Shown piece after piece: positions 1 through 64,000 of a stretch of DNA of 64,000 bases. The notes below the pieces were generated by a model. It was given only the letters and a program-made list of their open reading frames with translations. It had not been told where the DNA came from and did no database searches. Within the stretch, counting starts at the first letter, position 1. Each line of letters begins with the position of its first letter. The DNA comes from Flavobacterium sp. KMS (lineage in GTDB: Bacteria; Bacteroidota; Bacteroidia; Flavobacteriales; Flavobacteriaceae): positions 62,001-126,000 of the forward strand of contig NZ_JSYP01000026.1 in NCBI RefSeq assembly GCF_000813005.1. Reading direction: 5' to 3'. The position numbers were made by a program, and so were the translations under genes.

Positions 1-177
1 GCTTTGGGCGAAAAATTAGTTTTGGTTATTGAAGGCGAAAAACATACTATCGACAATGCAATCTTTGACAGTCTGGATAAATATCAAAAACCAAAAGAAA
101 TCATTTTTGTTCCTAAATTTAAAGAGACTGAAAACGGTAAAATAATCAGGAAGAAAAGTTATCTGTATAATATGTAA
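1..177 (+). CDS. C-terminal fragment of an AMP-binding acyl-CoA ligase (possibly MenE)
   Basis: Only the last 58 codons are inside the window; the reading frame is open from base 1 and ends with TAA at 175-177. The peptide contains KYQKPKEIIFVP followed by a short stretch and TENGKIIRKK, which is the usual C-terminal subdomain of adenylate-forming acyl-CoA synthetases, including the conserved Lys of the GKIxRK motif that contacts the adenylate. O-succinylbenzoate-CoA ligase (menaquinone synthesis) is the most likely identity for such a short-tailed enzyme in Flavobacterium, but the piece is too short to separate it from other members of the family. Confidence 0.6.
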   Translation, partial: ALGEKLVLVIEGEKHTIDNAIFDSLDKYQKPKEIIFVPKFKETENGKIIRKKSYLYNM

Positions 178-202
178 CCCAAGAATCGATTAATAAAATT
201 TT

Positions 203-280
203 AGTTTAACCATATAAGCTATGTAAGTCCATTTAAGTTTTTAAAACTTATATTTTCTTATATAACTTATATGGTTTTCT
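203..280. repeat. Imperfect palindromic intergenic repeat, possible bidirectional terminator
   Basis: Between the convergent ligase and multicopper oxidase genes lies an inverted pair: AACCATATAAG at the left and CTTATATGGTT at the right, with TTTAAGTTTTTAAAACTTA in the middle. The same words (ACTTATATGG, CATTTAAG) recur at about 37.86-37.94 kb, so this belongs to a dispersed family. The position between convergent genes and the T-rich flanks fit a terminator role, which is inference. Confidence 0.5.
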
Positions 281-331
281 TTTAAAATACAGTTTAGCTT
301 TTCACTTCTCCCATTTCACATTCAACACAAT

Positions 332-2584
332 TCAATAATTAAGCATTAAACCAAATCCCCAACCCATATCACTATCATAATGTGTAGAGATTCCTGCGTT
401 TTTGGTCAGAATATATTTTAAACCTCCCATATATTCTTTATCTGTATTTACCATAAAAGCCATTCGTATTCTTGGCGAAATCGGAATATCTTCTCGGGAT
501 AATTGGAATCTAACATTTCCATCTGTAAAAACTTCGGCTTGAGCGATAACTAGCCAAGGCAAGGTATAATCAGCACCAATACTTAATACGGAACGATTGT
601 CTTTGGTATTTTTTTGTCCGAAGATATTTTTCTCAACCTCATCATGTCCAAATTTTCTATAACGCCAATCGAATCCTATAAATGGCATAAACCACTGATT
701 TTTTCCAATATAACGCCCGATATGAGTTTCGGTTTCATAACCATGCCTATCATTATATCCTAATCTCCACTCGGTACCAAAACTCCAACGTGCATTTTGT
801 ATCATTGCACGACCATCATTTCCATTAGTAGCAAAATCATTCTCTGCCATAATATGACTCATATTACTTTCTTTTTGCAATTCTCTGTATGCCCATTCTT
901 TATCTGGTAATAACGGATTTGGTGGGGAGTTCTCATAACTAAAAACGCGGTTCATTCCTGCCATCATATGATATAAAATATGACAATGAAAAAACCAATC
1001 TCCATCGGCATTGGCACTAAACTCAATCGTATCGGTTTCCATTGGCATAATATCCAATACGTTTTTTAATGGAGAATATTCGCCTTGTCCATTTAATACT
1101 CTAAAATCATGACCATGCAAATGCATTGGGTGTCGCATCATCGAATTATTGTACAATACGATTCGTAATGTTTCTCCTTTTTTAATTAAAATCTTATCAG
1201 ATTCTGATAATACTTTATTATCCATACTCCATAAATAGCGATTCATATTCCCTGTTAACTCGAAACGTAATTCTCTAACGGGAGCATCTTTGGGCAATGT
1301 GGTTACCGTAGGCGATTTAAGCATGCTGTAATTTAATGTTACAATGTCTTTAACGCTATCCATTTGATGGGCAGAATGATCCATTTTTTCTCCGTCGGCC
1401 ATTTTCATCGGTTCTTCGGGAGTATGTTTCATTTCTTTAGATGCACTTCCTGTAATTTCGGGATACATTACAGCATTCATATCCATCTTTTGCAAGCTCA
1501 TTCCCATTCCCATCTCGTTCATGGTTCCGTCCATATTCATCATGCCGTTCATCATTTTCATTCCCTCAAAATAATCGAGCTTTGGCAATGGGCTTGTTAA
1601 TTGTTTTATGCCAGTTCCTAAATAAATCGACGTTGATTTTGTTCGGTCTTCAGGCGTAGCCAAAAATTCAAAAGCAGTATCATCGGCGGGAATTGTTACA
1701 ACAACATCATACGTTTCGGATACGCCAATTATCAATCTGTCAACCTCAACAGGAACTACGTCGTTTCCATCATTGGCTACGACCGAAATTTTTCCTCCGG
1801 CGTATGTAAGCCAAAAATAAGACGAAGCACCTCCATTTGAAATCCTCAATCTAACTTTATCTCCCGCTTTAAATGGACCGGGAAATTCATTTTCTTTTTT
1901 ACCGTTAATTAAAAATGCATCATAATACACATCGCTTACATCCATTGCCATCATACGTTTCCATTCGTTGTTGACTTTAGTTTTAAAATGACCTGCTTTT
2001 ATAGCCTCAGTATAACTTTGGGTTGTTCCTTTTTTAATCGCAAACCAGTCCGAAGCATTATGTAGCATTCGGTGTACATTATCTGGATTGTAATCTGTCC
2101 ATTCGCTTATCATTACAGGGATTGTAGGCAAATCATCGATTCCTTTTCTAAAATCAGGATCATCTATTTTCTTCTTCATTATCAAAGAACCATACATCCC
2201 TATTTGCTCCTGCAAACCACTATGACTATGATACCAATGTGTACCATTTTGGACAACAGGGAATTTATACACATAAGTTTCCCCTGGCTTTATAGGCATT
2301 TGTGTAAGGAAAGGAACTCCATCTTCCTGATTTGGCAAAAAGATACCGTGCCAATGCAAAGATGTACTTTCCTTTAACTGATTATGCACATGAATATCGG
2401 CGATATCTCCCTCGGTAAAAGTGAGCGTCGGCATCGGGATTTGTCCATTTACAGCAATTGCTCTTTTGGACTTTCCTGTAAAATTCACCAACGTATCTTT
2501 TACGTATAAATCATACCTCACAATTTTTTGTGCAGTCGTGCTTATCGCAAAAAGCAACAATATGAGTATTGAATAAATTTTCAT
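332..2584 (-). CDS. Multicopper oxidase (CopA type) with C-terminal CopB-like domain
   Basis: This 750-residue protein starts with a signal peptide ending at about residue 19, so it is exported. Type 1/2/3 copper ligands are visible: HWHG at 77-80, HWYHSH at 116-121, HPMHLHGHDF at 485-494 and HCHILYHM at 533-540. A Met/His-rich segment at about 340-410 resembles the copper-binding insertion of PcoA/CopA oxidases, which oxidise Cu(I) in the periplasm. After the oxidase, residues from about 595 to 750 form a separate region of alternating aromatic and charged strands ending in Tyr, like the outer-membrane CopB/PcoB barrel. The usual CopA ends near residue 600, so this looks like a fusion. It lies 10 bp downstream of the P-ATPase gene and is probably co-transcribed with it. 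Confidence 0.9.
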   Translation of the reverse strand: MKIYSILILLLFAISTTAQKIVRYDLYVKDTLVNFTGKSKRAIAVNGQIPMPTLTFTEGDIADIHVHNQLKESTSLHWHGIFLPNQEDGVPFLTQMPIKPGETYVYKFPVVQNGTHWYHSHSGLQEQIGMYGSLIMKKKIDDPDFRKGIDDLPTIPVMISEWTDYNPDNVHRMLHNASDWFAIKKGTTQSYTEAIKAGHFKTKVNNEWKRMMAMDVSDVYYDAFLINGKKENEFPGPFKAGDKVRLRISNGGASSYFWLTYAGGKISVVANDGNDVVPVEVDRLIIGVSETYDVVVTIPADDTAFEFLATPEDRTKSTSIYLGTGIKQLTSPLPKLDYFEGMKMMNGMMNMDGTMNEMGMGMSLQKMDMNAVMYPEITGSASKEMKHTPEEPMKMADGEKMDHSAHQMDSVKDIVTLNYSMLKSPTVTTLPKDAPVRELRFELTGNMNRYLWSMDNKVLSESDKILIKKGETLRIVLYNNSMMRHPMHLHGHDFRVLNGQGEYSPLKNVLDIMPMETDTIEFSANADGDWFFHCHILYHMMAGMNRVFSYENSPPNPLLPDKEWAYRELQKESNMSHIMAENDFATNGNDGRAMIQNARWSFGTEWRLGYNDRHGYETETHIGRYIGKNQWFMPFIGFDWRYRKFGHDEVEKNIFGQKNTKDNRSVLSIGADYTLPWLVIAQAEVFTDGNVRFQLSREDIPISPRIRMAFMVNTDKEYMGGLKYILTKNAGISTHYDSDMGWGFGLMLNY

Positions 2585-2594
2585 TTTTTAGTTT

Positions 2595-5321
2595 TTAAAG
2601 TTTCAAACTTCTTAATCGCAATGCATTCACAATAACAGATACAGAACTAAAACTCATTGCCAAAGCAGCAATCATAGGAGAAAGCAATATTCCGAAAAAC
2701 GGATATAAAACTCCCGCAGCAACAGGCACACCTAATACGTTGTATATAAAAGCAAAAAATAGATTTTGTTTGATGTTTGCCATTACAGCGTGGCTCAGGT
2801 TTTTTGCTTTTACAATTCCTTGCAAATCTCCTTTTACCAAAGTAATCTTGGCACTTTCTATCGCAACATCGGTTCCTGTTCCCATCGCAATCCCAATATC
2901 CGATTGTGCCAGAGCTGGCGCATCATTGATACCATCTCCCGCCATGGCTACAATTTTTCCTTCGGCTTGTAATTTCTCAATTACTTTTAGTTTATCTTCT
3001 GGCAAACAACCTGCCTGAAATGAAGTTAAATGCAGTTCGTCGGCAACCGCTTTAGCAGTATTTATATTATCTCCCGTAAGCATAATTACCTCAACTCCTT
3101 GTCGCATTAATTCTTTTATAGCGGCAGCACTGGTTGCTTTTATAGCATCGTTTATAGTAACAAATCCTACTACATTTTTATCTACAGCGATATAAGAAAC
3201 TGTTTTTCCTAATTTCTGTTCAGCAATAATTTTCTCTTCGATAGCTCCAGAAACAATTACTCCTACTTGCTCCATTAATTTTTTATTCCCTAATGCAACC
3301 TTTTTATCAATCGCAGTTCCAATAACTCCTTTTCCTGCAATGTTTTCAAAATCATCTACTTTTATTAAAGAGATGTTTTTAGCTTTTGCAAATTTTACTA
3401 CGGCTTCCGCCAAAGGATGTTCGCTATACTGATTTAAAGAAGCAATGTATTGTAACAATTCATCCTCTGAATATTGCAACGCAACAATTTTCTCTACCGA
3501 AGGTTTTCCCTCAGTAATTGTTCCCGTTTTATCAGTAATCAGAACATTTACTTTGTCCATTTTTTCTAAAGCTTCTGCATTTTTTATCAGAATTCCCGAT
3601 TGGGCTCCTTTTCCAACTCCTACCATTACAGACATTGGTGTTGCTAAACCCAATGCACACGGACAAGCAATTATCAATACTGCAATTGCATTAATAAATC
3701 CGTAAACCATTGCTGGTTCAGGACCAAATTTTGCCCAGATAAAAAAGGTAAGTATCGAAATAATAACAACAATTGGCACAAAGTATTTAGCAATACTATC
3801 GGCTAGTTTCTGGATTGGTGCTCTGGAACGACTGGCATTATTTACCATTTGTATAATTTGCGAAAGCAAAGTTTCCGAACCTACTTTTTCGGCAATCATA
3901 ACAAATGATTTGTTTCCGTTTATAGTTCCCGAAGACACCACATCACCTACTTTTTTATCAACAGGAATAGGTTCTCCAGTAATCATCGATTCGTCTATCG
4001 TACTTTCGCCATCGATAATTTTTCCATCTACAGGAATTTTATCTCCGGGTTTTACTCTAAGTAAATCTTCTTTTTTAATATCGTGAATTGCAATTACTTT
4101 ATCGACTCCATCTATTACCAGAGTCGCTTCTGTAGGAGCGAGTTTTAATAATTCTTTTATTGCACCACTAGTCTGGCTATGTGCTCTTGCTTCTAGCAAT
4201 TGTCCTAATAAAACCAGTGTAATAATTACTGTTGCAGCTTCAAAATAAAGATGAATTGTTCCGTGTCCCGATTTAAATTCTTCTGGAAATATATCAGGAA
4301 AAAACATTCCTACGATACTAAATAAAAATGCCATCCCTGTACCAATCGCGATAAGGGTAAACATATTTAAGTTCCAAGTCACGATTGATTTCCATCCGCG
4401 AACGAAAAACATCCAACCTGCATAAAAAATTACAGGAAGCGAGAAAAGCAGTTGCACCCAATTCCATTTCCCAACATCCATTATTTTTAGCAAAGGATTA
4501 TCATGCATCATTTCTATCATGGCAATAAAAAAGATAGGAACAGTAAAGAGTATTGCAATTTTCATTTTTCGCAATAACTCTTTATAGACCTTATTCTCTT
4601 CGCTATCTGTTGGTTCCATTGGCACTAAATCCATACCGCAAATTGGGCATGCACCTGGTATATTACTTATAACCTCTGGATGCATTGGGCATGTATATTG
4701 CTGAACCTGAATAGCTGCTAGCTCTTGTATTAAATCCATTCCACACACAGGACAATCTCCCGCTTTGTCATACATTTTATCGCCTTCGCAATGCATGGGG
4801 CAATAGTATTTTCCTCCAGCATGATTATGTGGTACAGCTTCTTTTTTATGCTCATGTTTATGTCCGTCAGCACTGCAACACGATTTCTCGGCTGGCTTTT
4901 CGTGTGCCTGAACTGTTACTGGTTCTTGTACCAAATGCATTCCGCACACAGGACAATCTCCCGCTTTGTCATACATTTTATCGCCTTCGCAATGCATCGG
5001 GCAATAATATTTTCCTCCAGCATGATTATGCGCTACAGCTTCTTTTTTATGCTCATGTTTATGTCCGTCAGCACTACAGCATGATTTCTCAGCTGGCTTT
5101 TCGTGTCCATGATTCATAGTCATTTCAATGGTGTACTTTCCAACCGCAGTTAATGCTTCTTGCAGTTGCTCCGTCGGAATATGCTTTTCCATCGTGATCG
5201 TTGCCAATGGCGGATTTAAAGTAACACTTGCCTCGATTCCCTCGATAGCATTTAATGTTTTTTCTACTTTAGTACGACATCCATCGCAAGTCATTCCTGT
5301 GATTGTATAAGTATGAGTCAT
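2595..5321 (-). CDS. copA: Copper-exporting P1B-type ATPase with one HMA and three heavy-metal-binding modules
   Basis: This 908-residue ATPase pumps Cu(I) across the inner membrane. The N-terminal HMA domain has GMTCDGC (Cys12, Cys15). It is followed by three short CPMH...CPxCGM modules, at about 104-130, 171-197 and 209-232, with His-rich linkers (HKHEHKK). The ATPase core shows TGEP at 448-451, the transport motif CPC at 553-555 and the phosphorylation motif DKTGT at 597-601, with GDGINDAP further on. The first two CPMH modules are near-identical duplicates. The gene is 90 bp downstream of the araC-like regulator gene and 10 bp upstream of the multicopper oxidase, so it is likely part of a copper operon. 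The symbol is by function; silver transport cannot be excluded. Confidence 0.95.
4741..5106. repeat. Tandem intragenic duplication in the copper ATPase gene
   Basis: Bases 4741-4905 and 4942-5106 are near-identical copies with a period of 201 bp (67 codons). They encode the [20 protein letters not shown] linker plus a CPMH...CPVCGM module. Only scattered single-base differences separate them, so the duplication is recent or kept uniform by recombination. Confidence 0.9.
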
Positions 5322-5410
5322 TGCTTTATTTTTTTATGAATTTCACTTTAACAAATTTCTAAAATAACGCTTCAATAAGCTTGTACAATTTTGGTTATGA
5401 TTTATAAGAT

Positions 5411-5971
5411 TTACAAATCCTCTATTTGTTTTCGCTTTTTGTCTTTCAACTTTTTATAATAGCTTGGCGAAAATCCTGTTACTTTTTTAAATTGATTACT
5501 CAAATGCGCCACACTACTATATTGAAGCTGATAAGCAATTTCGCTCAGACTTAATTCATCGTATATAAGCAACTCTTTTACCTTTTCTATTTTCTGAGAG
5601 ATAAAATATTTTTCAATAGTTGTCCCTTCTACTTCCGTAAAAAGATTACTTAACGAGTTGTAGTCGTGTTGCAAATTGGTCGATAAATAATGGGATAAAT
5701 TGGTGCTGAGGTCATTGTTTTTATAATGAACCAATTCGATGATTAAGGTTTTAGTTTTCTCAATAGTCAAACTTTTTTTATCATCTATAAGTTCAAATCC
5801 CAAAGAATGCAAGACATTTACTAGATCTTCTTTTAATGAATTTATCTCTTTTTCTTCTATTTCTACCTCACCCAGCTCTACTGCAATCGGATGAAGCCCG
5901 AGTTTTTCCAACTCCGACTTCACGACCATTTTACAGCGACTGCAAACCATGTTTTTAATGTATAGCTTCAT
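5411..5971 (-). CDS. AraC-family regulator with HMA-like metal-binding N-terminus
   Basis: The 186-residue protein begins MKLYIKNMVCSRCKMVV, a CxxC metal-site pattern in an HMA-like (ferredoxin-fold) segment of about 70 residues. The C-terminal 100 residues carry an AraC/XylS helix-turn-helix: LSLSEIAYQLQYSSVAHLSNQ with the second helix FKKVTGFSPSYYKK. The likely role is a copper- or soft-metal-responsive activator of the surrounding genes. Its start codon directly abuts the stop codon of the upstream DUF3347 gene (no intergenic base), which supports translational coupling. The metal specificity is inference from context. Confidence 0.8.
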   Translation of the reverse strand: MKLYIKNMVCSRCKMVVKSELEKLGLHPIAVELGEVEIEEKEINSLKEDLVNVLHSLGFELIDDKKSLTIEKTKTLIIELVHYKNNDLSTNLSHYLSTNLQHDYNSLSNLFTEVEGTTIEKYFISQKIEKVKELLIYDELSLSEIAYQLQYSSVAHLSNQFKKVTGFSPSYYKKLKDKKRKQIEDL

Positions 5972-6835
5972 TTACTTGATAGTTTCTACAGTACTACCAC
6001 AGCTCAACATTTTCGAACCATAATATGGGTTTTTAATAGCACTTTCTTTACTCAACCAGTTTGCACCTTTTCCGTTATTTGCCATTGGGCAAAACTGATA
6101 ATATGTTGGTGTATCCCCTTTTGAAACTTTTAATAACGCATATACATTTTTAGATAATGTTCCAAAATGGTCTCTTTGATGTGTTGCATCTTTTGTATCG
6201 GCAATATGTTCAGCATCTTCTTTTAAGTCTTTCAAAACTTTCATCCAAACCATGTGAACATCCATTGGTAAACTTTCCATTTTTACCCCATCAATAGCTG
6301 TTACTAATGTTTTGGCTTTCGCCGAAGCAGTAGCACCGTCTGTTTTTACCAATGCATCTTTGATTCCGAAATACGCATCAAAAACTGGTTTTAGAATATT
6401 TGCTTTTTGATCCACATCCGAAGAAGCCATTTCGTGACCAGAATGCGCTTCATGGTTCATTTTCTCAGCAGGAACAACCATTGCCATTTTTTTATTATTT
6501 CGCTCATATTGGCAACATTCTGGAAGTTTAGCATACGCATCATTTGGCGCTAAAAACTCATTGCTATCATATCCCGCTAAAGCAATACGTTTTAATATCT
6601 CCCCTTTGTTCGTTTTGGTGGCATCATAAGTAAGCGTTGCCATTTTAGAATCTTTATTCCAATCTACTTCGGCACTATTTTTTAAGTTACCTGCTTTCTC
6701 GATTGTTTTTTTACACATTTCGCAATTACCAAATATTTTTACAGTTTCTGTTTTTGCGTTTTTTATTTTTGCATCACATGCAGTGAATGATAACAATGCA
6801 ACGATTGCTACCAATAAAGTTTTTATCGATTTCAT
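5972..6835 (-). CDS. Lipoprotein with HMA-like domain and DUF3347 domain
   Basis: A lipoprotein-type signal (LLSFTAC, lipobox Cys20) leads into an HMA-like domain with NCEMCKKTIEKAG at about residues 37-49. A His/Met linker (MNHEAHSGHEMASS) follows, then a helical DUF3347 region that ends with the motif YYQFCPMANNGKGANWLS. DUF3347 proteins are found beside Cus/Cop copper systems in Bacteroidota and are thought to bind copper in the periplasm. The gene has 119 bp of upstream non-coding sequence and is immediately followed by the AraC-type regulator gene, so it probably begins the operon. No convincing TAnnTTTG promoter was seen directly upstream. Confidence 0.8.
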   Translation of the reverse strand: MKSIKTLLVAIVALLSFTACDAKIKNAKTETVKIFGNCEMCKKTIEKAGNLKNSAEVDWNKDSKMATLTYDATKTNKGEILKRIALAGYDSNEFLAPNDAYAKLPECCQYERNNKKMAMVVPAEKMNHEAHSGHEMASSDVDQKANILKPVFDAYFGIKDALVKTDGATASAKAKTLVTAIDGVKMESLPMDVHMVWMKVLKDLKEDAEHIADTKDATHQRDHFGTLSKNVYALLKVSKGDTPTYYQFCPMANNGKGANWLSKESAIKNPYYGSKMLSCGSTVETIK

Positions 6836-6954
6836 TTTTTTATAGATTATCTGTCAAGAATGTAAAACTCCTGAACGTTATTTGATATTATTTTTTTGAA
6901 TACTTAAAGTTAATATTTTCTATTAGACGCACTTATGGCTATAACAGAAAACTT

Positions 6955-7323
6955 TTAGCTTATTTTTGGCGGAGACCAGATACTATAAAAGCCTGAAGAT
7001 AAAGCGGCTTCATGAGACTGAAAGAATTGTTTTTTATTCGAAAAATTAAAACAATTTAATGTAGTTTCATTCCATTTTTCGGAAGTAAACATCGAAATAA
7101 CTGTAACACAACGGCAATTAGAATGATTGCATTTATCGGTACAACCATCTTTTCCTTTTTTATTAGAGCTTGAATCACAACAACCATCAGTTGATTTTGT
7201 TTGTGATTTTTCGGTTGTATGCTTCTTTTTTTCAGATTTCATACCACACGCTTCTACTTGCGTTGGCATCAAAAAGAAACCAAGCAAGAAAACAAAAAAT
7301 AATATGTGCGTTTTTGAAATCAT
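6955..7323 (-). CDS. Small exported Cys/Lys-rich protein, unknown function
   Basis: The 122-residue product has a signal peptide (FVFLLGFFLMPTQVEA) and then a low-complexity Lys/Ser/Cys-rich region with the cysteine groups DGCCDSS, DGCTDKC and NHSNCRC. The C-terminal 50 residues are not recognisable. Cys clusters, export and a position at the head of the copper cluster suggest a periplasmic metal-binding or metal-sensing role, but no family was recognised. A promoter -7 match is 17 bp upstream of the start codon. Confidence 0.7.
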   Translation of the reverse strand: MISKTHILFFVFLLGFFLMPTQVEACGMKSEKKKHTTEKSQTKSTDGCCDSSSNKKGKDGCTDKCNHSNCRCVTVISMFTSEKWNETTLNCFNFSNKKQFFQSHEAALSSGFYSIWSPPKIS

Positions 7324-7339
7324 CTAAAATTTTGAAATT

Positions 7340-7347
7340 CAAAGATA
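7340..7347 (-). promoter_or_regulatory. Bacteroidota-type -7 promoter element
   Basis: On the minus strand the bases read TATCTTTG, a match to TAnnTTTG. It lies 17 bp before the start of the Cys-rich protein gene. I saw no clear -33 TTTG partner at the normal distance. Confidence 0.5.
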
Positions 7348-7392
7348 CAATATATTTTTTTTAATGATAAAATTATGTGGCTGCTGTGAAAA

Positions 7393-7640
7393 TGGAACGC
7401 GGATGACGCGGATTTACTAAAGTAAAGACGCGGATAAAAACGGATTTTTAAAGTAATCCGTAAAGAAAAAAATCCGTTTTTATCCGTGTTTTCGCGATAG
7501 CGAATCCGCGTCATCCGTGTTCCGTGTTTTTTTTTGCCACAGATTAAAAGATTAAAATGATTCCTCTCGAAATTTAAAACTTTAAAAATCCGTTTTAATC
7601 CGTGTTTTCGCGATAGCGAATCCGTATCATCCGCGTTCCC
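7393..7640. repeat. Long inverted repeat plus direct copy (CGGATGACGCGGATT family)
   Basis: The left arm 7393-7446 and right arm 7469-7522 are largely reverse complements: GGATGACGCGGATT pairs with AATCCGCGTCATCC, and CGGATAAAAACGGATTTTT pairs with AAAAATCCGTTTTTATCCG. A second copy of the right arm is at 7587-7639. Each right-arm copy contains the small palindrome TTCGCGATAGCGAA. A fragment of another dispersed repeat, GCCACAGATTAAAAG, lies between them at 7536-7550. The whole 7324-7688 gap is occupied by the promoter above and these repeats; I see no gene in it. Confidence 0.85.
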
Positions 7641-7688
7641 TTTTTAGACAATCAAAAGAAACACAATACAATTTGAAATTAAAAAAAA

Positions 7689-8948
7689 CTAAACCTCAAT
7701 CGTAATAACATCTTTAAGTTTTGTAGAGAATTTGGGAGATAATCGTTCTTGTTTCATTTTCCATTGTCTGCCTAATGATTGTACTCCAAATTTGACTTTG
7801 TTATCGCCATAACTTAAATTCATCTTATCGATAACACTCATCAATGGCTGATGTTTCGGGTTGGATGTACTGAATAAATTAAGTTGCGTTTCGTCATTTG
7901 GCGTTAAGCCCATAACAACAACTCCGGCTCTTTTATAGGAATATCCGGTTTTATAAATTTCCTTTAATCCTCTTTGTGCGGCTTGATTTAACTCGATTGT
8001 GGAGTTGGTCGGAAAGTCGGTATTTATGGTAATACTACGCGAATATTGCGATTGGTCGTTTGCCAAATAATTTGTCTGAATAAAAACTGTTACCATATTG
8101 CAATGGCAACCTTGGCGTCTTAATTTTTCGGCACACGAAGCTGTAAAGGTGCTTACTCGTTCCGAAATCTCATCGTAAGTAGCATATTTAGTTTCGAATG
8201 AGCGTGTAGTCGCAATCATTTTTTTATTTCGAGGTGCTTCTAAATCTAATGTTGGTTTTCCCTCTAACTCATGTTTTAGCCGAAGTCCCACAACAGCCAT
8301 TTCTTTACGCACCCAGGCATCAGATAATTGTGTAAACTGATAAGCAGTCAGGATATTTTTTTGTTTCAGACGTTTGGCATGCTTTCTTCCTATTCCCCAA
8401 ACATCTTCTATTTTTGTCCATTTTAGTGCTTTGATTCTTTTCTCATCGGTATCAATCGAATACACATTCTGAGTTCGTTCAGAAAATTTCCTGGCAATTT
8501 TATTTGCCACTTTTGCCAAAGCTTTTGTTGGAGCAAAACCTACACTTACTGGAATTCCTGTACCTCTTGTAATCTTTTTTCGCATGTCGAGTCCCAAATT
8601 ATGTAAATCGAATAATTCGAAACCTGAGAATTTCAAGAAAGCTTCGTCGATACTATACAGTTCAATATCGGGAGTATACGTTCTAAGCATATTCATTACC
8701 CGATTACTCATATCGCCATACAAAGCATAATTAGAAGAATACACATAAATATTCTTTTCTTTAAACAATGCTTCAAATTTAAATGCGGGCGCTCCCATCG
8801 GAACTCCTGCTAACTTTGCTTCATCAGAACGCGCAATAACGCAACCATCATTATTAGAAAGGATAACGACTGGTTTTCCTATCAAATGTGGCTCGAATAC
8901 CCTTTGGCAAGAGGCATAAAAATTATTACAATCGACTAAAGCAAACAT
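7689..8948 (-). CDS. umuC: Y-family translesion DNA polymerase, UmuC subunit
   Basis: The 419-residue product copies past DNA lesions as the catalytic subunit of a polymerase V-type enzyme. Residues 1-20 (FALVDCNNFYASCQRVFEP) hold the first catalytic Asp (Asp6) and steric-gate region, and YSIDEAFLKFSG (Asp101, Glu102) is the second metal-binding motif. The helix-hairpin-helix segment is DVWGIGRKHAKRL. Its length matches bacterial UmuC. The partner umuD is 230 bp upstream on the same strand, an unusually wide spacing because umuDC genes usually overlap. Confidence 0.95.
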   Translation of the reverse strand: MFALVDCNNFYASCQRVFEPHLIGKPVVILSNNDGCVIARSDEAKLAGVPMGAPAFKFEALFKEKNIYVYSSNYALYGDMSNRVMNMLRTYTPDIELYSIDEAFLKFSGFELFDLHNLGLDMRKKITRGTGIPVSVGFAPTKALAKVANKIARKFSERTQNVYSIDTDEKRIKALKWTKIEDVWGIGRKHAKRLKQKNILTAYQFTQLSDAWVRKEMAVVGLRLKHELEGKPTLDLEAPRNKKMIATTRSFETKYATYDEISERVSTFTASCAEKLRRQGCHCNMVTVFIQTNYLANDQSQYSRSITINTDFPTNSTIELNQAAQRGLKEIYKTGYSYKRAGVVVMGLTPNDETQLNLFSTSNPKHQPLMSVIDKMNLSYGDNKVKFGVQSLGRQWKMKQERLSPKFSTKLKDVITIEV

Positions 8949-8952
8949 TGTT

Positions 8953-9178
8953 TATTTATTTTTGAAACTATTCTTTCTCTCTGTGTGTTGAGACGCACTG
9001 CGGTGCGCCTCTACGATTCCTGGATTATGGATTTTTTTTAACCACAAATTACACGAATTTTCACAAATTATATCTTTGTCAAAGTTTTGAACTTTGACAA
9101 AGATTGCGTAAAAAAATCCGTTTTTTTCAGCGTTTTTACGGAGTAAATCCATTTAATCCGCGTTCTATTTCAATACAA
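8953..9178. repeat. Repeat-filled spacer between umuD and umuC
   Basis: This non-coding spacer contains three recognisable pieces: a GC hairpin GACGCACTGCGGTGCGCCTC at about 8990-9012; an AACCACAAATTACACGAATT-type dispersed repeat at about 9040-9070; and a perfect inverted repeat CTTTGTCAAAGTT / AACTTTGACAAAG at about 9073-9101. A CGGATTAAATGGATT-type piece ends it. All are words that recur in other gaps of this window. The 66-codon open frame here is made of repeats and is not called. Confidence 0.75.
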
Positions 9179-9631
9179 TTAAAAAGATTTTATCGAATGA
9201 ACTACAATTCCCCAAATTAAAAGTTCATTTTCGGCTGTCACTTTTATAGGTTCGTAATCTTCGTTTTCGGCGATAAGCCAAACAATATCTTTTTCTATTT
9301 TAATGCGTTTTACAGTGAATTTACCATCGACTTGGCAAACTGCAATTTTGTTATTTTGGGGTTCTAAACTTTTATCAATAATCAACAAATCACCATCATT
9401 TATCCCGACATCTTTCATGGAATGTCCTTTTACTTTGGCAAAAAAAGTAGTGTCTTTGTTTTTAATAAATTCTTTGTTGAGGTCTATCGTTAGCTCGATA
9501 AAATCATCGGCTGGAGATGGAAATCCCGCGCTAATTCCCACATCAAAAAAAGGAATTTCTAATTTTGATGAGTAATCCGGAATATAAAATTCTAGGGGTG
9601 TGTCGTCGTTATTTAAACTTCGTAATTTCAT
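9179..9631 (-). CDS. umuD: UmuD-like S24 peptidase (LexA family)
   Basis: The 150-residue protein is the self-cleaving accessory factor of the UmuC polymerase. It has the Ala-Gly cleavage site (Ala35-Gly36 in SAGFPSPADDF), the catalytic Ser71 in KGHSMKDVGI and the catalytic Lys108 in GKFTVKR. There is no N-terminal helix-turn-helix, so it is UmuD rather than LexA. It precedes umuC on the same strand. A promoter -7 element sits only 7 bp upstream of the ATG and a palindrome lies just behind it, which suggests a nearly leaderless, repressor-controlled mRNA. Confidence 0.92.
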   Translation of the reverse strand: MKLRSLNNDDTPLEFYIPDYSSKLEIPFFDVGISAGFPSPADDFIELTIDLNKEFIKNKDTTFFAKVKGHSMKDVGINDGDLLIIDKSLEPQNNKIAVCQVDGKFTVKRIKIEKDIVWLIAENEDYEPIKVTAENELLIWGIVVHSIKSF

Positions 9632-9638
9632 AGTTTCA

Positions 9639-9683
9639 CAAAATTACGGAAGTTATATTTTCGCTGTTAGTATTTAACACTAA
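9639..9683 (-). promoter_or_regulatory. umuD promoter and palindromic candidate operator
   Basis: On the minus strand, TAATTTTG (9639-9646) matches the TAnnTTTG -7 element. Upstream at 9667-9683 is the interrupted palindrome TTAGT-N7-ACTAA, which would overlap the -33 region. This arrangement fits a damage-inducible repressor site. The regulator is not identified in this window. Confidence 0.55.
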
Positions 9684-9706
9684 ATAGTTATCAACGATAC
9701 CGATCT

Positions 9707-10324
9707 TTAATTATTTGGAGATGTTTTCTTGCTTAATCTTCTTCGGAATTTATGATACGTATTATGGTATTTATTATGACTTGGATATTTACGATATGAA
9801 GTAAGATTATTAAATATCAAAGCTATAATAAGCAATACTGTAACTCCTGTTAATACTGGTGAGATAACATACCAATATCCCAGATCTTTTATCTGGCTGG
9901 AACCTGTAACTGCGATAAGTGCAGTTGCTCCTCCTGGTGGATGTAATGTTTTGGTTACTTGCATACAAACAATAGAAAGTGATACTGCCAATGGTGCTGT
10001 AATCCAGATAATATCTGGCGCTAGTTGTTGTACTGTTACTCCTATAATTGCCGAAATAACATGTCCTCCTACAAGGTTACGAGGTTGTGAGAACGGACTT
10101 CTAACTTCTCCATAAACCAAAACACTCGAAGCTCCAAACGAACCAATTAAGTACACTAAATCTGAACCTGTAAAATGTTGGGTTTGGGTATAAGCAATCA
10201 ATCCGATACCTACAAATGAGCCTAAGAATGACCAGAATATCTCTTTAGAATTAACTAAAGTTTCTTTGTAAAGTATATATCTTGTTTTGCGGTAGCTTCT
10301 TTTTATTTTGGTAACACCTCCCAT
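9707..10324 (-). CDS. HPP family integral membrane protein
   Basis: This 205-residue protein has about four to five hydrophobic segments and the family signature TKTLHPPGGATALIAV in the middle. HPP proteins are poorly characterised membrane proteins; some plant and cyanobacterial members transport nitrite across membranes. The gene is 8 bp downstream of the ClC channel gene on the same strand, so the two are probably co-transcribed and may act in anion movement. That functional link is inference. Confidence 0.85.
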   Translation of the reverse strand: MGGVTKIKRSYRKTRYILYKETLVNSKEIFWSFLGSFVGIGLIAYTQTQHFTGSDLVYLIGSFGASSVLVYGEVRSPFSQPRNLVGGHVISAIIGVTVQQLAPDIIWITAPLAVSLSIVCMQVTKTLHPPGGATALIAVTGSSQIKDLGYWYVISPVLTGVTVLLIIALIFNNLTSYRKYPSHNKYHNTYHKFRRRLSKKTSPNN

Positions 10325-10332
10325 AAATTATT

Positions 10333-11610
10333 TTATTTTGATATGCTTGGTAAAAATGTATAAACTGTATGCGGATAAATCATTTTTGCTGTGTACTTAG
10401 AAATCAAGCAAACAACTAAGATTGGCAAAAATAAAGTGTAATCATTCGTTAGTCCGCAAACTAAGAATATTGCTGTAAATGGCGCATGAATACTAGCGCT
10501 TAAAACAGCTGCCATACCAATTACCATAAAGTTTAACGGAATTACTTGTGCATTAAAAAACGTATTTAAAACTGATGCCAAAAGCAATCCCAAAAATGCC
10601 CCTATAAAAAGACTTGGTGCAAAAACACCTCCGTCACCACCAGAAGCCAATGTTATAGAAGTTACAATAGGTTTTAAAAGTAAAATCCCGATAAAGGTGA
10701 AAGTTAATGTAAGCGTTAACGGAATTGCCGAATTTGTAAAAATTCCATTTATTGCATGATATCCTTCTCCGTAAAGTTGTGGAAATATAAATAAGGAAAC
10801 ACTAAGAACAATTGAACCTAAAATGATTTTATAATAATGTGTTTCTATCTTAGAGAACTGACCTTTAAAAAACAAAACACAACGAGTTAAATAAACCGAA
10901 TTTATTCCTGCTAGAATACCTAAAAGAATAAAATACGGAATCGCCTTTAAGTGCCAAGTTGTAATATTTACAGCAAATAATGGTCCTTCGTTTAAAATTG
11001 TAATTAACCCGAAAGCAATAGAAACTGCAATTAAATTGGAGATTATAAAAGCTCGTGTTACTTTTCTTGAAATTACTTCGATTGCAAATAAAATCCCCGC
11101 AATTGGACTGCTAAATAATGCCGTAACTCCTGCCGCAACTCCTGCGCAAATTAATTCGGTTTTATATTGGCGAAAGATATTTTCTTTTTGTTGTGCTACC
11201 GAACCAATCGTTGCTGTTGCTACAACGGTAGAAACTTCGATTCCTGTAGAACCTCCAAAAATAACCGTCAATAAGCCATTAATAAAATGCGATGGAATTT
11301 TATAATTAGGCAAGTTTTTAGATTTCGATTGGGTACTTTCAAAAACTTCTTTGATCCCTTTATTTTCTTTTTTCTTGAATAAATACTGACGCAAGAAATA
11401 AATTACTGAAAGTCCGAAAACAGGGAAAATCACATAAAAAATCGGATTTACCGTAGCTTGGTGAAAAAATATTTCTTCGTAGTACTCCGTTATTTTCTTG
11501 AGAGAAATTCCTAAAAATGCCGAGAGAAAACCAATTAAAACAGAAACAATAACTAATTTTCGAAATTTAATAAATTGATGATTCTTTTTGATTTGCGCCG
11601 TTTTGTTCAT
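10333..11610 (-). CDS. ClC-type chloride channel or chloride/proton antiporter
   Basis: About 425 residues with ten or more hydrophobic segments. The ClC pore motifs are visible but degenerate: GGSTGIEVST replaces the usual GREGP filter, keeping the gating-position Glu, and SGGDGGVFAPSLFIGAFLG matches the GxFxP motif near the C-terminus. There is no CBS domain. I chose the ATG at 11610 (MNKTAQIKK); an in-frame GTG at 11634 would add eight residues but has a weaker leader. It likely forms an operon with the HPP gene that follows. Confidence 0.88.
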   Translation of the reverse strand: MNKTAQIKKNHQFIKFRKLVIVSVLIGFLSAFLGISLKKITEYYEEIFFHQATVNPIFYVIFPVFGLSVIYFLRQYLFKKKENKGIKEVFESTQSKSKNLPNYKIPSHFINGLLTVIFGGSTGIEVSTVVATATIGSVAQQKENIFRQYKTELICAGVAAGVTALFSSPIAGILFAIEVISRKVTRAFIISNLIAVSIAFGLITILNEGPLFAVNITTWHLKAIPYFILLGILAGINSVYLTRCVLFFKGQFSKIETHYYKIILGSIVLSVSLFIFPQLYGEGYHAINGIFTNSAIPLTLTLTFTFIGILLLKPIVTSITLASGGDGGVFAPSLFIGAFLGLLLASVLNTFFNAQVIPLNFMVIGMAAVLSASIHAPFTAIFLVCGLTNDYTLFLPILVVCLISKYTAKMIYPHTVYTFLPSISK

Positions 11611-11727
11611 CAGAAGTTTGAAGTTTAAACTCACTTTTTATAAGTGGTTTGCAAATTTAGAGAAACAGAACCATATTCGATTTAAAACATACGAATATTG
11701 CATTTTTTTAACAGTAAAGTAAGAAAA

Positions 11728-12117
11728 TTACCTTTCATAAAATTCTAACGGTAAATCATCTGGGTCAGCGATAAAAGTAAATCTTTTTTGGGTAGTTTCG
11801 TCAATTCGTATTGCTTCATAAGCGACATTCTTTGATGCTAAAAATGCAATTGTTTCGTCTAGATCAGACACCTCAAAAGCTAAATGTCGTAAGCCTGCTC
11901 CTTCTGGTCGGGAAGTTCTTGCTGGCGGATTTGGGAACGAAAATAACTCGACAATATACTCTCCATTTAATGCCAAATCAAGTTTATACGACTGGCGTTC
12001 TTCGCGGTAAATTTCTCTGATTATAGTTAAACCCATAATCTCGGTATAAAACAATTTGGACTTATTATAATCACTACAAATAATAGCAATATGATGTACT
12101 TTATTTAATGAAAGCAT
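11728..12117 (-). CDS. VOC-family glyoxalase-like protein (YaeR/GloA2 type)
   Basis: This 129-residue protein has two beta-alpha-beta-beta-beta units typical of vicinal oxygen chelate enzymes. HHIAIICSDY opens the first unit, ELFSFPNPPARTSRPEGAGLRHLAFEVSD joins them (in pieces), and the end is DPDDLPLEFYE. The order and spacing closely match Escherichia coli YaeR, whose substrate is uncertain. Metal ligands would be His9, Glu56, His76 and Glu126 by position. The start codon overlaps the stop codon of the upstream acetyltransferase gene by one base, so the pair is translationally coupled. Confidence 0.88.
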   Translation of the reverse strand: MLSLNKVHHIAIICSDYNKSKLFYTEIMGLTIIREIYREERQSYKLDLALNGEYIVELFSFPNPPARTSRPEGAGLRHLAFEVSDLDETIAFLASKNVAYEAIRIDETTQKRFTFIADPDDLPLEFYER

Positions 12118-12692
12118 TATTTATTATTTTCTGATTCTTGATTTAATTTTCGGATAACTTTTGCCGGATTCCCAACTGCAAGCGAATTATCAGGAATATC
12201 TTTTGTTACAACCGATCCTGCTCCTATTACGCAACCTTTCCCAATGGTTACTCCTGGGCAAATTACGGAGTTCCCTCCAATCCAGCAGTCATCTCCTATA
12301 GAAATTGGCAACGCATTTTCGAGTGTTTTTCTTAATTCTGCGTCAAGCGGATGTGTAGCCGTATAAATTTGAACATTGGGTGCAAAAAATACATTCGACC
12401 CTATAGTTACCGGAGCACAATCCAGAACAACACAATTTACATTAAAGTAAACATTATCGCCACAAGTAATATTGTATCCATAATCGCAATGAAACGGTGG
12501 TTCTATATAAAAACTCTTGCCTGTATTGGGGATTAATTCTTCTAAAATTAGTTTGGCTTTTTTAGTCAAACGGTATTCTGTTACATTTAAACGATGCAGC
12601 AAATTTTTAGCTCTTCTACGATCTTTTACTAAAATTGAATCACCAGCTAAGTAGTAATCTCCTGCAATCATTTTTTCTTTTTCAGTTTTCAT
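12117..12692 (-). CDS. maa: Sugar O-acetyltransferase (maltose/galactoside acetyltransferase family)
   Basis: This 191-residue enzyme transfers acetyl from acetyl-CoA to a sugar hydroxyl. Its N-terminal segment MKTEKEKMIAGDYYLAGDS is the maltose acetyltransferase (Mac) domain. After it come hexapeptide repeats forming a left-handed beta helix, including IYTATHPLD with the catalytic His, DDCWIGGNSVICPGVTIG and SVVTKDIPDNSLAVGNPAKV. Its length matches Maa. It is the upstream member of a coupled pair with the YaeR-like gene and is 8 bp downstream of the YciI-like gene. Confidence 0.9.
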   Translation of the reverse strand: MKTEKEKMIAGDYYLAGDSILVKDRRRAKNLLHRLNVTEYRLTKKAKLILEELIPNTGKSFYIEPPFHCDYGYNITCGDNVYFNVNCVVLDCAPVTIGSNVFFAPNVQIYTATHPLDAELRKTLENALPISIGDDCWIGGNSVICPGVTIGKGCVIGAGSVVTKDIPDNSLAVGNPAKVIRKLNQESENNK

Positions 12693-12700
12693 AAATAGTA

Positions 12701-13159
12701 TTACATTTTTTTCTTGGCGATTTTTTCATGAATCTTTAATGTTTCCTGCAAAGCTGCAGTTGCGTACCAAGGTATTAATTCGGCTTCAAGCAAATTTGCA
12801 TTTATTGCGGGATCTGTTGCTACAAGTGCTTTTGCCTCTTCAATAGTTGCTACATTAAAAATATAAATCCCTCTATAATTTTTATCGTTCTTCATAAAAG
12901 GTCCAGCTACAACTAATTTTCCTTCTTTGGCTAATTTGCCAATATTAGCCATATGCCCTTCAAATAATTTCTTGGTTTCTTCTTTTGAAGCTGTTGTATT
13001 TGTTCCAGATTTTAAAAGACAGAATACATATTTCTTCATTCCGTAATCGTCCGCATTTAGAGATTTTGCTAAATTCTCATCAAACTTAACTTCTGTTTCC
13101 TGCGAAAATACGATAACATTCATAAATAAAAACACGAGTAATACTATTGCTTTTTTCAT
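12701..13159 (-). CDS. Exported YciI-like domain protein
   Basis: The 152-residue product has a signal peptide (AIVLLVFLFMNVIVFSQ). The mature part contains a YciI-type ferredoxin fold: KYVFCLLKSG, then GHMANIGKLAKEGKLVVAGPF, then GIYIFNVATIEEAKALVATDP with the conserved DPA step. YciI proteins are small and have no settled enzyme activity. It is 8 bp downstream of the DinB-family gene and 8 bp upstream of the acetyltransferase gene, so four genes from 13635 to 11728 probably form one transcript. Confidence 0.82.
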   Translation of the reverse strand: MKKAIVLLVFLFMNVIVFSQETEVKFDENLAKSLNADDYGMKKYVFCLLKSGTNTTASKEETKKLFEGHMANIGKLAKEGKLVVAGPFMKNDKNYRGIYIFNVATIEEAKALVATDPAINANLLEAELIPWYATAALQETLKIHEKIAKKKM

Positions 13160-13167
13160 AAAGTGGA

Positions 13168-13635
13168 TTATAACGTTTTGAGCATTTTTTTAAGAATAAC
13201 AATTTGACCTAAATGATAAACGTCATGCTGAATGATTCCATGAATATGTTCGTAATAGGTATGATTATTATTGACATATATTTTATCTAAATCGGCATCA
13301 TCAAAATCATCTAAAAATGAATTCCATAATTCTTGCGATTTTGCCAGACTTTGAAGTGATTGCTCCCAAGCTGCTTCAGATGAATCTAAAATAGGTACAA
13401 AATAATTATGATCAGGAGTAGTGACAGTTTCTCCCTGAACGCGTCTTAAAATGTTTCTTCTCCATTGTATAAGATGATTGACAATTTCCCAAATCGTATT
13501 TAAATTAGGATTTATTTTCCTGTATGCCTGATCTGCACTTACATCTTTTAATGTATTTGCTAAATTAACTTCTAGCCAAGGATTTCCATTATAAATAGAC
13601 TGATATAGATTTGAAATTCTTTTATTTTCTGACAT
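13168..13635 (-). CDS. DinB-family protein (four-helix metalloprotein)
   Basis: The 155-residue product has the DinB/YfiT arrangement with three metal-binding His positions in helices: NHLIQWRRNIL in helix 2 and HDVYHLGQIVILKK in the last helix. Some members are thiol-dependent S-transferases; others have no known function. It is the first gene of the four-gene set running leftward and is divergent from the TonB receptor gene. Confidence 0.85.
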   Translation of the reverse strand: MSENKRISNLYQSIYNGNPWLEVNLANTLKDVSADQAYRKINPNLNTIWEIVNHLIQWRRNILRRVQGETVTTPDHNYFVPILDSSEAAWEQSLQSLAKSQELWNSFLDDFDDADLDKIYVNNNHTYYEHIHGIIQHDVYHLGQIVILKKMLKTL

Positions 13636-13747
13636 AATAAATCGTTTTTTGAAATACAGAAGCTAAGATACAAATAAGTATTTTACAACTCATCCTCAAA
13701 ATTCTACAATTGGGTTACTTAATATTTTAATGTTAAAATTAACAAAA

Positions 13748-13755
13748 TATATTTG
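13748..13755 (+). promoter_or_regulatory. -7 element of the TonB receptor gene
   Basis: TATATTTG matches TAnnTTTG and lies 20 bp upstream of the receptor ATG at 13776. A clear -33 partner was not seen. Confidence 0.55.
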
Positions 13756-13775
13756 TCTCATCAAAATCAAAAAAC

Positions 13776-15983
13776 ATGAAAACCAAGTGTCTAGAATTAA
13801 ATAAAAACGGAATAGGATTAAAAACCAAATCCCTTTTTACAATCTTATTTTTAGTAATAAGTTCAGTTATTTTTGCCCAAAATACACTTTCGGGAAAAGT
13901 AGTTGACGGAAAAGGAAAGCCAATCGCTGGGGCAAACATATATATAGATGGTACTTACGATGGTGCTACAAGTGCCGAAAATGGAGAGTTTTCATTTACA
14001 ACCGAAACTTCAGGAAATCAAATATTAATAGTAAGTTTTTTAATTTATGAAACTTCAACTACATCAATAGATCCTGCCAATTTTAAAAATCAGACTATAA
14101 AACTAAAGGAAAACGTAAATTCATTAGACGCCGTTGTTATTACTGCCGGAACTATGGAGTCTGGCGATAAAGCCAGGGTATCGGTTTTAAAACCTCTGGA
14201 CATTGTTACCACTGCTGGTTCTGCCGGAAATATTATTGCTGCTCTACAAACCTTACCAGGAACTCAAAGTGTGGGCGAAGATGGGCGTTTATTCGTTCGT
14301 GGTGGGGAAGCCAACGAAACACAAACATTTGTTGATGGTATTAGAGTTTCTCAGCCTTATGGCGCAACGGTTCAGAACTTACCTACTCGTGGTCGTTTTT
14401 CTCCTTTCTTATTTAGCGGAATTGCTTTTTCTACAGGAGGTTATTCGGCTGAATATGGCGAAGCTTTATCTAGTGTATTATTACTAAATACTCAGGATGA
14501 ACCTGACCAAAATAAAACAGACATCGCTATGATGACTGTAGGATTGGGTGTTGGACACACAAAAAAATGGGATAAAAGCTCTTTAAGCGTAAATGTGAGC
14601 TATATTAACCTGGCTCCTTATCAGGCGGTTATAAAACAAGATGTTGATTGGAACCAACCCTATCAATCTATATCTGGAGAAAGTGTATATCGTTATCATT
14701 TTGCCAACGGAACCCTGAAATTATATGCTGCTTTTGATACCGAAAAAATCGACCTTAATCAGAAAAACATAAACTTTGAAGATAAAATAAGAGTCAATTT
14801 AGTAAACAACAACTTTTACTTAAACACGGTTTATAACGGAACATTTGGTAGCAACTGGCAAATTACTTCGGGATTGAGTTACGGATATAGCAACAATAAA
14901 AAAGATATTGATATTGATCATTTAAACGATGATGAAAATGCTGCTCATCTTAAATTAAAATTAAAAAAGAGTCTTTCTAACAGAGTGAAACTATCCTTTG
15001 GAGCTGATTATTTTATTACTAAATACCGTGAAGATTTTGAGGATAATGTAACGCCTACAATTACTAATGGTTACGACTCTAACATTGCTGCCATTTATGC
15101 CGAAACGGAGGTTTCTTTTTCTAGTAAACTAGCGGCAAAAGTAGGTCTTAGAGCTTCTAATAATAGTTTACTTGACGAAACAGCATTAGCACCAAGAGTT
15201 TCATTGGGATACAAAGTAGCAAAGAACAGTCAGTTTTCAATCGCTTATGGAGACTTTACACAAACTCCTGTTGTTGATTACATCAAATACTCAAAATACC
15301 ACCAGTTTGAAAGCGAAAAAGCAGCGCATTATATCTTAAACTTTCAATACAACAAAACGGGACGCACTTTTAGAGCCGAAGCCTACTATAAAGATTACAG
15401 CAATCTGGTAAAATACGACACGCAAAACATTCAATACAATTCGGTTTTTAATAACAATGGTTCTGGTTATGCTAAAGGAATCGATATATTCTGGAGAGAT
15501 AGTAAATTATACAAAAATCTGGAATACTGGATTTCCTACTCCTACATTGATACCAAAAGAGATTATAAAAATTTCCCAACTAGTGTAACTCCCGATTTTG
15601 TTGCCGACCAAAACTTATCGGTTGTAACTAAATATTTTATTACCGATTGGAAATCGCAAGTTGGCTTAACAAATAGTTTTAGCACAGGAAGACCTTACAA
15701 CAACCCAAATGAAACAAAATTCATGAACGGAAAAACAAAATCATATAATAGTTTAAGTCTTAGCTGGGCGTATTTATTAACCACTCAAAAGATTTTATAC
15801 TTCTCAGTTTCGAATGTATTAGGAACTCAAAATGTATTTGGATACGATTATGCCAAAAATCCCGATGCAACCGGAGTTTATAACCGACAAGCCGTAACGC
15901 CTACAGCAGACCGTTTTTTCTTTATTGGTTTCTTCTGGACTATTAGTGATAATAAAAATGAGAATCAGTTGAAGAATCTTTAG
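13776..15983 (+). CDS. TonB-dependent outer-membrane receptor
   Basis: The 735-residue receptor has a signal peptide ending near residue 35 (VISSVIFAQ). A carboxypeptidase-regulatory-like beta domain (LSGKVVDGKGKPIAGANIYI) covers about 37-115. The plug domain (LPGTQSVGEDGRLFVRGGEA, then FVDGIRV) covers about 135-240, and the rest is a 22-strand barrel ending in Trp-Thr-Ile and a charged tail. No TonB box is obvious and no SusD partner is adjacent, so the substrate may be a siderophore, metal or small organic molecule and cannot be named. It is about 330 bp upstream of the TPR-like protein and LytS/LytTR genes, which may belong to the same functional group. Confidence 0.9.
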   Translation: MKTKCLELNKNGIGLKTKSLFTILFLVISSVIFAQNTLSGKVVDGKGKPIAGANIYIDGTYDGATSAENGEFSFTTETSGNQILIVSFLIYETSTTSIDPANFKNQTIKLKENVNSLDAVVITAGTMESGDKARVSVLKPLDIVTTAGSAGNIIAALQTLPGTQSVGEDGRLFVRGGEANETQTFVDGIRVSQPYGATVQNLPTRGRFSPFLFSGIAFSTGGYSAEYGEALSSVLLLNTQDEPDQNKTDIAMMTVGLGVGHTKKWDKSSLSVNVSYINLAPYQAVIKQDVDWNQPYQSISGESVYRYHFANGTLKLYAAFDTEKIDLNQKNINFEDKIRVNLVNNNFYLNTVYNGTFGSNWQITSGLSYGYSNNKKDIDIDHLNDDENAAHLKLKLKKSLSNRVKLSFGADYFITKYREDFEDNVTPTITNGYDSNIAAIYAETEVSFSSKLAAKVGLRASNNSLLDETALAPRVSLGYKVAKNSQFSIAYGDFTQTPVVDYIKYSKYHQFESEKAAHYILNFQYNKTGRTFRAEAYYKDYSNLVKYDTQNIQYNSVFNNNGSGYAKGIDIFWRDSKLYKNLEYWISYSYIDTKRDYKNFPTSVTPDFVADQNLSVVTKYFITDWKSQVGLTNSFSTGRPYNNPNETKFMNGKTKSYNSLSLSWAYLLTTQKILYFSVSNVLGTQNVFGYDYAKNPDATGVYNRQAVTPTADRFFFIGFFWTISDNKNENQLKNL

Positions 15984-15989
15984 AGGAAA

Positions 15990-16190
15990 GGTACTGAGGT
16001 TCTGAGTGACAAAGGTTCAAAGGTTTTACCAATATTGTGTAGAAGAGGTCCTGAGAAACTAAGTGACTAAGTTTCTCAGAAGCTAAAAAACTTAGTACCT
16101 AAGAACCTTAGCCACTTAGAACCTTAAAGAAAACCTTTGAACCTTTGAACCTCTTTTAAAAAACCTTTGAACCTTCCTCAAACAACTCAT
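15990..16190. repeat. Cluster of ACCTTAG/ACCTTTGAACC-type intergenic repeats
   Basis: The gap 15984-16313 is dominated by low-diversity words: GAGGTTCTGAGTGAC, CTTAGTACCTAAGAACC, CCACTTAGAACCTTA and repeated AACCTTTGAACCT. Within it CTGAGAAACT at 16050-16059 pairs with AGTTTCTCAG at 16071-16080 to form a hairpin. The same words recur in many other gaps in this window. No gene is seen in the gap. Confidence 0.8.
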
Positions 16191-16313
16191 CCCTAAAAAT
16201 CAACAACTCAGTAACATAAAATTTAAAGAGAATAAATTCTATAATACTTTTGAAGTATAAATTAACAAACGTTTCAATCATCAAAAAATAACTAAACCTT
16301 AAAACAAGAAATC

Positions 16314-16934
16314 ATGACAAAATTTATTACCGCGATTACATTATTTATTTGCAGTTTTTTATCTGCTCAAACTCAATTTGAACAAGGAATGGGAAAAGCT
16401 TTTGGGCTTTGGAAAGAAGGAAAAAATACGGAAGCATCAGATTTATTTGAAAGAATTGCTGCTGCCGAAAAAACAAGTTGGTTGCCTAATTATTATGTTG
16501 CATTAGTAAATACAACATCGGCTTTTAAAACTCAAGATAAAACACAAATAGATTTGTTACTTACAAAAGCGCAAAATGCATTGAATATCGAAATGATAAA
16601 AGATCAAAACAATGCAGAACTTTATGTTTTACAAGCTTTAATTTACACTGCTTGGGTTGTAGCTGATCCTATGACTAACGGAATGAAATATTCGGCTAAA
16701 ACGATGGAAACATATAACAAAGCTGAAGCATTGGCTCCAGAGAATCCTAGAGTTGTTTTTGGTAAAGCCGATTTTCAATTGGGTGGTGCAAAATGGACAG
16801 GAGTTGACACGAAACCTTTGTGTGCTCAGGTTGAAAAAGCTATCGGACTTTTTGCTACTTTTAAACCTGAAACTCCTTTTTCTCCAAAATGGGGTTTAGA
16901 CAGAGCGCTTGAAGTTCAAAAAACTTGTAAATAA
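16314..16934 (+). CDS. Exported TPR-like protein, unknown function
   Basis: The 206-residue product has a signal peptide (FITAITLFICSFLSAQ) and a helical mature part with TPR-like helix pairs: FGLWKEGKNTEASDLFERI, NYYVALVNTTSAF, ELYVLQALIYTAW and PRVVFGKADFQLGGAKW. No enzymatic motif is visible. It is the first gene of a rightward group that continues with the LytS-type kinase, separated from it by a strong hairpin. A periplasmic role in the neighbouring signalling system is possible but not shown. Confidence 0.75.
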   Translation: MTKFITAITLFICSFLSAQTQFEQGMGKAFGLWKEGKNTEASDLFERIAAAEKTSWLPNYYVALVNTTSAFKTQDKTQIDLLLTKAQNALNIEMIKDQNNAELYVLQALIYTAWVVADPMTNGMKYSAKTMETYNKAEALAPENPRVVFGKADFQLGGAKWTGVDTKPLCAQVEKAIGLFATFKPETPFSPKWGLDRALEVQKTCK

Positions 16935-16944
16935 AATTTGTTAA

Positions 16945-16978
16945 GATCACTAATTATTTTCTAAAGTAATTAGTGATC
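16945..16978. other. Strong stem-loop between the TPR gene and the kinase gene
   Basis: GATCACTAATTA at 16945-16956 pairs with TAATTAGTGATC at 16967-16978. No T-run follows, so it is not a standard intrinsic terminator; it may be an mRNA stability or processing element, or a protein-binding site. Confidence 0.6.
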
Positions 16979-17000
16979 AATAACTCTAAAAAAGAAAATA

Positions 17001-18335
17001 ATGCATTTAAAACCACATATAATTAAAGCTTTATTCATTGGGACTGTAATTTTTTTAGTGTCTTTTTTAATCAAATTCATTTCGATTGGAACTGAAGTTT
17101 TTACTCCTGATTTATATATTTATTTTTTATGCTGCATGTTGTATAGCATTACATTATATATTGTTAATGCTTCCTTATTTGCTTTTTTAGACAAAGTTTT
17201 TAAAGCTGACCCTTATACACTAAAACGTATAATTATTGGTTTTGTAAGTTCTTTTTTTCTCTCTATAATCGCCATATTCTTTCTTCGTATTTTTCTAGAA
17301 GTTATCTTAGGAGGAAAACCTATAGCAGCTTTTTTGGCAAATGAAAACCCCACAGATTATATAGAAACTTCGATTATTACTTTTATTGTACTGCTTATTT
17401 TTCATGCATTACATTTCTATAAAGCATACAATGAGAATCGGGTTAAGGAACAAAAAATTATTGCAGGAACCGCTTCTGCAAAATTCGAAAGCTTAAAAAA
17501 CCAAATTGATCCACATTTTCTTTTTAATAGTTTAAATGTTCTAAGTTCATTAATAGAAGAAAATCCAGATAATGCACAACGTTTTACAACCTCATTATCT
17601 AAAATTTATCGTTACGTTTTAGAACAAAAAGACAAAGAACTGGTATCGGTAGATGATGAATTGGCTTTTGCAAAAACGTATATGAATTTATTAAAAATGC
17701 GTTTTGAGAATAGTTTATTTTATGAACTACCAACTAAAGATATTAATCCAGAAGCAAAAGTAGTTCCGCTATCCTTACAACTTTTACTAGAAAACACGGT
17801 AAAACATAATGTGGTAAGTGAACAGAGACCGTTACATATCCGAATATTCATTGAGAAAGATTATTTAGTCGTTCAAAATGATTTTCAAAAGAAAGAAGTA
17901 TTACAAGATCGCCAAGGTGTAGGATTGCAAAATATTGTAAACCGCTACGGCATTATTACCAATCGAAAAGTATTGATTGAGCAAAATGCAGCAACATTTA
18001 CCGTTAGAATACCAATTTTAACAAAACAAATTACTGTTATGGAAACAACATCCGATTATAGCGAAAATAGTGCTTATTACAGAGCCAAAAAAAGAGTGGA
18101 ACAACTTAAAGGTTTTTATGGAAACTTGATTTCCTATTGTTGTGTAATTCCATTTCTAATTTTTATAAACTTACAATTTTCACCAGGATTTCAATGGTTT
18201 TGGTTCTCTGCCTTAGGTTGGGGATTTGGATTACTTATGCATGCTTTTAAAGTATTTGGATATAGTACTAATTGGGAAGAAAGAAAAATTCAGGAGATTC
18301 TAAGAAAACAAGAGAATAAACAAAACTGGAAATAA
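17001..18335 (+). CDS. LytS-family sensor histidine kinase with C-terminal 2TM domain
   Basis: The 444-residue protein has about four N-terminal membrane helices (near 10-30, 38-60, 77-100 and 123-142). A His-kinase domain of the LytS type follows, with the phospho-acceptor His172 in QIDPHFLFNSLNVL. The ATP-binding part has LLLENTVKHNV and GVGLQNIVNRYG. Unusually, an extra 2TM domain is attached at about 348-435: YYRAKKRVEQLKGFYGNL, two hydrophobic helices, then NWEERKIQEIL. Two free 2TM proteins and the LytTR regulator follow; the next start codon overlaps this stop codon by one base. Confidence 0.92.
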   Translation: MHLKPHIIKALFIGTVIFLVSFLIKFISIGTEVFTPDLYIYFLCCMLYSITLYIVNASLFAFLDKVFKADPYTLKRIIIGFVSSFFLSIIAIFFLRIFLEVILGGKPIAAFLANENPTDYIETSIITFIVLLIFHALHFYKAYNENRVKEQKIIAGTASAKFESLKNQIDPHFLFNSLNVLSSLIEENPDNAQRFTTSLSKIYRYVLEQKDKELVSVDDELAFAKTYMNLLKMRFENSLFYELPTKDINPEAKVVPLSLQLLLENTVKHNVVSEQRPLHIRIFIEKDYLVVQNDFQKKEVLQDRQGVGLQNIVNRYGIITNRKVLIEQNAATFTVRIPILTKQITVMETTSDYSENSAYYRAKKRVEQLKGFYGNLISYCCVIPFLIFINLQFSPGFQWFWFSALGWGFGLLMHAFKVFGYSTNWEERKIQEILRKQENKQNWK

Positions 18336-18640
18336 TGGAAGATAATAATCAACATGACGACCGTTATCTAAAAGCTAAAAAAAGAGTTGAAGACATTAAA
18401 GGATTCTATAGTAATCTGGCTTCATTTATAATAGTCAACCTTATTTTACTTTTTATTAATTTAAACTACAGCCCTAATCATTTATGGTTTTATTGGCCAT
18501 TACTATGGTGGGGATTAGGAGTATTATTTCACGGATTAAAAGTTTTTAATTGTTTTCCTGTTTTTGGTAAAGAATGGGAAAAACAAAAAATAAAAGAATT
18601 AATGGATAAAGAAAAATCCAAAAATGAAAAATGGCAATAA
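18335..18640 (+). CDS. Stand-alone 2TM domain protein
   Basis: The 101-residue protein repeats the pattern of the kinase tail: YLKAKKRVEDIKGFYSNLAS, two membrane helices joined by NLNYSPNHLWFYWP, and a charged WEKQKIKELMDKE end. 2TM proteins are common beside LytS/LytTR systems in Bacteroidota, and their function is unknown. It is translationally coupled to the kinase by a TAATG overlap. Confidence 0.85.
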   Translation: MEDNNQHDDRYLKAKKRVEDIKGFYSNLASFIIVNLILLFINLNYSPNHLWFYWPLLWWGLGVLFHGLKVFNCFPVFGKEWEKQKIKELMDKEKSKNEKWQ

Positions 18641-18657
18641 CATTAAATTAAATCAAG

Positions 18658-19017
18658 ATGGGACGATTTAGAAAACGCATGTTTGAAGATTACGATGATT
18701 ATGACGGAAACATAACAAATGACGAACGTTATAATTTAGCATACAAAAGAATGAAAAGGATAAAAGGTTTTTACTCTCACCTAATGATATATGTTCTGGT
18801 AAATATATTCATTCTTATCGCTAGTGCAAATCGAGGTATTATAGGTAATGAAGAGTTCTGGAGATGGGAAACATTCTCTACAGCAATATTTTGGGGTATC
18901 GGTCTGGTAATTCATGCTTTTACAGTATTTGGAAGAAACATATTCTTTAGCATAGACTGGGAAGAACGAAAAATAAAAGAATTTATGAAAAAAGAAGCCA
19001 ACCAAAAATGGGAATAA
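18658..19017 (+). CDS. Second stand-alone 2TM domain protein
   Basis: The 119-residue product has a basic/acidic N-terminal extension (GRFRKRMFEDYDDYDG) followed by the same 2TM layout: YNLAYKRMKRIKGFYSHLM, two hydrophobic helices, then DWEERKIKEFMKKE. It shares the WEERKIKEF ending with the kinase tail, so all three 2TM domains here look like products of duplication. It lies 17 bp after the previous gene and 88 bp before the LytTR regulator. Confidence 0.85.
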   Translation: MGRFRKRMFEDYDDYDGNITNDERYNLAYKRMKRIKGFYSHLMIYVLVNIFILIASANRGIIGNEEFWRWETFSTAIFWGIGLVIHAFTVFGRNIFFSIDWEERKIKEFMKKEANQKWE

Positions 19018-19105
19018 TTCTCATTTAAATAAAAAGATAAAAATATTTTCTGATTAAATTTTAACTACTACTTTTAACCAACCAAAACTTTTGCCAAACC
19101 AAAAA

Positions 19106-19873
19106 ATGAGAACAATAATTATAGAAGACGAAAAGCCAGCCGCGCGGTTATTACAACGTAAGCTTGATAAAATAAATGTTCCCGTAGCTGTAATGCTTCA
19201 CTCAGTTGTAGAGGCAATTGATTGGTTTTCGCAAAACGAACATCCAGATTTAATATTTCTTGATATTCAGTTATCCGATGGATTATCGTTTGAAATTTTC
19301 GAAAAGATTGACATCAAAAGTGCCGTGATTTTTACAACTGCTTATGATGAATATGCCTTAAAAGCTTTTAAACTCAATAGTATTGATTATCTCTTGAAAC
19401 CAATAGACGAAGATGATTTAGAAGTGGCAGTTACTAAATTTAAATCTCGTTTGCCAAAAGTAGAAAATACTACCCAAAACCTTGAAATAGATTTTGAGCA
19501 AATTAAAAAAATGCTTTCGAATCCATTCGAGAAAATCTATAAAAAGAGGTTTACTGTTAAAATTGGACAGCATTTAAAAGTAATAGGAACTGATGAAGTA
19601 GAATGTTTTTTTAGCGAAAACAAAGGCACTTATTTACATACTACAGATAATAGAAATTACTTAATCGATTCTACTCTAGAAATTCTAGAACAAGAACTTG
19701 ACCCAAAAGATTTTTATCGTGTAAGCCGTAAGTTTATTATTCCGCTTCCGGCAATCAAAGAAATTGTATTGTATAGTAATTCACGCCTGAAAATAATTTT
19801 ACCTACTTATAAAGATGATGAGGTAATTGTAAGCCGCGAAAAAGTTTCTGATTTTAAAAACTGGATTGGGTAA
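19106..19873 (+). CDS. LytTR-family response regulator
   Basis: About 255 residues: a receiver domain with acidic residues Glu7-Asp8 and phospho-acceptor Asp53 (LIFLDIQLSDG), then a LytTR DNA-binding domain from about 150 (RFTVKIGQHLKVIGTDEVEC, then FYRVSRKFIIPLPAIKEI). I chose the ATG at 19106 (MRTIIIEDE) with an A-rich leader; an in-frame TTG at 19091 is less likely. It is the output partner of the LytS kinase upstream. The target promoters are not identified. Confidence 0.92.
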   Translation: MRTIIIEDEKPAARLLQRKLDKINVPVAVMLHSVVEAIDWFSQNEHPDLIFLDIQLSDGLSFEIFEKIDIKSAVIFTTAYDEYALKAFKLNSIDYLLKPIDEDDLEVAVTKFKSRLPKVENTTQNLEIDFEQIKKMLSNPFEKIYKKRFTVKIGQHLKVIGTDEVECFFSENKGTYLHTTDNRNYLIDSTLEILEQELDPKDFYRVSRKFIIPLPAIKEIVLYSNSRLKIILPTYKDDEVIVSREKVSDFKNWIG

Positions 19874-19877
19874 TTTT

Positions 19878-20042
19878 TCTAGCCACAGATTTAAAAGGTA
19901 CAGAGGTTCATAGGTACAAAGGTTCAAAGGAAGGAAACTTTGCGCTCTTTGCGGCTAATTTTTTTTGCCACAGATTAAAAGGATTAAATGGATTTTAAAC
20001 TTTGCGAACTTTGTGTAAAACTTCGCGAACCTTGCGGTTAAA
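19878..20042. repeat. Dispersed intergenic repeats (CCACAGATTAAAAGG and TTTGCGNNCTTTG types)
   Basis: The convergent gap holds two copies of GCCACAGATT (19881 and 19967), GGTACAAAGGTTCAAAGG, and a run of AAACTTTGCG/AACCTTGCGG words. The same words appear at 7.5, 20.9, 54.6 and 55.8 kb. No gene is present. Confidence 0.75.
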
Positions 20043-20822
20043 TCACTGCGTCACAGGATATAAATACTTCCTAATTCCTATCATTACAAAAATCAGGATA
20101 GAATATCCGATGAAAAAAGGTGCGATATATTCAATGCCATCCATTGCCAGCATAAGTGCGATGAGCAATAACTGAAAACCTAAACCGTATAAAGAAACAA
20201 AGGTCATAAACCAGTTCGGAAATGTTTTAACTTTATAAGCATCGCTATCAAGTGCATGAATTATTTTATCAAAAAGTCCATATACAATAATATAAACCTG
20301 ATGCAAAAAAACGACAGATTTTTGACTTTCTCCTGGTAATGCTTTAGGGATTTTATCTTCGAAAATCTTACTAGTTCTATCTCCTCCTACCGATTTATTT
20401 CGCAGAATCACATAGTAATAGTTATATAATGTACCTTGTAATTGTATGCATAAAAAGGCAAGGATTGTAATAGGAAGAGTCGTTTTAGAAACGTAACATA
20501 TACTTATTAAGAACAAAAAATTCAAAATAATATCAAATATACTATCGAGATATCTTCCTGTATAAGATGGTGTGTTTTTTATACGTGCTAATTCTCCGTC
20601 GGCAGCATCAATAATAGATTTTAATATTATAAAAAATCCTGCCCAATAAAAGTGTTTTTCCAGAATACAATAAATCGCAACCAACCCCGAAATTCCAAAA
20701 AGCAAGGTTACATCTATAGGTGTAAATCGTGTATTTTGTAACTTTTTCGCAAAAAACCTTCCAAAAGGTCTTCCATAATCTGATAAATCATAAAATTTAT
20801 CTTGTGCAGCAAGTTTAGACAT
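20043..20822 (-). CDS. CDP-alcohol phosphatidyltransferase family membrane protein
   Basis: The 259-residue protein has about six membrane helices. The signature DG-x2-AR-x8-G-x3-D-x3-D is complete in DGELARIKNTPSYTGRYLDS followed by IFD. It therefore catalyses transfer of a CDP-activated group to an alcohol, such as phospholipid head-group synthesis. The exact substrate (glycerol phosphate, serine, inositol or other) cannot be read from the sequence. The gene is monocistronic by spacing, with repeats on both sides. Confidence 0.88.
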   Translation of the reverse strand: MSKLAAQDKFYDLSDYGRPFGRFFAKKLQNTRFTPIDVTLLFGISGLVAIYCILEKHFYWAGFFIILKSIIDAADGELARIKNTPSYTGRYLDSIFDIILNFLFLISICYVSKTTLPITILAFLCIQLQGTLYNYYYVILRNKSVGGDRTSKIFEDKIPKALPGESQKSVVFLHQVYIIVYGLFDKIIHALDSDAYKVKTFPNWFMTFVSLYGLGFQLLLIALMLAMDGIEYIAPFFIGYSILIFVMIGIRKYLYPVTQ

Positions 20823-20924
20823 CTATGTTATTATAAACAAAAGAGTTGCGACAATATAGTCAGTGTAATTTACGAAAAAAAATATTATTTATAATCTATT
20901 GATTACAAATTAATAACATTTAAA

Positions 20925-21062
20925 ATCTTTCTAATCTGTGGTAAAAATTTAACTGCAAAGGCCACAAAGCTTTCGGTCTTAGCGACTCAGAAGCTTAGCA
21001 ACTTAGCACCTTTAAAAAAAACCTTTGTAGCTATGAACCTCTGTTCCTTTTCTTTAAAGTAA
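20925..21062. repeat. Dispersed repeats between the CDP-alcohol transferase and plug-like genes
   Basis: The gap 20823-21073 contains AATCTTTCTAATCTGTGGTAA (the reverse of the CCACAGATTA repeat), then TCGGTCTTAGCGACTCAG, AAGCTTAGCAACTTAGCACC and AACCTTTGTAGC. I see no gene in it. Confidence 0.7.
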
Positions 21063-21073
21063 CCTCCGTAACT

Positions 21074-21583
21074 TTATTCTGCTGGAGTAATCTCTATTGC
21101 TCCAAATTTCCAATCAGGATTTAATTTCTGAGAATCTGAGGGTTTAATAAAAACTATCGATTCTATTTTTTCAATTTTATTATTGACTGTATTTGTATCA
21201 ATATACCTCAACAATTCATCATAAGTCTGATTCTTACTCTTTGGTTTATCTGATACAACTCCTATTTTTGATAGATATTCAGCTGATGGAATTTCTAATT
21301 TCAGTGGAGAATTTTCGATATTGTTTTTATAAAAAGTATCCAGAATAAATTTCTTGGTGGTGATTATAATTACTCCAGAATCTGATCCGTATTTCTTCGA
21401 ATTAGCATCTTTATATACTGTCATTGTCGAAATATCATTTGGATTTATTGGTTCCAAAATATTTTGTACCTCATCCATATAGCCTATTTTTTTTGCATCC
21501 AAAATAACTAAAGGCTGAGGTTTCTTTTGAGCATATGCAAAACACACAAAAACAAGAGAAAGGAATAGATATACTTTTTTCAT
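21074..21583 (-). CDS. Exported protein with TonB-receptor plug-like motif, unknown function
   Basis: The 169-residue product has a signal peptide (VYLFLSLVFVCFAYAQ). The segment PLVILDAKKIG, then NDISTMTVYKDANSKKYGSD and SGVIIITTKK, copies the end of the SusC/TonB plug domain (...VLKDASATAIYGSRAANGVIIITTK). There is no barrel, so it is a free plug-like domain, a type often found in Bacteroidota beside BlaR/M56 peptidases. No such partner is adjacent. Function unknown. Confidence 0.7.
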   Translation of the reverse strand: MKKVYLFLSLVFVCFAYAQKKPQPLVILDAKKIGYMDEVQNILEPINPNDISTMTVYKDANSKKYGSDSGVIIITTKKFILDTFYKNNIENSPLKLEIPSAEYLSKIGVVSDKPKSKNQTYDELLRYIDTNTVNNKIEKIESIVFIKPSDSQKLNPDWKFGAIEITPAE

Positions 21584-21602
21584 GAGATCGAATATTGGGC
21601 TA

Positions 21603-22631
21603 TTACTTACTTAATCTGTGTAAAGTATAAGTCATCGCGCTTAAAAGGAAAAATGCCATTATTTGGTGAATCAAACCTAATGCAAGTGGCACATGATATA
21701 AAAGTGTAAAAACACCTAAAATAAACTGTAAAAACACAAAGACAACCAAAGTTTTAATTCCATTTGATTGTGTTTTGCTAAGAGCAAATTGTGTACTTTT
21801 AAAGTATAAGAAAAGAATAATAGCAACAACAACATAAGCAAATGTTCTGTGTACAAACTGTACACCACTTTTACCTTCTATTAAATTTTTTACAAGTGTA
21901 GATTGTTCGATAAAAACTGAATCATGAATAAATTGTCCGTCACTCATTAATGGCCAATGATTGTGAATTAACCCAGCGTTTAAACCTGCTACAAATCCTC
22001 CATAAATAATTTGTATTAAAAGGAGAACCAAGGCAATCCTGGCAATATTACGAAGGGTAACATTAATGGTAATTTTATTTCTTTCAGGATAAATTAAATC
22101 CAATGCAACCCATAATGTATAAGCAAAGGTTACAAAAGCAAAAGTTAAATGCAGCGAAAGTCTAAAATGGCTTACATCTGGATTATCTATTAATCCGCTA
22201 CGTACCATAAACCATCCCAAGAAACCCTGAAAAGCTCCCATTGCCAGAAGAACAATACATTTTTTTATTGTCGAACTGTCTAATCTCTTCTTTATTAGAA
22301 AATAAACAAAAGGAATAAAGAAAACCAAACCAATGATACGACCGATAAAGCGGTGAAACCATTCCCAGAAATAAATCATTTTATAATCTGAAAGTTGGAA
22401 ATCATTATGAATATTAATTTTTTGATATTCTGGAAACTTCTTGTATTGCTCAAAAGCTTCATTCCATTTTGCCTCACTCATAGGCGGAAAAGTATCTGTT
22501 ACCAAATGCCAATCGGTCATTGATAATCCAGAGTTTGTTAGTCGGGTAATCCCTCCTACTACAACCATTAAAAACAATAAAAAACATCCTGACAAAAGCC
22601 AAATGATTACTGATTTATTTTCTCTTTTCAT
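21603..22631 (-). CDS. ctaA: Heme A synthase (COX15/CtaA family)
   Basis: About 342 residues with eight membrane helices; it oxidises the methyl group of heme O to the formyl group of heme A for aa3-type oxidases. Heme-ligand histidines are visible in HRFIGRIIGLVFF, NHWPLMSDGQF, VHRTFAYVVVA and LIHQIMAFFLL; GGITRLTNSGLSMTDW is the N-terminal signature. I chose the ATG at 22631 (MKRENKS), which has an eight-A leader, in place of an in-frame ATG at 22667 lying in repeat-like sequence. Confidence 0.93.
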   Translation of the reverse strand: MKRENKSVIIWLLSGCFLLFLMVVVGGITRLTNSGLSMTDWHLVTDTFPPMSEAKWNEAFEQYKKFPEYQKINIHNDFQLSDYKMIYFWEWFHRFIGRIIGLVFFIPFVYFLIKKRLDSSTIKKCIVLLAMGAFQGFLGWFMVRSGLIDNPDVSHFRLSLHLTFAFVTFAYTLWVALDLIYPERNKITINVTLRNIARIALVLLLIQIIYGGFVAGLNAGLIHNHWPLMSDGQFIHDSVFIEQSTLVKNLIEGKSGVQFVHRTFAYVVVAIILFLYFKSTQFALSKTQSNGIKTLVVFVFLQFILGVFTLLYHVPLALGLIHQIMAFFLLSAMTYTLHRLSK

Positions 22632-22714
22632 TTTTTTTACTTGAGGTGCAAAATTGCAAAAATGCAAAGTTGCAGAGTCTCCTATTTTGGGTTAATAATT
22701 CTCTAATATATTTT

Positions 22715-22855
22715 TAATTAAGGCTCTAAGATGCTAAGGTTCTGAGGTTCTAAGTTTTTTATTTTTTTCAGAAACTTATTCACTTAGTTTCTCAATGCCT
22801 TAGCACCTTTTCTACGCATATTTGGTAAAACCTTTGTGCCTTTGAACCTTAATTA
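22715..22855. repeat. GGTTCTGAGG/ACCTTAG-type repeat between ctaA and the tRNA nucleotidyltransferase gene
   Basis: The words GGCTCTAAGATGCTAAGG, TTCTGAGGTTCTAAG and, in opposite orientation, TTAGCACC and CCTTTGTGCCTTTGAACC form an inverted arrangement around the central hairpin TCAGAAACTT/TAGTTTCTCA. It reaches into the last codons of the downstream gene, whose final ...TKGSK overlaps TTTGAACCTTTCG. Confidence 0.7.
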
Positions 22856-24286
22856 CTTTGAACCTTTCGTTAATCCAAGCTTTTCTCCTCTTTTGAGCAT
22901 AAAATCATAAGCCGCTTGATATTCATTTGGAATTTCACCTTCTAGAATAGCTTCTTTAATGGCTTCTTTTAAAACTCCTATTTCTCTGGAAGGTTTTAGA
23001 TTATAAATTTCCATAATCTCTTCTCCCGAAATTGGTGGCTGAAAATTACGAACGTGATCACGCTCTTCTACCTCAACGATTTTCTTTCGTACAACCTCAA
23101 AATTCTTATGATATTTCTTGAATTTACTTGGATTTTTGGTTGTGATATCGGCTTCACATAAAATCATTAAATTTTCTACATCTTCTCCCGCATCAAAAAC
23201 CAAACGACGAACGGCGCTATCTGTCACAATATCTTGCGATAAAACAATAGGTCGCGAACTCATGATTACCATTTTTTGCACAAATTTCATTTTGTGATTT
23301 AATGGCATATGCAAACGTTCGAATATCTTCTTGGCCATTTTTCCTCCTAAAAACTCATGTCCGTGAAACGTCCATCCTTGTTTTTTACTGAAACGTTTTG
23401 TTGGAGCTTTCCCAATATCATGCAATAAAGCAGACCAACGCAACCAAACATCATCAGTATTTGGGCAAATATTATCGACAACCTCTAAGGTGTGGTAAAA
23501 ATTATTCTTGTGTGTATGTCCTTCTATTTCTTCTACTTGATTTAATGCCGTTAATTCGGGCAAAATAATATCAAGAAGTCCTGTTTGGAATAACAATAAA
23601 AATCCAACTGAAGGTTTATCTGTAGAAAGGATTTTGTTTAATTCATCGACAATACGCTCACCCGAAATAATATTAATTCGCTCTGCGTTTTTAGTAATTG
23701 CCTGTAATGATTTTTCTTCAATTTCAAATCCTAATTGGTTTGCAAAACGAATAGCACGCAACATACGCAATGGATCATCAGAATAAGTAATATCTGGATC
23801 TAAAGGAGTTTTGATAATTTTATTTTCTAAATCACTCAATCCATCAAAAGGATCTGACAAATCTCCGAAAGTATCAGGATTTAAAGATAATGCCAATGCA
23901 TTTATAGTAAAGTCACGACGATTCTGGTCATCTTCTAGCGTTCCGTTTTCTACAACAGGATTACGGCTATCAAAATGATAAGATTCTTTTCTTGCACCAA
24001 CGAATTCAATGTCTGTATCTTCAAAACGCAACATTGCGGTTCCGTAAGTTTTAAAAACTTGTACTTTGGGTTGTTTTGGAAGTAATTCTGAAACTTTTAA
24101 TGCCAATTCGATTCCGCTTCCTACGGCAACGACATCAATATCTTTTTTAAAATCTCGTTTTAAAAGTAAGTCTCTTACGAAACCTCCAATTACGTAACTA
24201 TCTACATTAAGTTCTTGAGAGGCTTGCGAAATAATTTCGAAGATTTTATTTTGCAAAGCACCTTTATAATTTGTTTTTTTAGCCAC
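22853..24286 (-). CDS. cca: tRNA nucleotidyltransferase / poly(A) polymerase family protein with HD domain
   Basis: The 477-residue enzyme has the class II nucleotidyltransferase head YVIGGFVRDLLL and the catalytic DIDVVAVG at about 60, then RRDFTINALAL and DPLRMLRAIRFA, which define the CCA-adding/poly(A) polymerase family. An HD domain follows with RWSALLHDIGKAPT and the GHEFLG step. It most likely repairs or adds the CCA end of tRNA. The symbol is tentative since poly(A) polymerases look similar. The last few codons lie within a dispersed repeat. Confidence 0.88.
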   Translation of the reverse strand: MAKKTNYKGALQNKIFEIISQASQELNVDSYVIGGFVRDLLLKRDFKKDIDVVAVGSGIELALKVSELLPKQPKVQVFKTYGTAMLRFEDTDIEFVGARKESYHFDSRNPVVENGTLEDDQNRRDFTINALALSLNPDTFGDLSDPFDGLSDLENKIIKTPLDPDITYSDDPLRMLRAIRFANQLGFEIEEKSLQAITKNAERINIISGERIVDELNKILSTDKPSVGFLLLFQTGLLDIILPELTALNQVEEIEGHTHKNNFYHTLEVVDNICPNTDDVWLRWSALLHDIGKAPTKRFSKKQGWTFHGHEFLGGKMAKKIFERLHMPLNHKMKFVQKMVIMSSRPIVLSQDIVTDSAVRRLVFDAGEDVENLMILCEADITTKNPSKFKKYHKNFEVVRKKIVEVEERDHVRNFQPPISGEEIMEIYNLKPSREIGVLKEAIKEAILEGEIPNEYQAAYDFMLKRGEKLGLTKGSK

Positions 24287-24614
24287 GAATTCTCTAATTT
24301 TTATAAAATAACAGTAAAATAATATATTGATAATTTTACCGTGCGCAAATTTACAACATACTGTACGCCTTTTACAATCTAGAGCGTATTTTTTTTAGTA
24401 TTTAGCATTTTCAACTTCATAATTTCGTCAAAAACTATCCGTTATCGATAGCAAACTACTTTTCAGATATAAATTCCCACTAATTAATCTATCCTCGAGG
24501 CAAAAAAACAACTATCAATATGATGTCTTTATGATAGTATCAAACAAATCAATCTGTATCTGTTATTCTTTTGATTTCAATTTGTACTTTTGAATCTGTA
24601 CAAAAAAGTAGAAA
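24287..24614. promoter_or_regulatory. Divergent promoter region between cca and yaaA
   Basis: Two promoter -7 matches are seen. On the minus strand TAAATTTG (24346-24353) would serve cca with a leader of about 55 bases. On the plus strand TACTTTTG (24585-24592) would serve yaaA, 23 bp before its ATG. The rest of this 328-bp gap shows no gene or clear repeat. Confidence 0.5.
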
Positions 24615-25373
24615 ATGAAAATTGTTATATCGCCTGCAAAGTCTTTAAATTTCGAAAAAGAATTACCAACTTCTCAATATACCGAAGCTAGCTTACTAAA
24701 AGAAGCCAGACAAGTTCATAAAGTTTTAAAACACAAAAACCCTGCAGAATTATCTGAATTAATGGATATTTCGGATAAATTAGCTCAGTTAAACTGGCAA
24801 CGTAATCAGGATTGGAAAACTCCTTTTACGCCAGAAAATGCACGTCCTGCAGTATTTACTTTTGATGGTGATGTATATACTGGTTTAGATGCTTATACAA
24901 TTCCGGTAGAGAAACTAGATGTTTTGCAAGATAAATTACGCATACTATCTGGTTTATATGGAATTTTAAAACCATTGGATTTAATTCAGGCTTACCGATT
25001 AGAAATGGGAACTAAATTACCTATTGGTGAAGCAAAAAACCTATATGAATTCTGGAAAGAAACGGTTACTAAAACATTAAACAAGGAACTTAAAAAAGGT
25101 GAATTGTTTGTAAATCTTGCCAGTAATGAATATTTCTCGGCTGTAGATGTTAAGGCTTTAAAAGTGCCTGTAATTACTCCTGACTTTAAAGATTATAAAA
25201 ACGGAAAACTAAAAATAATTAGTTTCTTCGCCAAGAAAGCAAGAGGAATGATGGTGCGTTATATTATAGATACTAATGCCGAAACTATTGATGATTTAAA
25301 AGGTTTTAATTACGAAGGATATCAATTTGATGCTAATCTTTCTAAAGGAAATCATTTGGTTTTTACCCGATAA
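24615..25373 (+). CDS. yaaA: Peroxide stress protein YaaA
   Basis: The 252-residue product matches the YaaA (DUF328) family along its length: ISPAKSLNFEKELPT at the start, then GDVYTGLDAYTI, RILSGLYGILKPLDLIQAYR, VNLASNEYFSAVD and KKARGMMVRYI. In E. coli YaaA lowers free intracellular iron and protects DNA during peroxide stress. It is a single gene with its own promoter and an intrinsic terminator right after it. Confidence 0.95.
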   Translation: MKIVISPAKSLNFEKELPTSQYTEASLLKEARQVHKVLKHKNPAELSELMDISDKLAQLNWQRNQDWKTPFTPENARPAVFTFDGDVYTGLDAYTIPVEKLDVLQDKLRILSGLYGILKPLDLIQAYRLEMGTKLPIGEAKNLYEFWKETVTKTLNKELKKGELFVNLASNEYFSAVDVKALKVPVITPDFKDYKNGKLKIISFFAKKARGMMVRYIIDTNAETIDDLKGFNYEGYQFDANLSKGNHLVFTR

Positions 25374-25395
25374 AAAGAAAACTTATTATAAAACA

Positions 25396-25436
25396 AAACC
25401 GTCTCATTCTATAAAAGAAAGAGACGGTTTTTTATT
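25396..25436. terminator. Bidirectional intrinsic terminator between yaaA and the M1 peptidase gene
   Basis: AAAACCGTCTC pairs with GAGACGGTTTT around a 15-base loop, with a T-run to the right and an A-run to the left, so it can act on both convergent genes. Confidence 0.88.
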
Positions 25437-25453
25437 TTCTGGTCTTAAAATTA

Positions 25454-27337
25454 TTATTTAGCTGACCAAGTATTATTTCTTGGTGTTGCATCTACAAAAA
25501 TTCCACCATCTATAGTTACAGATTTTACTTCTTTGGTTGTATTAAAATTGACAGAAGTTTTCTTTTGGTTGCCTTTCCATGTTGCAGGAGTTTCGTGTAA
25601 TGTATCTGTTGTACCATCTGCATACACAACAATTACATCAAAAGGAATTGCAAACCCGCCTTTATTTTTAATATAAACCACCGTGTTTTTAGCCTTTATA
25701 TCAACTTTATCAATAGCGATATCAATATAATTATTTGTAAAGAACCAATTTTCAAAAAACCAATTCAGATTTTTACCTGAAGCTGTATTAAATGAATTAA
25801 AATAATCCCACGGAATAGGATGTTTACCATTCCAATTATCCATATAAGCATGTAGTGATTTCTTAAAAAGATCATCTCCCAGCAAATCTTTTAAGGCGAT
25901 ATAAGATAATGATGCTTTACCATAAGAATTGTTTCCATATCCTGCACCCGAAACTTGTGTAGACATGGAGATTATCGGCTGATCTTCCTCTGTAGATGGA
26001 TCATTTATATAATTATTTACTCTAAATTTTTTATAAAATTCATCGGCAGCTTCTTTACCGTGTTGCGAAATACCAATTAAATATTCGAATGTGGTTGCCC
26101 AACCTTCATCCATAAATGCATAACGCGTTTCGTTTATTCCCATATAAAAAGGGAAATAAGTATGTGCCACTTCATGATCCTGAACCAATTGCGCAAAAAT
26201 AGGATCTCCCATTTGAGAATCATTACACATCATTGGGTATTCCATATCGGCAAAACCCTGAAACGCTGTCATTTTAGAAAATGGATATGGAACTCCTGGC
26301 CAATTGTTAGAAAACCAATCCAGCGCATATCTGTTATTTTTTACAGAAACTACAAAATCAGTTCCTTTTATATCGTAAGCCGCCTGAACGCTTGCACGAC
26401 GATTTGTTTTTTTATCTACAACAACGCTACTTGCATCCCATAAATAATGATCACTTAAACCGAAACAAACATCTGAGATATTTTTGGCTTCAAATTTCCA
26501 GATATTCCAATCGTTTTGTTTGGTAACAGAACCGCTTTTCATTTCTTGTTCATTTGCTATATGCAAAATCTCATCTGTAGTATATGATTTTTTTAATCGT
26601 GCCGAAAATTCTGGTTGCAAAACCTCATCAGGATTTAATAAATCTCCTGTTCCGTAAACCACATAGTTTTTGGGTGCTTTTACTGAATATACATAATCAT
26701 TAAAATCATTGTAAAATTCCTGACGATCAGTATGTGGCAATCTATCCCAATTGTTGTAATCATCAAAAACTGTGACACGAGGATAACTATATGCAACAAA
26801 GAATGTTGTATTATCTATTTGTCCTTCTCTCCCGCTTTCTTTAGATAAAGGATAGTTCCAATCGATATTAATTGTAATTTTAGAATGAGGAAGCATTGGC
26901 TTATTCATTTTTACATTCCCAACTGTTCCCCAACTTCTTCCATCTTCTTTATATATTTCTCCTTCTATTTTTAAAGATGTAATTGTTAATCCATCACTCA
27001 AGAAATCATTACTAACGTCTCCACTTCTTGGCGAAGATGGTTTATGAAGATTATTTACAAACCTAATTGGTAAATTCTGCAATGTATCATTACTATTGTT
27101 TTCGTAAATAATAGTTTCTGTACCGCTTACAATTTTAGTATCAGCATTTACTGTTATATCAATTGTATATTTTCCATGATTCTGCCAATAGTTTTTCCCA
27201 GGTTTCCCATCCATAGAACGAGTTCCTTTTGCGTAAGCTTCTTTTATATTTCTTGGCATATATAGTTCTTGTGCAAAACTATATTGTGCCATACCTATAA
27301 ATGCAAATAGCAGTAATTGAGATATTTTTCTTTTCAT
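25454..27337 (-). CDS. Exported M1-family zinc metallopeptidase
   Basis: The 627-residue aminopeptidase-like enzyme has a signal peptide (LLLFAFIGMAQYSFAQ). The zinc site is complete: HEVAH followed 18 residues later by Glu (FMDEGWA), the canonical HExxH-x18-E pattern. Upstream, FADMEYPMMCND takes the place of the GAMEN exopeptidase motif. The N-terminal part is the beta-sheet domain of M1 enzymes and the C-terminal part ends with a beta-sandwich. Exported M1 peptidases of this kind are common in Bacteroidota for peptide degradation. Confidence 0.92.
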   Translation of the reverse strand: MKRKISQLLLFAFIGMAQYSFAQELYMPRNIKEAYAKGTRSMDGKPGKNYWQNHGKYTIDITVNADTKIVSGTETIIYENNSNDTLQNLPIRFVNNLHKPSSPRSGDVSNDFLSDGLTITSLKIEGEIYKEDGRSWGTVGNVKMNKPMLPHSKITINIDWNYPLSKESGREGQIDNTTFFVAYSYPRVTVFDDYNNWDRLPHTDRQEFYNDFNDYVYSVKAPKNYVVYGTGDLLNPDEVLQPEFSARLKKSYTTDEILHIANEQEMKSGSVTKQNDWNIWKFEAKNISDVCFGLSDHYLWDASSVVVDKKTNRRASVQAAYDIKGTDFVVSVKNNRYALDWFSNNWPGVPYPFSKMTAFQGFADMEYPMMCNDSQMGDPIFAQLVQDHEVAHTYFPFYMGINETRYAFMDEGWATTFEYLIGISQHGKEAADEFYKKFRVNNYINDPSTEEDQPIISMSTQVSGAGYGNNSYGKASLSYIALKDLLGDDLFKKSLHAYMDNWNGKHPIPWDYFNSFNTASGKNLNWFFENWFFTNNYIDIAIDKVDIKAKNTVVYIKNKGGFAIPFDVIVVYADGTTDTLHETPATWKGNQKKTSVNFNTTKEVKSVTIDGGIFVDATPRNNTWSAK

Positions 27338-27502
27338 AGTTGGTTATTTTTGATGATTATCAATAGTATTCTTGATTAGTTATGAATAGCATAAAGTTGT
27401 TACAATTATTCTTCAAATTTATTCTATTATCTTATACTTTAACCAAATAATTATCTTAAATCACTCAAATAAACCAACTTACAGTTCTTTCTTTAACAGA
27501 AT

Positions 27503-27540
27503 AAAAAAACCGCCTTATTCCAAATGGATTAAGACGGTTT
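27503..27540 (-). terminator. Intrinsic terminator of the 27.5-28.2 kb gene
   Basis: On the minus strand AAACCGTCTTAATCC pairs with GGAATAAGGCGGTTT (two G-T or mismatched steps), followed by a run of T. A near-copy lies at 28255-28294 after the gapN gene. Confidence 0.8.
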
Positions 27541-27553
27541 AAAATACTATCGT

Positions 27554-28177
27554 TTATTTTGTATCCTGATTGATTCGTTCATAATATATTTCTTCATTAT
27601 CTAAATCAATTTTAGCTTTACCCGAATCTGTTATTTTTCCAGTATTAATAGCTCGGAGATTTTTTGAATATTCATCTATATAATAACTCCATAATCGCTT
27701 ATCCGAAGTTAACATTTCTGTTATGTGATTGTTTTTTTCAAAAGAATCATAAAAAATAATCTCTTCTGTTTTAATCAATTTCATTTCTTTCGTACTCTTA
27801 TTCTGCAAATAATACGAAATTTTATCGGCATCAATAATCATCAACTCATTTTCAACCTTATCACTTTTTAAATTCTTATGTGACCAACTCGGAATATTTC
27901 CGTTCATTTTCCATGTTCCAACCAATTTATCGATTAGTTTTTTTCTGATAACTGGTTTTAACGAATCAAATTTATTTTTAGAAATTTTCCCTAATTCAGA
28001 ATCTGGTTTTATTTTATAAGCAAATAAAAAAAAGTCTGCCGCTGCAGCAAATTCATTTTTATCAAAATAAGAAATAGCCGAATCATATTTATTCTTTTGG
28101 AGCCACATTTTTTGATCTGACTGTGACCAAGATTGAAATGAAAATAAGAAAAGAAAAAGGAACGTAAAATTTTTCAT
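27554..28177 (-). CDS. Exported protein of unknown function
   Basis: About 207 residues when started at the ATG at 28177 (MKNFTFLFLFLFSFQSWSQ), which gives a normal signal peptide; an in-frame start 39 bp upstream would bury it. The mature part has a short TPR-like helix pair (AISYFDKNEFAAAADFFLFAYK) and a beta-rich C-terminal half with KLVGTWKMNG, which recalls lipocalin-like domains. No family is recognised with certainty. It has its own terminator. Confidence 0.7.
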   Translation of the reverse strand: MKNFTFLFLFLFSFQSWSQSDQKMWLQKNKYDSAISYFDKNEFAAAADFFLFAYKIKPDSELGKISKNKFDSLKPVIRKKLIDKLVGTWKMNGNIPSWSHKNLKSDKVENELMIIDADKISYYLQNKSTKEMKLIKTEEIIFYDSFEKNNHITEMLTSDKRLWSYYIDEYSKNLRAINTGKITDSGKAKIDLDNEEIYYERINQDTK

Positions 28178-28254
28178 GGTATTTTTTGTAATTCTATATA
28201 TAATATATTGAAGCAAAAATACTACAAATTAAACAAACTCTCTTATATATAAAA

Positions 28255-28294
28255 CAAAAAAACCGCCTTACTCCAGATGGATTAAGACGGCTTT
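28255..28294 (-). terminator. Intrinsic terminator of gapN
   Basis: On the minus strand AAAGCCGTCTTAATCC pairs with GGAGTAAGGCGGTTT, with a T-run after it. It shares most of its sequence with the terminator 750 bp to the left. Confidence 0.8.
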
Positions 28295-28313
28295 AAACAT
28301 TAAAAAATAGCTA

Positions 28314-29894
28314 CTACAAGATATAATCGGTATTTATAAAATTCGATTCTTTACTATTTAATAATTCTTGCAAAATGGCATTATTGTAATCATTATCTTT
28401 TGATGCTACGAATGTTCTTATAGAGAACGAACGTAAGGCATCGTGAATGCTTAAGGTTCCTACAGCCGAATCTTTACGACCTGTAAATGGGAAAACATCT
28501 GGTCCTCTCTGGCAAGAACTATTCAGGTTTACTCTGCACACTAAATTTACCAAAGTATCAATAAGTGGTGCAATCGTTTTAATGTCTTTACCAAACAAAC
28601 TTACTTGTTGTCCGTAATTAGACTCGGCCATATCATTTAATGGTTCTTGAATATCCTTAAAGGTCAAGATAGGTACAACTGGGCCAAATTGTTCTTCGTG
28701 ATATACACGCATTTTTTTATTTATCGGGAATAAAACAGCTGGAAATATATAATTCTCTGTGTGTAACCCTCCTTTTTCATTAATTATTTTTGCTCCTTTA
28801 TGAGTAGCATCATGTATTAATTCCTGGATATAATGTGGTTTCTCTGGCTCAGGAAGCGGCGTAAGCGAAACTGATTTATCCCATGGATTCCCAAAAATCA
28901 AAGAATCTACTTTTGCTGCAAAGCGTTTATTAAATTCTTCGGCTATAGATTCATGCACATATAAAATCTTTAGTGCAGTACAACGTTGTCCGTTAAACGA
29001 TAAAGTACCAACAACACATTCCTGAATAGCCAAATCTAAATCGGCATCTGGTAAAATAATCGCAGGATTTTTTGCTTCTAGTCCTAATACTAAACGTAAC
29101 CTGTTTTTATTAGGATGCTGATCTTGTAATGCAATAGCCGATTTACTATTTCCTATTAAAGCCAAAATATCTACTTTTCCAGATTTCATAATTGGCGATG
29201 CTACTTCTCTACCTCTACCATATACAATATTAATTGCTCCTTTTGGGAAACTACTTCTAAAAGCTTCTAATAAAGGTGACAATAATAAAACACCGTGTTT
29301 TGCAGGTTTAAAAATTACAGGATTCCCCATAATCAATGCCGGAATAAGCAATGAAAATGTTTCGTTTAATGGGTAATTATAAGGTCCAAGACATAATACA
29401 ACCCCTAGAGGCCCTCTTCGTACCATGGCGTTTATTCCTTGTACTTTAGAGAAACTTGCTCCACGAGAATTTAATTCCTTGTAACTATCGATAGTATCGT
29501 AAATATACTCTACCGTTCTATCAAACTCTTTCTCAGAATCCCCTAATGATTTCCCGATTTCCCACATCAATAGTTTTACAACTTCGGCACGAGTGGTTTT
29601 CATTTGAGAAACAAAATTCTCCATACATTTTATACGATCCACAACTTTCATTGTCGGCCATAAACCTTGTCCTTTATTGTAGGCTGCAGTTGCAGATTCT
29701 ACAACTTCCATAGCTTCGGCCTCTCCCATAAAAGGAATAGATCCCAATAAAGTTGGCGTATATTTTTCGGTAGATGATATGGTAGAAAAAACAGGTGTGG
29801 TTTGCCCTGTCCATTTTTTTAACTCTCCGTTTACAAGATAGGTATCCTGTACCAATGGAGTATTTATTTGGTATTCCTCTGGTATAAAACTCAT
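28314..29894 (-). CDS. gapN: NADP-dependent non-phosphorylating glyceraldehyde-3-phosphate dehydrogenase
   Basis: The 526-residue aldehyde dehydrogenase has the catalytic Cys in [11 protein letters not shown] and the general-base Glu in [23 protein letters not shown] and [10 protein letters not shown] form the coenzyme region, and [10 protein letters not shown] is also conserved. The C-terminal [20 protein letters not shown] followed by [17 protein letters not shown] is the signature of GapN-type enzymes, which oxidise glyceraldehyde 3-phosphate to 3-phosphoglycerate and make NADPH. The gene stands alone, with its own terminator. Confidence 0.93.
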
Positions 29895-29933
29895 TATTTG
29901 GTTATTTAGTTTTTGGTTATTTAGTTTATAGAA

Positions 29934-29958
29934 AATAAAAAAGAGGCACGCGCCTCTT
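29934..29958 (-). terminator. Intrinsic terminator of the rhodanese gene
   Basis: AAGAGGC and GCCTCTT form a stem with a four-base loop, and the minus strand continues with TTTTTTATTTTC. It ends the small rhodanese transcript just before gapN. Confidence 0.85.
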
Positions 29959-29964
29959 CTTTAT

Positions 29965-30276
29965 TTATGGTGTAACGGTTTCTCCGTCCCAGTCTAGTAT
30001 ACCTCCTAATAAATTGTAGGCGTTATCAAACCCCATCTCATTCATTATTTGGCACGCTTTTGCACTTCTGGCTCCAGAACGACAGTACACATAATAATTT
30101 TTATTTTTATCTAATTCCTCTAGCTCATAAATAAAAGCCTGTCCTTTATTGATATCAATATTAAGAGCATTTTCTATATAGCCATCATTGTATTCGTCTT
30201 CAGTTCTTACATCAAGTATAACTGCATTTTCGTCAGCTTCAAATTGAGCTACCCAATCTTCTTGTGATAAATTCAT
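29965..30276 (-). CDS. Single-domain rhodanese-like protein
   Basis: The 103-residue protein is one rhodanese domain with VILDVRTEDEYNDGYIENAL and the active-site loop YCRSGARSAKAC, where the first Cys would carry the persulfide. It probably handles sulfane sulfur in the cytoplasm; there is no signal peptide. It is divergent from the Crp/Fnr regulator, and sulfur-transport and persulfide genes follow further right. A -7 match lies about 95 bp upstream. Confidence 0.9.
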   Translation of the reverse strand: MNLSQEDWVAQFEADENAVILDVRTEDEYNDGYIENALNIDINKGQAFIYELEELDKNKNYYVYCRSGARSAKACQIMNEMGFDNAYNLLGGILDWDGETVTP

Positions 30277-30707
30277 GATATCGTATTTTTAGGTAAAATT
30301 ACAACGTTTTTGGCAAACTATAAACCTCCTATTTGTGATTTATATTATAATTCGTAGAAAACGTTTTAGCAAAGATATAATAATCAACGAATTCTGTTTT
30401 CTACAAATAATTTTTAAAAATACAGTCTACAAAACCCATAGAAAATAGGATATTATTATTTGAGTAAATTGGCTTTTAAATAAAAAACACTACCTAATTA
30501 ATACCATAATAATCGGTTATCTTTGTAATAAATTATACTTTTAAAAGTCATTTTAACAAAAACATCTGAAACAGATTTCATAAATCAACACAAATTAATT
30601 CATGACTCTAGACTAAAAGTCGAAGAGGCGAAGCAAATTCGTGGCAAAAAATAAAATCTCAATATAAGAGTTTTTAAAATTTTCTAAGTGTTTAAAAAAC
30701 AACATCA
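30277..30707. promoter_or_regulatory. Divergent control region of rhodanese and Crp/Fnr genes
   Basis: Two opposite -7 elements of the same sequence, TATCTTTG, are found: 30370-30377 on the minus strand for the rhodanese gene and 30518-30525 on the plus strand for the regulator gene. The regulator mRNA would have a leader of about 175 bases, long for this genome; its function is not evident. No gene is seen in this 431-bp gap. Confidence 0.5.
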
Positions 30708-31334
30708 ATGCAAACTCCTTTAAAAAACATATTTCCAAACTTTTCTAACGAATTAATTTCAGCTATCGAAAGTAATGCTACTATGCAGGATTCCGAAGCA
30801 GGAACTATCTTAATGCGAACGGGACAATACATAAAAAATACGGTTTTAATAACCAAAGGCAAAATCAAGATTTACCGTGAAGGCGAAGATGGTGGCGAGT
30901 TTTTTATGTATTATTTACAACCAGGTCAGGCTTGTGCCATATCTATGATTTGTGCTACCAAGAGCGAGAAAAGTCAGATTATGGCAAAAGTAGTCGAAGA
31001 TGTTTCAGTAGTTATGATTCCGTTAACCTTAATGGATAAATGGATGATGGAACACCGCAGTTGGTACGAATTTGTTATCGAAACTTACAGAAGTCGTTTT
31101 GAAGAAGTCCTGGAAGTTGTAGATAGTATTGCATTCCGATCTATGGATGAACGCTTAGAGTTTTATCTGAAACGTCATAAAGATGCTTGCGGATGTACCG
31201 AACTAAAAGTATCTCATCAAGAAATTGCAACCGAACTTAATACCTCACGAGAAGTAATTTCGCGCTTATTAAAAAAAATGGAACAACGAGGTTTGGTTAA
31301 GTTAAACCGAAACCAAATTGAGCTTTTGAAATAA
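30708..31334 (+). CDS. Crp/Fnr-family transcriptional regulator
   Basis: The 208-residue protein has a cyclic-nucleotide-binding-like beta barrel (about 20-115) and a winged helix at the end with SHQEIATELNTSREVISRLL. Four cysteines are visible: Cys76 and Cys82 in the barrel (QACAISMICATKS) and Cys161 and Cys163 before the DNA-binding domain (ACGCTEL). There is no Fnr N-terminal Cys cluster. With rhodanese, TauE/SafE and MBL-rhodanese neighbours, it may sense sulfide, persulfide or redox state; this is inference. Confidence 0.9.
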   Translation: MQTPLKNIFPNFSNELISAIESNATMQDSEAGTILMRTGQYIKNTVLITKGKIKIYREGEDGGEFFMYYLQPGQACAISMICATKSEKSQIMAKVVEDVSVVMIPLTLMDKWMMEHRSWYEFVIETYRSRFEEVLEVVDSIAFRSMDERLEFYLKRHKDACGCTELKVSHQEIATELNTSREVISRLLKKMEQRGLVKLNRNQIELLK

Positions 31335-31354
31335 AACATTTCATTTAAAATTGA

Positions 31355-31416
31355 ACCATTAAGAGATTAAGAAAAGTTAAGTCTTGCTTCTTAATTAAAC
31401 TTAATCTCTTAATGGT
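31355..31416. repeat. Perfect 17-bp inverted repeat after the Crp/Fnr gene
   Basis: ACCATTAAGAGATTAAG (31355-31371) and CTTAATCTCTTAATGGT (31400-31416) are exact reverse complements with a 28-base loop. It could act as a weak terminator or mRNA-end structure between the regulator and the TauE gene. Confidence 0.8.
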
Positions 31417-31523
31417 AAAACTCCCTAACAGCAAAGCGAAATTTGCATTTAATAAACCCAATGTGATAAATGTTACTGTAGCTTATGTTTTAAGAAACAA
31501 CCTTTGTATCAAAAAAATCATCA

Positions 31524-32309
31524 ATGGAATATTTAGGTTACTTTGCTTCAATTATTATAGGACTTTCATTAGGCTTAATTGGCGGAGGGGGATCTATTCT
31601 TACTATCCCAATTTTAGTCTATTTATTTAAGATAAATCCAGAGCAAGCCACTACATATTCATTGTTTATAGTAGGAATCACAGCGTTATTTGGGAGTTAT
31701 AGCCATTACAAAATGGGGAATCTCAAGCTTAAATCGGCATTGTATTTTGCCATTCCATCGGTTGTTTCCATCTTGATTATTAGAGAAGTAATCTTTCCTC
31801 AGATTGCAGCAACATTATTTTCAGTTGCTTCCTATACCGTTTCCAAAGATTTCCTAATCATGCTTATTTTCTCGGTATTAATGATAGCAGCAGCCATCTC
31901 GATGATTAAGAAAAACAAAGCCGAACTAAAACCAACAGAAACCAATTACAACAAACTAAGTATAATAGGATTTATAGTTGGTATCGTAACAGGATTTCTA
32001 GGTGCTGGCGGAGGTTTTTTAATTATTCCTGCGCTAATATTCTTTGCCAATTTGCCAATGAAACAAGCCGTAGGAACATCATTGCTTATAATTTTTATTA
32101 ATTCCTCCATAGGTTTTGGAGGAGATTTATACATAGGAACTCCCGTAGATTATATCTTTTTATTAGAAATTTCGGGCATTGCTCTTTTAGGAATGCTTAT
32201 AGGAACACAACTCTCCAAAAAAATCGATGGTACTAAATTAAAACCCCTATTTGGATGGTTTGTATTAGTAATGGGATTTTATATAATTACTAAAGAAATT
32301 TTCTTTTAA
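31524..32309 (+). CDS. TauE/SafE-family sulfite/organosulfur exporter
   Basis: The 261-residue membrane protein has about eight helices in two similar halves, each opening with a Gly-rich stretch: GLSLGLIGGGGSILTIPILV and VTGFLGAGGGFLIIPALIFF. This is the standard TauE/SafE pattern; the family moves sulfite, sulfoacetate or related anions. Position next to the Crp/Fnr gene and near persulfide genes supports a role in sulfur detoxification. The start at 31524 follows AACCTTTG at about 31498, a partial promoter match. Confidence 0.9.
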   Translation: MEYLGYFASIIIGLSLGLIGGGGSILTIPILVYLFKINPEQATTYSLFIVGITALFGSYSHYKMGNLKLKSALYFAIPSVVSILIIREVIFPQIAATLFSVASYTVSKDFLIMLIFSVLMIAAAISMIKKNKAELKPTETNYNKLSIIGFIVGIVTGFLGAGGGFLIIPALIFFANLPMKQAVGTSLLIIFINSSIGFGGDLYIGTPVDYIFLLEISGIALLGMLIGTQLSKKIDGTKLKPLFGWFVLVMGFYIITKEIFF

Positions 32310-32449
32310 GATAATTTCAATTTAATCTTTGTTGTCTTTCTGATTATATATTAAAGAGTCAAAACTTTTTTAATTCATTAAATAAAAATAAGCTTGAGGA
32401 AACTTTTTTCAGTACATTTAACTTAATACTGGTATTACGAATTAACCTT

Positions 32450-33487
32450 ATGGCAAAAACAATCAAACAATACGAAGAAAGTTTATTTACTGAAGACGAT
32501 GGAAGTAAATTCTCTAAAATAAAAGACAAACTAATAAAAAGCTTCTCCTCTACCGACAGAGAAAAAGTCATCGAAATTTTAATTCAATATTCAAAAGATG
32601 GCAAAATGCTACATTGGAGAAATTTCTTGTTGACTGACATTATTGATCTGGCAAAAGAAGACGAAACAAATTACATTGACTTCTTCAAATGGACAATTAC
32701 AAAACCCGAACTTACTTATTGGGGAATCGATGGACTCATAAAAACAAAAGGAGAAAAAGCATATAAAACGCTGATTGAGTTAGCTCAAGACGAAAACTTA
32801 CCAACAGACGTTCGCGCAAAAGCAATCAAAAGTATTGCAATACATAGCAAACAACCTTTTGACCGTGATTTACCAAAAGATCCTGGTTATTGGAAAATTG
32901 AAAACTTTAGGATTAACGAATTATTAGATTGGCAAAGCAAAGCCTACAAACAAGGCTCAGGTCATAAAGAACCCAAAATTCATCCAACATTAAAAAATCC
33001 AAAAACAGAACTAGAAAAAGCAGTTTCTAAACTAGACGACAAATTAAAAATAGAAAGAGATAAGCAACAAGATTTATCAAATCCTTCGGATTGGCTTGCA
33101 ATTGCCGACGAAAACAAAATTGCAGCAATAGAACAAAAATGGAAACTACCAGAAAATTATCTGCTATTTCTTAAGAACTATTCCCCAATTAATGTATTTA
33201 TCGACGATGAAAAATTCTTTCAAGGATTAAATTTATATGGAGCCAATGATTTAATCAAATCCCAAAATGGTTATTCATTCAACTCAATGACATCTGAAAT
33301 TCTTACCGATTGGCCTCCTAATTATATTGTAATTGCCGATGCAGGCGCTGATCCATACTGTATTGATATTGCAAACATTACAAACAACGACGCACCAATT
33401 TATACAAGTATGCATGGAAATGGAAAATGGGAATTCGAAATATATGCAGACTCATTCGTTGATTTTTTAAAAGACATCGTAGAGTAA
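32450..33487 (+). CDS. SMI1/KNR4 (SUKH) domain protein with helical-repeat N-terminus
   Basis: The 345-residue protein has an alpha-helical first half with a HEAT-like pair (KAYKTLIELAQDENLPTDVRAKAIKSIAI, in pieces) and a SUKH-1 domain from about 225: IAAIEQKWKLPENYLLFLKNYSP, then WPPNYIVIADAGADPYCIDI and the final FVDFLKDIVE. SUKH proteins often serve as immunity proteins for contact-dependent toxins. No toxin gene is adjacent, so its partner may be elsewhere or lost. Confidence 0.82.
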   Translation: MAKTIKQYEESLFTEDDGSKFSKIKDKLIKSFSSTDREKVIEILIQYSKDGKMLHWRNFLLTDIIDLAKEDETNYIDFFKWTITKPELTYWGIDGLIKTKGEKAYKTLIELAQDENLPTDVRAKAIKSIAIHSKQPFDRDLPKDPGYWKIENFRINELLDWQSKAYKQGSGHKEPKIHPTLKNPKTELEKAVSKLDDKLKIERDKQQDLSNPSDWLAIADENKIAAIEQKWKLPENYLLFLKNYSPINVFIDDEKFFQGLNLYGANDLIKSQNGYSFNSMTSEILTDWPPNYIVIADAGADPYCIDIANITNNDAPIYTSMHGNGKWEFEIYADSFVDFLKDIVE

Positions 33488-33522
33488 TCTTTTTCAAAGT
33501 TCTTTTTACTTTGACAAAGATT
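33486..33522. terminator. Bidirectional terminator hairpin
   Basis: AATCTTTTTCAAAGT and ACTTTGACAAAGATT pair with one mismatch around a seven-base loop. It sits between convergent genes and overlaps the last base of both stop codons. It uses the same CTTTGTCAAAGT word as the umuC-umuD spacer. Confidence 0.7.
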
Positions 33523-34354
33523 ATAACTCATATTTCCATTTCATTTCTTTATTATCAAACTCAATTTTCAGATAACGAATATGGCTAACAGGAATCTTAG
33601 TTATATTATGGCGCTTTATTTCCCAATCTTTAACTGACATAACTAAGTCAATTGCATCTTTTTCGAATTCAGTATATGGGCGTTTCTTTTTAATGTTTAA
33701 TTCCCTTTGCAAACCATATATAGAATCATACTTAAACTCCCCTTCCGAGTTTACCAGATCTATACCTGTAAAAAGAGAAATTAATTTTCCGTTTTTGTCT
33801 ATATACAATCCCAATAAAACATGTCGATTTCCATAATCTTTAAGCTTTCCTGCTTTAAAAATAGAATCAATGTTAGAAATCGGATTAGGGAGATTAAAAT
33901 CACTTTCGAATTGATAAATAAAATCATCAATTTTAAATTTATTCCCATTTTCCAACATCTTCTCATTGAGAACAACATTATTAGTCCATTTCAATGAAGC
34001 CGAATTAGAACAGTTTTTTTCAAACACTAATTTCCCATTCCTTTCAGAGGCATATACAACCCATTCCTCATTTACAAAAGCTTCCCAATAACAAGAATTT
34101 TGAGCGCCTTTCTTTTGGTATCTAAAAGTAAATGACAATTCATTTGGAATATTCTCGTTTTTATAACTTTTCAGAACCTTAAATGTGATCGTATAATTAG
34201 AAGAATCTTTATCAAAACTCTTTTGTATTATTCTTCCAGTAAATACCTCTTTTGAGGAATAAAATTCTAATATAGCTTTCGGAATATCGCAATCACATGC
34301 AAAACTATTAATACATCCGAAAAAGAAAAAAAACAGCGTAATTATGTATTTCAT
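33521..34354 (-). CDS. Exported NTR/TIMP-like domain protein
   Basis: The 277-residue product has a signal peptide (FFFFFGCINSFACDC). The mature N-terminus CDCDIPKAILEFYSSKEVFTG and later NSCYWEAFVNEEWVVYA and EKNCSNSAS give the Cys pattern of NTR (netrin/TIMP-like) beta-barrel domains. The last 120 residues form a second segment with KLKDYGNRHVLLGLYIDKNG, a TonB-C-like or energy-transducer-like fold. Function unknown. Confidence 0.7.
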   Translation of the reverse strand: MKYIITLFFFFFGCINSFACDCDIPKAILEFYSSKEVFTGRIIQKSFDKDSSNYTITFKVLKSYKNENIPNELSFTFRYQKKGAQNSCYWEAFVNEEWVVYASERNGKLVFEKNCSNSASLKWTNNVVLNEKMLENGNKFKIDDFIYQFESDFNLPNPISNIDSIFKAGKLKDYGNRHVLLGLYIDKNGKLISLFTGIDLVNSEGEFKYDSIYGLQRELNIKKKRPYTEFEKDAIDLVMSVKDWEIKRHNITKIPVSHIRYLKIEFDNKEMKWKYEL

Positions 34355-34413
34355 TTATTAAAATAATTCGTTCGAAACTAAATAACTAAAATTATTATTT
34401 AGAATTATATTTG

Positions 34414-34495
34414 GGGCGTTCCCTTTGGTCGGGCTATCCGCTATATCTTTTTATTAGAAAAAAATAAAAAGGATAACGCTCCTATCCCTAACGCG
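34414..34495. repeat. Dispersed repeat of the GGGCGTT...CTATATCTTTTT...TCCCTAACGC type
   Basis: The element starts with GGGGCGTTCCCTTTGGTCGG, has CCGCTATATCTTTTT and an A-rich middle, and ends with AAGGATAACGCTCCTATCCC then TAACGC. A second diverged copy is at 53060-53173. Both have reverse-complementary ends (GGGCGTT / AACGC), so the transcript would fold. The 34355-34663 gap contains this and the next repeat and no gene. Confidence 0.75.
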
Positions 34496-34557
34496 ACCAT
34501 AGAGATAATAATTTTTTGATTTTATAAAACGTTAAAAAAACAACTTTCAACACAAAA

Positions 34558-34646
34558 ATAGCGCGGATTTTCAATCCGTGCCCATTCCAACCAAAGCACT
34601 ATTTTTTTGATTTAGATTGTGGGCACGGATTAAAAATCCGCGCTAT
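34558..34646. repeat. Inverted repeat with ATAGCGCGGATT ends (REP-like)
   Basis: ATAGCGCGGATTTTCAATCC then GTGCCCA on the left pairs with TGGGCACGGATT then AAAAATCCGCGCTAT on the right. The two arms of about 26 bp are separated by about 37 bp. Each arm is itself partly palindromic (GGATTTTCAATCC). It lies immediately downstream of the barstar gene stop codon. Confidence 0.82.
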
Positions 34647-34663
34647 CGTGTTTGCTTTACTAT

Positions 34664-35134
34664 TTAATACCAAAAGAAATTATTAGCTCCAAAAGGATTT
34701 AAACTAAATGCTCTATTTTCTACTTTAACTAAAATTAAAAGTCTTTCTAAAAATATTAAATGCCTTTGGGCACTTGACACAAATACATCAATTAAAGTGT
34801 GAGCATCTTTTATATTCATATTATTAAAATTATCGAATATAACTACAAGACCATTCTCCTGAATTTCTATTTCATTTAAACATTCTTGTAATGCGTCCCA
34901 ATTATTTCCATAATAGTTCGGAAAATCAAATTGATTATGCAATGAATCATGCATTGCTTTTTTATCAGTCCATTCTGTACAATCAAACGTAATAATTTTA
35001 TATCCTTCAGAAACAAACCATTCTGTATTATCCTTTAAAACTTGATAATCATTATATGGTTTTAAAAAACCTCTAGACATAATCTCATAATCTAATCTCT
35101 TCCATGTTTCAGGTTCATTCTTAAATTTAATCAT
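34664..35134 (-). CDS. Barstar-family ribonuclease inhibitor protein
   Basis: The 156-residue protein carries the barstar signature: YKIITFDCTEWTDKKAMHD, then FPNYYGNNWDALQECLNEI with the Asn-Trp-Asp-Ala-Leu core that contacts the RNase active site. Barstar-like proteins neutralise barnase-type ribonucleases, often as immunity proteins. It is longer at both ends than B. amyloliquefaciens barstar (about 90 residues). No RNase gene is adjacent. Confidence 0.88.
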   Translation of the reverse strand: MIKFKNEPETWKRLDYEIMSRGFLKPYNDYQVLKDNTEWFVSEGYKIITFDCTEWTDKKAMHDSLHNQFDFPNYYGNNWDALQECLNEIEIQENGLVVIFDNFNNMNIKDAHTLIDVFVSSAQRHLIFLERLLILVKVENRAFSLNPFGANNFFWY

Positions 35135-35255
35135 AATTGCTTAAAATTATTATCAACTTGTTTTCCCATTGACTTCATCCAAAACAATTTCTAATTTTAG
35201 CTAAAACCAACTGCTAATCACATAATTAATTCGTGAAATTCGCGGCTAAAAAAAC

Positions 35256-36332
35256 TTAATGTTCCCCATATCCAATATCATCCATTTTACCACTAAAAAC
35301 ACGGTATTGAATAATAAAATAAACAATTACCAAAGCCAAAGCGATAAAAAACCAGCTCATTCCGGCTTCTAATCCGTATTCGTGCGCTGCAGTATTATAA
35401 ATCGTTAAAGAAGGATTTACATTATTGGTAGATGGCAAAACATTTGGAAAAATTGAAACTGCCGTAGAAGCAAAACCTCCCACAAGAAACAATGTAGAGA
35501 ATACAAATCCTAAACCGTCTTTTTTGTACGAGCGTACCTTAAATAATCCTATAATACCAATAAAAGTAATTAATGGGAAAACCCACAATATTGGCGTTTC
35601 AATAAAATTATGAAAAGGTTTTGGCTCTATAAAATGCCAAATTTGCAAGGATATAAACACCAAAATAAGCAATACGATATTGAGTTTAAAAACTACATTT
35701 TTTAGCTTTTCATTTAAAGAAGAATTGGTTTTAAAAATAATCCAGTTTGCACCATGAATCGTTAAAGCTACAACACTTACAATCCCCAAAAACAAAGTAA
35801 ACCAATCGATAATTCCTAATTCAGCCGCTTGCGGGCTAAAAGTAGGATTCCATAAAGGCAAAAAGAAAAAATGAGCTTCCTGAGTAGAAACACCGTTTAC
35901 AACCATACCTAAATTTACACCACGAACAATATTCCCTAAAGCAATCCCAAAGAATAAAGCCAATAGTAAACTCGCAATCCCAAATGCTTTATCCCAAATT
36001 ACCTCCCACATCGGATGATGAATTTGTCCGCGCATTTCAAGTCCAATTGCTCTAAAAATAAGCAACCACAAAATCATAATCAATGGCAGATAAAACCCGC
36101 TGAACGAAGATGCATATAAAATCGGGAAAGCAAAAAACAAAACACCTCCCGCAGCAATAATCCATACCTCATTGGCATCCCAAAAAGGGCCAATCGCACT
36201 GGTTATCGCTTTCTTATCTTTTTCTGTTTTGGCAAAAAATAAATGAATAATTCCTGCACCAAAATCATAACCGTCTAATACAATGTAAACGGCTAGAATT
36301 CCCATTAAAACTACGTACCAAAAAAATTCCAT
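35256..36332 (-). CDS. cydB: Cytochrome bd ubiquinol oxidase subunit II
   Basis: The 358-residue membrane protein has about eight helices and the CydB N-terminus LDGYDFGAGIIHLFFAKT, then GPFWDANEVWIIAAGG. It pairs with CydA to reduce oxygen to water without pumping protons. It begins 2 bp after the cydA stop codon. No CydX-like small protein could be found downstream. Confidence 0.94.
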   Translation of the reverse strand: MEFFWYVVLMGILAVYIVLDGYDFGAGIIHLFFAKTEKDKKAITSAIGPFWDANEVWIIAAGGVLFFAFPILYASSFSGFYLPLIMILWLLIFRAIGLEMRGQIHHPMWEVIWDKAFGIASLLLALFFGIALGNIVRGVNLGMVVNGVSTQEAHFFFLPLWNPTFSPQAAELGIIDWFTLFLGIVSVVALTIHGANWIIFKTNSSLNEKLKNVVFKLNIVLLILVFISLQIWHFIEPKPFHNFIETPILWVFPLITFIGIIGLFKVRSYKKDGLGFVFSTLFLVGGFASTAVSIFPNVLPSTNNVNPSLTIYNTAAHEYGLEAGMSWFFIALALVIVYFIIQYRVFSGKMDDIGYGEH

Positions 36333-36334
36333 AA

Positions 36335-37666
36335 TTATATTTTTTCTGTGTGAGGTCCTTTATTGATGATTTTTCCAACCATTAGCAAAAACAACATGCC
36401 CAATAAAAGATACAATCCTATAAATCCTAATAATGTAAATAATGTATTCCCAGAGGAAACCGTTGGCGAAGCACCTTCGGCAGTGCGTAATAAATTATAA
36501 ACCAACCACGGCTGACGACCTAATTCGGCAGTGTACCATCCTGTAGTATTGGCGATATACGGAAACGGAAGCATAAAAAGCAACGACCATAAGATCCATT
36601 TGGTTTCAAAAAGTTTTTTACGGCAAAGCTGAAAAACAGCAAAACTCATCAAGCCTATAAAAATCGTACCCAATCCTACCATAATATGATAAGCATAATA
36701 CAATCCCGATATATTCGTTGGGTGAACACTTTCGTCAAACTGGTCCAATCCTTTAATTTCTTCATGCCAGCTGCCATAAGTTAGGAAACTCAAGATATTA
36801 GGAACGGCTATTTTATTATCTAGTTTTTTATCTTTTACATCGGGCTGACCGATAAGAACAATCTCTGAACCTTTTTTCTCAGTATGAAAAATTCCTTCCA
36901 TAGCTGCAAAAGTCACAGGCTGGTATTTTACCACATTCTTAGCCAGTAAATCACCCGTAGGAACGGCTACAATTACACACGAAATCAATCCGAAGATAAC
37001 ACCCGTTTTTACGAATAGTTTTCCGTAAGTCAAATTCTTTTTACTCAAAATATAAAAAGCACCAATTCCTGCAACAACAAATGAACTTGTTACCATCGAA
37101 GCTGCCTGATTGTGTAAATATGAAGGCCATAACCAAGGATTAAGGAACAAGGCTTGAAAATTGGTTAATACAAATCTTCCGTTTTCAAGAATTTCATATC
37201 CTACAGGATTTTGCATCCATGAATGTGTAGCAATAATTAAAAACCCACTAGCCCACGAACCAATGCATATTAATAATCCAGTAACAAAATGCCATTTATG
37301 TCCGAGTAGTTTTTCTCCAAATAGAAATATTCCAAGAAACGATGATTCTAAGAAAAAGGAAAACATCCCTTCCATGGCAAGAGTTTGCCCAATAATTCCA
37401 CCAGTTAATTCCGAAAACTTAGCCCAATTGGTTCCAAACTGAAACTCCATCGGAATTCCCGTAACAACACCCATTGCAAAATTCAAGGCGAAGATTCTCA
37501 TCCAAAAATGAGTAGCGTGATTGTATTGTTCGTTTTGAGTTTTTAAATATTTCCATTTAAAATATACAATGATTAAGGAAAGTCCCATTGTAAGTTGCGG
37601 AAAGAGGTAGTGAAAAGTTATTGTAAATGCGAATTGCATTCGGTCATAAAAAAGCATTTCTTCCAT
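36335..37666 (-). CDS. cydA: Cytochrome bd ubiquinol oxidase subunit I
   Basis: About 443 residues with nine membrane helices. RMQFAFTITFHYLFPQLTMG holds the heme b595 ligand His, and GRQPWLVYNLLRT is the characteristic quinol-side motif. It is shorter than E. coli CydA (522), so it has the short Q-loop. I chose the ATG at 37666 (MEEMLFYDRMQ); an in-frame start at 37723 would add 19 residues unlike the family. Bd oxidases tolerate sulfide and low oxygen, which fits the sulfur genes on both sides. Confidence 0.94.
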   Translation of the reverse strand: MEEMLFYDRMQFAFTITFHYLFPQLTMGLSLIIVYFKWKYLKTQNEQYNHATHFWMRIFALNFAMGVVTGIPMEFQFGTNWAKFSELTGGIIGQTLAMEGMFSFFLESSFLGIFLFGEKLLGHKWHFVTGLLICIGSWASGFLIIATHSWMQNPVGYEILENGRFVLTNFQALFLNPWLWPSYLHNQAASMVTSSFVVAGIGAFYILSKKNLTYGKLFVKTGVIFGLISCVIVAVPTGDLLAKNVVKYQPVTFAAMEGIFHTEKKGSEIVLIGQPDVKDKKLDNKIAVPNILSFLTYGSWHEEIKGLDQFDESVHPTNISGLYYAYHIMVGLGTIFIGLMSFAVFQLCRKKLFETKWILWSLLFMLPFPYIANTTGWYTAELGRQPWLVYNLLRTAEGASPTVSSGNTLFTLLGFIGLYLLLGMLFLLMVGKIINKGPHTEKI

Positions 37667-37830
37667 ACTAGCGTATTTTATTTTATTATGAGGTTTCGCA
37701 AATTTACCTATTAAATGTAACATTTAATGACATAAAAAAAACTTTATCACCTTGCCTTTATAAAAAATTTTAGTTAGTTCAAAACAGCTAAAACACTAAT
37801 TACATAAAAACCACACAACTAAAAACAAGC

Positions 37831-38060
37831 ATTACTTACTTAAACACTATACCATTATTTTTTTAAACCATTTAAGTCATTTAAGCCCATTTAAGTTTCA
37901 CTCAAATAGCTTAACTTACATTTACTTATATCACTTATATGGTGAATTACTTACTTAACTACCCTACCATTATTTTTTTTTAGATTATAAGTGATCTAAG
38001 TTAATTTAACTTTTATATAAATAGGCTGACTACTATTTACTTATATCACTCATACTGTTC
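37831..38060. repeat. Two degenerate tandem copies with 115-bp period
   Basis: ATTACTTACTTAA occurs at 37831 and 37946, TACCATTATTTTTTT at about 37850 and 37965, and ATTTACTTATATCACT at 37920 and 38035, all 115 bp apart. The copies contain CATTTAAG words and ACTTATATGG, shared with the repeat at 0.2 kb. They fill most of the 37667-38164 gap between cydA and the MBL gene; no gene is seen there. Confidence 0.75.
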
Positions 38061-38129
38061 AATTTTTCTTTTTTTTAGCTCAAAAAAAATTCTGTAACAT
38101 TAGTCACTTATTTTCCAAAAAAACAAAGT

Positions 38130-38137
38130 TACCTTTG
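38130..38137 (+). promoter_or_regulatory. -7 element of the MBL-rhodanese gene
   Basis: TACCTTTG matches TAnnTTTG, 27 bp upstream of the ATG at 38165. Confidence 0.55.
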
Positions 38138-38164
38138 TAAAACATTATTTAAGATTACACAACA

Positions 38165-39580
38165 ATGAAAATTGAACAAATTTATACCGGATGTTTAGCA
38201 CAGGGCGCCTATTACATTACTTCAAATGGCGAAGCTGCGATTATAGATCCACTTAGAGAAATACAACCCTACTTAGACCGTTTAAATCGTGACCAAGTAA
38301 AATTAAAATACATCTTCGAAACTCATTTCCATGCCGATTTCGTTTCAGGACACGTTGATTTAAGTAAAGAAACTGGTGCACCGATTATTTATGGTCCAAA
38401 TGCCGAATGTGGATTCGATTGTGTTTCTGCAACCGATGGACAAGAGTTTAAATTAGGAAACATCACAATAAAAGCGTTGCATACTCCTGGGCATACCATG
38501 GAAAGCACTACTTATTTATTAATTGATGAAAACGGAAAAGATTATGCGATTTTTTCTGGAGATACTTTATTTATTGGAGATGTTGGTCGTCCCGATTTAG
38601 CTCAAAAAGCCACTTCGATGACACAAGAACAATTGGCAGCCATATTATTTAATTCGTTACGAACTAAAATAATGACTTTGGCAGATGATGTTATTGTATA
38701 TCCAGCTCACGGTGCAGGAAGTGCTTGTGGTAAAAACATGAGTAAAGAAACGGTATCGACAATTGGTAACCAAAAAGCAACCAATTATGCCTTGCGTGCT
38801 AATATGACCGAAGCTGAATTTATTACCGAAGTAACCGATGGTTTACTACCTCCTCCTGCTTATTTTAGCATGAATGTGGCTATGAACAAAAGTGGTTATG
38901 AAAGTTTTGAATCTGTTTTAGATAACGGAATGAAAACTATAAAAGTTGACGAATTTGAAGCAGTAGTAGAAGAAACTGGTGCTTTGATTTTGGATACTAG
39001 AAATAATGGCGATTTTAGCAAAGGATTTATTCCGCAATCGGTAAATATCGGAATCAACGGTGATTTTGCTCCTTGGGTAGGAACTTTAATTGCCGATGTA
39101 AAACAACCTATAGTATTAGTAACCGAAAAAGGACTGGAAGAAGAAGCTGTAACCCGATTAAGTCGTGTAGGTTTTGATTCGATTATCGGACATCTTGAAG
39201 GTGGTTTTGATGCCTGGAAAAATGCAGGTTACGAAATTGATACGGTAAACAGAATTACACCTGACCAATTTGCAAATGAATTTAAGGTTGAAGAAAACAA
39301 AGTAATCGACATTCGTAAAGAAACTGAATATAGTGCCGAACATATAGAAGATGCTTACAACAAACCATTAGCTTATATTAATGACTGGGTAAAAGATATC
39401 GACCCAAAAGAGCATTTTTATTTGCATTGCGCTGGCGGATACAGAAGTATGATTGCTGCATCAATATTACAAGCACGCGGATTTAGAAACTTCACCGAAG
39501 TTGAAGGTGGTTTTAATGCTATTGCAAAAACTACAATTCCAAAATCAGATTTCGTTTGTCAAAGCAAAGTTTTAAAGTAA
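38165..39580 (+). CDS. MBL-fold hydrolase with two rhodanese domains (persulfide dioxygenase-like)
   Basis: The 471-residue protein starts with a metallo-beta-lactamase domain: the metal-site motif THFHADFVSGH at 53-63, HTPGH at 106-110 and SGDTLFIGDVGRPDL at about 131-145. This is the ETHE1-like persulfide dioxygenase subgroup. Two rhodanese domains follow: the first (about 260-360) lacks the catalytic Cys (VLVTEKG in the loop), and the second has it in YLHCAGGYRS. It probably oxidises persulfide sulfur. It is followed by two YeeE/YedE half transporters. Confidence 0.92.
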   Translation: MKIEQIYTGCLAQGAYYITSNGEAAIIDPLREIQPYLDRLNRDQVKLKYIFETHFHADFVSGHVDLSKETGAPIIYGPNAECGFDCVSATDGQEFKLGNITIKALHTPGHTMESTTYLLIDENGKDYAIFSGDTLFIGDVGRPDLAQKATSMTQEQLAAILFNSLRTKIMTLADDVIVYPAHGAGSACGKNMSKETVSTIGNQKATNYALRANMTEAEFITEVTDGLLPPPAYFSMNVAMNKSGYESFESVLDNGMKTIKVDEFEAVVEETGALILDTRNNGDFSKGFIPQSVNIGINGDFAPWVGTLIADVKQPIVLVTEKGLEEEAVTRLSRVGFDSIIGHLEGGFDAWKNAGYEIDTVNRITPDQFANEFKVEENKVIDIRKETEYSAEHIEDAYNKPLAYINDWVKDIDPKEHFYLHCAGGYRSMIAASILQARGFRNFTEVEGGFNAIAKTTIPKSDFVCQSKVLK

Positions 39581-39670
39581 ATAAGTAACAAAGGTACAGA
39601 GGTTCAAAGCAACAAAGGTTTTAGTCCTAGAGTGTAAGAAACTTTAGTTTTACATAAAACAACCCCAAGC

Positions 39671-39774
39671 TTGTCATTTCGACGAAGGAGAAATCTCCGC
39701 AAGAAACTAACTCACCGTTTTTTTCTTAAATTGTCGAGCTACTCGTGGAGATTTCTCCTTCGTCGAAATGACAA
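39671..39774. repeat. Perfect 28-bp inverted repeat (TTTCGACGAAGGAGAAATC)
   Basis: Bases 39671-39698 and 39747-39774 are exact reverse complements, containing TCATTTCGACGAAGGAGAAA and its mirror, around a 48-bp centre. ACCTTTG-type repeats flank it on both sides. The gap 39581-39877 contains no gene. Confidence 0.92.
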
Positions 39775-39877
39775 AAATGCGCAGACTAAGTTTAAACTTG
39801 AGTTTTTCTCAAAGTTCCTTATTCTCTTGGTTTTTAACCTCTGAACCTTTGCCTCTTAAAACCTAAAAAAAAGAAAA

Positions 39878-40447
39878 ATGAATTTAATTGAAATCATAAA
39901 AGAACCTTGGCCTTGGTACGTTTCGGGTCCGCTAATAGGATTGACCGTGCCTATTTTATTAATTTTTGGTAACAAAGCATTTGGTATTAGTTCATCATTA
40001 CGCCATATATGTGCTATGTGCATTCCTGCAAATATTTCATTCTTTAAATATGATTGGAAAAAAGAAAGTTGGAATTTATTCTTTGTCTTCGGAATATTCT
40101 TAGGCGGAATAATAGCAACTGTTTTCTTATCGAATCCAAATGCTATCGAAATAAACTCAAAACTTACAACTGAGTTAGCGACTTATGGTATTACCGATAA
40201 TTCGGGATTAATGCCAGTTCAGCTTTTTTCATGGGAAAGTTTATTAACCCTACGTGGTTTTATAATGATTGTAGTAGGTGGTTTTCTTGTAGGTTTCGGA
40301 ACGCGTTATGCGGGAGGATGCACAAGTGGACACGCAATCATGGGAATTTCTAATTTGCAATGGCCTTCGCTGGTAGCAACTATTTGCTTTATGATTGGCG
40401 GATTTGTTATGGCAAACCTGATTCTTCCTTATATACTTTCACTTTAA
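39878..40447 (+). CDS. YeeE/YedE-family sulfur transporter, first half
   Basis: The 189-residue membrane protein has four to five helices with the Cys-containing motifs ICAMCIPANI and YAGGCTSGHAIMGIS. The latter matches the thiosulfate-path Cys of YeeE/TsuA transporters. It appears as a half-length unit, completed by the following gene 10 bp downstream. The likely function is uptake or release of thiosulfate or a related sulfur anion. Confidence 0.88.
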   Translation: MNLIEIIKEPWPWYVSGPLIGLTVPILLIFGNKAFGISSSLRHICAMCIPANISFFKYDWKKESWNLFFVFGIFLGGIIATVFLSNPNAIEINSKLTTELATYGITDNSGLMPVQLFSWESLLTLRGFIMIVVGGFLVGFGTRYAGGCTSGHAIMGISNLQWPSLVATICFMIGGFVMANLILPYILSL

Positions 40448-40457
40448 AACTTTAAAA

Positions 40458-40874
40458 ATGAAAATTTCAAACTTAAAATATATGCTTGTCGGAATTGTAT
40501 TCGGCATAGTATTCGTAAAAGCCGAAATCATCAGTTGGTATCGTATTCAGGAAATGTTCCGTTTACAATCTTTCTTTATGTACGGCGTAATCGGAAGCGC
40601 AGTTGCAGTAGGAATGCTGTCTGTTTTTTTGATAAAAAAATTCAAGGTAAAAACTATTCAGGGAGAAGAAATCAAGATTGAGCCTAAAACATTTAGTAAA
40701 GGTCAGATTTATGGCGGATTGTTATTTGGATTTGGTTGGGCAATTACCGGAGCTTGCCCTGGTCCCCTATTTGCACAAATAGGAACTGGAGTTACAGTAA
40801 TTGCAGTAACATTGGTAAGCGCAATATTAGGAACTTGGGTTTATGGTTATTTTAAAGATAATTTGCCTCATTAA
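40458..40874 (+). CDS. YeeE/YedE-family (DUF6691-type) membrane protein, second half
   Basis: The 138-residue product has four membrane helices and the motif FGFGWAITGACPGPLFAQIGTG, given here in two parts as FGFGWAITGACPG and PLFAQIGTG, with the conserved Cys of YeeE proteins. It completes the transporter begun by the previous gene. Separate half-length YeeE genes in tandem are common in Bacteroidota. Confidence 0.88.
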   Translation: MKISNLKYMLVGIVFGIVFVKAEIISWYRIQEMFRLQSFFMYGVIGSAVAVGMLSVFLIKKFKVKTIQGEEIKIEPKTFSKGQIYGGLLFGFGWAITGACPGPLFAQIGTGVTVIAVTLVSAILGTWVYGYFKDNLPH

Positions 40875-40936
40875 TATTTTTCCTAAACTTAATTATTAGA
40901 TATCCTCACAAACAAAATTTATAGAAGCATAGCTAA

Positions 40937-41713
40937 ATGACCAAAATATATTCTCAGATTTTACTTTGCTTACTATTGATAAGTTGTTCAGGCAATAAGA
41001 AAACGAATAGTCAAGTATCAAATACTACTTATGACGTTAAGTTAGACAACATAGAAATATTTGATAATTCAAGAGATAGAAAAATTCCTGTTGCCATATA
41101 TCATCCAAATACAGACAAGAAAATAAATAACCAACAGGCAATAATTTTCAGTCATGGATATGGAGAAAACAAAGGTGGAGATAATATGATTTATTCCCAT
41201 TTAACTGAAAATTTAGCGTCAAAAGGATATTTTGTTGTCAGTATTCAACACGAATTACCAACAGATGATCTTCTTGCAATGGAAGGAGATTTAAAAATTA
41301 CCAGAAGACCTAATTGGGATCGAGGCGTTGAAAACATTCGATATGTATTGAATGAATTTAAAAAAACAAATCCTGAGTTAGATTTCAAACATCTAACCTT
41401 AATTGGACATTCGAATGGCGGAGATATGACGGCTTTATTTGCTGATAAATATCCTGAATTGGTTTATAGAATTATAACAATGGATAACCGAAGAATGCCT
41501 CTTCCCAGAGTTTATAAACCTAGAGTATATACGTTGCGTTCTAAAAACTATAGCGCAGACGAAGGCGTATTACCTACGGAGCAAGAACAAAAAAAATATG
41601 GAATCAAAGTTCTATTTACAACTATTAATCATAATGATATGGACAATGACGCAACAATCGAAGAACAAAAAACAATAAATACCTTTATAGAAGAATCCTT
41701 AAGCGAAAAATAA
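40937..41713 (+). CDS. Lipoprotein alpha/beta hydrolase
   Basis: The 258-residue product has a lipoprotein signal (LLCLLLISCSGN). It is an alpha/beta hydrolase with nucleophile elbow GHSNGGDM and an oxyanion-region FSHGYGENKGG. A late His (NHNDMDND) could complete the triad. The substrate is not evident. An intrinsic terminator follows it. Confidence 0.85.
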   Translation: MTKIYSQILLCLLLISCSGNKKTNSQVSNTTYDVKLDNIEIFDNSRDRKIPVAIYHPNTDKKINNQQAIIFSHGYGENKGGDNMIYSHLTENLASKGYFVVSIQHELPTDDLLAMEGDLKITRRPNWDRGVENIRYVLNEFKKTNPELDFKHLTLIGHSNGGDMTALFADKYPELVYRIITMDNRRMPLPRVYKPRVYTLRSKNYSADEGVLPTEQEQKKYGIKVLFTTINHNDMDNDATIEEQKTINTFIEESLSEK

Positions 41714-41748
41714 CTTATATTATATTTCACTTATTTAAGACAGTAACC

Positions 41749-41782
41749 CCGACAAATTTTTAAAATCTGTCGGTTTTTTTTT
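41749..41782 (+). terminator. Intrinsic terminator of the alpha/beta hydrolase gene
   Basis: CCGACAAATTTT pairs with AAAATCTGTCGG with one mismatch, followed by more than ten T. Confidence 0.88.
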
Positions 41783-41975
41783 TTACACTTCAACCAGAAA
41801 TTTTTGTCAAAATTTAAACCCTACACAAAGTCTCACGCCACTTTAAGAAACAATTAAACTTCAATTAATCAATACCTTAAATTCAAATTATAAATTATAT
41901 TTTCCTAATTTTAAACTCGATTTCCAACCACGAAAAAATCCCTTCAATAATATTAACGTAAATTTAACAACACAT

Positions 41976-42020
41976 TTGTATATACAACAATAAAAACATA
42001 CTACATTTGTATATACAAAT
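41976..42020 (+). promoter_or_regulatory. marR-type promoter covered by two perfect palindromes
   Basis: TTGTATATACAA at 41977-41988 and ATTTGTATATACAAAT at 42005-42020 are perfect palindromes with centres 30 bp apart, about three helical turns. The second contains the end of the -7 element TACATTTG (42002-42009), and the first contains TTTG at 41976-41979, a fitting -33 element with a 22-bp spacer. This is a good candidate operator pair for the MarR protein encoded 16 bp downstream. Confidence 0.75.
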
Positions 42021-42035
42021 TACACACTGACGACT

Positions 42036-42497
42036 ATGACAATTGAAGATGTAATAAAAAGTACCGTTAAGATGGATAATCCAAAAAGAGTTATTCTGAA
42101 TATCATGTATACACAAAATGTACTTCAGGATAAATTTAATGAGGTTTTAAAACCTTATGATTTATCGGGAGAACAATATAATGTGTTACGTATATTAAGA
42201 GGTCAAAAAGGAAATCCAGCTAACATGTGTGTTATACAGGACCGAATGCTGGCAAAAACAAGCAATACAACCCGATTAGTCGATAAATTATTACTTAAGG
42301 ATTTTGTCACTAGAAATGTATGCCCAAATAATAGAAGAAAAATAGAAGTATCGATTACAGAAAAAGGATTGGGTGTTTTAAAAGAACTAGACCCAAAAGT
42401 AATTGAACACGAAACTGTTTTTTCTGAAAACCTGACAACAGAAGAATTAGAATTATTAAATGAATTATTAGAGAAATTTAGAAATCAAAAAAATTAA
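42036..42497 (+). CDS. MarR-family transcriptional regulator
   Basis: The 153-residue protein has the MarR winged-helix layout: LSGEQYNVLRILRG, then MLAKTSNTTRLVDKLLLKDF as recognition region and VCPNNRRKIEVSITEKGLGVL as wing. It probably represses itself and the nitroreductase and YceI genes to the right, with an inducer unknown. Two perfect palindromes cover its promoter. Cys68 (NMCVIQDRM) and Cys92 (NVCPNNRR) are present and could serve redox sensing, which is inference. Confidence 0.92.
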   Translation: MTIEDVIKSTVKMDNPKRVILNIMYTQNVLQDKFNEVLKPYDLSGEQYNVLRILRGQKGNPANMCVIQDRMLAKTSNTTRLVDKLLLKDFVTRNVCPNNRRKIEVSITEKGLGVLKELDPKVIEHETVFSENLTTEELELLNELLEKFRNQKN

Positions 42498-42511
42498 TAC
42501 AAACAAATAAC

Positions 42512-43144
42512 ATGAATACTTTCCTAGAAAATCAAAATTGGAGATACGCAACCAAAAAGTTTGATGCGACCAAAAAAATCTCAACAGAAGATTTAAATAC
42601 ACTTAAAGAAGCGATACGTTTAAGTTCGTCTTCATACGGATTACAACCATATAAAGTAATTTTTGTTGAGTCACCGGAATTAAGAGCAAAATTACAACCA
42701 GTTGCTTGGGGACAATCTCAAATTGTTGAAGCATCTCATTTGGTTGTTTTTGCAAATGACACTAATATTGGTGATGCTGAAATTGATGGTTTTATCAAAA
42801 ACATTAGCGAAACAAGAGGAATCCCAGCTGAATCATTATCTGGATATAGCGATTTTATGAAATCTAAAATCTCTACGCTTCCAGCAGATGTAAAAAATAC
42901 CTGGGCATCTAAACAAACTTATTTAGCTTTAGGTAATTTATTGAATGCTGCTGCAGAATTAAAAATTGACGTTACGCCAATGGAAGGTTTTGACCCAGCT
43001 GCATTTAATGAAATCTTAGGCTTAGATGCTTTAAATTTAAATGCTTCTGTTATCGCAACTGTAGGATACAGACACGAAGAAGATGCAACACAGCATCATA
43101 AAAAAGTAAGAAAATCTCAAGAAGAATTATTTATCACACTATAA
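42512..43144 (+). CDS. NAD(P)H-dependent nitroreductase-family flavoprotein
   Basis: The 210-residue enzyme resembles NfsB/YdgI: NWRYATKKFDATKKIS at the start, LSSSSYGLQPYKVIF for FMN binding, WASKQTYLALGNLLNAAAEL, then DVTPMEGFDPAAFNEILG. It reduces nitro compounds or quinones with FMN. It is 14 bp downstream of the MarR gene and 32 bp upstream of yceI, so the three form an operon. Confidence 0.93.
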   Translation: MNTFLENQNWRYATKKFDATKKISTEDLNTLKEAIRLSSSSYGLQPYKVIFVESPELRAKLQPVAWGQSQIVEASHLVVFANDTNIGDAEIDGFIKNISETRGIPAESLSGYSDFMKSKISTLPADVKNTWASKQTYLALGNLLNAAAELKIDVTPMEGFDPAAFNEILGLDALNLNASVIATVGYRHEEDATQHHKKVRKSQEELFITL

Positions 43145-43176
43145 TTATTAATCCAAATTTATTAAAATCAAACAAA

Positions 43177-43743
43177 ATGAAAAATTTAAAATCAATCGCT
43201 TTAGCTCTAGTAGTAGCTTTATCATCAGTTTCAATTAACGCACAAACTAAAAAAGTTGACGTTAAAACAAGTACTGTTAAATGGGTAGGAAAAAAAGTAA
43301 CTGGAGAACACTCTGGGACTGTAAACCTAAAAGATGGTGCTTTAGTATTTAAAGGGAAAAAATTAGCTGGTGGAACTTTCACTGTAGATATGACATCTAT
43401 TAACGCAACTGACCTTTCTGGTGAATACCAAGGAAAATTAAACGGTCACTTGAAAGCAGATGATTTCTTTGGAACTGAAAAATTCCCAACTGCTAAATTA
43501 GTTTTCAAAACTATCGGAGCAAAAGCAACTGATGTTTATACTGTAACTGCAGATTTAACTATCAAAGGAATTACTAAACCAGTAACTTTTGATATTACTG
43601 TAAATGGTAACACTGCTACAACTGCATTTAAAGTTGACAGAACTAAATATGATATTAAATACAACTCAGGAAACTTCTTTGAAAACTTAGGAGACAAAAC
43701 CATCAATGATGATTTTGAATTAACTGTAGCTTTAAAATTCTAA
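43177..43743 (+). CDS. yceI: Exported YceI-family lipid-binding protein
   Basis: The 188-residue product has a signal peptide (SIALALVVALSSVSINAQ) and a full YceI lipocalin-like barrel: STVKWVGKKVTGEHSGTV, FTVDMTSINATDLSGEYQ, LNGHLKADDFFGTEKFPTAK and ITKPVTFDITVNG. YceI proteins bind isoprenoid lipids such as quinones in the periplasm. Coupling to a quinone/nitro reductase in the same operon is consistent with that. Confidence 0.94.
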   Translation: MKNLKSIALALVVALSSVSINAQTKKVDVKTSTVKWVGKKVTGEHSGTVNLKDGALVFKGKKLAGGTFTVDMTSINATDLSGEYQGKLNGHLKADDFFGTEKFPTAKLVFKTIGAKATDVYTVTADLTIKGITKPVTFDITVNGNTATTAFKVDRTKYDIKYNSGNFFENLGDKTINDDFELTVALKF

Positions 43744-43767
43744 TATCACACAAGCTTACTAATTCTT

Positions 43768-43802
43768 AAAATCCCATTCGCCACGGCGAATGGGATTTTT
43801 TT
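43768..43802 (+). terminator. Intrinsic terminator of the marR-nitroreductase-yceI operon
   Basis: AAAATCCCATTCGCC and GGCGAATGGGATTTT are exact reverse complements, followed by further T. This is one of the strongest terminators in the window. Confidence 0.93.
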
Positions 43803-44005
43803 ATGCCTTAATTTTTGATATTTAAATACAACAATCGCTTTACGAACAAATAAAATAACGTTCTTAAAGGTATAATAACACTTTCATAATATCTTACCAT
43901 TCTTTGATTAACAAACCACTTTTACTTTTGGGACAATTAAAAAAGAGTCTTTGTCTCAACCAAAAGACTTTTATCCAAAAATCAAATTTTGCTAAAGACA
44001 CCACT

Positions 44006-45283
44006 ATGAAAAAAAATTTACACCTTGTAATTATTTGTTTAGTAAGTAGTATTATAGTCAATGCACAACAACAAAAAGGGATTGTTGGCGCATCAAACTG
44101 GATGAATAAATGGACAAATTTTAAACCTGCATCAATAGAATATAATGAAGCTACAAATATTCTGGCAGGAACTATCGACAAGGATACCAAATTATATAAG
44201 CGAAATACATATCAATTAGTTGGTGTTGTATATTTAACCAATAATGCTGTATTAACAATCGAACCCGGAACGGTAATAAGAGGAGATGATAAAACTTGTG
44301 GTACACTGGTAATAACAAATGGCTCTAAGATAATGGCAGAAGGGTTAGAAACTGACCCAATTATCTTTACATCTAACAAGAATGTTGCCGAAAGAAAACC
44401 TGGAGATTGGGGCGGAATAATCCTTCTGGGAAAAGCACCGATTAATAAAATGGGTGGAGTTAGTTTCTTAGATTTTAATCTAGATCCTGTTGTAAATCAC
44501 TATGGCGGACAAGATGCTGACGATAACTCTGGTATTTTAAAATACATACGTATCGAATACTCTGGTAGAAAATTAAATGCTCTAAAAGAAATTAATGGTT
44601 TATCATTGGCTGGAGTTGGTCGTAAAACCAAGTTAGAATATATTCAGATCAGTTATTCTAATGATGATTCTTTTGAATCTTATGGCGGAGATGTCGTTAT
44701 GAATAACTTAGTTTCCTACCGAGCTACCGATGATGATTTTGATTTTACACAAGGAGTACAATGCACTATAAATAATAGTATTGCCATTCGTCATCCCTAC
44801 TCTTCGGATATTTCAGGTTCAAGATGCTTTGAAATCGATTCGTATGACAAAATAGAAAGTACAGATACAAGCAAAAAACTAACCAAGATAACTGCCAATA
44901 ATATCACCTTGGTAAATCTGGAAGAAAGCAATCAAGGACTTGTTCGCGAAGCTGCACATATAGGAGAAAATAGTTATTTTACCTTAAATAATAGTGTAAT
45001 CTCAGGTTTTACACCCTTTATGGTTTTTCAAGGAAAAATTGGAGATGGAATAGTTAACCTTGAAAAAATTAAACTAAACGGATTAATAATCAATAACTGT
45101 CAAGGTGCTATTTTAAGCGAAAATTCTAACTTCGATTCGGGCATCAAAAACTGGTATCAAAACCCTGCATTTAACTTAGAATATACAACTATAAGAAATG
45201 TCGCATTATTTACAGAACCTAATATTAAAGCAAATCCAGATTTTAGAATGAACTTAAATAATACATTAGTCAGTGGAAATTAA
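44006..45283 (+). CDS. Exported surface-type protein of beta-helix character, unknown function
   Basis: About 425 residues from the ATG at 44006 (MKKNLHLVIICLVSSIIVNAQ), which gives a signal peptide; an in-frame start 102 bp upstream is less likely. The body has NNAVLTIEPGTVIRGDDK, then DPIIFTSNK, PGDWGGIILLG and GILKYIRIEYSG, a pattern of short turns typical of right-handed beta-helix surface proteins in Bacteroidota. There is no type IX secretion C-terminal domain that I can recognise. Function unknown. Confidence 0.75.
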   Translation: MKKNLHLVIICLVSSIIVNAQQQKGIVGASNWMNKWTNFKPASIEYNEATNILAGTIDKDTKLYKRNTYQLVGVVYLTNNAVLTIEPGTVIRGDDKTCGTLVITNGSKIMAEGLETDPIIFTSNKNVAERKPGDWGGIILLGKAPINKMGGVSFLDFNLDPVVNHYGGQDADDNSGILKYIRIEYSGRKLNALKEINGLSLAGVGRKTKLEYIQISYSNDDSFESYGGDVVMNNLVSYRATDDDFDFTQGVQCTINNSIAIRHPYSSDISGSRCFEIDSYDKIESTDTSKKLTKITANNITLVNLEESNQGLVREAAHIGENSYFTLNNSVISGFTPFMVFQGKIGDGIVNLEKIKLNGLIINNCQGAILSENSNFDSGIKNWYQNPAFNLEYTTIRNVALFTEPNIKANPDFRMNLNNTLVSGN

Positions 45284-45381
45284 GCCATTAAAATGGGATA
45301 CTTAAATTAAATTTAACAAAAAACTCAAAAAAATAGAGATTTTTTTTAAAACAATGTATACGAATACTCAAATTACATTTA

Positions 45382-45389
45382 TATATTTG
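45382..45389 (+). promoter_or_regulatory. -7 element of the trp operon promoter
   Basis: TATATTTG matches TAnnTTTG and lies 17 bp before the leader-peptide ATG at 45407. The -33 element is not obvious. Confidence 0.65.
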
Positions 45390-45406
45390 TACCAACAAAA
45401 AAGTTT

Positions 45407-45463
45407 ATGAAAACAATTACAAATAATACTTGGTGGTGGAACAATTTACGTCAGACGTCGTGA
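45407..45463 (+). CDS. trpL: Tryptophan operon leader peptide
   Basis: The 18-codon frame encodes MKTITNNTWWWNNLRQTS with three consecutive Trp codons at 45431-45439 and a TGA stop at 45461-45463. It has its own promoter upstream and an intrinsic terminator 42 bp downstream of the stop codon. When charged tRNA-Trp is scarce, the ribosome should stall on the Trp codons. It is too short for routine gene calling, but Trp content, position and the following hairpin make it convincing. Confidence 0.92.
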   Translation: MKTITNNTWWWNNLRQTS

Positions 45464-45534
45464 ACTAAGCTTCCTATGGTATTATTCAAACTATAAATAT
45501 GAAAGGCTTGTCATCACGACAAGTCTTTTTTTTT
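45457..45534 (+). promoter_or_regulatory. Transcription attenuator of the trp operon
   Basis: The terminator is GGCTTGTC (45505-45512) paired with GACAAGTC (45518-45525), loop ATCAC, followed by nine T. The alternative pairing is GTCGTGA (45457-45463), which overlaps the leader stop codon, with TCACGAC (45514-45520), which takes up the terminator loop and the 3' half. A ribosome at the stop codon would cover GTCGTGA and allow termination; stalling at the Trp codons would free it and allow read-through. The layout is seen; the mechanism is inferred from classical trp attenuation. Confidence 0.87.
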
Positions 45535-45585
45535 GTTCATAATTTTCCGGAAAATAATATATTAAATCTTAAAAAAATCAACACA

Positions 45586-46986
45586 TTGAAACCTTTTATA
45601 CTCAACACACACTACAAACAAATCCTTGCAGACACTGTAACGCCTGTGAGCATTTACTTTAAAATTAGAGATAAATTTCCTAATAGTTTATTGCTGGAAA
45701 GTAGCGATTATCACGGAAACGATAATAGTTTCTCTTACATATGCTGCAACCCAATTGCAAGTATTAAAATCGAGAACGAAACTATTTCTAAAGCTTATCC
45801 TGATGGAACTACAGAAAAAATAGCAATTGATGATTCGACTAATATTCCAGAAATTATTCAGGAATTTTCAGGACAATTTAAATCGGAGAAAAACGATTTC
45901 AAATTTATCAACAACGGATTATTTGGCTATATCTCTTACGATGCCGTTCGTTATTTCGAAAAAGTAACTATTGCAAAAAAAGACAATAGCATTTCTATTC
46001 CTGATGTATATTATGCAGTTTATCAAAATATAATTGCAATAAATCATTTTAAAAACGAAGCTTATATCTTTTGCCATAGCGTAGATGGAAGAAATAATAT
46101 TTCTGAAATAGAACAATTATTGCAATCAAGAAATATTGCTTCATACCAATTCTCTAAAGAAGGCGAAGGATTCTCAAATCTAACCGATGAAGAATTTAAG
46201 CATAATGTAGCTTTAGCAAAAAAACATTGTTTCCGTGGCGATGTGTTCCAGTTAGTTTTATCACGTCGATTCACACAAGGATTTAAAGGTGATGAATTTA
46301 ATGTGTACAGAGCATTACGAAGCATCAATCCTTCACCTTATTTATTCTTTTTTGATTATGGTGATTTCAAAATATTTGGTTCTTCGCCAGAAGCACAAAT
46401 TATTGTAAAAAATCGTAAAGCCGAAATTCATCCTATTGCCGGAACTTTCAAAAGAACAGGAAATGATGAACAAGATGCCATTCTTGCCAAACAATTATCT
46501 GAAGATAAAAAAGAAAATAGTGAGCACGTAATGTTAGTCGATTTAGCCAGAAATGATTTAAGCCGAAACGGACACGATGTAAACGTAGAGAAATATCGTG
46601 AAGTACAATTCTTCTCTCATGTAATACACTTAGTATCAAAAGTTACAGGACATTTACATGAAAAAGCAACTACAATGCAAGTCGTAGCCGATACTTTTCC
46701 GGCAGGAACATTAAGCGGAGCACCAAAACACAGAGCCATGCAACTTATAGAAGAATACGAAAAAACCAATCGTACTTTTTATGGTGGTGCTATCGGTGTT
46801 ATGGATTTTGAAGGCAACTTTAACCATGCCATCATGATTCGAACTTTCCTGAGTAAAAACCACCAATTGCATTGCCAGGCTGGAGCTGGAATCGTAGCAA
46901 ACTCAGACGAAGAAAGCGAAATGCAAGAAGTATATAATAAATTAAGAGCATTAAATACCGCTCTTGAAATGGCAGAGAAAATTTAG
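45586..46986 (+). CDS. trpE: Anthranilate synthase component I
   Basis: The 466-residue enzyme makes anthranilate from chorismate with TrpG. Conserved motifs are FGSSPEAQIIV, the EIHPIAGTFKRTG loop, MLVDLARNDLSRNG, FPAGTLSGAPKHRAM and FYGGAIGVMDFEGNF. I place the start at TTG 45586 (then KPFILNTHYKQ), because this gives the usual family N-terminus. The in-frame ATG at 45499 lies inside the attenuator hairpin, so a product from it would carry 29 odd residues. The trp leader is 120 bp upstream. Confidence 0.93.
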   Translation: MKPFILNTHYKQILADTVTPVSIYFKIRDKFPNSLLLESSDYHGNDNSFSYICCNPIASIKIENETISKAYPDGTTEKIAIDDSTNIPEIIQEFSGQFKSEKNDFKFINNGLFGYISYDAVRYFEKVTIAKKDNSISIPDVYYAVYQNIIAINHFKNEAYIFCHSVDGRNNISEIEQLLQSRNIASYQFSKEGEGFSNLTDEEFKHNVALAKKHCFRGDVFQLVLSRRFTQGFKGDEFNVYRALRSINPSPYLFFFDYGDFKIFGSSPEAQIIVKNRKAEIHPIAGTFKRTGNDEQDAILAKQLSEDKKENSEHVMLVDLARNDLSRNGHDVNVEKYREVQFFSHVIHLVSKVTGHLHEKATTMQVVADTFPAGTLSGAPKHRAMQLIEEYEKTNRTFYGGAIGVMDFEGNFNHAIMIRTFLSKNHQLHCQAGAGIVANSDEESEMQEVYNKLRALNTALEMAEKI

Positions 46987-47086
46987 TACTCGGTCGCAGT
47001 TTTTTAGTCTTAAGTTCCGAACGAAAAGCTTAAAAATTACAACTTAACAAACCAAACATTAAATAAAAATTAAACAACTAAAAACT

Positions 47087-47545
47087 ATGAAAAACACTAT
47101 TGGATTATTATTGGTTATGGTATTTTTAACTTCTTGCAACGAGAAAAACAAGCAAGAGACTACAAGTATTAAAAAAGACATTGAAGGAACCTGGCGACTT
47201 ATATCGGCAGAGACAACCGAAAAAGATTCAACTTTTTCAACATTCAATCCAAAAACCAAAATGATTAAAATTATAAATGACTCCCACTTTGCATTCTTTA
47301 ACCATGACTTAAATAACGGGAAAAAAGCAGATGCACTATTCTTCGGAGGTGGAGGAAAATATACTTTAAAAGATAGTACATACACAGAGAATTTAGAATA
47401 TTTCAATAATAGAGACTGGGAGAACAACAAATTTGAATTTACAGTAAAATTTAAAAACGATACCTTAATTCAAAAAGGAGTTGAAAAAATTAAAAAACTT
47501 GGAATAGATAGAATAATCATCGAAAAATACGTTCGAGAAAAATAA
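47087..47545 (+). CDS. Lipocalin-like lipoprotein inserted between trpE and trpG
   Basis: The 152-residue product has a lipobox signal (LLLVMVFLTSCNE). The mature part has IEGTWRLISAETTEKD, then HFAFFNHD and GGGGKYTLKDSTYTENLEYF, the pattern of lipocalin-like small beta-barrels of Bacteroidota. It has no link to tryptophan synthesis. It lies 100 bp after trpE and 98 bp before trpG on the same strand, so it is carried in the trp transcript or has its own promoter. Confidence 0.8.
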   Translation: MKNTIGLLLVMVFLTSCNEKNKQETTSIKKDIEGTWRLISAETTEKDSTFSTFNPKTKMIKIINDSHFAFFNHDLNNGKKADALFFGGGGKYTLKDSTYTENLEYFNNRDWENNKFEFTVKFKNDTLIQKGVEKIKKLGIDRIIIEKYVREK

Positions 47546-47643
47546 AATAAAAAATTAGTTGCCAGTTTCAGTATTCAGTCACAGTTTAAAACTTAGCACC
47601 TCAGTCCCGAAACTTCGGGATAGCAACTTAGAACCTCAAAAAA

Positions 47644-48210
47644 ATGAAAAAAATACTAGTAATAGATAACTACGATAGCTTCACTTATAATCTTGTACAT
47701 TATCTGGAAGATTTAAATTGCGAAGTAACAGTGTACAGAAATGATGAATTTGATATTGATGAAATAGCAAGTTTCGACAAAATATTACTTTCACCAGGAC
47801 CAGGAATTCCAGACGAAGCAGGTTTACTAAAAGCTGTTATTCAAAAATATGCATCAACCAAAAGCATACTAGGCGTTTGTTTAGGACAACAAGCCATAGG
47901 AGAAGTTTTTGGAGGAACATTATCAAACCTTGACAAAGTATATCATGGCGTAGCTACCAATGTGAAAACGGTTGTAGATGATGAACTTTTATTTGAAGGT
48001 TTAGGAAAAGAATTTGAGGTAGGACGTTATCACTCATGGGTTGTCGATGCAACTTTACCCGATGTTCTCGAAGCTACATCTTACGACGAAAACGGACAAG
48101 TAATGTCATTAAGACACAGAACCTATGATGTACGTGGAGTACAATTTCATCCCGAAAGTGTATTGACACCAAACGGGAAAAAAATGTTAGAGAACTGGGT
48201 TAAGAGTTAG
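47644..48210 (+). CDS. trpG: Anthranilate synthase component II (glutamine amidotransferase)
   Basis: The 188-residue class I glutamine amidotransferase has LVIDNYDSFTYNLVHYLEDL at the start, LLSPGPGIPDEAG, the nucleophile motif GVCLGQQAIGE and the His-Glu pair of VQFHPESVLTPNGK. It supplies ammonia to TrpE. An ACTTAG/CCTCA-type repeat with the palindrome TCCCGAAACTTCGGGA (47606-47621) fills the spacer before its ATG. Confidence 0.95.
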   Translation: MKKILVIDNYDSFTYNLVHYLEDLNCEVTVYRNDEFDIDEIASFDKILLSPGPGIPDEAGLLKAVIQKYASTKSILGVCLGQQAIGEVFGGTLSNLDKVYHGVATNVKTVVDDELLFEGLGKEFEVGRYHSWVVDATLPDVLEATSYDENGQVMSLRHRTYDVRGVQFHPESVLTPNGKKMLENWVKS

Positions 48211-48312
48211 TCTTTAGTTTACAGTAATCTGTCGCAGTATTCAGTCGCAGTTTACCATTTAAAGAAAAAACTTAGTAACTCAGAACCTTAGAACCTTAGC
48301 AACTTAAAAAAA

Positions 48313-48720
48313 ATGAATATCAGAATTTTAGAAACCAAAGAAATTAATATCGAAGATATAATAACATTGTATAAAGCCAATGAATGGAGTTCGGCAGAAA
48401 AACCTGATTTATTATATAAAGCACTTTTAAATTCTGAAACTTTAATTACTGCTTGGGATGACAAAAAACTTGTTGGACTTGGAAATGCAATTTCCGACGG
48501 TTATCTAACTGTTTATTATCCACATTTATTAGTACTCCCAGAATATCAAGGAAAAGGAATAGGCAAAATGATTTGTGATAAAATGCAGGAAAAATATCGT
48601 GACTTCCATATGCAAATGTTAACCGCTGATGGAAAATCAATAGAGTTCTATACCAAAAATGGATTTGAACGTGCAGGACAAACAGAACCAATGTGGATTT
48701 ATCAAGGAAACGAACATTAA
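48313..48720 (+). CDS. GNAT-family N-acetyltransferase inserted between trpG and trpD
   Basis: The 135-residue protein has the GNAT acetyl-CoA loop VLPEYQGKGIGKMICDKM and FYTKNGFERAGQTEPMWIY at the end. Its substrate is unknown. It is not a trp enzyme. The 102-bp spacer before it is made of CAGTATTCAGTCGCAG and CAGAACCTTAGAACCTTAGC repeats, which end in an A-run directly before the ATG. Confidence 0.88.
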   Translation: MNIRILETKEINIEDIITLYKANEWSSAEKPDLLYKALLNSETLITAWDDKKLVGLGNAISDGYLTVYYPHLLVLPEYQGKGIGKMICDKMQEKYRDFHMQMLTADGKSIEFYTKNGFERAGQTEPMWIYQGNEH

Positions 48721-48777
48721 ATCAGTATTCAGTAAGCAGTACGCAGTCACAGTAAAAAACTTAGAGCCTAAAAAAAA

Positions 48778-49779
48778 ATGAAAAATATATTAAACAAATT
48801 AACCAATCACGAAGTCCTTACTAAAGATGAGGCTAAAAACGTATTGATTAATATATCAAATGGTGATTATAACCCAAGTCAGATATCGGCATTCTTGACC
48901 ATATTTATGATGCGAAGTATTAACATCGAAGAATTAGCAGGCTTTCGCGAAGCCTTATTAGACTTATGCATTCGCGTAGATTTATCGGCTTACAATACCA
49001 TCGATTTAGTTGGAACTGGTGGAGACGGAAAAGATACTTTCAACATTTCAACTCTGGCTTCATTTGTTACGGCTGGTGCAGGAATAAAAGTAGCCAAACA
49101 TGGTAATTACGGAGTTTCTTCTATTTCGGGTTCTAGTAATGTCATGGAAAAAATGGGAATCAAATTCTCCAATGATCCTGATTACATTGAAAAATGCATC
49201 GACAAAGCTGGAATTGCCATACTTCACGCCCCATTATTTCACCCCGCAATGAAAAATGTAGGTTCAATAAGAAAAGAATTGGCAGTAAAAACATTCTTTA
49301 ATATGCTGGGACCAATGGTAAATCCATCGTTTCCAAAAAATCAATTATTAGGTGTATTTAACCTTGAATTGGCTAGAATGTATGCGTATTTATATCAAAA
49401 TACCGATGTAAATTTCACAATATTACATTCGCTAGATGGTTATGATGAGGTTTCATTAACTGGTCCAACAAAGATTATTACAAACACGATGGAAGGTATG
49501 TTAAATCCGAGTGATTTTGGCGTTCGTCTTTTAGCACAAAGCGAAATACACGGAGGAAATTCTATCGAAGAATCAGCCGAAATCTTTGCATCAATCATTT
49601 CAGGAAAAGGAACCGAAGCTCAAAATAATGTGGTTTGCGCTAATGCAGCATTGGCAATTGCAACGGTTACAAAATGTACACCGCTAGACGGTTTTGGATT
49701 AGCAAAAGAAAGTTTACTTTCTAGAAACGCACACAAAGCGTTAAAGAAATTGCAAGAATTAAGTAAATTGAAAAATTGA
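48778..49779 (+). CDS. trpD: Anthranilate phosphoribosyltransferase
   Basis: The 333-residue enzyme joins anthranilate and phosphoribosyl pyrophosphate. The PRPP motif is LVGTGGDGKDTFNIST; KHGNYGVSSISGSSNVMEKM and HPAMKNVGSIRKELAVKT also match the family. The last codons, including the TGA stop at 49777-49779, lie in the left arm of a 30-bp inverted repeat that surrounds the next gene, so that repeat may have replaced the original 3' end. Confidence 0.95.
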   Translation: MKNILNKLTNHEVLTKDEAKNVLINISNGDYNPSQISAFLTIFMMRSINIEELAGFREALLDLCIRVDLSAYNTIDLVGTGGDGKDTFNISTLASFVTAGAGIKVAKHGNYGVSSISGSSNVMEKMGIKFSNDPDYIEKCIDKAGIAILHAPLFHPAMKNVGSIRKELAVKTFFNMLGPMVNPSFPKNQLLGVFNLELARMYAYLYQNTDVNFTILHSLDGYDEVSLTGPTKIITNTMEGMLNPSDFGVRLLAQSEIHGGNSIEESAEIFASIISGKGTEAQNNVVCANAALAIATVTKCTPLDGFGLAKESLLSRNAHKALKKLQELSKLKN

Positions 49780-50314
49780 AAGATTTAATGATTTAAAAAT
49801 TAAAAAATTGCTAGACGAAATAAAACCATTTAAAATTTTGAAAACATTAAAATATCAACCCTACATATTTTTAAATCTTTCATTATTAAATAAAAAAATT
49901 ATGACAAAATCTTTCGAAGAATTTGAAGTTTATAAAAAAGGTATTCAATTAGCAAAATTAATTTTTCAATTATTAAATCACAAACCGTTTGAAAAGGAAT
50001 TTGGTTTTAAAGATCAGATAAAACGAGCCGTAATTTCTATTACAAACAACATTGCAGAAGGCTCTGAATATAACAATAACAAACAATTGATAAGGTATTT
50101 AAAAATTTCAAAAGGAAGTTGTGCAGAAGTAAGAAGTATGTTGATATTATCTCGTGAACTTGGTTTTTGTAACCAAACAGAAATTCAAGAAAGTTATCAA
50201 ATAAGCATTGAGATTTCACAAAATTTATCAAATTTTATAAAATATCTAAGTACAAAAATTAAAGATTAATTTATAAACACACTGAATTTTTAAATCATTA
50301 AATCTTTCAATTTT
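49772..50314. mobile_element. Candidate cassette: four-helix bundle gene bracketed by a perfect 30-bp inverted repeat
   Basis: Bases 49772-49801 (AAAATTGAAAGATTTAATGA then TTTAAAAATT) and 50285-50314 are exact reverse complements. Between them lies only the four-helix bundle gene. A further direct-type copy, TTTTTAAATCTTTCATTATT at 49868-49887, precedes the gene's ATG, mirroring the leader in front of trpC. Together this looks like an inserted unit that copied its flanks. No transposase is present, so its mobility would need help from outside. Confidence 0.55.
49901..50269 (+). CDS. Four-helix bundle protein (S23/bAvd-like) between trpD and trpC
   Basis: The 122-residue protein has the family core FGFKDQIKRAVISITNNIAEG, given here in pieces as FGFKDQIKRA and ITNNIAEGSEY, then IRYLKISKGSCAEVRSMLIL. 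Relatives are the proteins encoded in 23S rRNA intervening sequences and the Avd accessory of diversity-generating retroelements; both bind nucleic acid. The ATG at 49901 begins the conserved MTKSFEEFEVY; an earlier in-frame start adds nothing conserved. A second member is at 62313. Confidence 0.88.
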   Translation: MTKSFEEFEVYKKGIQLAKLIFQLLNHKPFEKEFGFKDQIKRAVISITNNIAEGSEYNNNKQLIRYLKISKGSCAEVRSMLILSRELGFCNQTEIQESYQISIEISQNLSNFIKYLSTKIKD

Positions 50315-50334
50315 AAATAAAAAAAATAACAATC

Positions 50335-51114
50335 ATGAATATTTTAGACAAAATAATTTTCGATAAAAAAAGAGAAGTTGTTCTTAAAAAATCAATAATT
50401 CCAGTTTCGCAATTGGAAAGTTCTGTGTTTTTTGAAAGAAAAACTATTTCTTTAAGTCAAAAACTAAAAGTAAGCTCAACAGGAATCATTGCCGAACACA
50501 AACGTCGTTCTCCATCTAAATCTGTCATAAACCAAAGTTTTACGGTAGAAGAAGTGGTAAAAGGATACGAAAATGCAGGCGCTTGTGGAATTTCAGTTTT
50601 AACCGATGGGAAATATTTTGGAGGTTCACTCGATGATTTACTTTTGGCAAGAGCATCGGTAAATATTCCGTTATTGCGAAAAGAATTTATTATTGATGAA
50701 TACCAAATATTAGAAGCCAAAGCTTATGGAGCCGATTTAATTTTGCTTATCGCTGCGGTTTTAACAAGAGAAGAAATCAAGTCATTATCTGAATTTGCAA
50801 AAAGCTTAGGATTAGAAGTTTTACTAGAAGTTCATAATCAGGAAGAATTAGAAAAATCGATTATGCCAACGCTGGATATGATCGGAGTTAATAACAGAAA
50901 CCTAAAAACGTTTGAAGTTAGTCTGGATTTCAGCAAACAATTAGCAGCACAAATTCCTGATGATTTTATAAAAGTTTCCGAAAGCGGAATCTCCTCTGTC
51001 GAAGCCATTAACGAATTAAAACCTTATGGTTACAAAGGTTTCTTAATTGGTGAAAACTTTATGAAAACCGATAACGCAGGACAAGCAGCTATTGACTTTA
51101 TTAGTCAGCTATAA
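50335..51114 (+). CDS. trpC: Indole-3-glycerol phosphate synthase
   Basis: The 259-residue TIM-barrel enzyme closes the indole ring. The motif IAEHKRRSPSKSVI holds the catalytic Lys, followed by ISVLTDGKYFGGSLDDL, PLLRKEFIIDEYQI, DLILLIAAVLT, IGVNNRNLKTFEV and VSESGISSVEAI. It is a single-function TrpC, not fused to TrpF. Confidence 0.96.
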   Translation: MNILDKIIFDKKREVVLKKSIIPVSQLESSVFFERKTISLSQKLKVSSTGIIAEHKRRSPSKSVINQSFTVEEVVKGYENAGACGISVLTDGKYFGGSLDDLLLARASVNIPLLRKEFIIDEYQILEAKAYGADLILLIAAVLTREEIKSLSEFAKSLGLEVLLEVHNQEELEKSIMPTLDMIGVNNRNLKTFEVSLDFSKQLAAQIPDDFIKVSESGISSVEAINELKPYGYKGFLIGENFMKTDNAGQAAIDFISQL

Positions 51115-51119
51115 GCTTT

Positions 51120-51192
51120 ATGCTGTAAGCAATAAGCCTTCTTAACATTACTAATTTAGCTTAAAGCCTAAAGCTTAAAGCCAAAAGCATCA
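51120..51192. repeat. TAAAGCCTAAAGC-type repeat before trpF
   Basis: The spacer between trpC and trpF reads TGCTGTAAGCAATAAGCC, then TTAGCTTAAAGCCTAAAGC and TTAAAGCCAAAAGC, a run of short near-repeats ending 6 bp before the ATG. It is a different word set from the ACCTTAG spacers but has the same position. Confidence 0.65.
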
Positions 51193-51197
51193 AAAAA

Positions 51198-51821
51198 ATG
51201 AAATTAAAAATCTGTGGTATGAAATATCCCGACAATATAACCGAAGTAGGCTCGCTCCTACCCGATTATATGGGATTTATATTCTGGGAGAAATCGGCTC
51301 GATATTTTGACGGAATCATTCCCGATTTACCAAAATCGATTAAGAAAGTTGGTGTTTTTGTGAATCAAAGTCAGAAAGATATTCTAGATAAAATTTCGAA
51401 ATACGATTTGCAGGCCATTCAATTACACGGTCACGAATCAGTTGAATTTTGTCAGGAATTAAAAAATAACATTGATCCTAAAATCGAACTTATCAAAGTG
51501 TTTTCTGCCGATGAAAATTTTGATTTTGAAGTATTAAAACCATACGAATCAGTTTGTGACTATTTCCTTTTTGATACCAAAGGAAAGTTACCCGGCGGAA
51601 ACGGAACTGCATTCAATTGGAGCATATTAAACAAATACAATTCGAAAAAACCATTCTTCCTTAGTGGCGGAATCGGAATAGAAGAAGTAGCAACAATAAA
51701 AGAGATTTCGAAAACCAATTTACCTATTTATGCCATCGATGTAAACAGTAAATTCGAAATCGAACCAGGGTTAAAAGATAAAAACATATTATATAGTTTC
51801 AAACAAAACTTACAACTTTAA
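51198..51821 (+). CDS. trpF: Phosphoribosylanthranilate isomerase
   Basis: The 207-residue TIM-barrel enzyme begins with the signature LKICGMKYPDNITEV (catalytic Cys). It has IQLHGHESVEFCQEL, FLFDTKGKLPGGNGTAFNWS and the final phosphate loop FLSGGIGIEEV. It carries out the Amadori step between TrpD and TrpC. Confidence 0.95.
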   Translation: MKLKICGMKYPDNITEVGSLLPDYMGFIFWEKSARYFDGIIPDLPKSIKKVGVFVNQSQKDILDKISKYDLQAIQLHGHESVEFCQELKNNIDPKIELIKVFSADENFDFEVLKPYESVCDYFLFDTKGKLPGGNGTAFNWSILNKYNSKKPFFLSGGIGIEEVATIKEISKTNLPIYAIDVNSKFEIEPGLKDKNILYSFKQNLQL

Positions 51822-51876
51822 ACAGTAAAGACGCACCAAATGCATCTCTACACATAACATTATAAAAAAATAAACT

Positions 51877-53058
51877 ATGTCATACAACGTTAACGAAAAA
51901 GGCTATTATGGAGAGTTTGGAGGAGCCTACATTCCAGAAATGTTATATCCAAACGTAGAAGAACTACGCCAAAACTACCTAAAAATTACTGCCGACCCAA
52001 GCTTTCAAGCCGAGTTCGATGCACTATTAAAAGATTATGTAGGTCGCCCTACTCCATTATATTTTGCCGAAAGACTTTCGAAAAAATACAATACCAAAAT
52101 CTACTTAAAAAGAGAAGATTTATGTCATACAGGAGCACATAAAGTAAACAATACTATTGGACAAATTTTGCTTGCAAAACGTCTTGGTAAAAACCGAATT
52201 ATTGCCGAAACCGGTGCAGGTCAACATGGAGTTGCAACGGCTACAGTTTGTGCATTAATGGGATTGCAATGTATTGTATATATGGGCGAAATCGACATTA
52301 AGCGTCAAGCGCCAAATGTGGCTCGTATGAAAATGTTAGGCGCAGAAGTTCGTCCGGCACTTTCAGGTTCTAAAACCTTAAAAGATGCTACAAACGAAGC
52401 CATTCGCGATTGGATCAATAATCCTGTAGATACCTATTATATCATCGGTTCTGTGGTTGGTCCACATCCTTATCCCGATATGGTAGCACGTTTTCAAAGT
52501 GTGATTTCTGCCGAGATAAAAACGCAATTATTAGAAAAAGAAGGTCGCGAAAACCCAGATCACGTTATTGCTTGTGTTGGTGGAGGAAGTAATGCTGCCG
52601 GAGCTTTTTACCATTTCTTAGACGAAAAAAACGTAAATATTATTGCTGTCGAAGCAGCAGGTCTAGGAGTTGATTCAGGCGAAAGTGCTGCAACATCGGC
52701 ATTAGGAAAAATCGGAATCATTCACGGAAGTAAAACATTATTAATGCAAACTCCCGACGGACAAATTACCGAGCCATATTCTATCTCGGCAGGTTTAGAT
52801 TACCCAGGAGTTGGTCCAATGCATGCTCATTTATTTGCATCTGGCAGAGCCGAATTTATTTCGATTACCGATGACGAAGCAATGCAATTTGGCTTGCAAT
52901 TATCCAAAACCGAAGGAATTATTCCAGCAATCGAAAGCGCGCATGCCTTTGCCGTTCTGGAAAAAAAGAAATTTGGACCAGACGAAATCGTAGTTATTAA
53001 TTTATCAGGTCGTGGCGATAAAGATTTAAATACGTATATCGATTATTTCAAGTTATAG
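51877..53058 (+). CDS. trpB: Tryptophan synthase beta subunit
   Basis: The 393-residue PLP enzyme condenses indole and serine. It begins with [15 protein letters not shown]; the PLP lysine is in [13 protein letters not shown]. The glycine-rich loop is [12 protein letters not shown] and the C-terminal part has [16 protein letters not shown]. The length and motifs match TrpB1-type enzymes. Confidence 0.97.
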
Positions 53059-53059
53059 T

Positions 53060-53173
53060 TGGGCGTTACCGTCAGAAAAAGACGGTCGGATTTCCCGATA
53101 GCTATAGGGACGCTATATCTTTTTAAGGCTAAAAAAAAAAACTAAAAAAGGATGTCGCTTTTATCCCTAACGC
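53060..53173. repeat. Second copy of the GGGCGTT...TCCCTAACGC repeat
   Basis: The element starts at GGGCGTTACCGTC, contains a local hairpin (CCGTCAGAAAAAGACGG) and CGCTATATCTTTTT, and ends with AAGGATGTCGCTTTTATCCC then TAACGC. Its partner is at 34414-34495. It lies directly after the trpB stop codon, in front of the inserted LysE gene. Confidence 0.8.
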
Positions 53174-53226
53174 AAATCGAGCATCAGTAGAATTAGTTCC
53201 AAAAAAAACAATTAAAAATTAAGAAT

Positions 53227-53862
53227 ATGAACGGTATAATTCATTATGAAACTTTTATTTTAACGGGATTACTTTTAAATATAACTCCTGGTAATGATAC
53301 TATTTTCATATTAAGCAGAAGTATGGCACAAGGAAAAAAAGCTGGATTTATGTCTGTACTAGGAATTGCTACAGGCTCCTTAATACATACAATCCTTGCT
53401 GCATTTGGACTTTCTATTATTATTGCCAAATCTATACTCGTTTTTAGTATTATTAAATATGCCGGTGCCGCTTACTTATTATATATTGGCTACCAAATGC
53501 TCACGGACAAAACTCGACTTAATACTGATGTTTCTTTTTCAGAGAAATCAATTAATCTAAAAAAAATATACAGAGACGGAGTAATAACAAATGTATTGAA
53601 TCCAAAAGTAGCATTGTTTTTCATTTCGTTTCTACCACAATTTATAGATTCTGGTTTAAAAAATACTATTGTCCCTTTTATAACACTTGGAATAACATTT
53701 ACAATTACAGGAACAATATGGTGCTTATTTTTAGCGAACTTTTCTTCTATAATTTTTGCAAAACTAAAGTATAACAAGAAACTTTCAAATTATATAAACA
53801 AAAGTTGTGGAGCTGTTTTAATAGGTTTAGGAATAAAAGTAGCACTAACAAATAAGAACTAA
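53227..53862 (+). CDS. LysE/RhtB-family amino-acid exporter
   Basis: The 211-residue membrane protein has six helices and the family start LLLNITPGNDTIFILSRSMA (the TPGPD-like motif), then GIATGSLIHTILAAFGL and VTNVLNPKVALFFISFLPQF, given in pieces. It exports amino acids or related molecules. Its place between trpB and trpA leaves open a role in tryptophan or indole export, but LysE proteins sit in many contexts. Confidence 0.9.
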   Translation: MNGIIHYETFILTGLLLNITPGNDTIFILSRSMAQGKKAGFMSVLGIATGSLIHTILAAFGLSIIIAKSILVFSIIKYAGAAYLLYIGYQMLTDKTRLNTDVSFSEKSINLKKIYRDGVITNVLNPKVALFFISFLPQFIDSGLKNTIVPFITLGITFTITGTIWCLFLANFSSIIFAKLKYNKKLSNYINKSCGAVLIGLGIKVALTNKN

Positions 53863-53880
53863 ATAACACAAATTATTAAA

Positions 53881-54618
53881 ATGATATTAGCAGCAGCTCA
53901 GACCAAACCAAAACGAGGAGATATCGATTCAAATTTATTGGATCATTATCGTCTTATAGAATTGGCAATAACAAAAAATGCCGATTTAATCGTATTTCCA
54001 GAACTATCGATTACAGGTTATGAAAGAGAAAATGCAAGTGAACTTACTTTCACAGAAAATGATTCACGATTAGAGCATTTAAAAAAATTAGCTGTAGATA
54101 ATAAGATTGTAATTGTTGCTGGAGCACCTATAAAAATTAAAGACCAATTGTTTATTGGAGAATTTATTATTTCTCCAGACAATTCGGTTTCTATTTATAC
54201 AAAGCAATTTCTTCATGAAGGCGAAGATGTTTATTATCAATCGTCTTTTGATTATAATCCAACAATCGAATTAGAGAACAAAAAAATCTCTTTTGCCATT
54301 TGTGCCGATATTGATAATCCGCTGCACCCAAAAAATGCAAGCGAGAATAAAACTGCAATTTATATTGCCAGTATTTTCTTTACGCCAAACGGAATTCCTG
54401 TTGCGTATAAAGCGCTACAAGATTACGCCAGCACCTACAAAATGAATGTGCTTATGTCTAATTTTAGTGGTGAATCATGGGGATATCCTTCAGGTGGAAA
54501 AAGTGCATTTTGGAATAATAAAGGTGAATTAATCGCTCAAATGAATGATTCGGATGCTGGATTATTGATTGTAAAAAATCAAAATGATACTTGGACAAGT
54601 GAGATTGTAAAAATTTAA
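53881..54618 (+). CDS. Carbon-nitrogen hydrolase (nitrilase superfamily)
   Basis: The 245-residue enzyme has the Glu-Lys-Cys triad: Glu in LIVFPELSITGYE, Lys in YTKQFLHEGE and Cys in SFAICADIDNP. It hydrolyses amides or carbamoyl groups; the substrate is unknown. It is 18 bp after the LysE gene, so the two form one pair inserted between trpB and trpA. Confidence 0.9.
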   Translation: MILAAAQTKPKRGDIDSNLLDHYRLIELAITKNADLIVFPELSITGYERENASELTFTENDSRLEHLKKLAVDNKIVIVAGAPIKIKDQLFIGEFIISPDNSVSIYTKQFLHEGEDVYYQSSFDYNPTIELENKKISFAICADIDNPLHPKNASENKTAIYIASIFFTPNGIPVAYKALQDYASTYKMNVLMSNFSGESWGYPSGGKSAFWNNKGELIAQMNDSDAGLLIVKNQNDTWTSEIVKI

Positions 54619-54624
54619 AAAAAT

Positions 54625-54775
54625 AATGCCACAGATTAAAAGGATTTTCACAGATTAAAGAAAAAGTGAAATAATTTTACAGTAGAAATCAATGATAATT
54701 CTTTTTAATCTGTGGCAAAAAAATTAATAATGTACCTAACAGTCCTGTCCCGAAGTTTCGGGATCGGGATAAAAC
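54625..54775. repeat. GCCACAGATTAAAAGG inverted pair and CCCGAAGTTTCGGGA palindrome before trpA
   Basis: GCCACAGATTAAAAGG at 54628-54643 is mirrored by CTTTTTAATCTGTGGC at 54701-54716. Next comes CCCGAAGTTTCGGGATCGGG at about 54748-54767, the same palindrome family as before trpG. The 180-bp trpA leader consists almost wholly of these. Confidence 0.8.
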
Positions 54776-54797
54776 CGTTAGACTAAAAAATAAAAAA

Positions 54798-55559
54798 ATG
54801 AACAAAATAAATCAAAAACTACAAGAAGATAAAAAGATACTTTCTATCTATTTTTCTGCGGGATATCCTAATCTTAGTGATACCGTGCAAATCATTCAGG
54901 ATTTAGAAAAAAGCGGAATCGACATGATCGAAATCGGATTACCATTTAGTGATCCTTTGGCCGATGGACCAACAATTCAGGCAAGTTCTACTCAGGCATT
55001 GCATAACGGAATGACAACTCAGGTTTTATTTAACCAACTAGAAAAAATTCGCGAAAGCGTAACAATCCCGTTGGTAATAATGGGCTATTTTAACCCGATT
55101 CTACAATATGGAGTCGAAGAGTTTTGCAAAAAATGTGCTGCAATAGGAATCGATGGATTAATTATTCCTGATCTTCCTGTAGATGTTTATGCAGAACAAT
55201 ACAAAGAGATTTTCGAAAAACACGGCTTAATAAATGTATTCTTAATCACGCCACAAACGTCTGATGATCGTATAAAATTTATCGATAGCGTTTCTAACGG
55301 ATTTATATACATGGTAAGTTCTGCAAGTGTTACTGGTTCTCAATCTGGTTTTGGTAGCACGCAAGAATCATATTTTAAACGTATTGCCGATATGAACCTT
55401 AAAAATCCACAGGTTATTGGTTTTGGAATTAATAATGCTGAAACATTTAATCAGGCAACTCAATTTGCAAAAGGAGCCATTATCGGAAGTGCTTTTATCA
55501 AACATTTATCTGAAAAAGGAACAGGAAATATTGCTGAGTTTGTAAAGGCTATTAGATAA
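54798..55559 (+). CDS. trpA: Tryptophan synthase alpha subunit
   Basis: The 253-residue TIM-barrel enzyme cleaves indole-glycerol phosphate. It has IEIGLPFSDPLADGPTIQAS with the catalytic residues, PLVIMGYFNPILQYG, DGLIIPDLPVD and IYMVSSASVTGSQSGF. It is separated from trpB by 1.7 kb that holds the LysE and nitrilase genes. Confidence 0.96.
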   Translation: MNKINQKLQEDKKILSIYFSAGYPNLSDTVQIIQDLEKSGIDMIEIGLPFSDPLADGPTIQASSTQALHNGMTTQVLFNQLEKIRESVTIPLVIMGYFNPILQYGVEEFCKKCAAIGIDGLIIPDLPVDVYAEQYKEIFEKHGLINVFLITPQTSDDRIKFIDSVSNGFIYMVSSASVTGSQSGFGSTQESYFKRIADMNLKNPQVIGFGINNAETFNQATQFAKGAIIGSAFIKHLSEKGTGNIAEFVKAIR

Positions 55560-55580
55560 CATATTAATTTTATTATTAAA

Positions 55581-55742
55581 AGCTCCAGCGGAGCGCAATA
55601 TTTATAGCCAATACAAAATGTTCGTTCAATTAGCTCCAGCGGAGCGATATATTTATTTTTCTTATAATTACTAAAATGTCACCCCGATGGGGTTTCTTTG
55701 AAAATGATTGAAATTTTTATAAATATAGCGTCCCGCTGGGAC
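55581..55742. repeat. Short palindromic repeats (AGCTCCAGCGGAGCG, ACCCCGATGGGGT, GTCCCGCTGGGAC)
   Basis: AGCTCCAGCGGAGCG occurs at 55581 and 55632. ACCCCGATGGGGT is at about 55681 and GTCCCGCTGGGAC at about 55730. Each is a compact GC hairpin spaced by about 50 bp in an AT-rich background, the appearance of REP elements. AAATCTGTGGC follows at about 55780. The gap 55560-55839 has no gene. Confidence 0.85.
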
Positions 55743-55839
55743 TTTATATACAAGAGCTTAATTAATTAAAATCTTTTAAATCTGTGGCTTAAAAACAATT
55801 TAGCAAATAGAAACATAGATTAAAAAAAATCAATACAAA

Positions 55840-56520
55840 ATGGATTTAGCCTCTCATTACAACAATTTGTTCATGGAATCCTGTGAGAAAATATCGAATG
55901 ACAATTATGTTATCGATATGCAAATTGATGATTTGAGTGATAACCGTTTAGGAATTACATTATTAATTAGACCTTCAGAAGAGATTAAAAATAGCATTCA
56001 ACTTTTTTTAAATGAATTAAAAGAAGTTGATGCTTCTCAATATTATTATCCTAATTCGGATATTCATATTACAATACTATCTATTATATCTTGTTATGAT
56101 GGATTTGATTTAAACAACATTACAATACAAGATTATGTTGCTTTAATTAATAAATGTATTGCTGGTTTAAATAAATCAGTAATTAATTTACACGGAATTA
56201 CTGCCTCCCCTTCGGCAGTAATGATTCAGGGATTCCCAAGCGATACAAGTATAAACGATTTACGAGATAATCTTCGTACAGCGTTTAAAGAAACTACTCT
56301 CGAACAAAGTATCGATAAACGATACTCTTTATTTACTACACATTTAACGGTTGTAAGGTTCAGAAAACCTATAAAAAACAAGGATTTATTCTTAAAAACA
56401 CTACACAAATACCGTGATTATAACTTCGGAAAATTTGAAATAAAAAACCTCGAATTGGTACATAATGATTGGTATCAAAGAGCTGAATTTATCAAAACTT
56501 TATCTGATTTTAAAATCTAA
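55840..56520 (+). CDS. 2H phosphoesterase / 2'-5' RNA ligase-like protein
   Basis: The 226-residue protein has the two H-x-T/S-x motifs of the 2H superfamily: HITILSI near residue 71 and HLTVVRF near residue 168, each in a strand-turn context. The fold hydrolyses or ligates 2'-5' phosphodiester or cyclic phosphate bonds in RNA or nucleotides. The exact substrate is unknown. It is not linked to an operon by spacing. Confidence 0.82.
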   Translation: MDLASHYNNLFMESCEKISNDNYVIDMQIDDLSDNRLGITLLIRPSEEIKNSIQLFLNELKEVDASQYYYPNSDIHITILSIISCYDGFDLNNITIQDYVALINKCIAGLNKSVINLHGITASPSAVMIQGFPSDTSINDLRDNLRTAFKETTLEQSIDKRYSLFTTHLTVVRFRKPIKNKDLFLKTLHKYRDYNFGKFEIKNLELVHNDWYQRAEFIKTLSDFKI

Positions 56521-56657
56521 TAATTCCTTAAACCCTAAATATTCTATATCGTTATAATCGAGTCAATCAATTAATAATCAGTATTATATAACAAAATAAA
56601 CATTCACTTATAAAGGAATATTTTAGTTAAAATTATGTTAAATAAAAACTAAACGAC

Positions 56658-56686
56658 TGTTTAAATTAAACACTTGTTTAATTTTG
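56658..56686 (+). promoter_or_regulatory. TetR-type operator overlapping the efflux-operon promoter
   Basis: TGTTTAA-A-TTAAACA (56658-56672) and TTAAACA-CT-TGTTTAA (56666-56681) are two overlapping perfect palindromes made of three heptamer half-sites. The -7 element TAATTTTG (56679-56686) shares the last half-site. The tetR-like ATG is 21 bp further on, so binding would block transcription. Confidence 0.8.
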
Positions 56687-56707
56687 TACCCGATTAGAAA
56701 CTCACTC

Positions 56708-57337
56708 ATGTCACACATCGAATTAAACGAGAAAAAAATTCAAATTCTCAAGGTTGCAGAAAAGCTTTTTTCTGATAAAGGATTTGAAGGAACTTCGATA
56801 CGAAATATTGCCAAAGAAGCAAAAATTAACATTGCCATGGTGTCGTATTATTTTGGTTCCAAAGAACGATTACTCGAATCGTTGATTATATATCGAACAT
56901 CGGATCTGAAACTACAATTAGAAAATTTACTACAAGAAGATTTAGAACCTATCGATAAAGTAAATAAGTTAATAGAACTTTATATCAACAAGATTAACTG
57001 CAATGGTGGGATTTTCAGAATTATGCATTTTGAATTGACTTCTAAAAAAAGAGAAAAAACTTTAAATCACTTTACCGAATTAAAGAAAGGCAATCTTAAA
57101 TCATTGGAAAGCATTATCCATGAAGGTCAGGAAAAAGGTGTTTTCCGAAAAGATGTTATTATCCCATTAATCACTCCTACTATTCTTGGAACTTTTTTTC
57201 ATTTCCATATGAATAAAGTCTTCTTCGAAAAAATATTGAATTTAAATACCGAAGCTTTATATAACGATTACATAAAAACACACTTAACAAAACACATTCA
57301 ACAAACTATAAAAGCCTTACTTGTTTATGAAAATTAA
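56708..57337 (+). CDS. TetR/AcrR-family repressor of the efflux operon
   Basis: About 209 residues; the N-terminal helix-turn-helix is FSDKGFEGTSIRNIAKEAKI then AMVSYYFGSKERLLESL, typical of TetR. The C-terminal helical domain would bind a drug-like ligand. I chose the ATG at 56708 (MSHIELNEKK), because an in-frame TTG at 56684 lies within the promoter -7 element. It precedes and overlaps the TolC-like gene by 11 bp. Confidence 0.93.
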   Translation: MSHIELNEKKIQILKVAEKLFSDKGFEGTSIRNIAKEAKINIAMVSYYFGSKERLLESLIIYRTSDLKLQLENLLQEDLEPIDKVNKLIELYINKINCNGGIFRIMHFELTSKKREKTLNHFTELKKGNLKSLESIIHEGQEKGVFRKDVIIPLITPTILGTFFHFHMNKVFFEKILNLNTEALYNDYIKTHLTKHIQQTIKALLVYEN

Positions 57338-58658
57338 TCCAATTATGCTCTTTGGGATTTTCCTAGTCGGAATTTCCTCATTAGAAGCTCAAGAAAAAAC
57401 GAGTCTTACCCTAGATGATGCTGTACGAATAGCATGGGAGAAGAGTGACGAAGTCACGTTGGCTAACACAAAAGTCAACACTAAAAAGTATGAACTTAGA
57501 TCTATTAAAAACAACCAATATCCAGATTTAAAAGCTTCTGGACAATACCAAAGGTTGGCTGGTGCTGAAGTAGATTTAAAAATGAATCAAGAAAGTGGTT
57601 CTGGCTCTGGATCAATGCCAAATCCTGATCAATTGATGTTAGGTCAACTTAGCGCAAGTTTACCAATATTTGCAGGTTTTAAAATTCAGAATAGTATTAA
57701 AATATCTGAAAATTTATACCAAGCAGAAATTGCTACTTCATTAAAAACTAAAGAAGACATTGCTTTAAGAGTTGTAAATTACTATGCTGATTTATACAAA
57801 GCTCAGAAGACAATTGACCTTTTAAACGAAGATCAAAAACAAGCTAAACAGCGTGTAACTGATTTTATCGAATTGGAAAAAAACGGAATCATTCCGAGAA
57901 ATGATTTATTGAAATCTCAATTGTTAGTTTCTAAAATCCAATTATCTATAGATGAGGCAAATAAAAATTTAAATATTTTGAATTATTATTTGATAACCTT
58001 ACTTAAATTAGATCCTACAACTAAGCTTTATGTTAGAGAAAGTGATTTTATCAACTATAAAATGGATAATATCCCTACAAATGAGCAACCTGCTTTAGAG
58101 AATCGTAAAGATCTGGAAGCATTACGTTACCAAGAAAAAGCAAGTGAGTCTAACATAAAAATGGCAAAAAGTGCTTACTACCCTTCTGTTTCTTTATTAG
58201 GTGGTTATGCTGCTGTAGATGTTAGAAATATTCTTACGGTACAAAACGCAATGAACTTTGGAGTTGGCGTTTCTTACGACCTTAGTGGTATATTAAAAAA
58301 AGGAGCTGATATAAAACAAGCGCAAAGCAAAGCAGATGAAGTAAAAAGCTCTGAAGAAATCTTGACAAATTATATTAAAGTCGAAGTACAACAATCTATC
58401 GAAAACTATAATCTAGCTGTAAAACAAAGTGCTGTTTATGACTTAGCATTAGAGCAAGCATCTGAAAATTATAGAATCCTGAAAGATAAATTCGACAATG
58501 GTCTTGCTGACACCAACGATTTACTTGAAGCTGATGTAGAACATCTTAGTGCCAAAGTAAATACAGCAACATCTAAAGCCGATATCATCCAGAGATATTA
58601 CGAGATGCTTTCAAAAACAGGACAATTATCACAATCATTCAATCTTACAAAAATATAA
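57327..58658 (+). CDS. TolC-family outer-membrane efflux protein
   Basis: About 443 residues with signal peptide (ending SSLEAQ) and long helices of the TolC family: LTLDDAVRIAWEKSDEV, NNQYPDLKASGQYQRL and YPSVSLLGGYAAVD, in two similar halves. It forms the outer-membrane channel for the HlyD and MFS partners downstream. The ATG at 57327 overlaps the end of tetR. Confidence 0.93.
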   Translation: MKINPIMLFGIFLVGISSLEAQEKTSLTLDDAVRIAWEKSDEVTLANTKVNTKKYELRSIKNNQYPDLKASGQYQRLAGAEVDLKMNQESGSGSGSMPNPDQLMLGQLSASLPIFAGFKIQNSIKISENLYQAEIATSLKTKEDIALRVVNYYADLYKAQKTIDLLNEDQKQAKQRVTDFIELEKNGIIPRNDLLKSQLLVSKIQLSIDEANKNLNILNYYLITLLKLDPTTKLYVRESDFINYKMDNIPTNEQPALENRKDLEALRYQEKASESNIKMAKSAYYPSVSLLGGYAAVDVRNILTVQNAMNFGVGVSYDLSGILKKGADIKQAQSKADEVKSSEEILTNYIKVEVQQSIENYNLAVKQSAVYDLALEQASENYRILKDKFDNGLADTNDLLEADVEHLSAKVNTATSKADIIQRYYEMLSKTGQLSQSFNLTKI

Positions 58659-58670
58659 TCGACAGCCAAC

Positions 58671-59750
58671 ATGGAAAAGAAAAAAACAAATACCAAATTT
58701 ATAATTATACTAGCACTTTTGGTTCTAGTTGGTGGAACTTACGGGATCTACAAATACATGCACTCTCTTGCTCACGAAGAAACGGATGATGCTCAAATAG
58801 AGAAAAAAATGAATCCAATTATCCCAAGAGTTTCGGGATATATTAGTAAGGTTTATGTAAAAGATAATGACTTTGTAAAAAAAGGAGATACTTTATTTAC
58901 AATAGACAAAAGAGATTACCAATTAAAAATTGATGAAGCTAATGCTGCTTTATTAGGTGCTGAAGGTTCATTTGAGGCTGCAAAAGCAGATATCGGAAGT
59001 GCTTTGGCAAACATCTCGGTTTCGGATGCAAATGTAAGATCTGCAAGTGGTAATATCGAAAGTGCTAAAATTAGATTGGTACAAATAACAAATGACTACA
59101 ACCGTTACAATAACTTGTACAAAAGTCATACGATTACAAAACAACAGTACGAAAAAGCATTAACTGCAAAAGAAGAAGCAGAAAGTCAAGTACGTGTTTT
59201 ACAACAACAAGAAAAAGCAAGTTCTTACCAAAAATCAGTTATTCAGGCAAAATCTAAAGCTACTGATAAGCAAACTGAAGTTGCTGCTGCAAATATCAAA
59301 AAAGCAAAAACATTATTAGATGTTGCACATTTAAACTTGTCTTATACTGTGGTTACTGCAGCAATTGACGGTCAGGTTTCTAAAGTAGATATCCAACCAG
59401 GACAATTAGTTCAGCCAGGACAATCTTTATTTTATATCATCAATAACTCTGAAGCTTGGGTTGTAGCTAATTTTAAAGAAACTCAGCTTAACAAAATGAT
59501 TGTTGGTCAAAAAGTAACTTTAAAAGTAGATGCTTATCCTAATCATGAATTTAAAGGAACTCTTACTTCATTTTCTCCAGCAACAGGATCACGTTTTTCT
59601 TTACTTCCTCCTGATAACGCAACTGGAAACTTTGTAAAAACAATTCAAAGATTACCTGTAAAAATCAACTTGGACGCTGATAATGATATCGAAAAAGTAA
59701 AATTATTGAGACCAGGAATGAACGTGGATGTAGATGTACATATAAAATAA
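58671..59750 (+). CDS. HlyD/EmrA-family membrane-fusion protein
   Basis: The 359-residue adaptor has one N-terminal membrane helix (FIIILALLVLVGGTYGIY). A split lipoyl domain is formed by VSGYISKVYVKDNDFVKKGD and DGQVSKVDIQPGQLVQPGQS. A long coiled-coil hairpin lies between them (about 95-220), and a beta-barrel with AWVVANFKETQLNKM follows. It connects the MFS pump to TolC. Confidence 0.94.
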   Translation: MEKKKTNTKFIIILALLVLVGGTYGIYKYMHSLAHEETDDAQIEKKMNPIIPRVSGYISKVYVKDNDFVKKGDTLFTIDKRDYQLKIDEANAALLGAEGSFEAAKADIGSALANISVSDANVRSASGNIESAKIRLVQITNDYNRYNNLYKSHTITKQQYEKALTAKEEAESQVRVLQQQEKASSYQKSVIQAKSKATDKQTEVAAANIKKAKTLLDVAHLNLSYTVVTAAIDGQVSKVDIQPGQLVQPGQSLFYIINNSEAWVVANFKETQLNKMIVGQKVTLKVDAYPNHEFKGTLTSFSPATGSRFSLLPPDNATGNFVKTIQRLPVKINLDADNDIEKVKLLRPGMNVDVDVHIK

Positions 59751-59826
59751 AATTGCACTTATTCAGGATTAAATATCCTGGAAAGAATTATACATTCATT
59801 TTAGAAAAGTATTCTAATACAACAAA

Positions 59827-61407
59827 ATGGTAAAAGTAGAAGATGATTTAGTAGAATATGGCTACAGACGAGTTTTAATTACGATAACCGCAGTACTTTG
59901 TGCTTTGCTGGAAATCGTAGATACAACTATCGTAAACGTAGCTTTAACCGACATGAGAGGAAGTCTCGGTGCTACATTAACAGATGTTGCATGGGTTATT
60001 ACAGCTTATGCTATTGCAAATGTTATTGTAATCCCAATGACGAGTTGGTTGTCACAACAATTTGGAAGACGAAATTATTTTGTAACGTCGATTATAATTT
60101 TCACCTTATCTTCTTTTTTATGTGGTAATGCCTCCAATATTTGGGAACTTATTGCATTCCGATTTATTCAGGGGCTTGGTGGTGGAGCATTATTAGTTAC
60201 TGCGCAAACCATTATAACCGAGAGTTATCCTATTGCCAAACGAGGAATGGCTCAGGCAATTTACGGAATGGGAGTTATTGTAGGTCCAACTTTAGGTCCG
60301 CCTTTGGGAGGATATTTAGTAGATAATTATTCTTGGCCGTATATTTTTTATATCAATATTCCATTAGGGATTATTGCTACAATTTTGGCAATTTCTTTCG
60401 TAAGAAGTCCAAAATATGGCGAAAAACTAAAAGCCAATCAAGTCGATTGGTGGGGAATAATATTCTTGGCGTCCTTTATTGGTTCTTTACAATTTGTTTT
60501 AGAACACGGACAACAAGACGATTGGTTCAATGATTCATTGATTGTAACATTAAGTGTAGTAACCGTTTTTGGGCTAGTATTATTTATCTGGCGAGAACTC
60601 ACCTATAAACATCCAATTGTAAATTTGAGTGTACTTAAAGATGGAAATCTCCGTATTGGTACCATAATGTGTTTCATTCTTGGGTTTGGACTTTATGGAT
60701 CAACATTGATTATCCCGATTTATACACAATCTGTCTTAGGATGGACAGCGACCGATGCCGGATTATTACTTATTCCGGGGTCGATTACAACCGCTTTTAT
60801 GATGCCTATTATTGGTAAATTAATTCAGAGAGGAGTTCCGCAAGGATATATGGTAGGAGTTGGATTCTTGATTTTCTTTTTCTTCACCTTTATGATGTAT
60901 AATAATATGACTCCCGACACAGGAGTTGAACATTTATACTGGCCATTAATTTTAAGAGGTATTGGTTTAGGATTACTTTTTGTACCTATAACAACATTAT
61001 CACTTTCGACCTTACAAGGAAAACATATTGGTGAGGGAGCTGCATTTACAGGAATGATGCGACAATTAGGAGGATCATTTGGTATTGCGATTATCACCAC
61101 CTTTATTACGCGATTCAGTCAGAAACATCGTGTAGATTTAGTATCTCATTTAGACGCAAGTAAATTTGAAGTACAACAAAGAGTTGCTATACTACAAAAA
61201 GGATTTATGTCTAAAGGATTTAGTAGTAATGAAGCTTTAAATAAAGCCTATCAGGTAATCGATTATTCGGTAATGAAACAAAGTACCGTTTTGGCGTACA
61301 TGGATATATTTATGTACTTAGGTATTATGTTTTTATGCTGTATTCCTATTATCCTTTTGATTAAAAAAGGAAAAAATAAAATCAACCCTGCCGATGCGAT
61401 GCATTAA
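59827..61407 (+). CDS. DHA2-family MFS drug efflux pump (EmrB type)
   Basis: The 526-residue transporter has 14 helices. LEIVDTTIVNVALTDM is motif D1, WLSQQFGRRNYF is motif A and GMGVIVGPTLGPPLGGYL is motif C of drug/proton antiporters. It exports hydrophobic compounds using the proton gradient, with the two upstream proteins forming the rest of the machine. A strong terminator ends the operon. Confidence 0.95.
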   Translation: MVKVEDDLVEYGYRRVLITITAVLCALLEIVDTTIVNVALTDMRGSLGATLTDVAWVITAYAIANVIVIPMTSWLSQQFGRRNYFVTSIIIFTLSSFLCGNASNIWELIAFRFIQGLGGGALLVTAQTIITESYPIAKRGMAQAIYGMGVIVGPTLGPPLGGYLVDNYSWPYIFYINIPLGIIATILAISFVRSPKYGEKLKANQVDWWGIIFLASFIGSLQFVLEHGQQDDWFNDSLIVTLSVVTVFGLVLFIWRELTYKHPIVNLSVLKDGNLRIGTIMCFILGFGLYGSTLIIPIYTQSVLGWTATDAGLLLIPGSITTAFMMPIIGKLIQRGVPQGYMVGVGFLIFFFFTFMMYNNMTPDTGVEHLYWPLILRGIGLGLLFVPITTLSLSTLQGKHIGEGAAFTGMMRQLGGSFGIAIITTFITRFSQKHRVDLVSHLDASKFEVQQRVAILQKGFMSKGFSSNEALNKAYQVIDYSVMKQSTVLAYMDIFMYLGIMFLCCIPIILLIKKGKNKINPADAMH

Positions 61408-61448
61408 TAAAGCAGATCTAGAATAAATAATCTTAAGTATTTATATTT

Positions 61449-61486
61449 AAAGCCGTTGCGAAAGTTTTTTCGCAACGGCTTTTTAT
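61449..61486 (+). terminator. Intrinsic terminator of the efflux operon
   Basis: AAAGCCGTTGCGAAA and TTTCGCAACGGCTTT are exact reverse complements with a short loop, then T-rich sequence. Confidence 0.95.
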
Positions 61487-61679
61487 TTTCACGTACATTA
61501 TTTAGGATAAAAAACTATCTTTATTATTAAATACGAACCACATAATATAAAACTTTCTTACGAATAATTATGCTGTATTACCAAACACAATAAAGATTTA
61601 TTTCATTGCGAAATAATATTTATAGAGTATATTTGCACTTGCTTTTTAGCAGCAATAAAAACAAAAAAATAGTTAAGTT

Positions 61680-62219
61680 ATGGTTTATAAATTTAGAGTA
61701 ATTCTAGATGCAGAAGAAGATATTTTTAGAGATATAGCAATTCTTGAAGAAGATACTTTAGAAGATTTACACAACGCCATCTTCAATTCTTTTGGTTTTG
61801 ACGGAATGGAAGTAGCTTCATTTTATACCTGCGATGAAACTTGGAATCAAGAAGATGAAATTCCACTTTTTGATACCGGAGATGTTCCTGGCGAACAAAA
61901 AACAATGAGTGATTATACTTTATCAGATATACTAGATAAAGAAAACACTAAGATTATATATGTCTACGATTTTATCCATATGTGGACATTTTTGGTTGAA
62001 CTAGCTGCAGTAGAAGACCAAGTTGCTGGTAATCTTTATCCAGAAACACTTTTCTCTCATGGTGAAATGCCAGACGATTCAGGAGAAAAAAACTTCGAAG
62101 CAGATATGCATGATGATATCTATGGCGAATTTGAAGATGATTTAGACGAAGACGATTTAGATATGTTCGAAGGAGACGATAGTTTCGAAGATTATGGATT
62201 TGAAGAGAATTGGAATTAA
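61680..62219 (+). CDS. pRiA4b ORF-3-like protein with acidic tail
   Basis: The 179-residue product matches the pRiA4b ORF3 domain: YKFRVILDAEEDIFRDIAIL, LHNAIFNSFGFDGMEVASFY and YVYDFIHMWTFLVEL. The C-terminal 45 residues are almost all acidic (FEDDLDEDDLDMFEGDDSFE). The family function is unknown; it is sometimes listed with IS1096 passengers, but there is no transposon here. Confidence 0.85.
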   Translation: MVYKFRVILDAEEDIFRDIAILEEDTLEDLHNAIFNSFGFDGMEVASFYTCDETWNQEDEIPLFDTGDVPGEQKTMSDYTLSDILDKENTKIIYVYDFIHMWTFLVELAAVEDQVAGNLYPETLFSHGEMPDDSGEKNFEADMHDDIYGEFEDDLDEDDLDMFEGDDSFEDYGFEENWN

Positions 62220-62280
62220 ATTCTTGAGGTACTAAGGTTCTAAGTTGCAAAGATTCTAAGTTTTAAAAAATTAAAGATTT
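62220..62280. repeat. GGTACTAAGGTTCTAAG-type repeat upstream of the second four-helix bundle gene
   Basis: GAGGTACTAAGGTTCTAAGT at 62225-62244 and AAGATTCTAAGTTTTAAA follow. The opposite orientation of the same family, AGTACCTTTAAAACTTAGCA then CCTCAGAACCT, lies after the gene at about 62677-62708, so the gene is bracketed by an inverted pair. Confidence 0.75.
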
Positions 62281-62312
62281 TTCTTATATTTATTGAAATT
62301 AAATTTTCAAAT

Positions 62313-62672
62313 ATGAGTAATTTCAAAAAGCTTTTAATCTGGCAAAAATCGATGTCCTTAATTACCAAAATCTATATTTCAACAAATAATTTTCCAAAAG
62401 AAGAAGTCTTCGGATTAACTTCACAAATAAGACGAAGCTCGATTTCAATTCCAAGCAATATTGCTGAAGGATTTGGACGAGAAAGCAACAAAGATTTTTT
62501 ACGCTTTTTAAACATTTCAATAGGTTCTTTATTTGAAATGCAAACACAATTAGAAATTGCTAAAAATATAGCATATCTAAACGAAGACGAATTTAATAAT
62601 TTATATGAGGATAGTCGAGAAGTAGAAAGAATGTTAGTTTCTTTTATTAATAAATTAAAAGAAAGAAGCTAA
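62313..62672 (+). CDS. Four-helix bundle protein, second copy
   Basis: The 119-residue protein has the same core as the trpD-trpC insert: FGLTSQIRRSSISIPSNIAE, then GFGRESNKDFLRFLNISIGS and LFEMQTQLEIA. It is a diverged paralogue. It lies between the pRiA4-like gene and the nucleoid-associated protein gene, in a spacer bordered by inverted ACCTTAG-type repeats. Confidence 0.88.
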   Translation: MSNFKKLLIWQKSMSLITKIYISTNNFPKEEVFGLTSQIRRSSISIPSNIAEGFGRESNKDFLRFLNISIGSLFEMQTQLEIAKNIAYLNEDEFNNLYEDSREVERMLVSFINKLKERS

Positions 62673-62715
62673 ATCTCAGTACCTTTAAAACTTAGCACCT
62701 CAGAACCTAAAAAAA

Positions 62716-63774
62716 ATGATAAACCTTTTCAACACCCACATCGACACGCTTGCGATTCACCGCGTAGGAAACAAGAGCAGAAACGAAGCTATTTTTTTAT
62801 CAGACCAGCCATTTAATTTAAATGACGAAATCGTTCCTCTGATAAAAGAATACTTTTTCAAGCCTTTTAGAGAGAAAGAAGAAAACTATTATCAGTTTGC
62901 ACACGAAGTCGATTTGGATTATAACGACATGTTTAAATATGCTACTGAGATTTTTGACAATCCAGGAAATTTACAGGAAGTTTCAAAAAGAATTACAACA
63001 CATTTATACGAGCAATCAAACCACCCGCACATTAAAAACGGTGAGGTTTATGTAACGTATTTAACAAATTTAAGTATCGATAATAATGTTGTTGATGCAA
63101 TTGGAATTTTTAAAAGCGAATTACAAGCAGACTTTTTACAATTTGAAGAAAAAGACAGCAACCTTGAAATGATTTTGCAACAAGGTATCAACCTTAACAA
63201 ATTAGACAAAGGGTGTTTGATTTTTAATTATAAAAAAGACGAAGGGTATAAAATCCTAACTGTAGATAGCAACCGTTATGACGCACGTTACTGGTTAGAG
63301 CACTTTTTATCTGTAGATGCCTTTGAAGATGAAAACTTCATCACCAAGAAATACTTAAAATTCTGTCAGAGCTTTGCAAAAGATGTAGTATTGCCAGCAG
63401 AAGATAAAAAAGAAGAAGTAATGTTCATGAACCGTTCTGTGAATTATTTCGCAAAGAACGATCAGTTTGAAGAGCAAAATTTCCTAAACGAAGTATTAGA
63501 CAATCCAGATTTAATTCCTGAATTTAAAAACTACAAAGTTGATAAAGGAGAGAAATACAGTATCGAAGATATTACAACCTTCCCTATTGCCAACTCTGCA
63601 GTTTCTGATGCAAGAAAATCAATCAAAAACGTTATCAACTTAGACACACATATACAAATCAAGATGGATTTTATTAATCCTGAAAGTGCTGAAAAATTTG
63701 TAGAAAAAGGTTGGGATGAAGAAAAACAAATGTATTATTACTTAGTTTATTTCAACAAAGAAGAGAAGAGTTAA
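62716..63774 (+). CDS. Nucleoid-associated protein (NdpA/YejK family)
   Basis: The 352-residue protein matches the NdpA family: HRVGNKSRNEAIFLSDQPF, then TYLTNLSIDNNVVDAIGIFK and the acidic/basic C-terminal region with VSDARKSIKNVINLDTHIQI. The family coats DNA in the nucleoid; details outside E. coli are thin. A strong terminator follows. Confidence 0.88.
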   Translation: MINLFNTHIDTLAIHRVGNKSRNEAIFLSDQPFNLNDEIVPLIKEYFFKPFREKEENYYQFAHEVDLDYNDMFKYATEIFDNPGNLQEVSKRITTHLYEQSNHPHIKNGEVYVTYLTNLSIDNNVVDAIGIFKSELQADFLQFEEKDSNLEMILQQGINLNKLDKGCLIFNYKKDEGYKILTVDSNRYDARYWLEHFLSVDAFEDENFITKKYLKFCQSFAKDVVLPAEDKKEEVMFMNRSVNYFAKNDQFEEQNFLNEVLDNPDLIPEFKNYKVDKGEKYSIEDITTFPIANSAVSDARKSIKNVINLDTHIQIKMDFINPESAEKFVEKGWDEEKQMYYYLVYFNKEEKS

Positions 63775-63811
63775 TATTAATTCTTATTCAATTTCACACT
63801 TACTCAAAATC

Positions 63812-63845
63812 AAAGCCTCAACTACCATAGTTGAGGCTTTTTTTA
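63812..63845 (+). terminator. Intrinsic terminator of the nucleoid-associated protein gene
   Basis: AAAGCCTCAACT pairs with AGTTGAGGCTTT around the loop ACCAT, followed by several T. Confidence 0.94.
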
Positions 63846-63889
63846 TAAAAATAAAGGCAAAAATAAAGGGCTTAGATTCTGTTTATTAG

Positions 63890-63897
63890 TAATTTTG
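63890..63897 (+). promoter_or_regulatory. -7 element before the last gene
   Basis: TAATTTTG matches TAnnTTTG, 22 bp before the ATG at 63920. Confidence 0.55.
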
Positions 63898-63919
63898 TAT
63901 ACTAATAAATAATACTCCT

Positions 63920-64000
63920 ATGAAATATCATTTATTCAACGAAAGCCCTTTTAAGACTCTAATCTCATTTCATAAAATTATTGAAGTTTTAGAGCAAATT
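63920..64000 (+). CDS. N-terminal fragment of an unidentified protein
   Basis: The open frame begins at ATG 63920 and runs off the window with MKYHLFNESPFKTLISFHKI then IEVLEQI. The position after a promoter -7 element supports a real start. NESPFKTLISFHKIIE recalls the start of large GAF-domain proteins of Flavobacterium, but 27 residues are too few for a firm call. Confidence 0.6.
   Translation, partial: MKYHLFNESPFKTLISFHKIIEVLEQI

Follow-up and report, generated by a model that had tools for sequence, protein, structure and literature searches.

The trpD-trpC junction of Flavobacterium sp. KMS

The DNA analysed here, referred to throughout as the window, is a stretch of 64,000 nucleotides from Flavobacterium sp. 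KMS (assembly GCF_000813005.1, contig NZ_JSYP01000026.1, positions 62,001 to 126,000 of the forward strand). In its trp operon a small gene of the S23 family lies between trpD and trpC, the two host genes being named from gene order and from a preliminary description of the same DNA, and short tandem units are arrayed in opposite orientations on its two sides. The features of this junction are:

48778..49779, + strand: trpD, the upstream host gene
49764..49808, + strand: left array of degenerate 8-nt units (ATTGAAAA, ATTGAAAG, ATTTAATG, ATTTAAAA, ATTAAAAA)
49867..49897, - strand: additional copy of the unit array, inverted, lying between left arm and S23 start
49901..50269, + strand: four-helix-bundle gene of the S23 (23S-rRNA-intervening-sequence) family, 122 codons
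50285..50320, - strand: right array, the left unit inverted, containing the perfect arm 50285-50314
50335..51114, + strand: trpC, the downstream host gene

The preliminary description reported that 49772-49801 and 50285-50314 are exact reverse complements, and they are, at 30 of 30 positions; the match is not extendable in either direction, and in 60 dinucleotide shuffles of 49701-50400 no exact inverted repeat exceeded 18 (the mean of the longest being 11.25). The left array starts within the final trpD codons, the perfect arm which it contains includes the trpD stop codon, as had been said, and the S23-like gene is, again as described, the only sizeable one between the arms. The arms are tandem arrays of degenerate 8-nt units (ATTGAAAG / ATTTAATG / ATTTAAAA) and not plain repeats; the left array has a lag-8 score of 25 against a shuffle level of 9, and the periodicity of the right array, taken alone, is below the level at which arrays were flagged. 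A third copy noted just before the ATG is also real, and it is of the right-arm type because 49871-49897 is 93% identical to 50298-50324; with the left arm it makes an imperfect hairpin (49780-49800 with 49867-49887, 81%). In most trp-site relatives the array reaches the ATG without such an extra inverted copy, as judged from junctions compared by eye. By the same kind of inspection, the right arm of the window reads as a copy of its left arm and that of most relatives is somewhat different, and the exact 30/30 match is a local detail. In general terms the element is an S23 cassette of ~540 bp, in which the gene stands between two inverted arrays of ~4-5 degenerate 7-8-nt units each.

A second cassette of the window, with 45-nt arms that are 76% complementary and a unit different from that of the trp-site cassette, consists of:

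62221..62265, + strand: left array of CTAAG-type 8-nt units (L010, positions 1403-1447)
62313..62672, + strand: second S23 gene (S23b), 34% identical to the first
62670..62714, - strand: right array (L010, positions 1852-1896)

A third S23 gene of the genome, on another contig (L213), has units of ~7 nt by eye and 20-nt arms that are 85% complementary, with a score of only 13 by the standard inverted-repeat measure defined below. Arrays are also found without S23, in 7 of the 41 window gaps of at least 50 bases that do not flank an S23 gene. Three spacers of the trp operon itself (48211-48312, 48721-48777 and 51115-51197) carry their own 7-8-nt arrays (CTTAG, CAGT, AGCTTAA) without an S23 gene. 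Periodic arrays without a gene lie at 15984-16313, 19874-20042, 22632-22852 and 39581-39877, three of the four being flagged for inverted repeats as well, and a 365-bp spacer at 7324-7688 has an inverted-repeat score of 44 without significant 7-8-nt periodicity.

The S23 protein

The product of 49901-50269 matches PF05635 (7.2e-30, 103.8 bits; cut-off 33.8) and TIGR02436 (7.3e-28, 97 bits; cut-off 24), and the Pfam search found no transposase domain in it. An AlphaFold2 model of the trp-site S23 has four helices and a mean pLDDT of 95.1. In Foldseek searches this model matched 2gsc (TM 0.82-0.92) and 2rld (TM 0.76-0.88), five chains of each being among the matches, and 2gsc has been described as a homopentamer (PMC4990558). 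By analogy with these homologues, from which the ring state is known, the trp-site S23 would belong to a ring-forming family. More weakly, the model matched Avd (4dwl; TM 0.73-0.87, E 0.05 or weaker, sequence identity 8-10%), to which a resemblance of PF05635 has been noted before (PMC10053308), and also the ribonucleoprotein of a diversity-generating retroelement or DGR (8ub7). For 14 chosen trp-site genes the median pN/pS was 0.148 (91 pairs), and as judged from this ratio the S23 protein at the trp site is under purifying selection. The trp-site S23 of one genome (L124, from G051) aligns from residue 12 on (L334: 12-120), with a start out of frame upstream, and this copy is probably broken.

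Inverted arrays around S23 genes in other genomes

By HMM search, 60 of the 61 genomes of the genus have an S23 match, and in a sample of the phylum the family occurs in 223 of 296 genomes and 112 of 139 genera. The inverted-repeat score compares the 200 nt upstream with the 200 nt downstream of a gene, with a threshold of 16. It was applied to 80 named loci, mostly Flavobacterium and Chryseobacterium, and to stretches from the genus; the 80 genus stretches favour good matches because their rows were chosen roughly in score order, some being skipped. Their 213 S23 reading frames were reduced to 206 by removing those with a flank under 150 nt and exact duplicates. The threshold is reached by 172 of these 206 Flavobacteriales S23 genes. 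In the comparison sets, shuffled sequences reach it in 6 of 618 cases, neighbour genes in 44 of 628 and cross-paired arms in 338 of 2000. A phylum-wide sample of 40 stretches, chosen for family variety and with a few S23 genes from the genus of the window, gave 34 of 68 S23 genes against none of 24 controls. Among plasmid-borne relatives, for which 15 of 24 records were taken (14 from Cyanobacteriota, one from Azospirillum) and counted without a neighbour-gene control, nine of 15 reached the threshold and six did not. It had been suggested beforehand that the repeat might prove to occur alone just as often as with the gene: gene-less arrays and hairpins are common indeed, but bracketing is far commoner at S23 genes than at their neighbours. 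On three of the cyanobacterial plasmids (L360, L369 and L371), S23 genes with inverted arrays lie within CRISPR-Cas operons, in the orders cas6 - S23 - cas4 and cas10 - S23 - cmr3.

By a simple periodicity test, for which ~2.5 units are needed, arrays flank both sides of 104 of 274 S23 genes (controls, 29 of 628) and at least one side of 201 of them (controls, 177 of 628). Where both arrays were found (n=104) the periods were 8/8 in 64 cases and 7/7 in 37. The median number of units is 4.6 on the left and 4.7 on the right; the match to the five subunits of a pentamer is loose, four being the commonest value, and arrays next to control genes are longer (median 6.5 units). The left arm has more G than C in 148 of 172 elements, the reverse holding in 11 and the two being equal in 13, and the inverted arms of control genes have no such bias (19 versus 18 of 44). 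Gene calls for the strand-sense test were crude, and 17 of the 274 S23 genes were set aside for want of a neighbour within 600 nt on both sides; both neighbours run in the direction of the cassette in 242 of the remaining 257 (controls, 153 of 216), and S23 never lies between a reversed upstream gene and a non-reversed downstream gene (0 of 257; controls, 26 of 216). From these counts it appears that the arrays have a fixed orientation and that the cassettes lie mostly in the sense of their neighbours.

The arms as a possible RNA stem

The preliminary description placed the gene in the loop of an exact stem, and an element acting at the level of RNA might be built in this way. Its arms would make a long stem in the operon transcript and be cut by RNase III, as in the intervening sequences (IVS) of 23S rRNA, the cut releasing the S23 mRNA or separating the trpD and trpC messages, with movement being secondary. 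The RNA of the window does fold accordingly, its optimal structure and its centroid each containing all 30 pairs (z -2.95; none of 100 shuffles as good), and the shared sense of cassettes and neighbours points in the same direction, as does the presence of one cassette within a 23S rRNA gene (L373, below). The pairing does not appear to be selected in register, however: among 99 elements the arms match about equally well one unit out (identity 0.777, as compared to 0.786 in the best register), and the in-register match is better in only 47. The lengths of left and right arrays are weakly correlated (rho 0.21; within 8 nt of one another in 52 of 104 elements, with 50 expected). At the trp site an element's own arms are not better matched than arms paired across species, 456 of 2000 permutations doing as well, and at the site of the second window cassette a preference for own arms is clear in one arm type (2/2000) and weak in the other (64/2000). 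The register test, and the own-arm test in two of three sets, thus speak against an in-register stem as a selected feature; a loose stem is still compatible with the data because some stem forms in any register. A search of 48000-52000 against Rfam gave no match at gathering score and only three sub-threshold hits. On balance we regard an element that acts primarily through its RNA as unlikely.

Array type and S23 lineage

Unit sequence goes with S23 lineage, also in unrelated genomic contexts, so far as sequence comparison can tell. The comparisons were confined to elements scoring at least 16 (172/206). Where flanks lack homology, pairs of S23 genes at least 70% identical have the same array type and orientation in 384 of 410 cases and the opposite orientation in nine, as compared to the same type and orientation in 100 of 10469 pairs below 45% identity; the 384/410 and 100/10469 counts are dominated by one oversampled clade, that of the window gene. 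A set of 88 HMM-sampled elements from the genus, in which the type was shared by 17 of 24 pairs at 70% identity or more, nine of 36 at 60-70%, one of 105 at 50-60% and 19 of 3378 below 50%, runs in the same direction, but with a faster turnover of units.

The number of array-pattern hits per genome also follows the gene. With a cognate S23 defined as one at least 60% identical to the window gene (11 of 101 genomes), the median is 10 hits in genomes that have one (n=11) and one hit in those that do not (n=90; p 1.9e-5), and the difference persists after four own-arm hits are subtracted (p 0.0017). Exceptions occur on both sides: one genome with a cognate gene has no array hits (G086), and 12 of the 90 genomes without a cognate gene have five or more, up to 61. 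The genome with 61 hits of the ATTTAAAG array pattern (G015) has no S23 of at least 60% identity to the window gene, and its arrays are possibly relics left after loss of that gene.

Turnover at the trpD-trpC junction

An S23 gene lies between trpD and trpC in 30 of the 80 named loci, with Galbibacter among them. Units of 8 nt are visible by eye at all 30 of these junctions, of which at least three are formally under the threshold (L060 at 15, L061 at 15 and L089 at 14), and the expectation under which the preliminary description would have failed, that relatives keep the gene without the repeat, is not borne out. The arrays vary in unit number, by eye to roughly a dozen on the left of one locus (L052) and on the right of another (L070).

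Among the closest loci, taken as the best 30 of 136 genomes with a trpC match, S23 is present at the junction in four and gave no hit in 26. The preliminary description had proposed a search of relatives for an empty site: S23 is indeed absent from these 26, but the site is not empty in any of the 30 because hairpins or arrays fill every S23-less junction, namely a GTTTCA hairpin in 12, a CACAAAT/TTTGTG hairpin in 10, a CTTAG array in three and an unclassified occupant, by eye a hairpin, in one. On a tree of trpD and trpC the occupant type changes 17 times, the mean for shuffled types being 15.1 and values as low being found in 198 of 200 shuffles. The occupant of the trp site therefore turns over, S23 cassettes alternating with gene-less hairpins or arrays of other types. 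At several of the trpD-trpC junctions (L127, L128, L131 and others) there are GTTTCAAG hairpins with a common loop like GTTGTTGGAACG; they look like a dispersed family because a similar one flanks an unrelated control gene.

Exchange of gene and arrays at the second site

The site of S23b was followed in the best 30 of the 99 genomes that have its downstream gene in a search of 101 genomes. S23 is present in 23 of these loci and was not seen in seven, one of which ends at a contig edge; the arms of the 23 are of two types, CTRAG in 12 and CARAG in 11. On the S23 tree (22 rows, the short sequence of L305 being kept for the host trees only) a single change of arm type is seen. The tree of the downstream gene has eight, the shuffled mean being about eight and the starred branches forcing at least five, and that of the two flanking genes has nine (at least six forced), one clade being rejected at p 7.8e-46. 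Only two genes underlie the host trees, and few of the branches are strongly supported (6/20 starred). Identity over the nearest 60 nt is no greater within types than between them (0.887 versus 0.891 upstream, 0.887 versus 0.893 downstream). The exchange is sharp at the cassette borders because flank identity is independent of type even in these 60 nt, and with one change on the S23 tree against eight or nine on the host trees, and no trace in the flanks, the gene and both arrays have been exchanged as one unit.

Five residues differ consistently between S23 proteins of the CTRAG and CARAG types (F33Y, S58G, G71S, K84F and I86L in the numbering of the window S23b) and are candidates for array recognition. 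Beside its present S23 gene, one locus (L302) has a stretch of 22 residues resembling the C-terminus of a window-like S23, apparently an older one. Differential loss from two ancestral adjoining cassettes would also give two types at one site; it seems improbable, in that none of the 23 loci was seen to contain CTRAG and CARAG cassettes together and the sole remnant, that of L302, is followed by arms of the present cassette's type. Recent transfer is not the rule at this site: of 110 same-type pairs, only 43 have S23 genes closer to one another at third codon positions than their flanks are (median difference -0.021). The strongest example of transfer is L306/L319, with third-position identity of 0.873 in S23 and of 0.716 and 0.709 in the flanks.

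Ordinary homologous recombination among Flavobacterium species could also turn such sites over, with S23 and the arrays being simply old neighbours in one intergenic region. Repeated reuse of the same site would be expected if homologous flanks recombine, S23 does not as a rule exceed the flanks in similarity, as the 43 of 110 pairs indicate, and at the trp locus identity over the outermost 60 nt of trpD depends on type (0.813 within and 0.760 between types; none of 500 permutations), this being a stretch that the array enters. Against these points, the first 500 nt of the flanks are no more alike within types at the 23 loci of the second site or, beyond those last 60 nt of trpD, at 29 trp loci (L147, of unclear type, being left out), and no other flank bin, including the nearest 60 nt of the second site, has a significant excess of within-type identity; related S23 genes with matching arrays also occur in contexts without flank homology. 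Recombination breakpoints inside the 60 nt may have been a route of the exchange at the second site, but flank identity gives no support to recombination in the flanks outside the part of trpD that the array enters, and we consider this explanation quite improbable.

Comparison with known systems

The nearest parallel is found in the 23S rRNA IVS of Coxiella, Leptospira and others, which share with the window element a sense-strand ORF of the S23 family and terminal inverted repeats that can form a stem. The IVS of Coxiella has two or three GACAGAT heptamers and one GACAGAA directly before the S23p ORF, and its ends form a 28-bp stem (PMC4990558). Its ORF is decaying and probably not expressed (PMC4990558), which differs from the purifying selection at the trp site, and the available text of that study describes neither lineage-specific units nor exchange at a fixed site. 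An S23 gene on an Azospirillum plasmid (L373) is located within a 23S rRNA gene (RF02541; the whole stretch scores 2139.5 bits) between inverted arrays of GGACAGA-like units, and the same kind of array therefore brackets S23 in a true rRNA IVS. Lying between trpD and trpC, outside 23S rRNA, the element of the window is not an IVS by strict membership, its cassettes being found in protein operons instead; it is built like one.

Avd of the diversity-generating retroelements, which works together with a reverse transcriptase, has the same fold as S23 at the low sequence identity given above. The ORFs of 44000-56000, judged by trp-operon position, include no reverse transcriptase adjacent to the cassette, the only RVT_1 match of the window genome is on another contig (C12), and 30 of the 61 genomes of the genus have none. 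REP elements are dispersed short intergenic repeats, and the cognate RAYT transposase gene is flanked by the same repeats. S23 cassettes resemble them in combining dispersed short intergenic repeats with a cognate gene flanked by these, but the gene of the window is a PF05635 member and not a transposase, its repeats are arrays of 7-8-nt units, and no PF01797 (Y1_Tnp) match was found in the window genome. Mobilisation in trans by a known enzyme of either kind, a reverse transcriptase or, as for REP elements, a Y1 transposase, is a very improbable explanation for cassettes and gene-less hairpins: the S23 fold matches Avd and the DGR ribonucleoprotein, and the arrays, with their cognate gene, look like a family of dispersed repeats, but neither enzyme is universal enough in the genus to be a necessary partner (RVT_1 in 31 of 61 genomes, Y1_Tnp in 40 of 61), and both are absent from two genomes (G052 and G053) that have cassettes at the second site (L310 and L301, respectively), the latter genome also having a cognate trp-site S23.

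Direct repeats of a TAACTGA heptamer have been reported from Beggiatoaceae, Cyanobacteria and Bacteroidetes; they form intergenic arrays and in one genome lie mostly a few nucleotides before start codons (PMC4679880). They thus resemble the S23 arrays in kind and, in part, in the phyla where they occur, and the available text of that report contains no instance of S23, four helix, 23S or intervening, and hence no link to S23. In the literature searched, which included few subscription journals, S23 genes have not been linked to flanking arrays of heptamers or octamers except in the Coxiella IVS paper. The S23 protein family, IVS elements and Avd are already known; what was not found there is that arrays specific to a lineage bracket S23 genes generally, that cassettes are exchanged at fixed sites within protein operons, and that rRNA IVS have the same design.

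A proposed mechanism

The reading that we favour, with a probability of about 0.58, is that of an S23 cassette in which gene and arrays are exchanged jointly at a fixed site inside an operon, the S23 pentamer recognising its own arrays. The comparison of loci indicates that this exchange is independent of the flanking host genes. Whether as DNA or as RNA, the units in its own arrays would be recognised by the pentamer, with roughly one subunit per unit; we infer such recognition because what is conserved is the unit, repeated in tandem, placed in inverted orientation at the two ends and linked to the protein. Self-recognition would keep the gene and its ends together, and it would allow a site already occupied by a gene-less array hairpin to be taken over, either by a cassette or by another such hairpin. 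Cutting and joining would probably fall to a host enzyme. Both the binding and the agent of movement are put forward here as predictions from sequence comparison. The preliminary description, which proposed a small mobile cassette without its own transposase, is in this respect upheld, by the joint exchange of gene and arms at the second site and by the many contexts in which S23 genes have lineage-specific arms; since its exact stem is not supported as stated, it is upheld in part.

More broadly, and with somewhat less than an even chance of being right, S23 genes may constitute an unnamed class of minimal mobile element that spans several phyla. An Avd-like ring would read a lineage-specific word of 7-8 nt about five times per inverted end, gene-less hairpins would travel by means of the cognate S23, cassettes would displace one another precisely at fixed operon sites, and the 23S rRNA IVS would be the branch that settled in rRNA.

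Implications

The role of the S23p-bearing intervening sequences of rRNA has been unclear for over 25 years (PMC4990558). The proposal made here would give S23 binding a concrete and testable target, and the CTRAG and CARAG cassettes at one site are natural variants on which a swap could be tried experimentally. Across Bacteroidota, a common small gene is often found between inverted runs of a short word linked to its lineage, a design that it has in common with inserts in rRNA genes. The proposal also suggests that intergenic repeats of one class in Bacteroidota are linked to a gene, and that the spacers of operons may be exchanged between species without their flanks.
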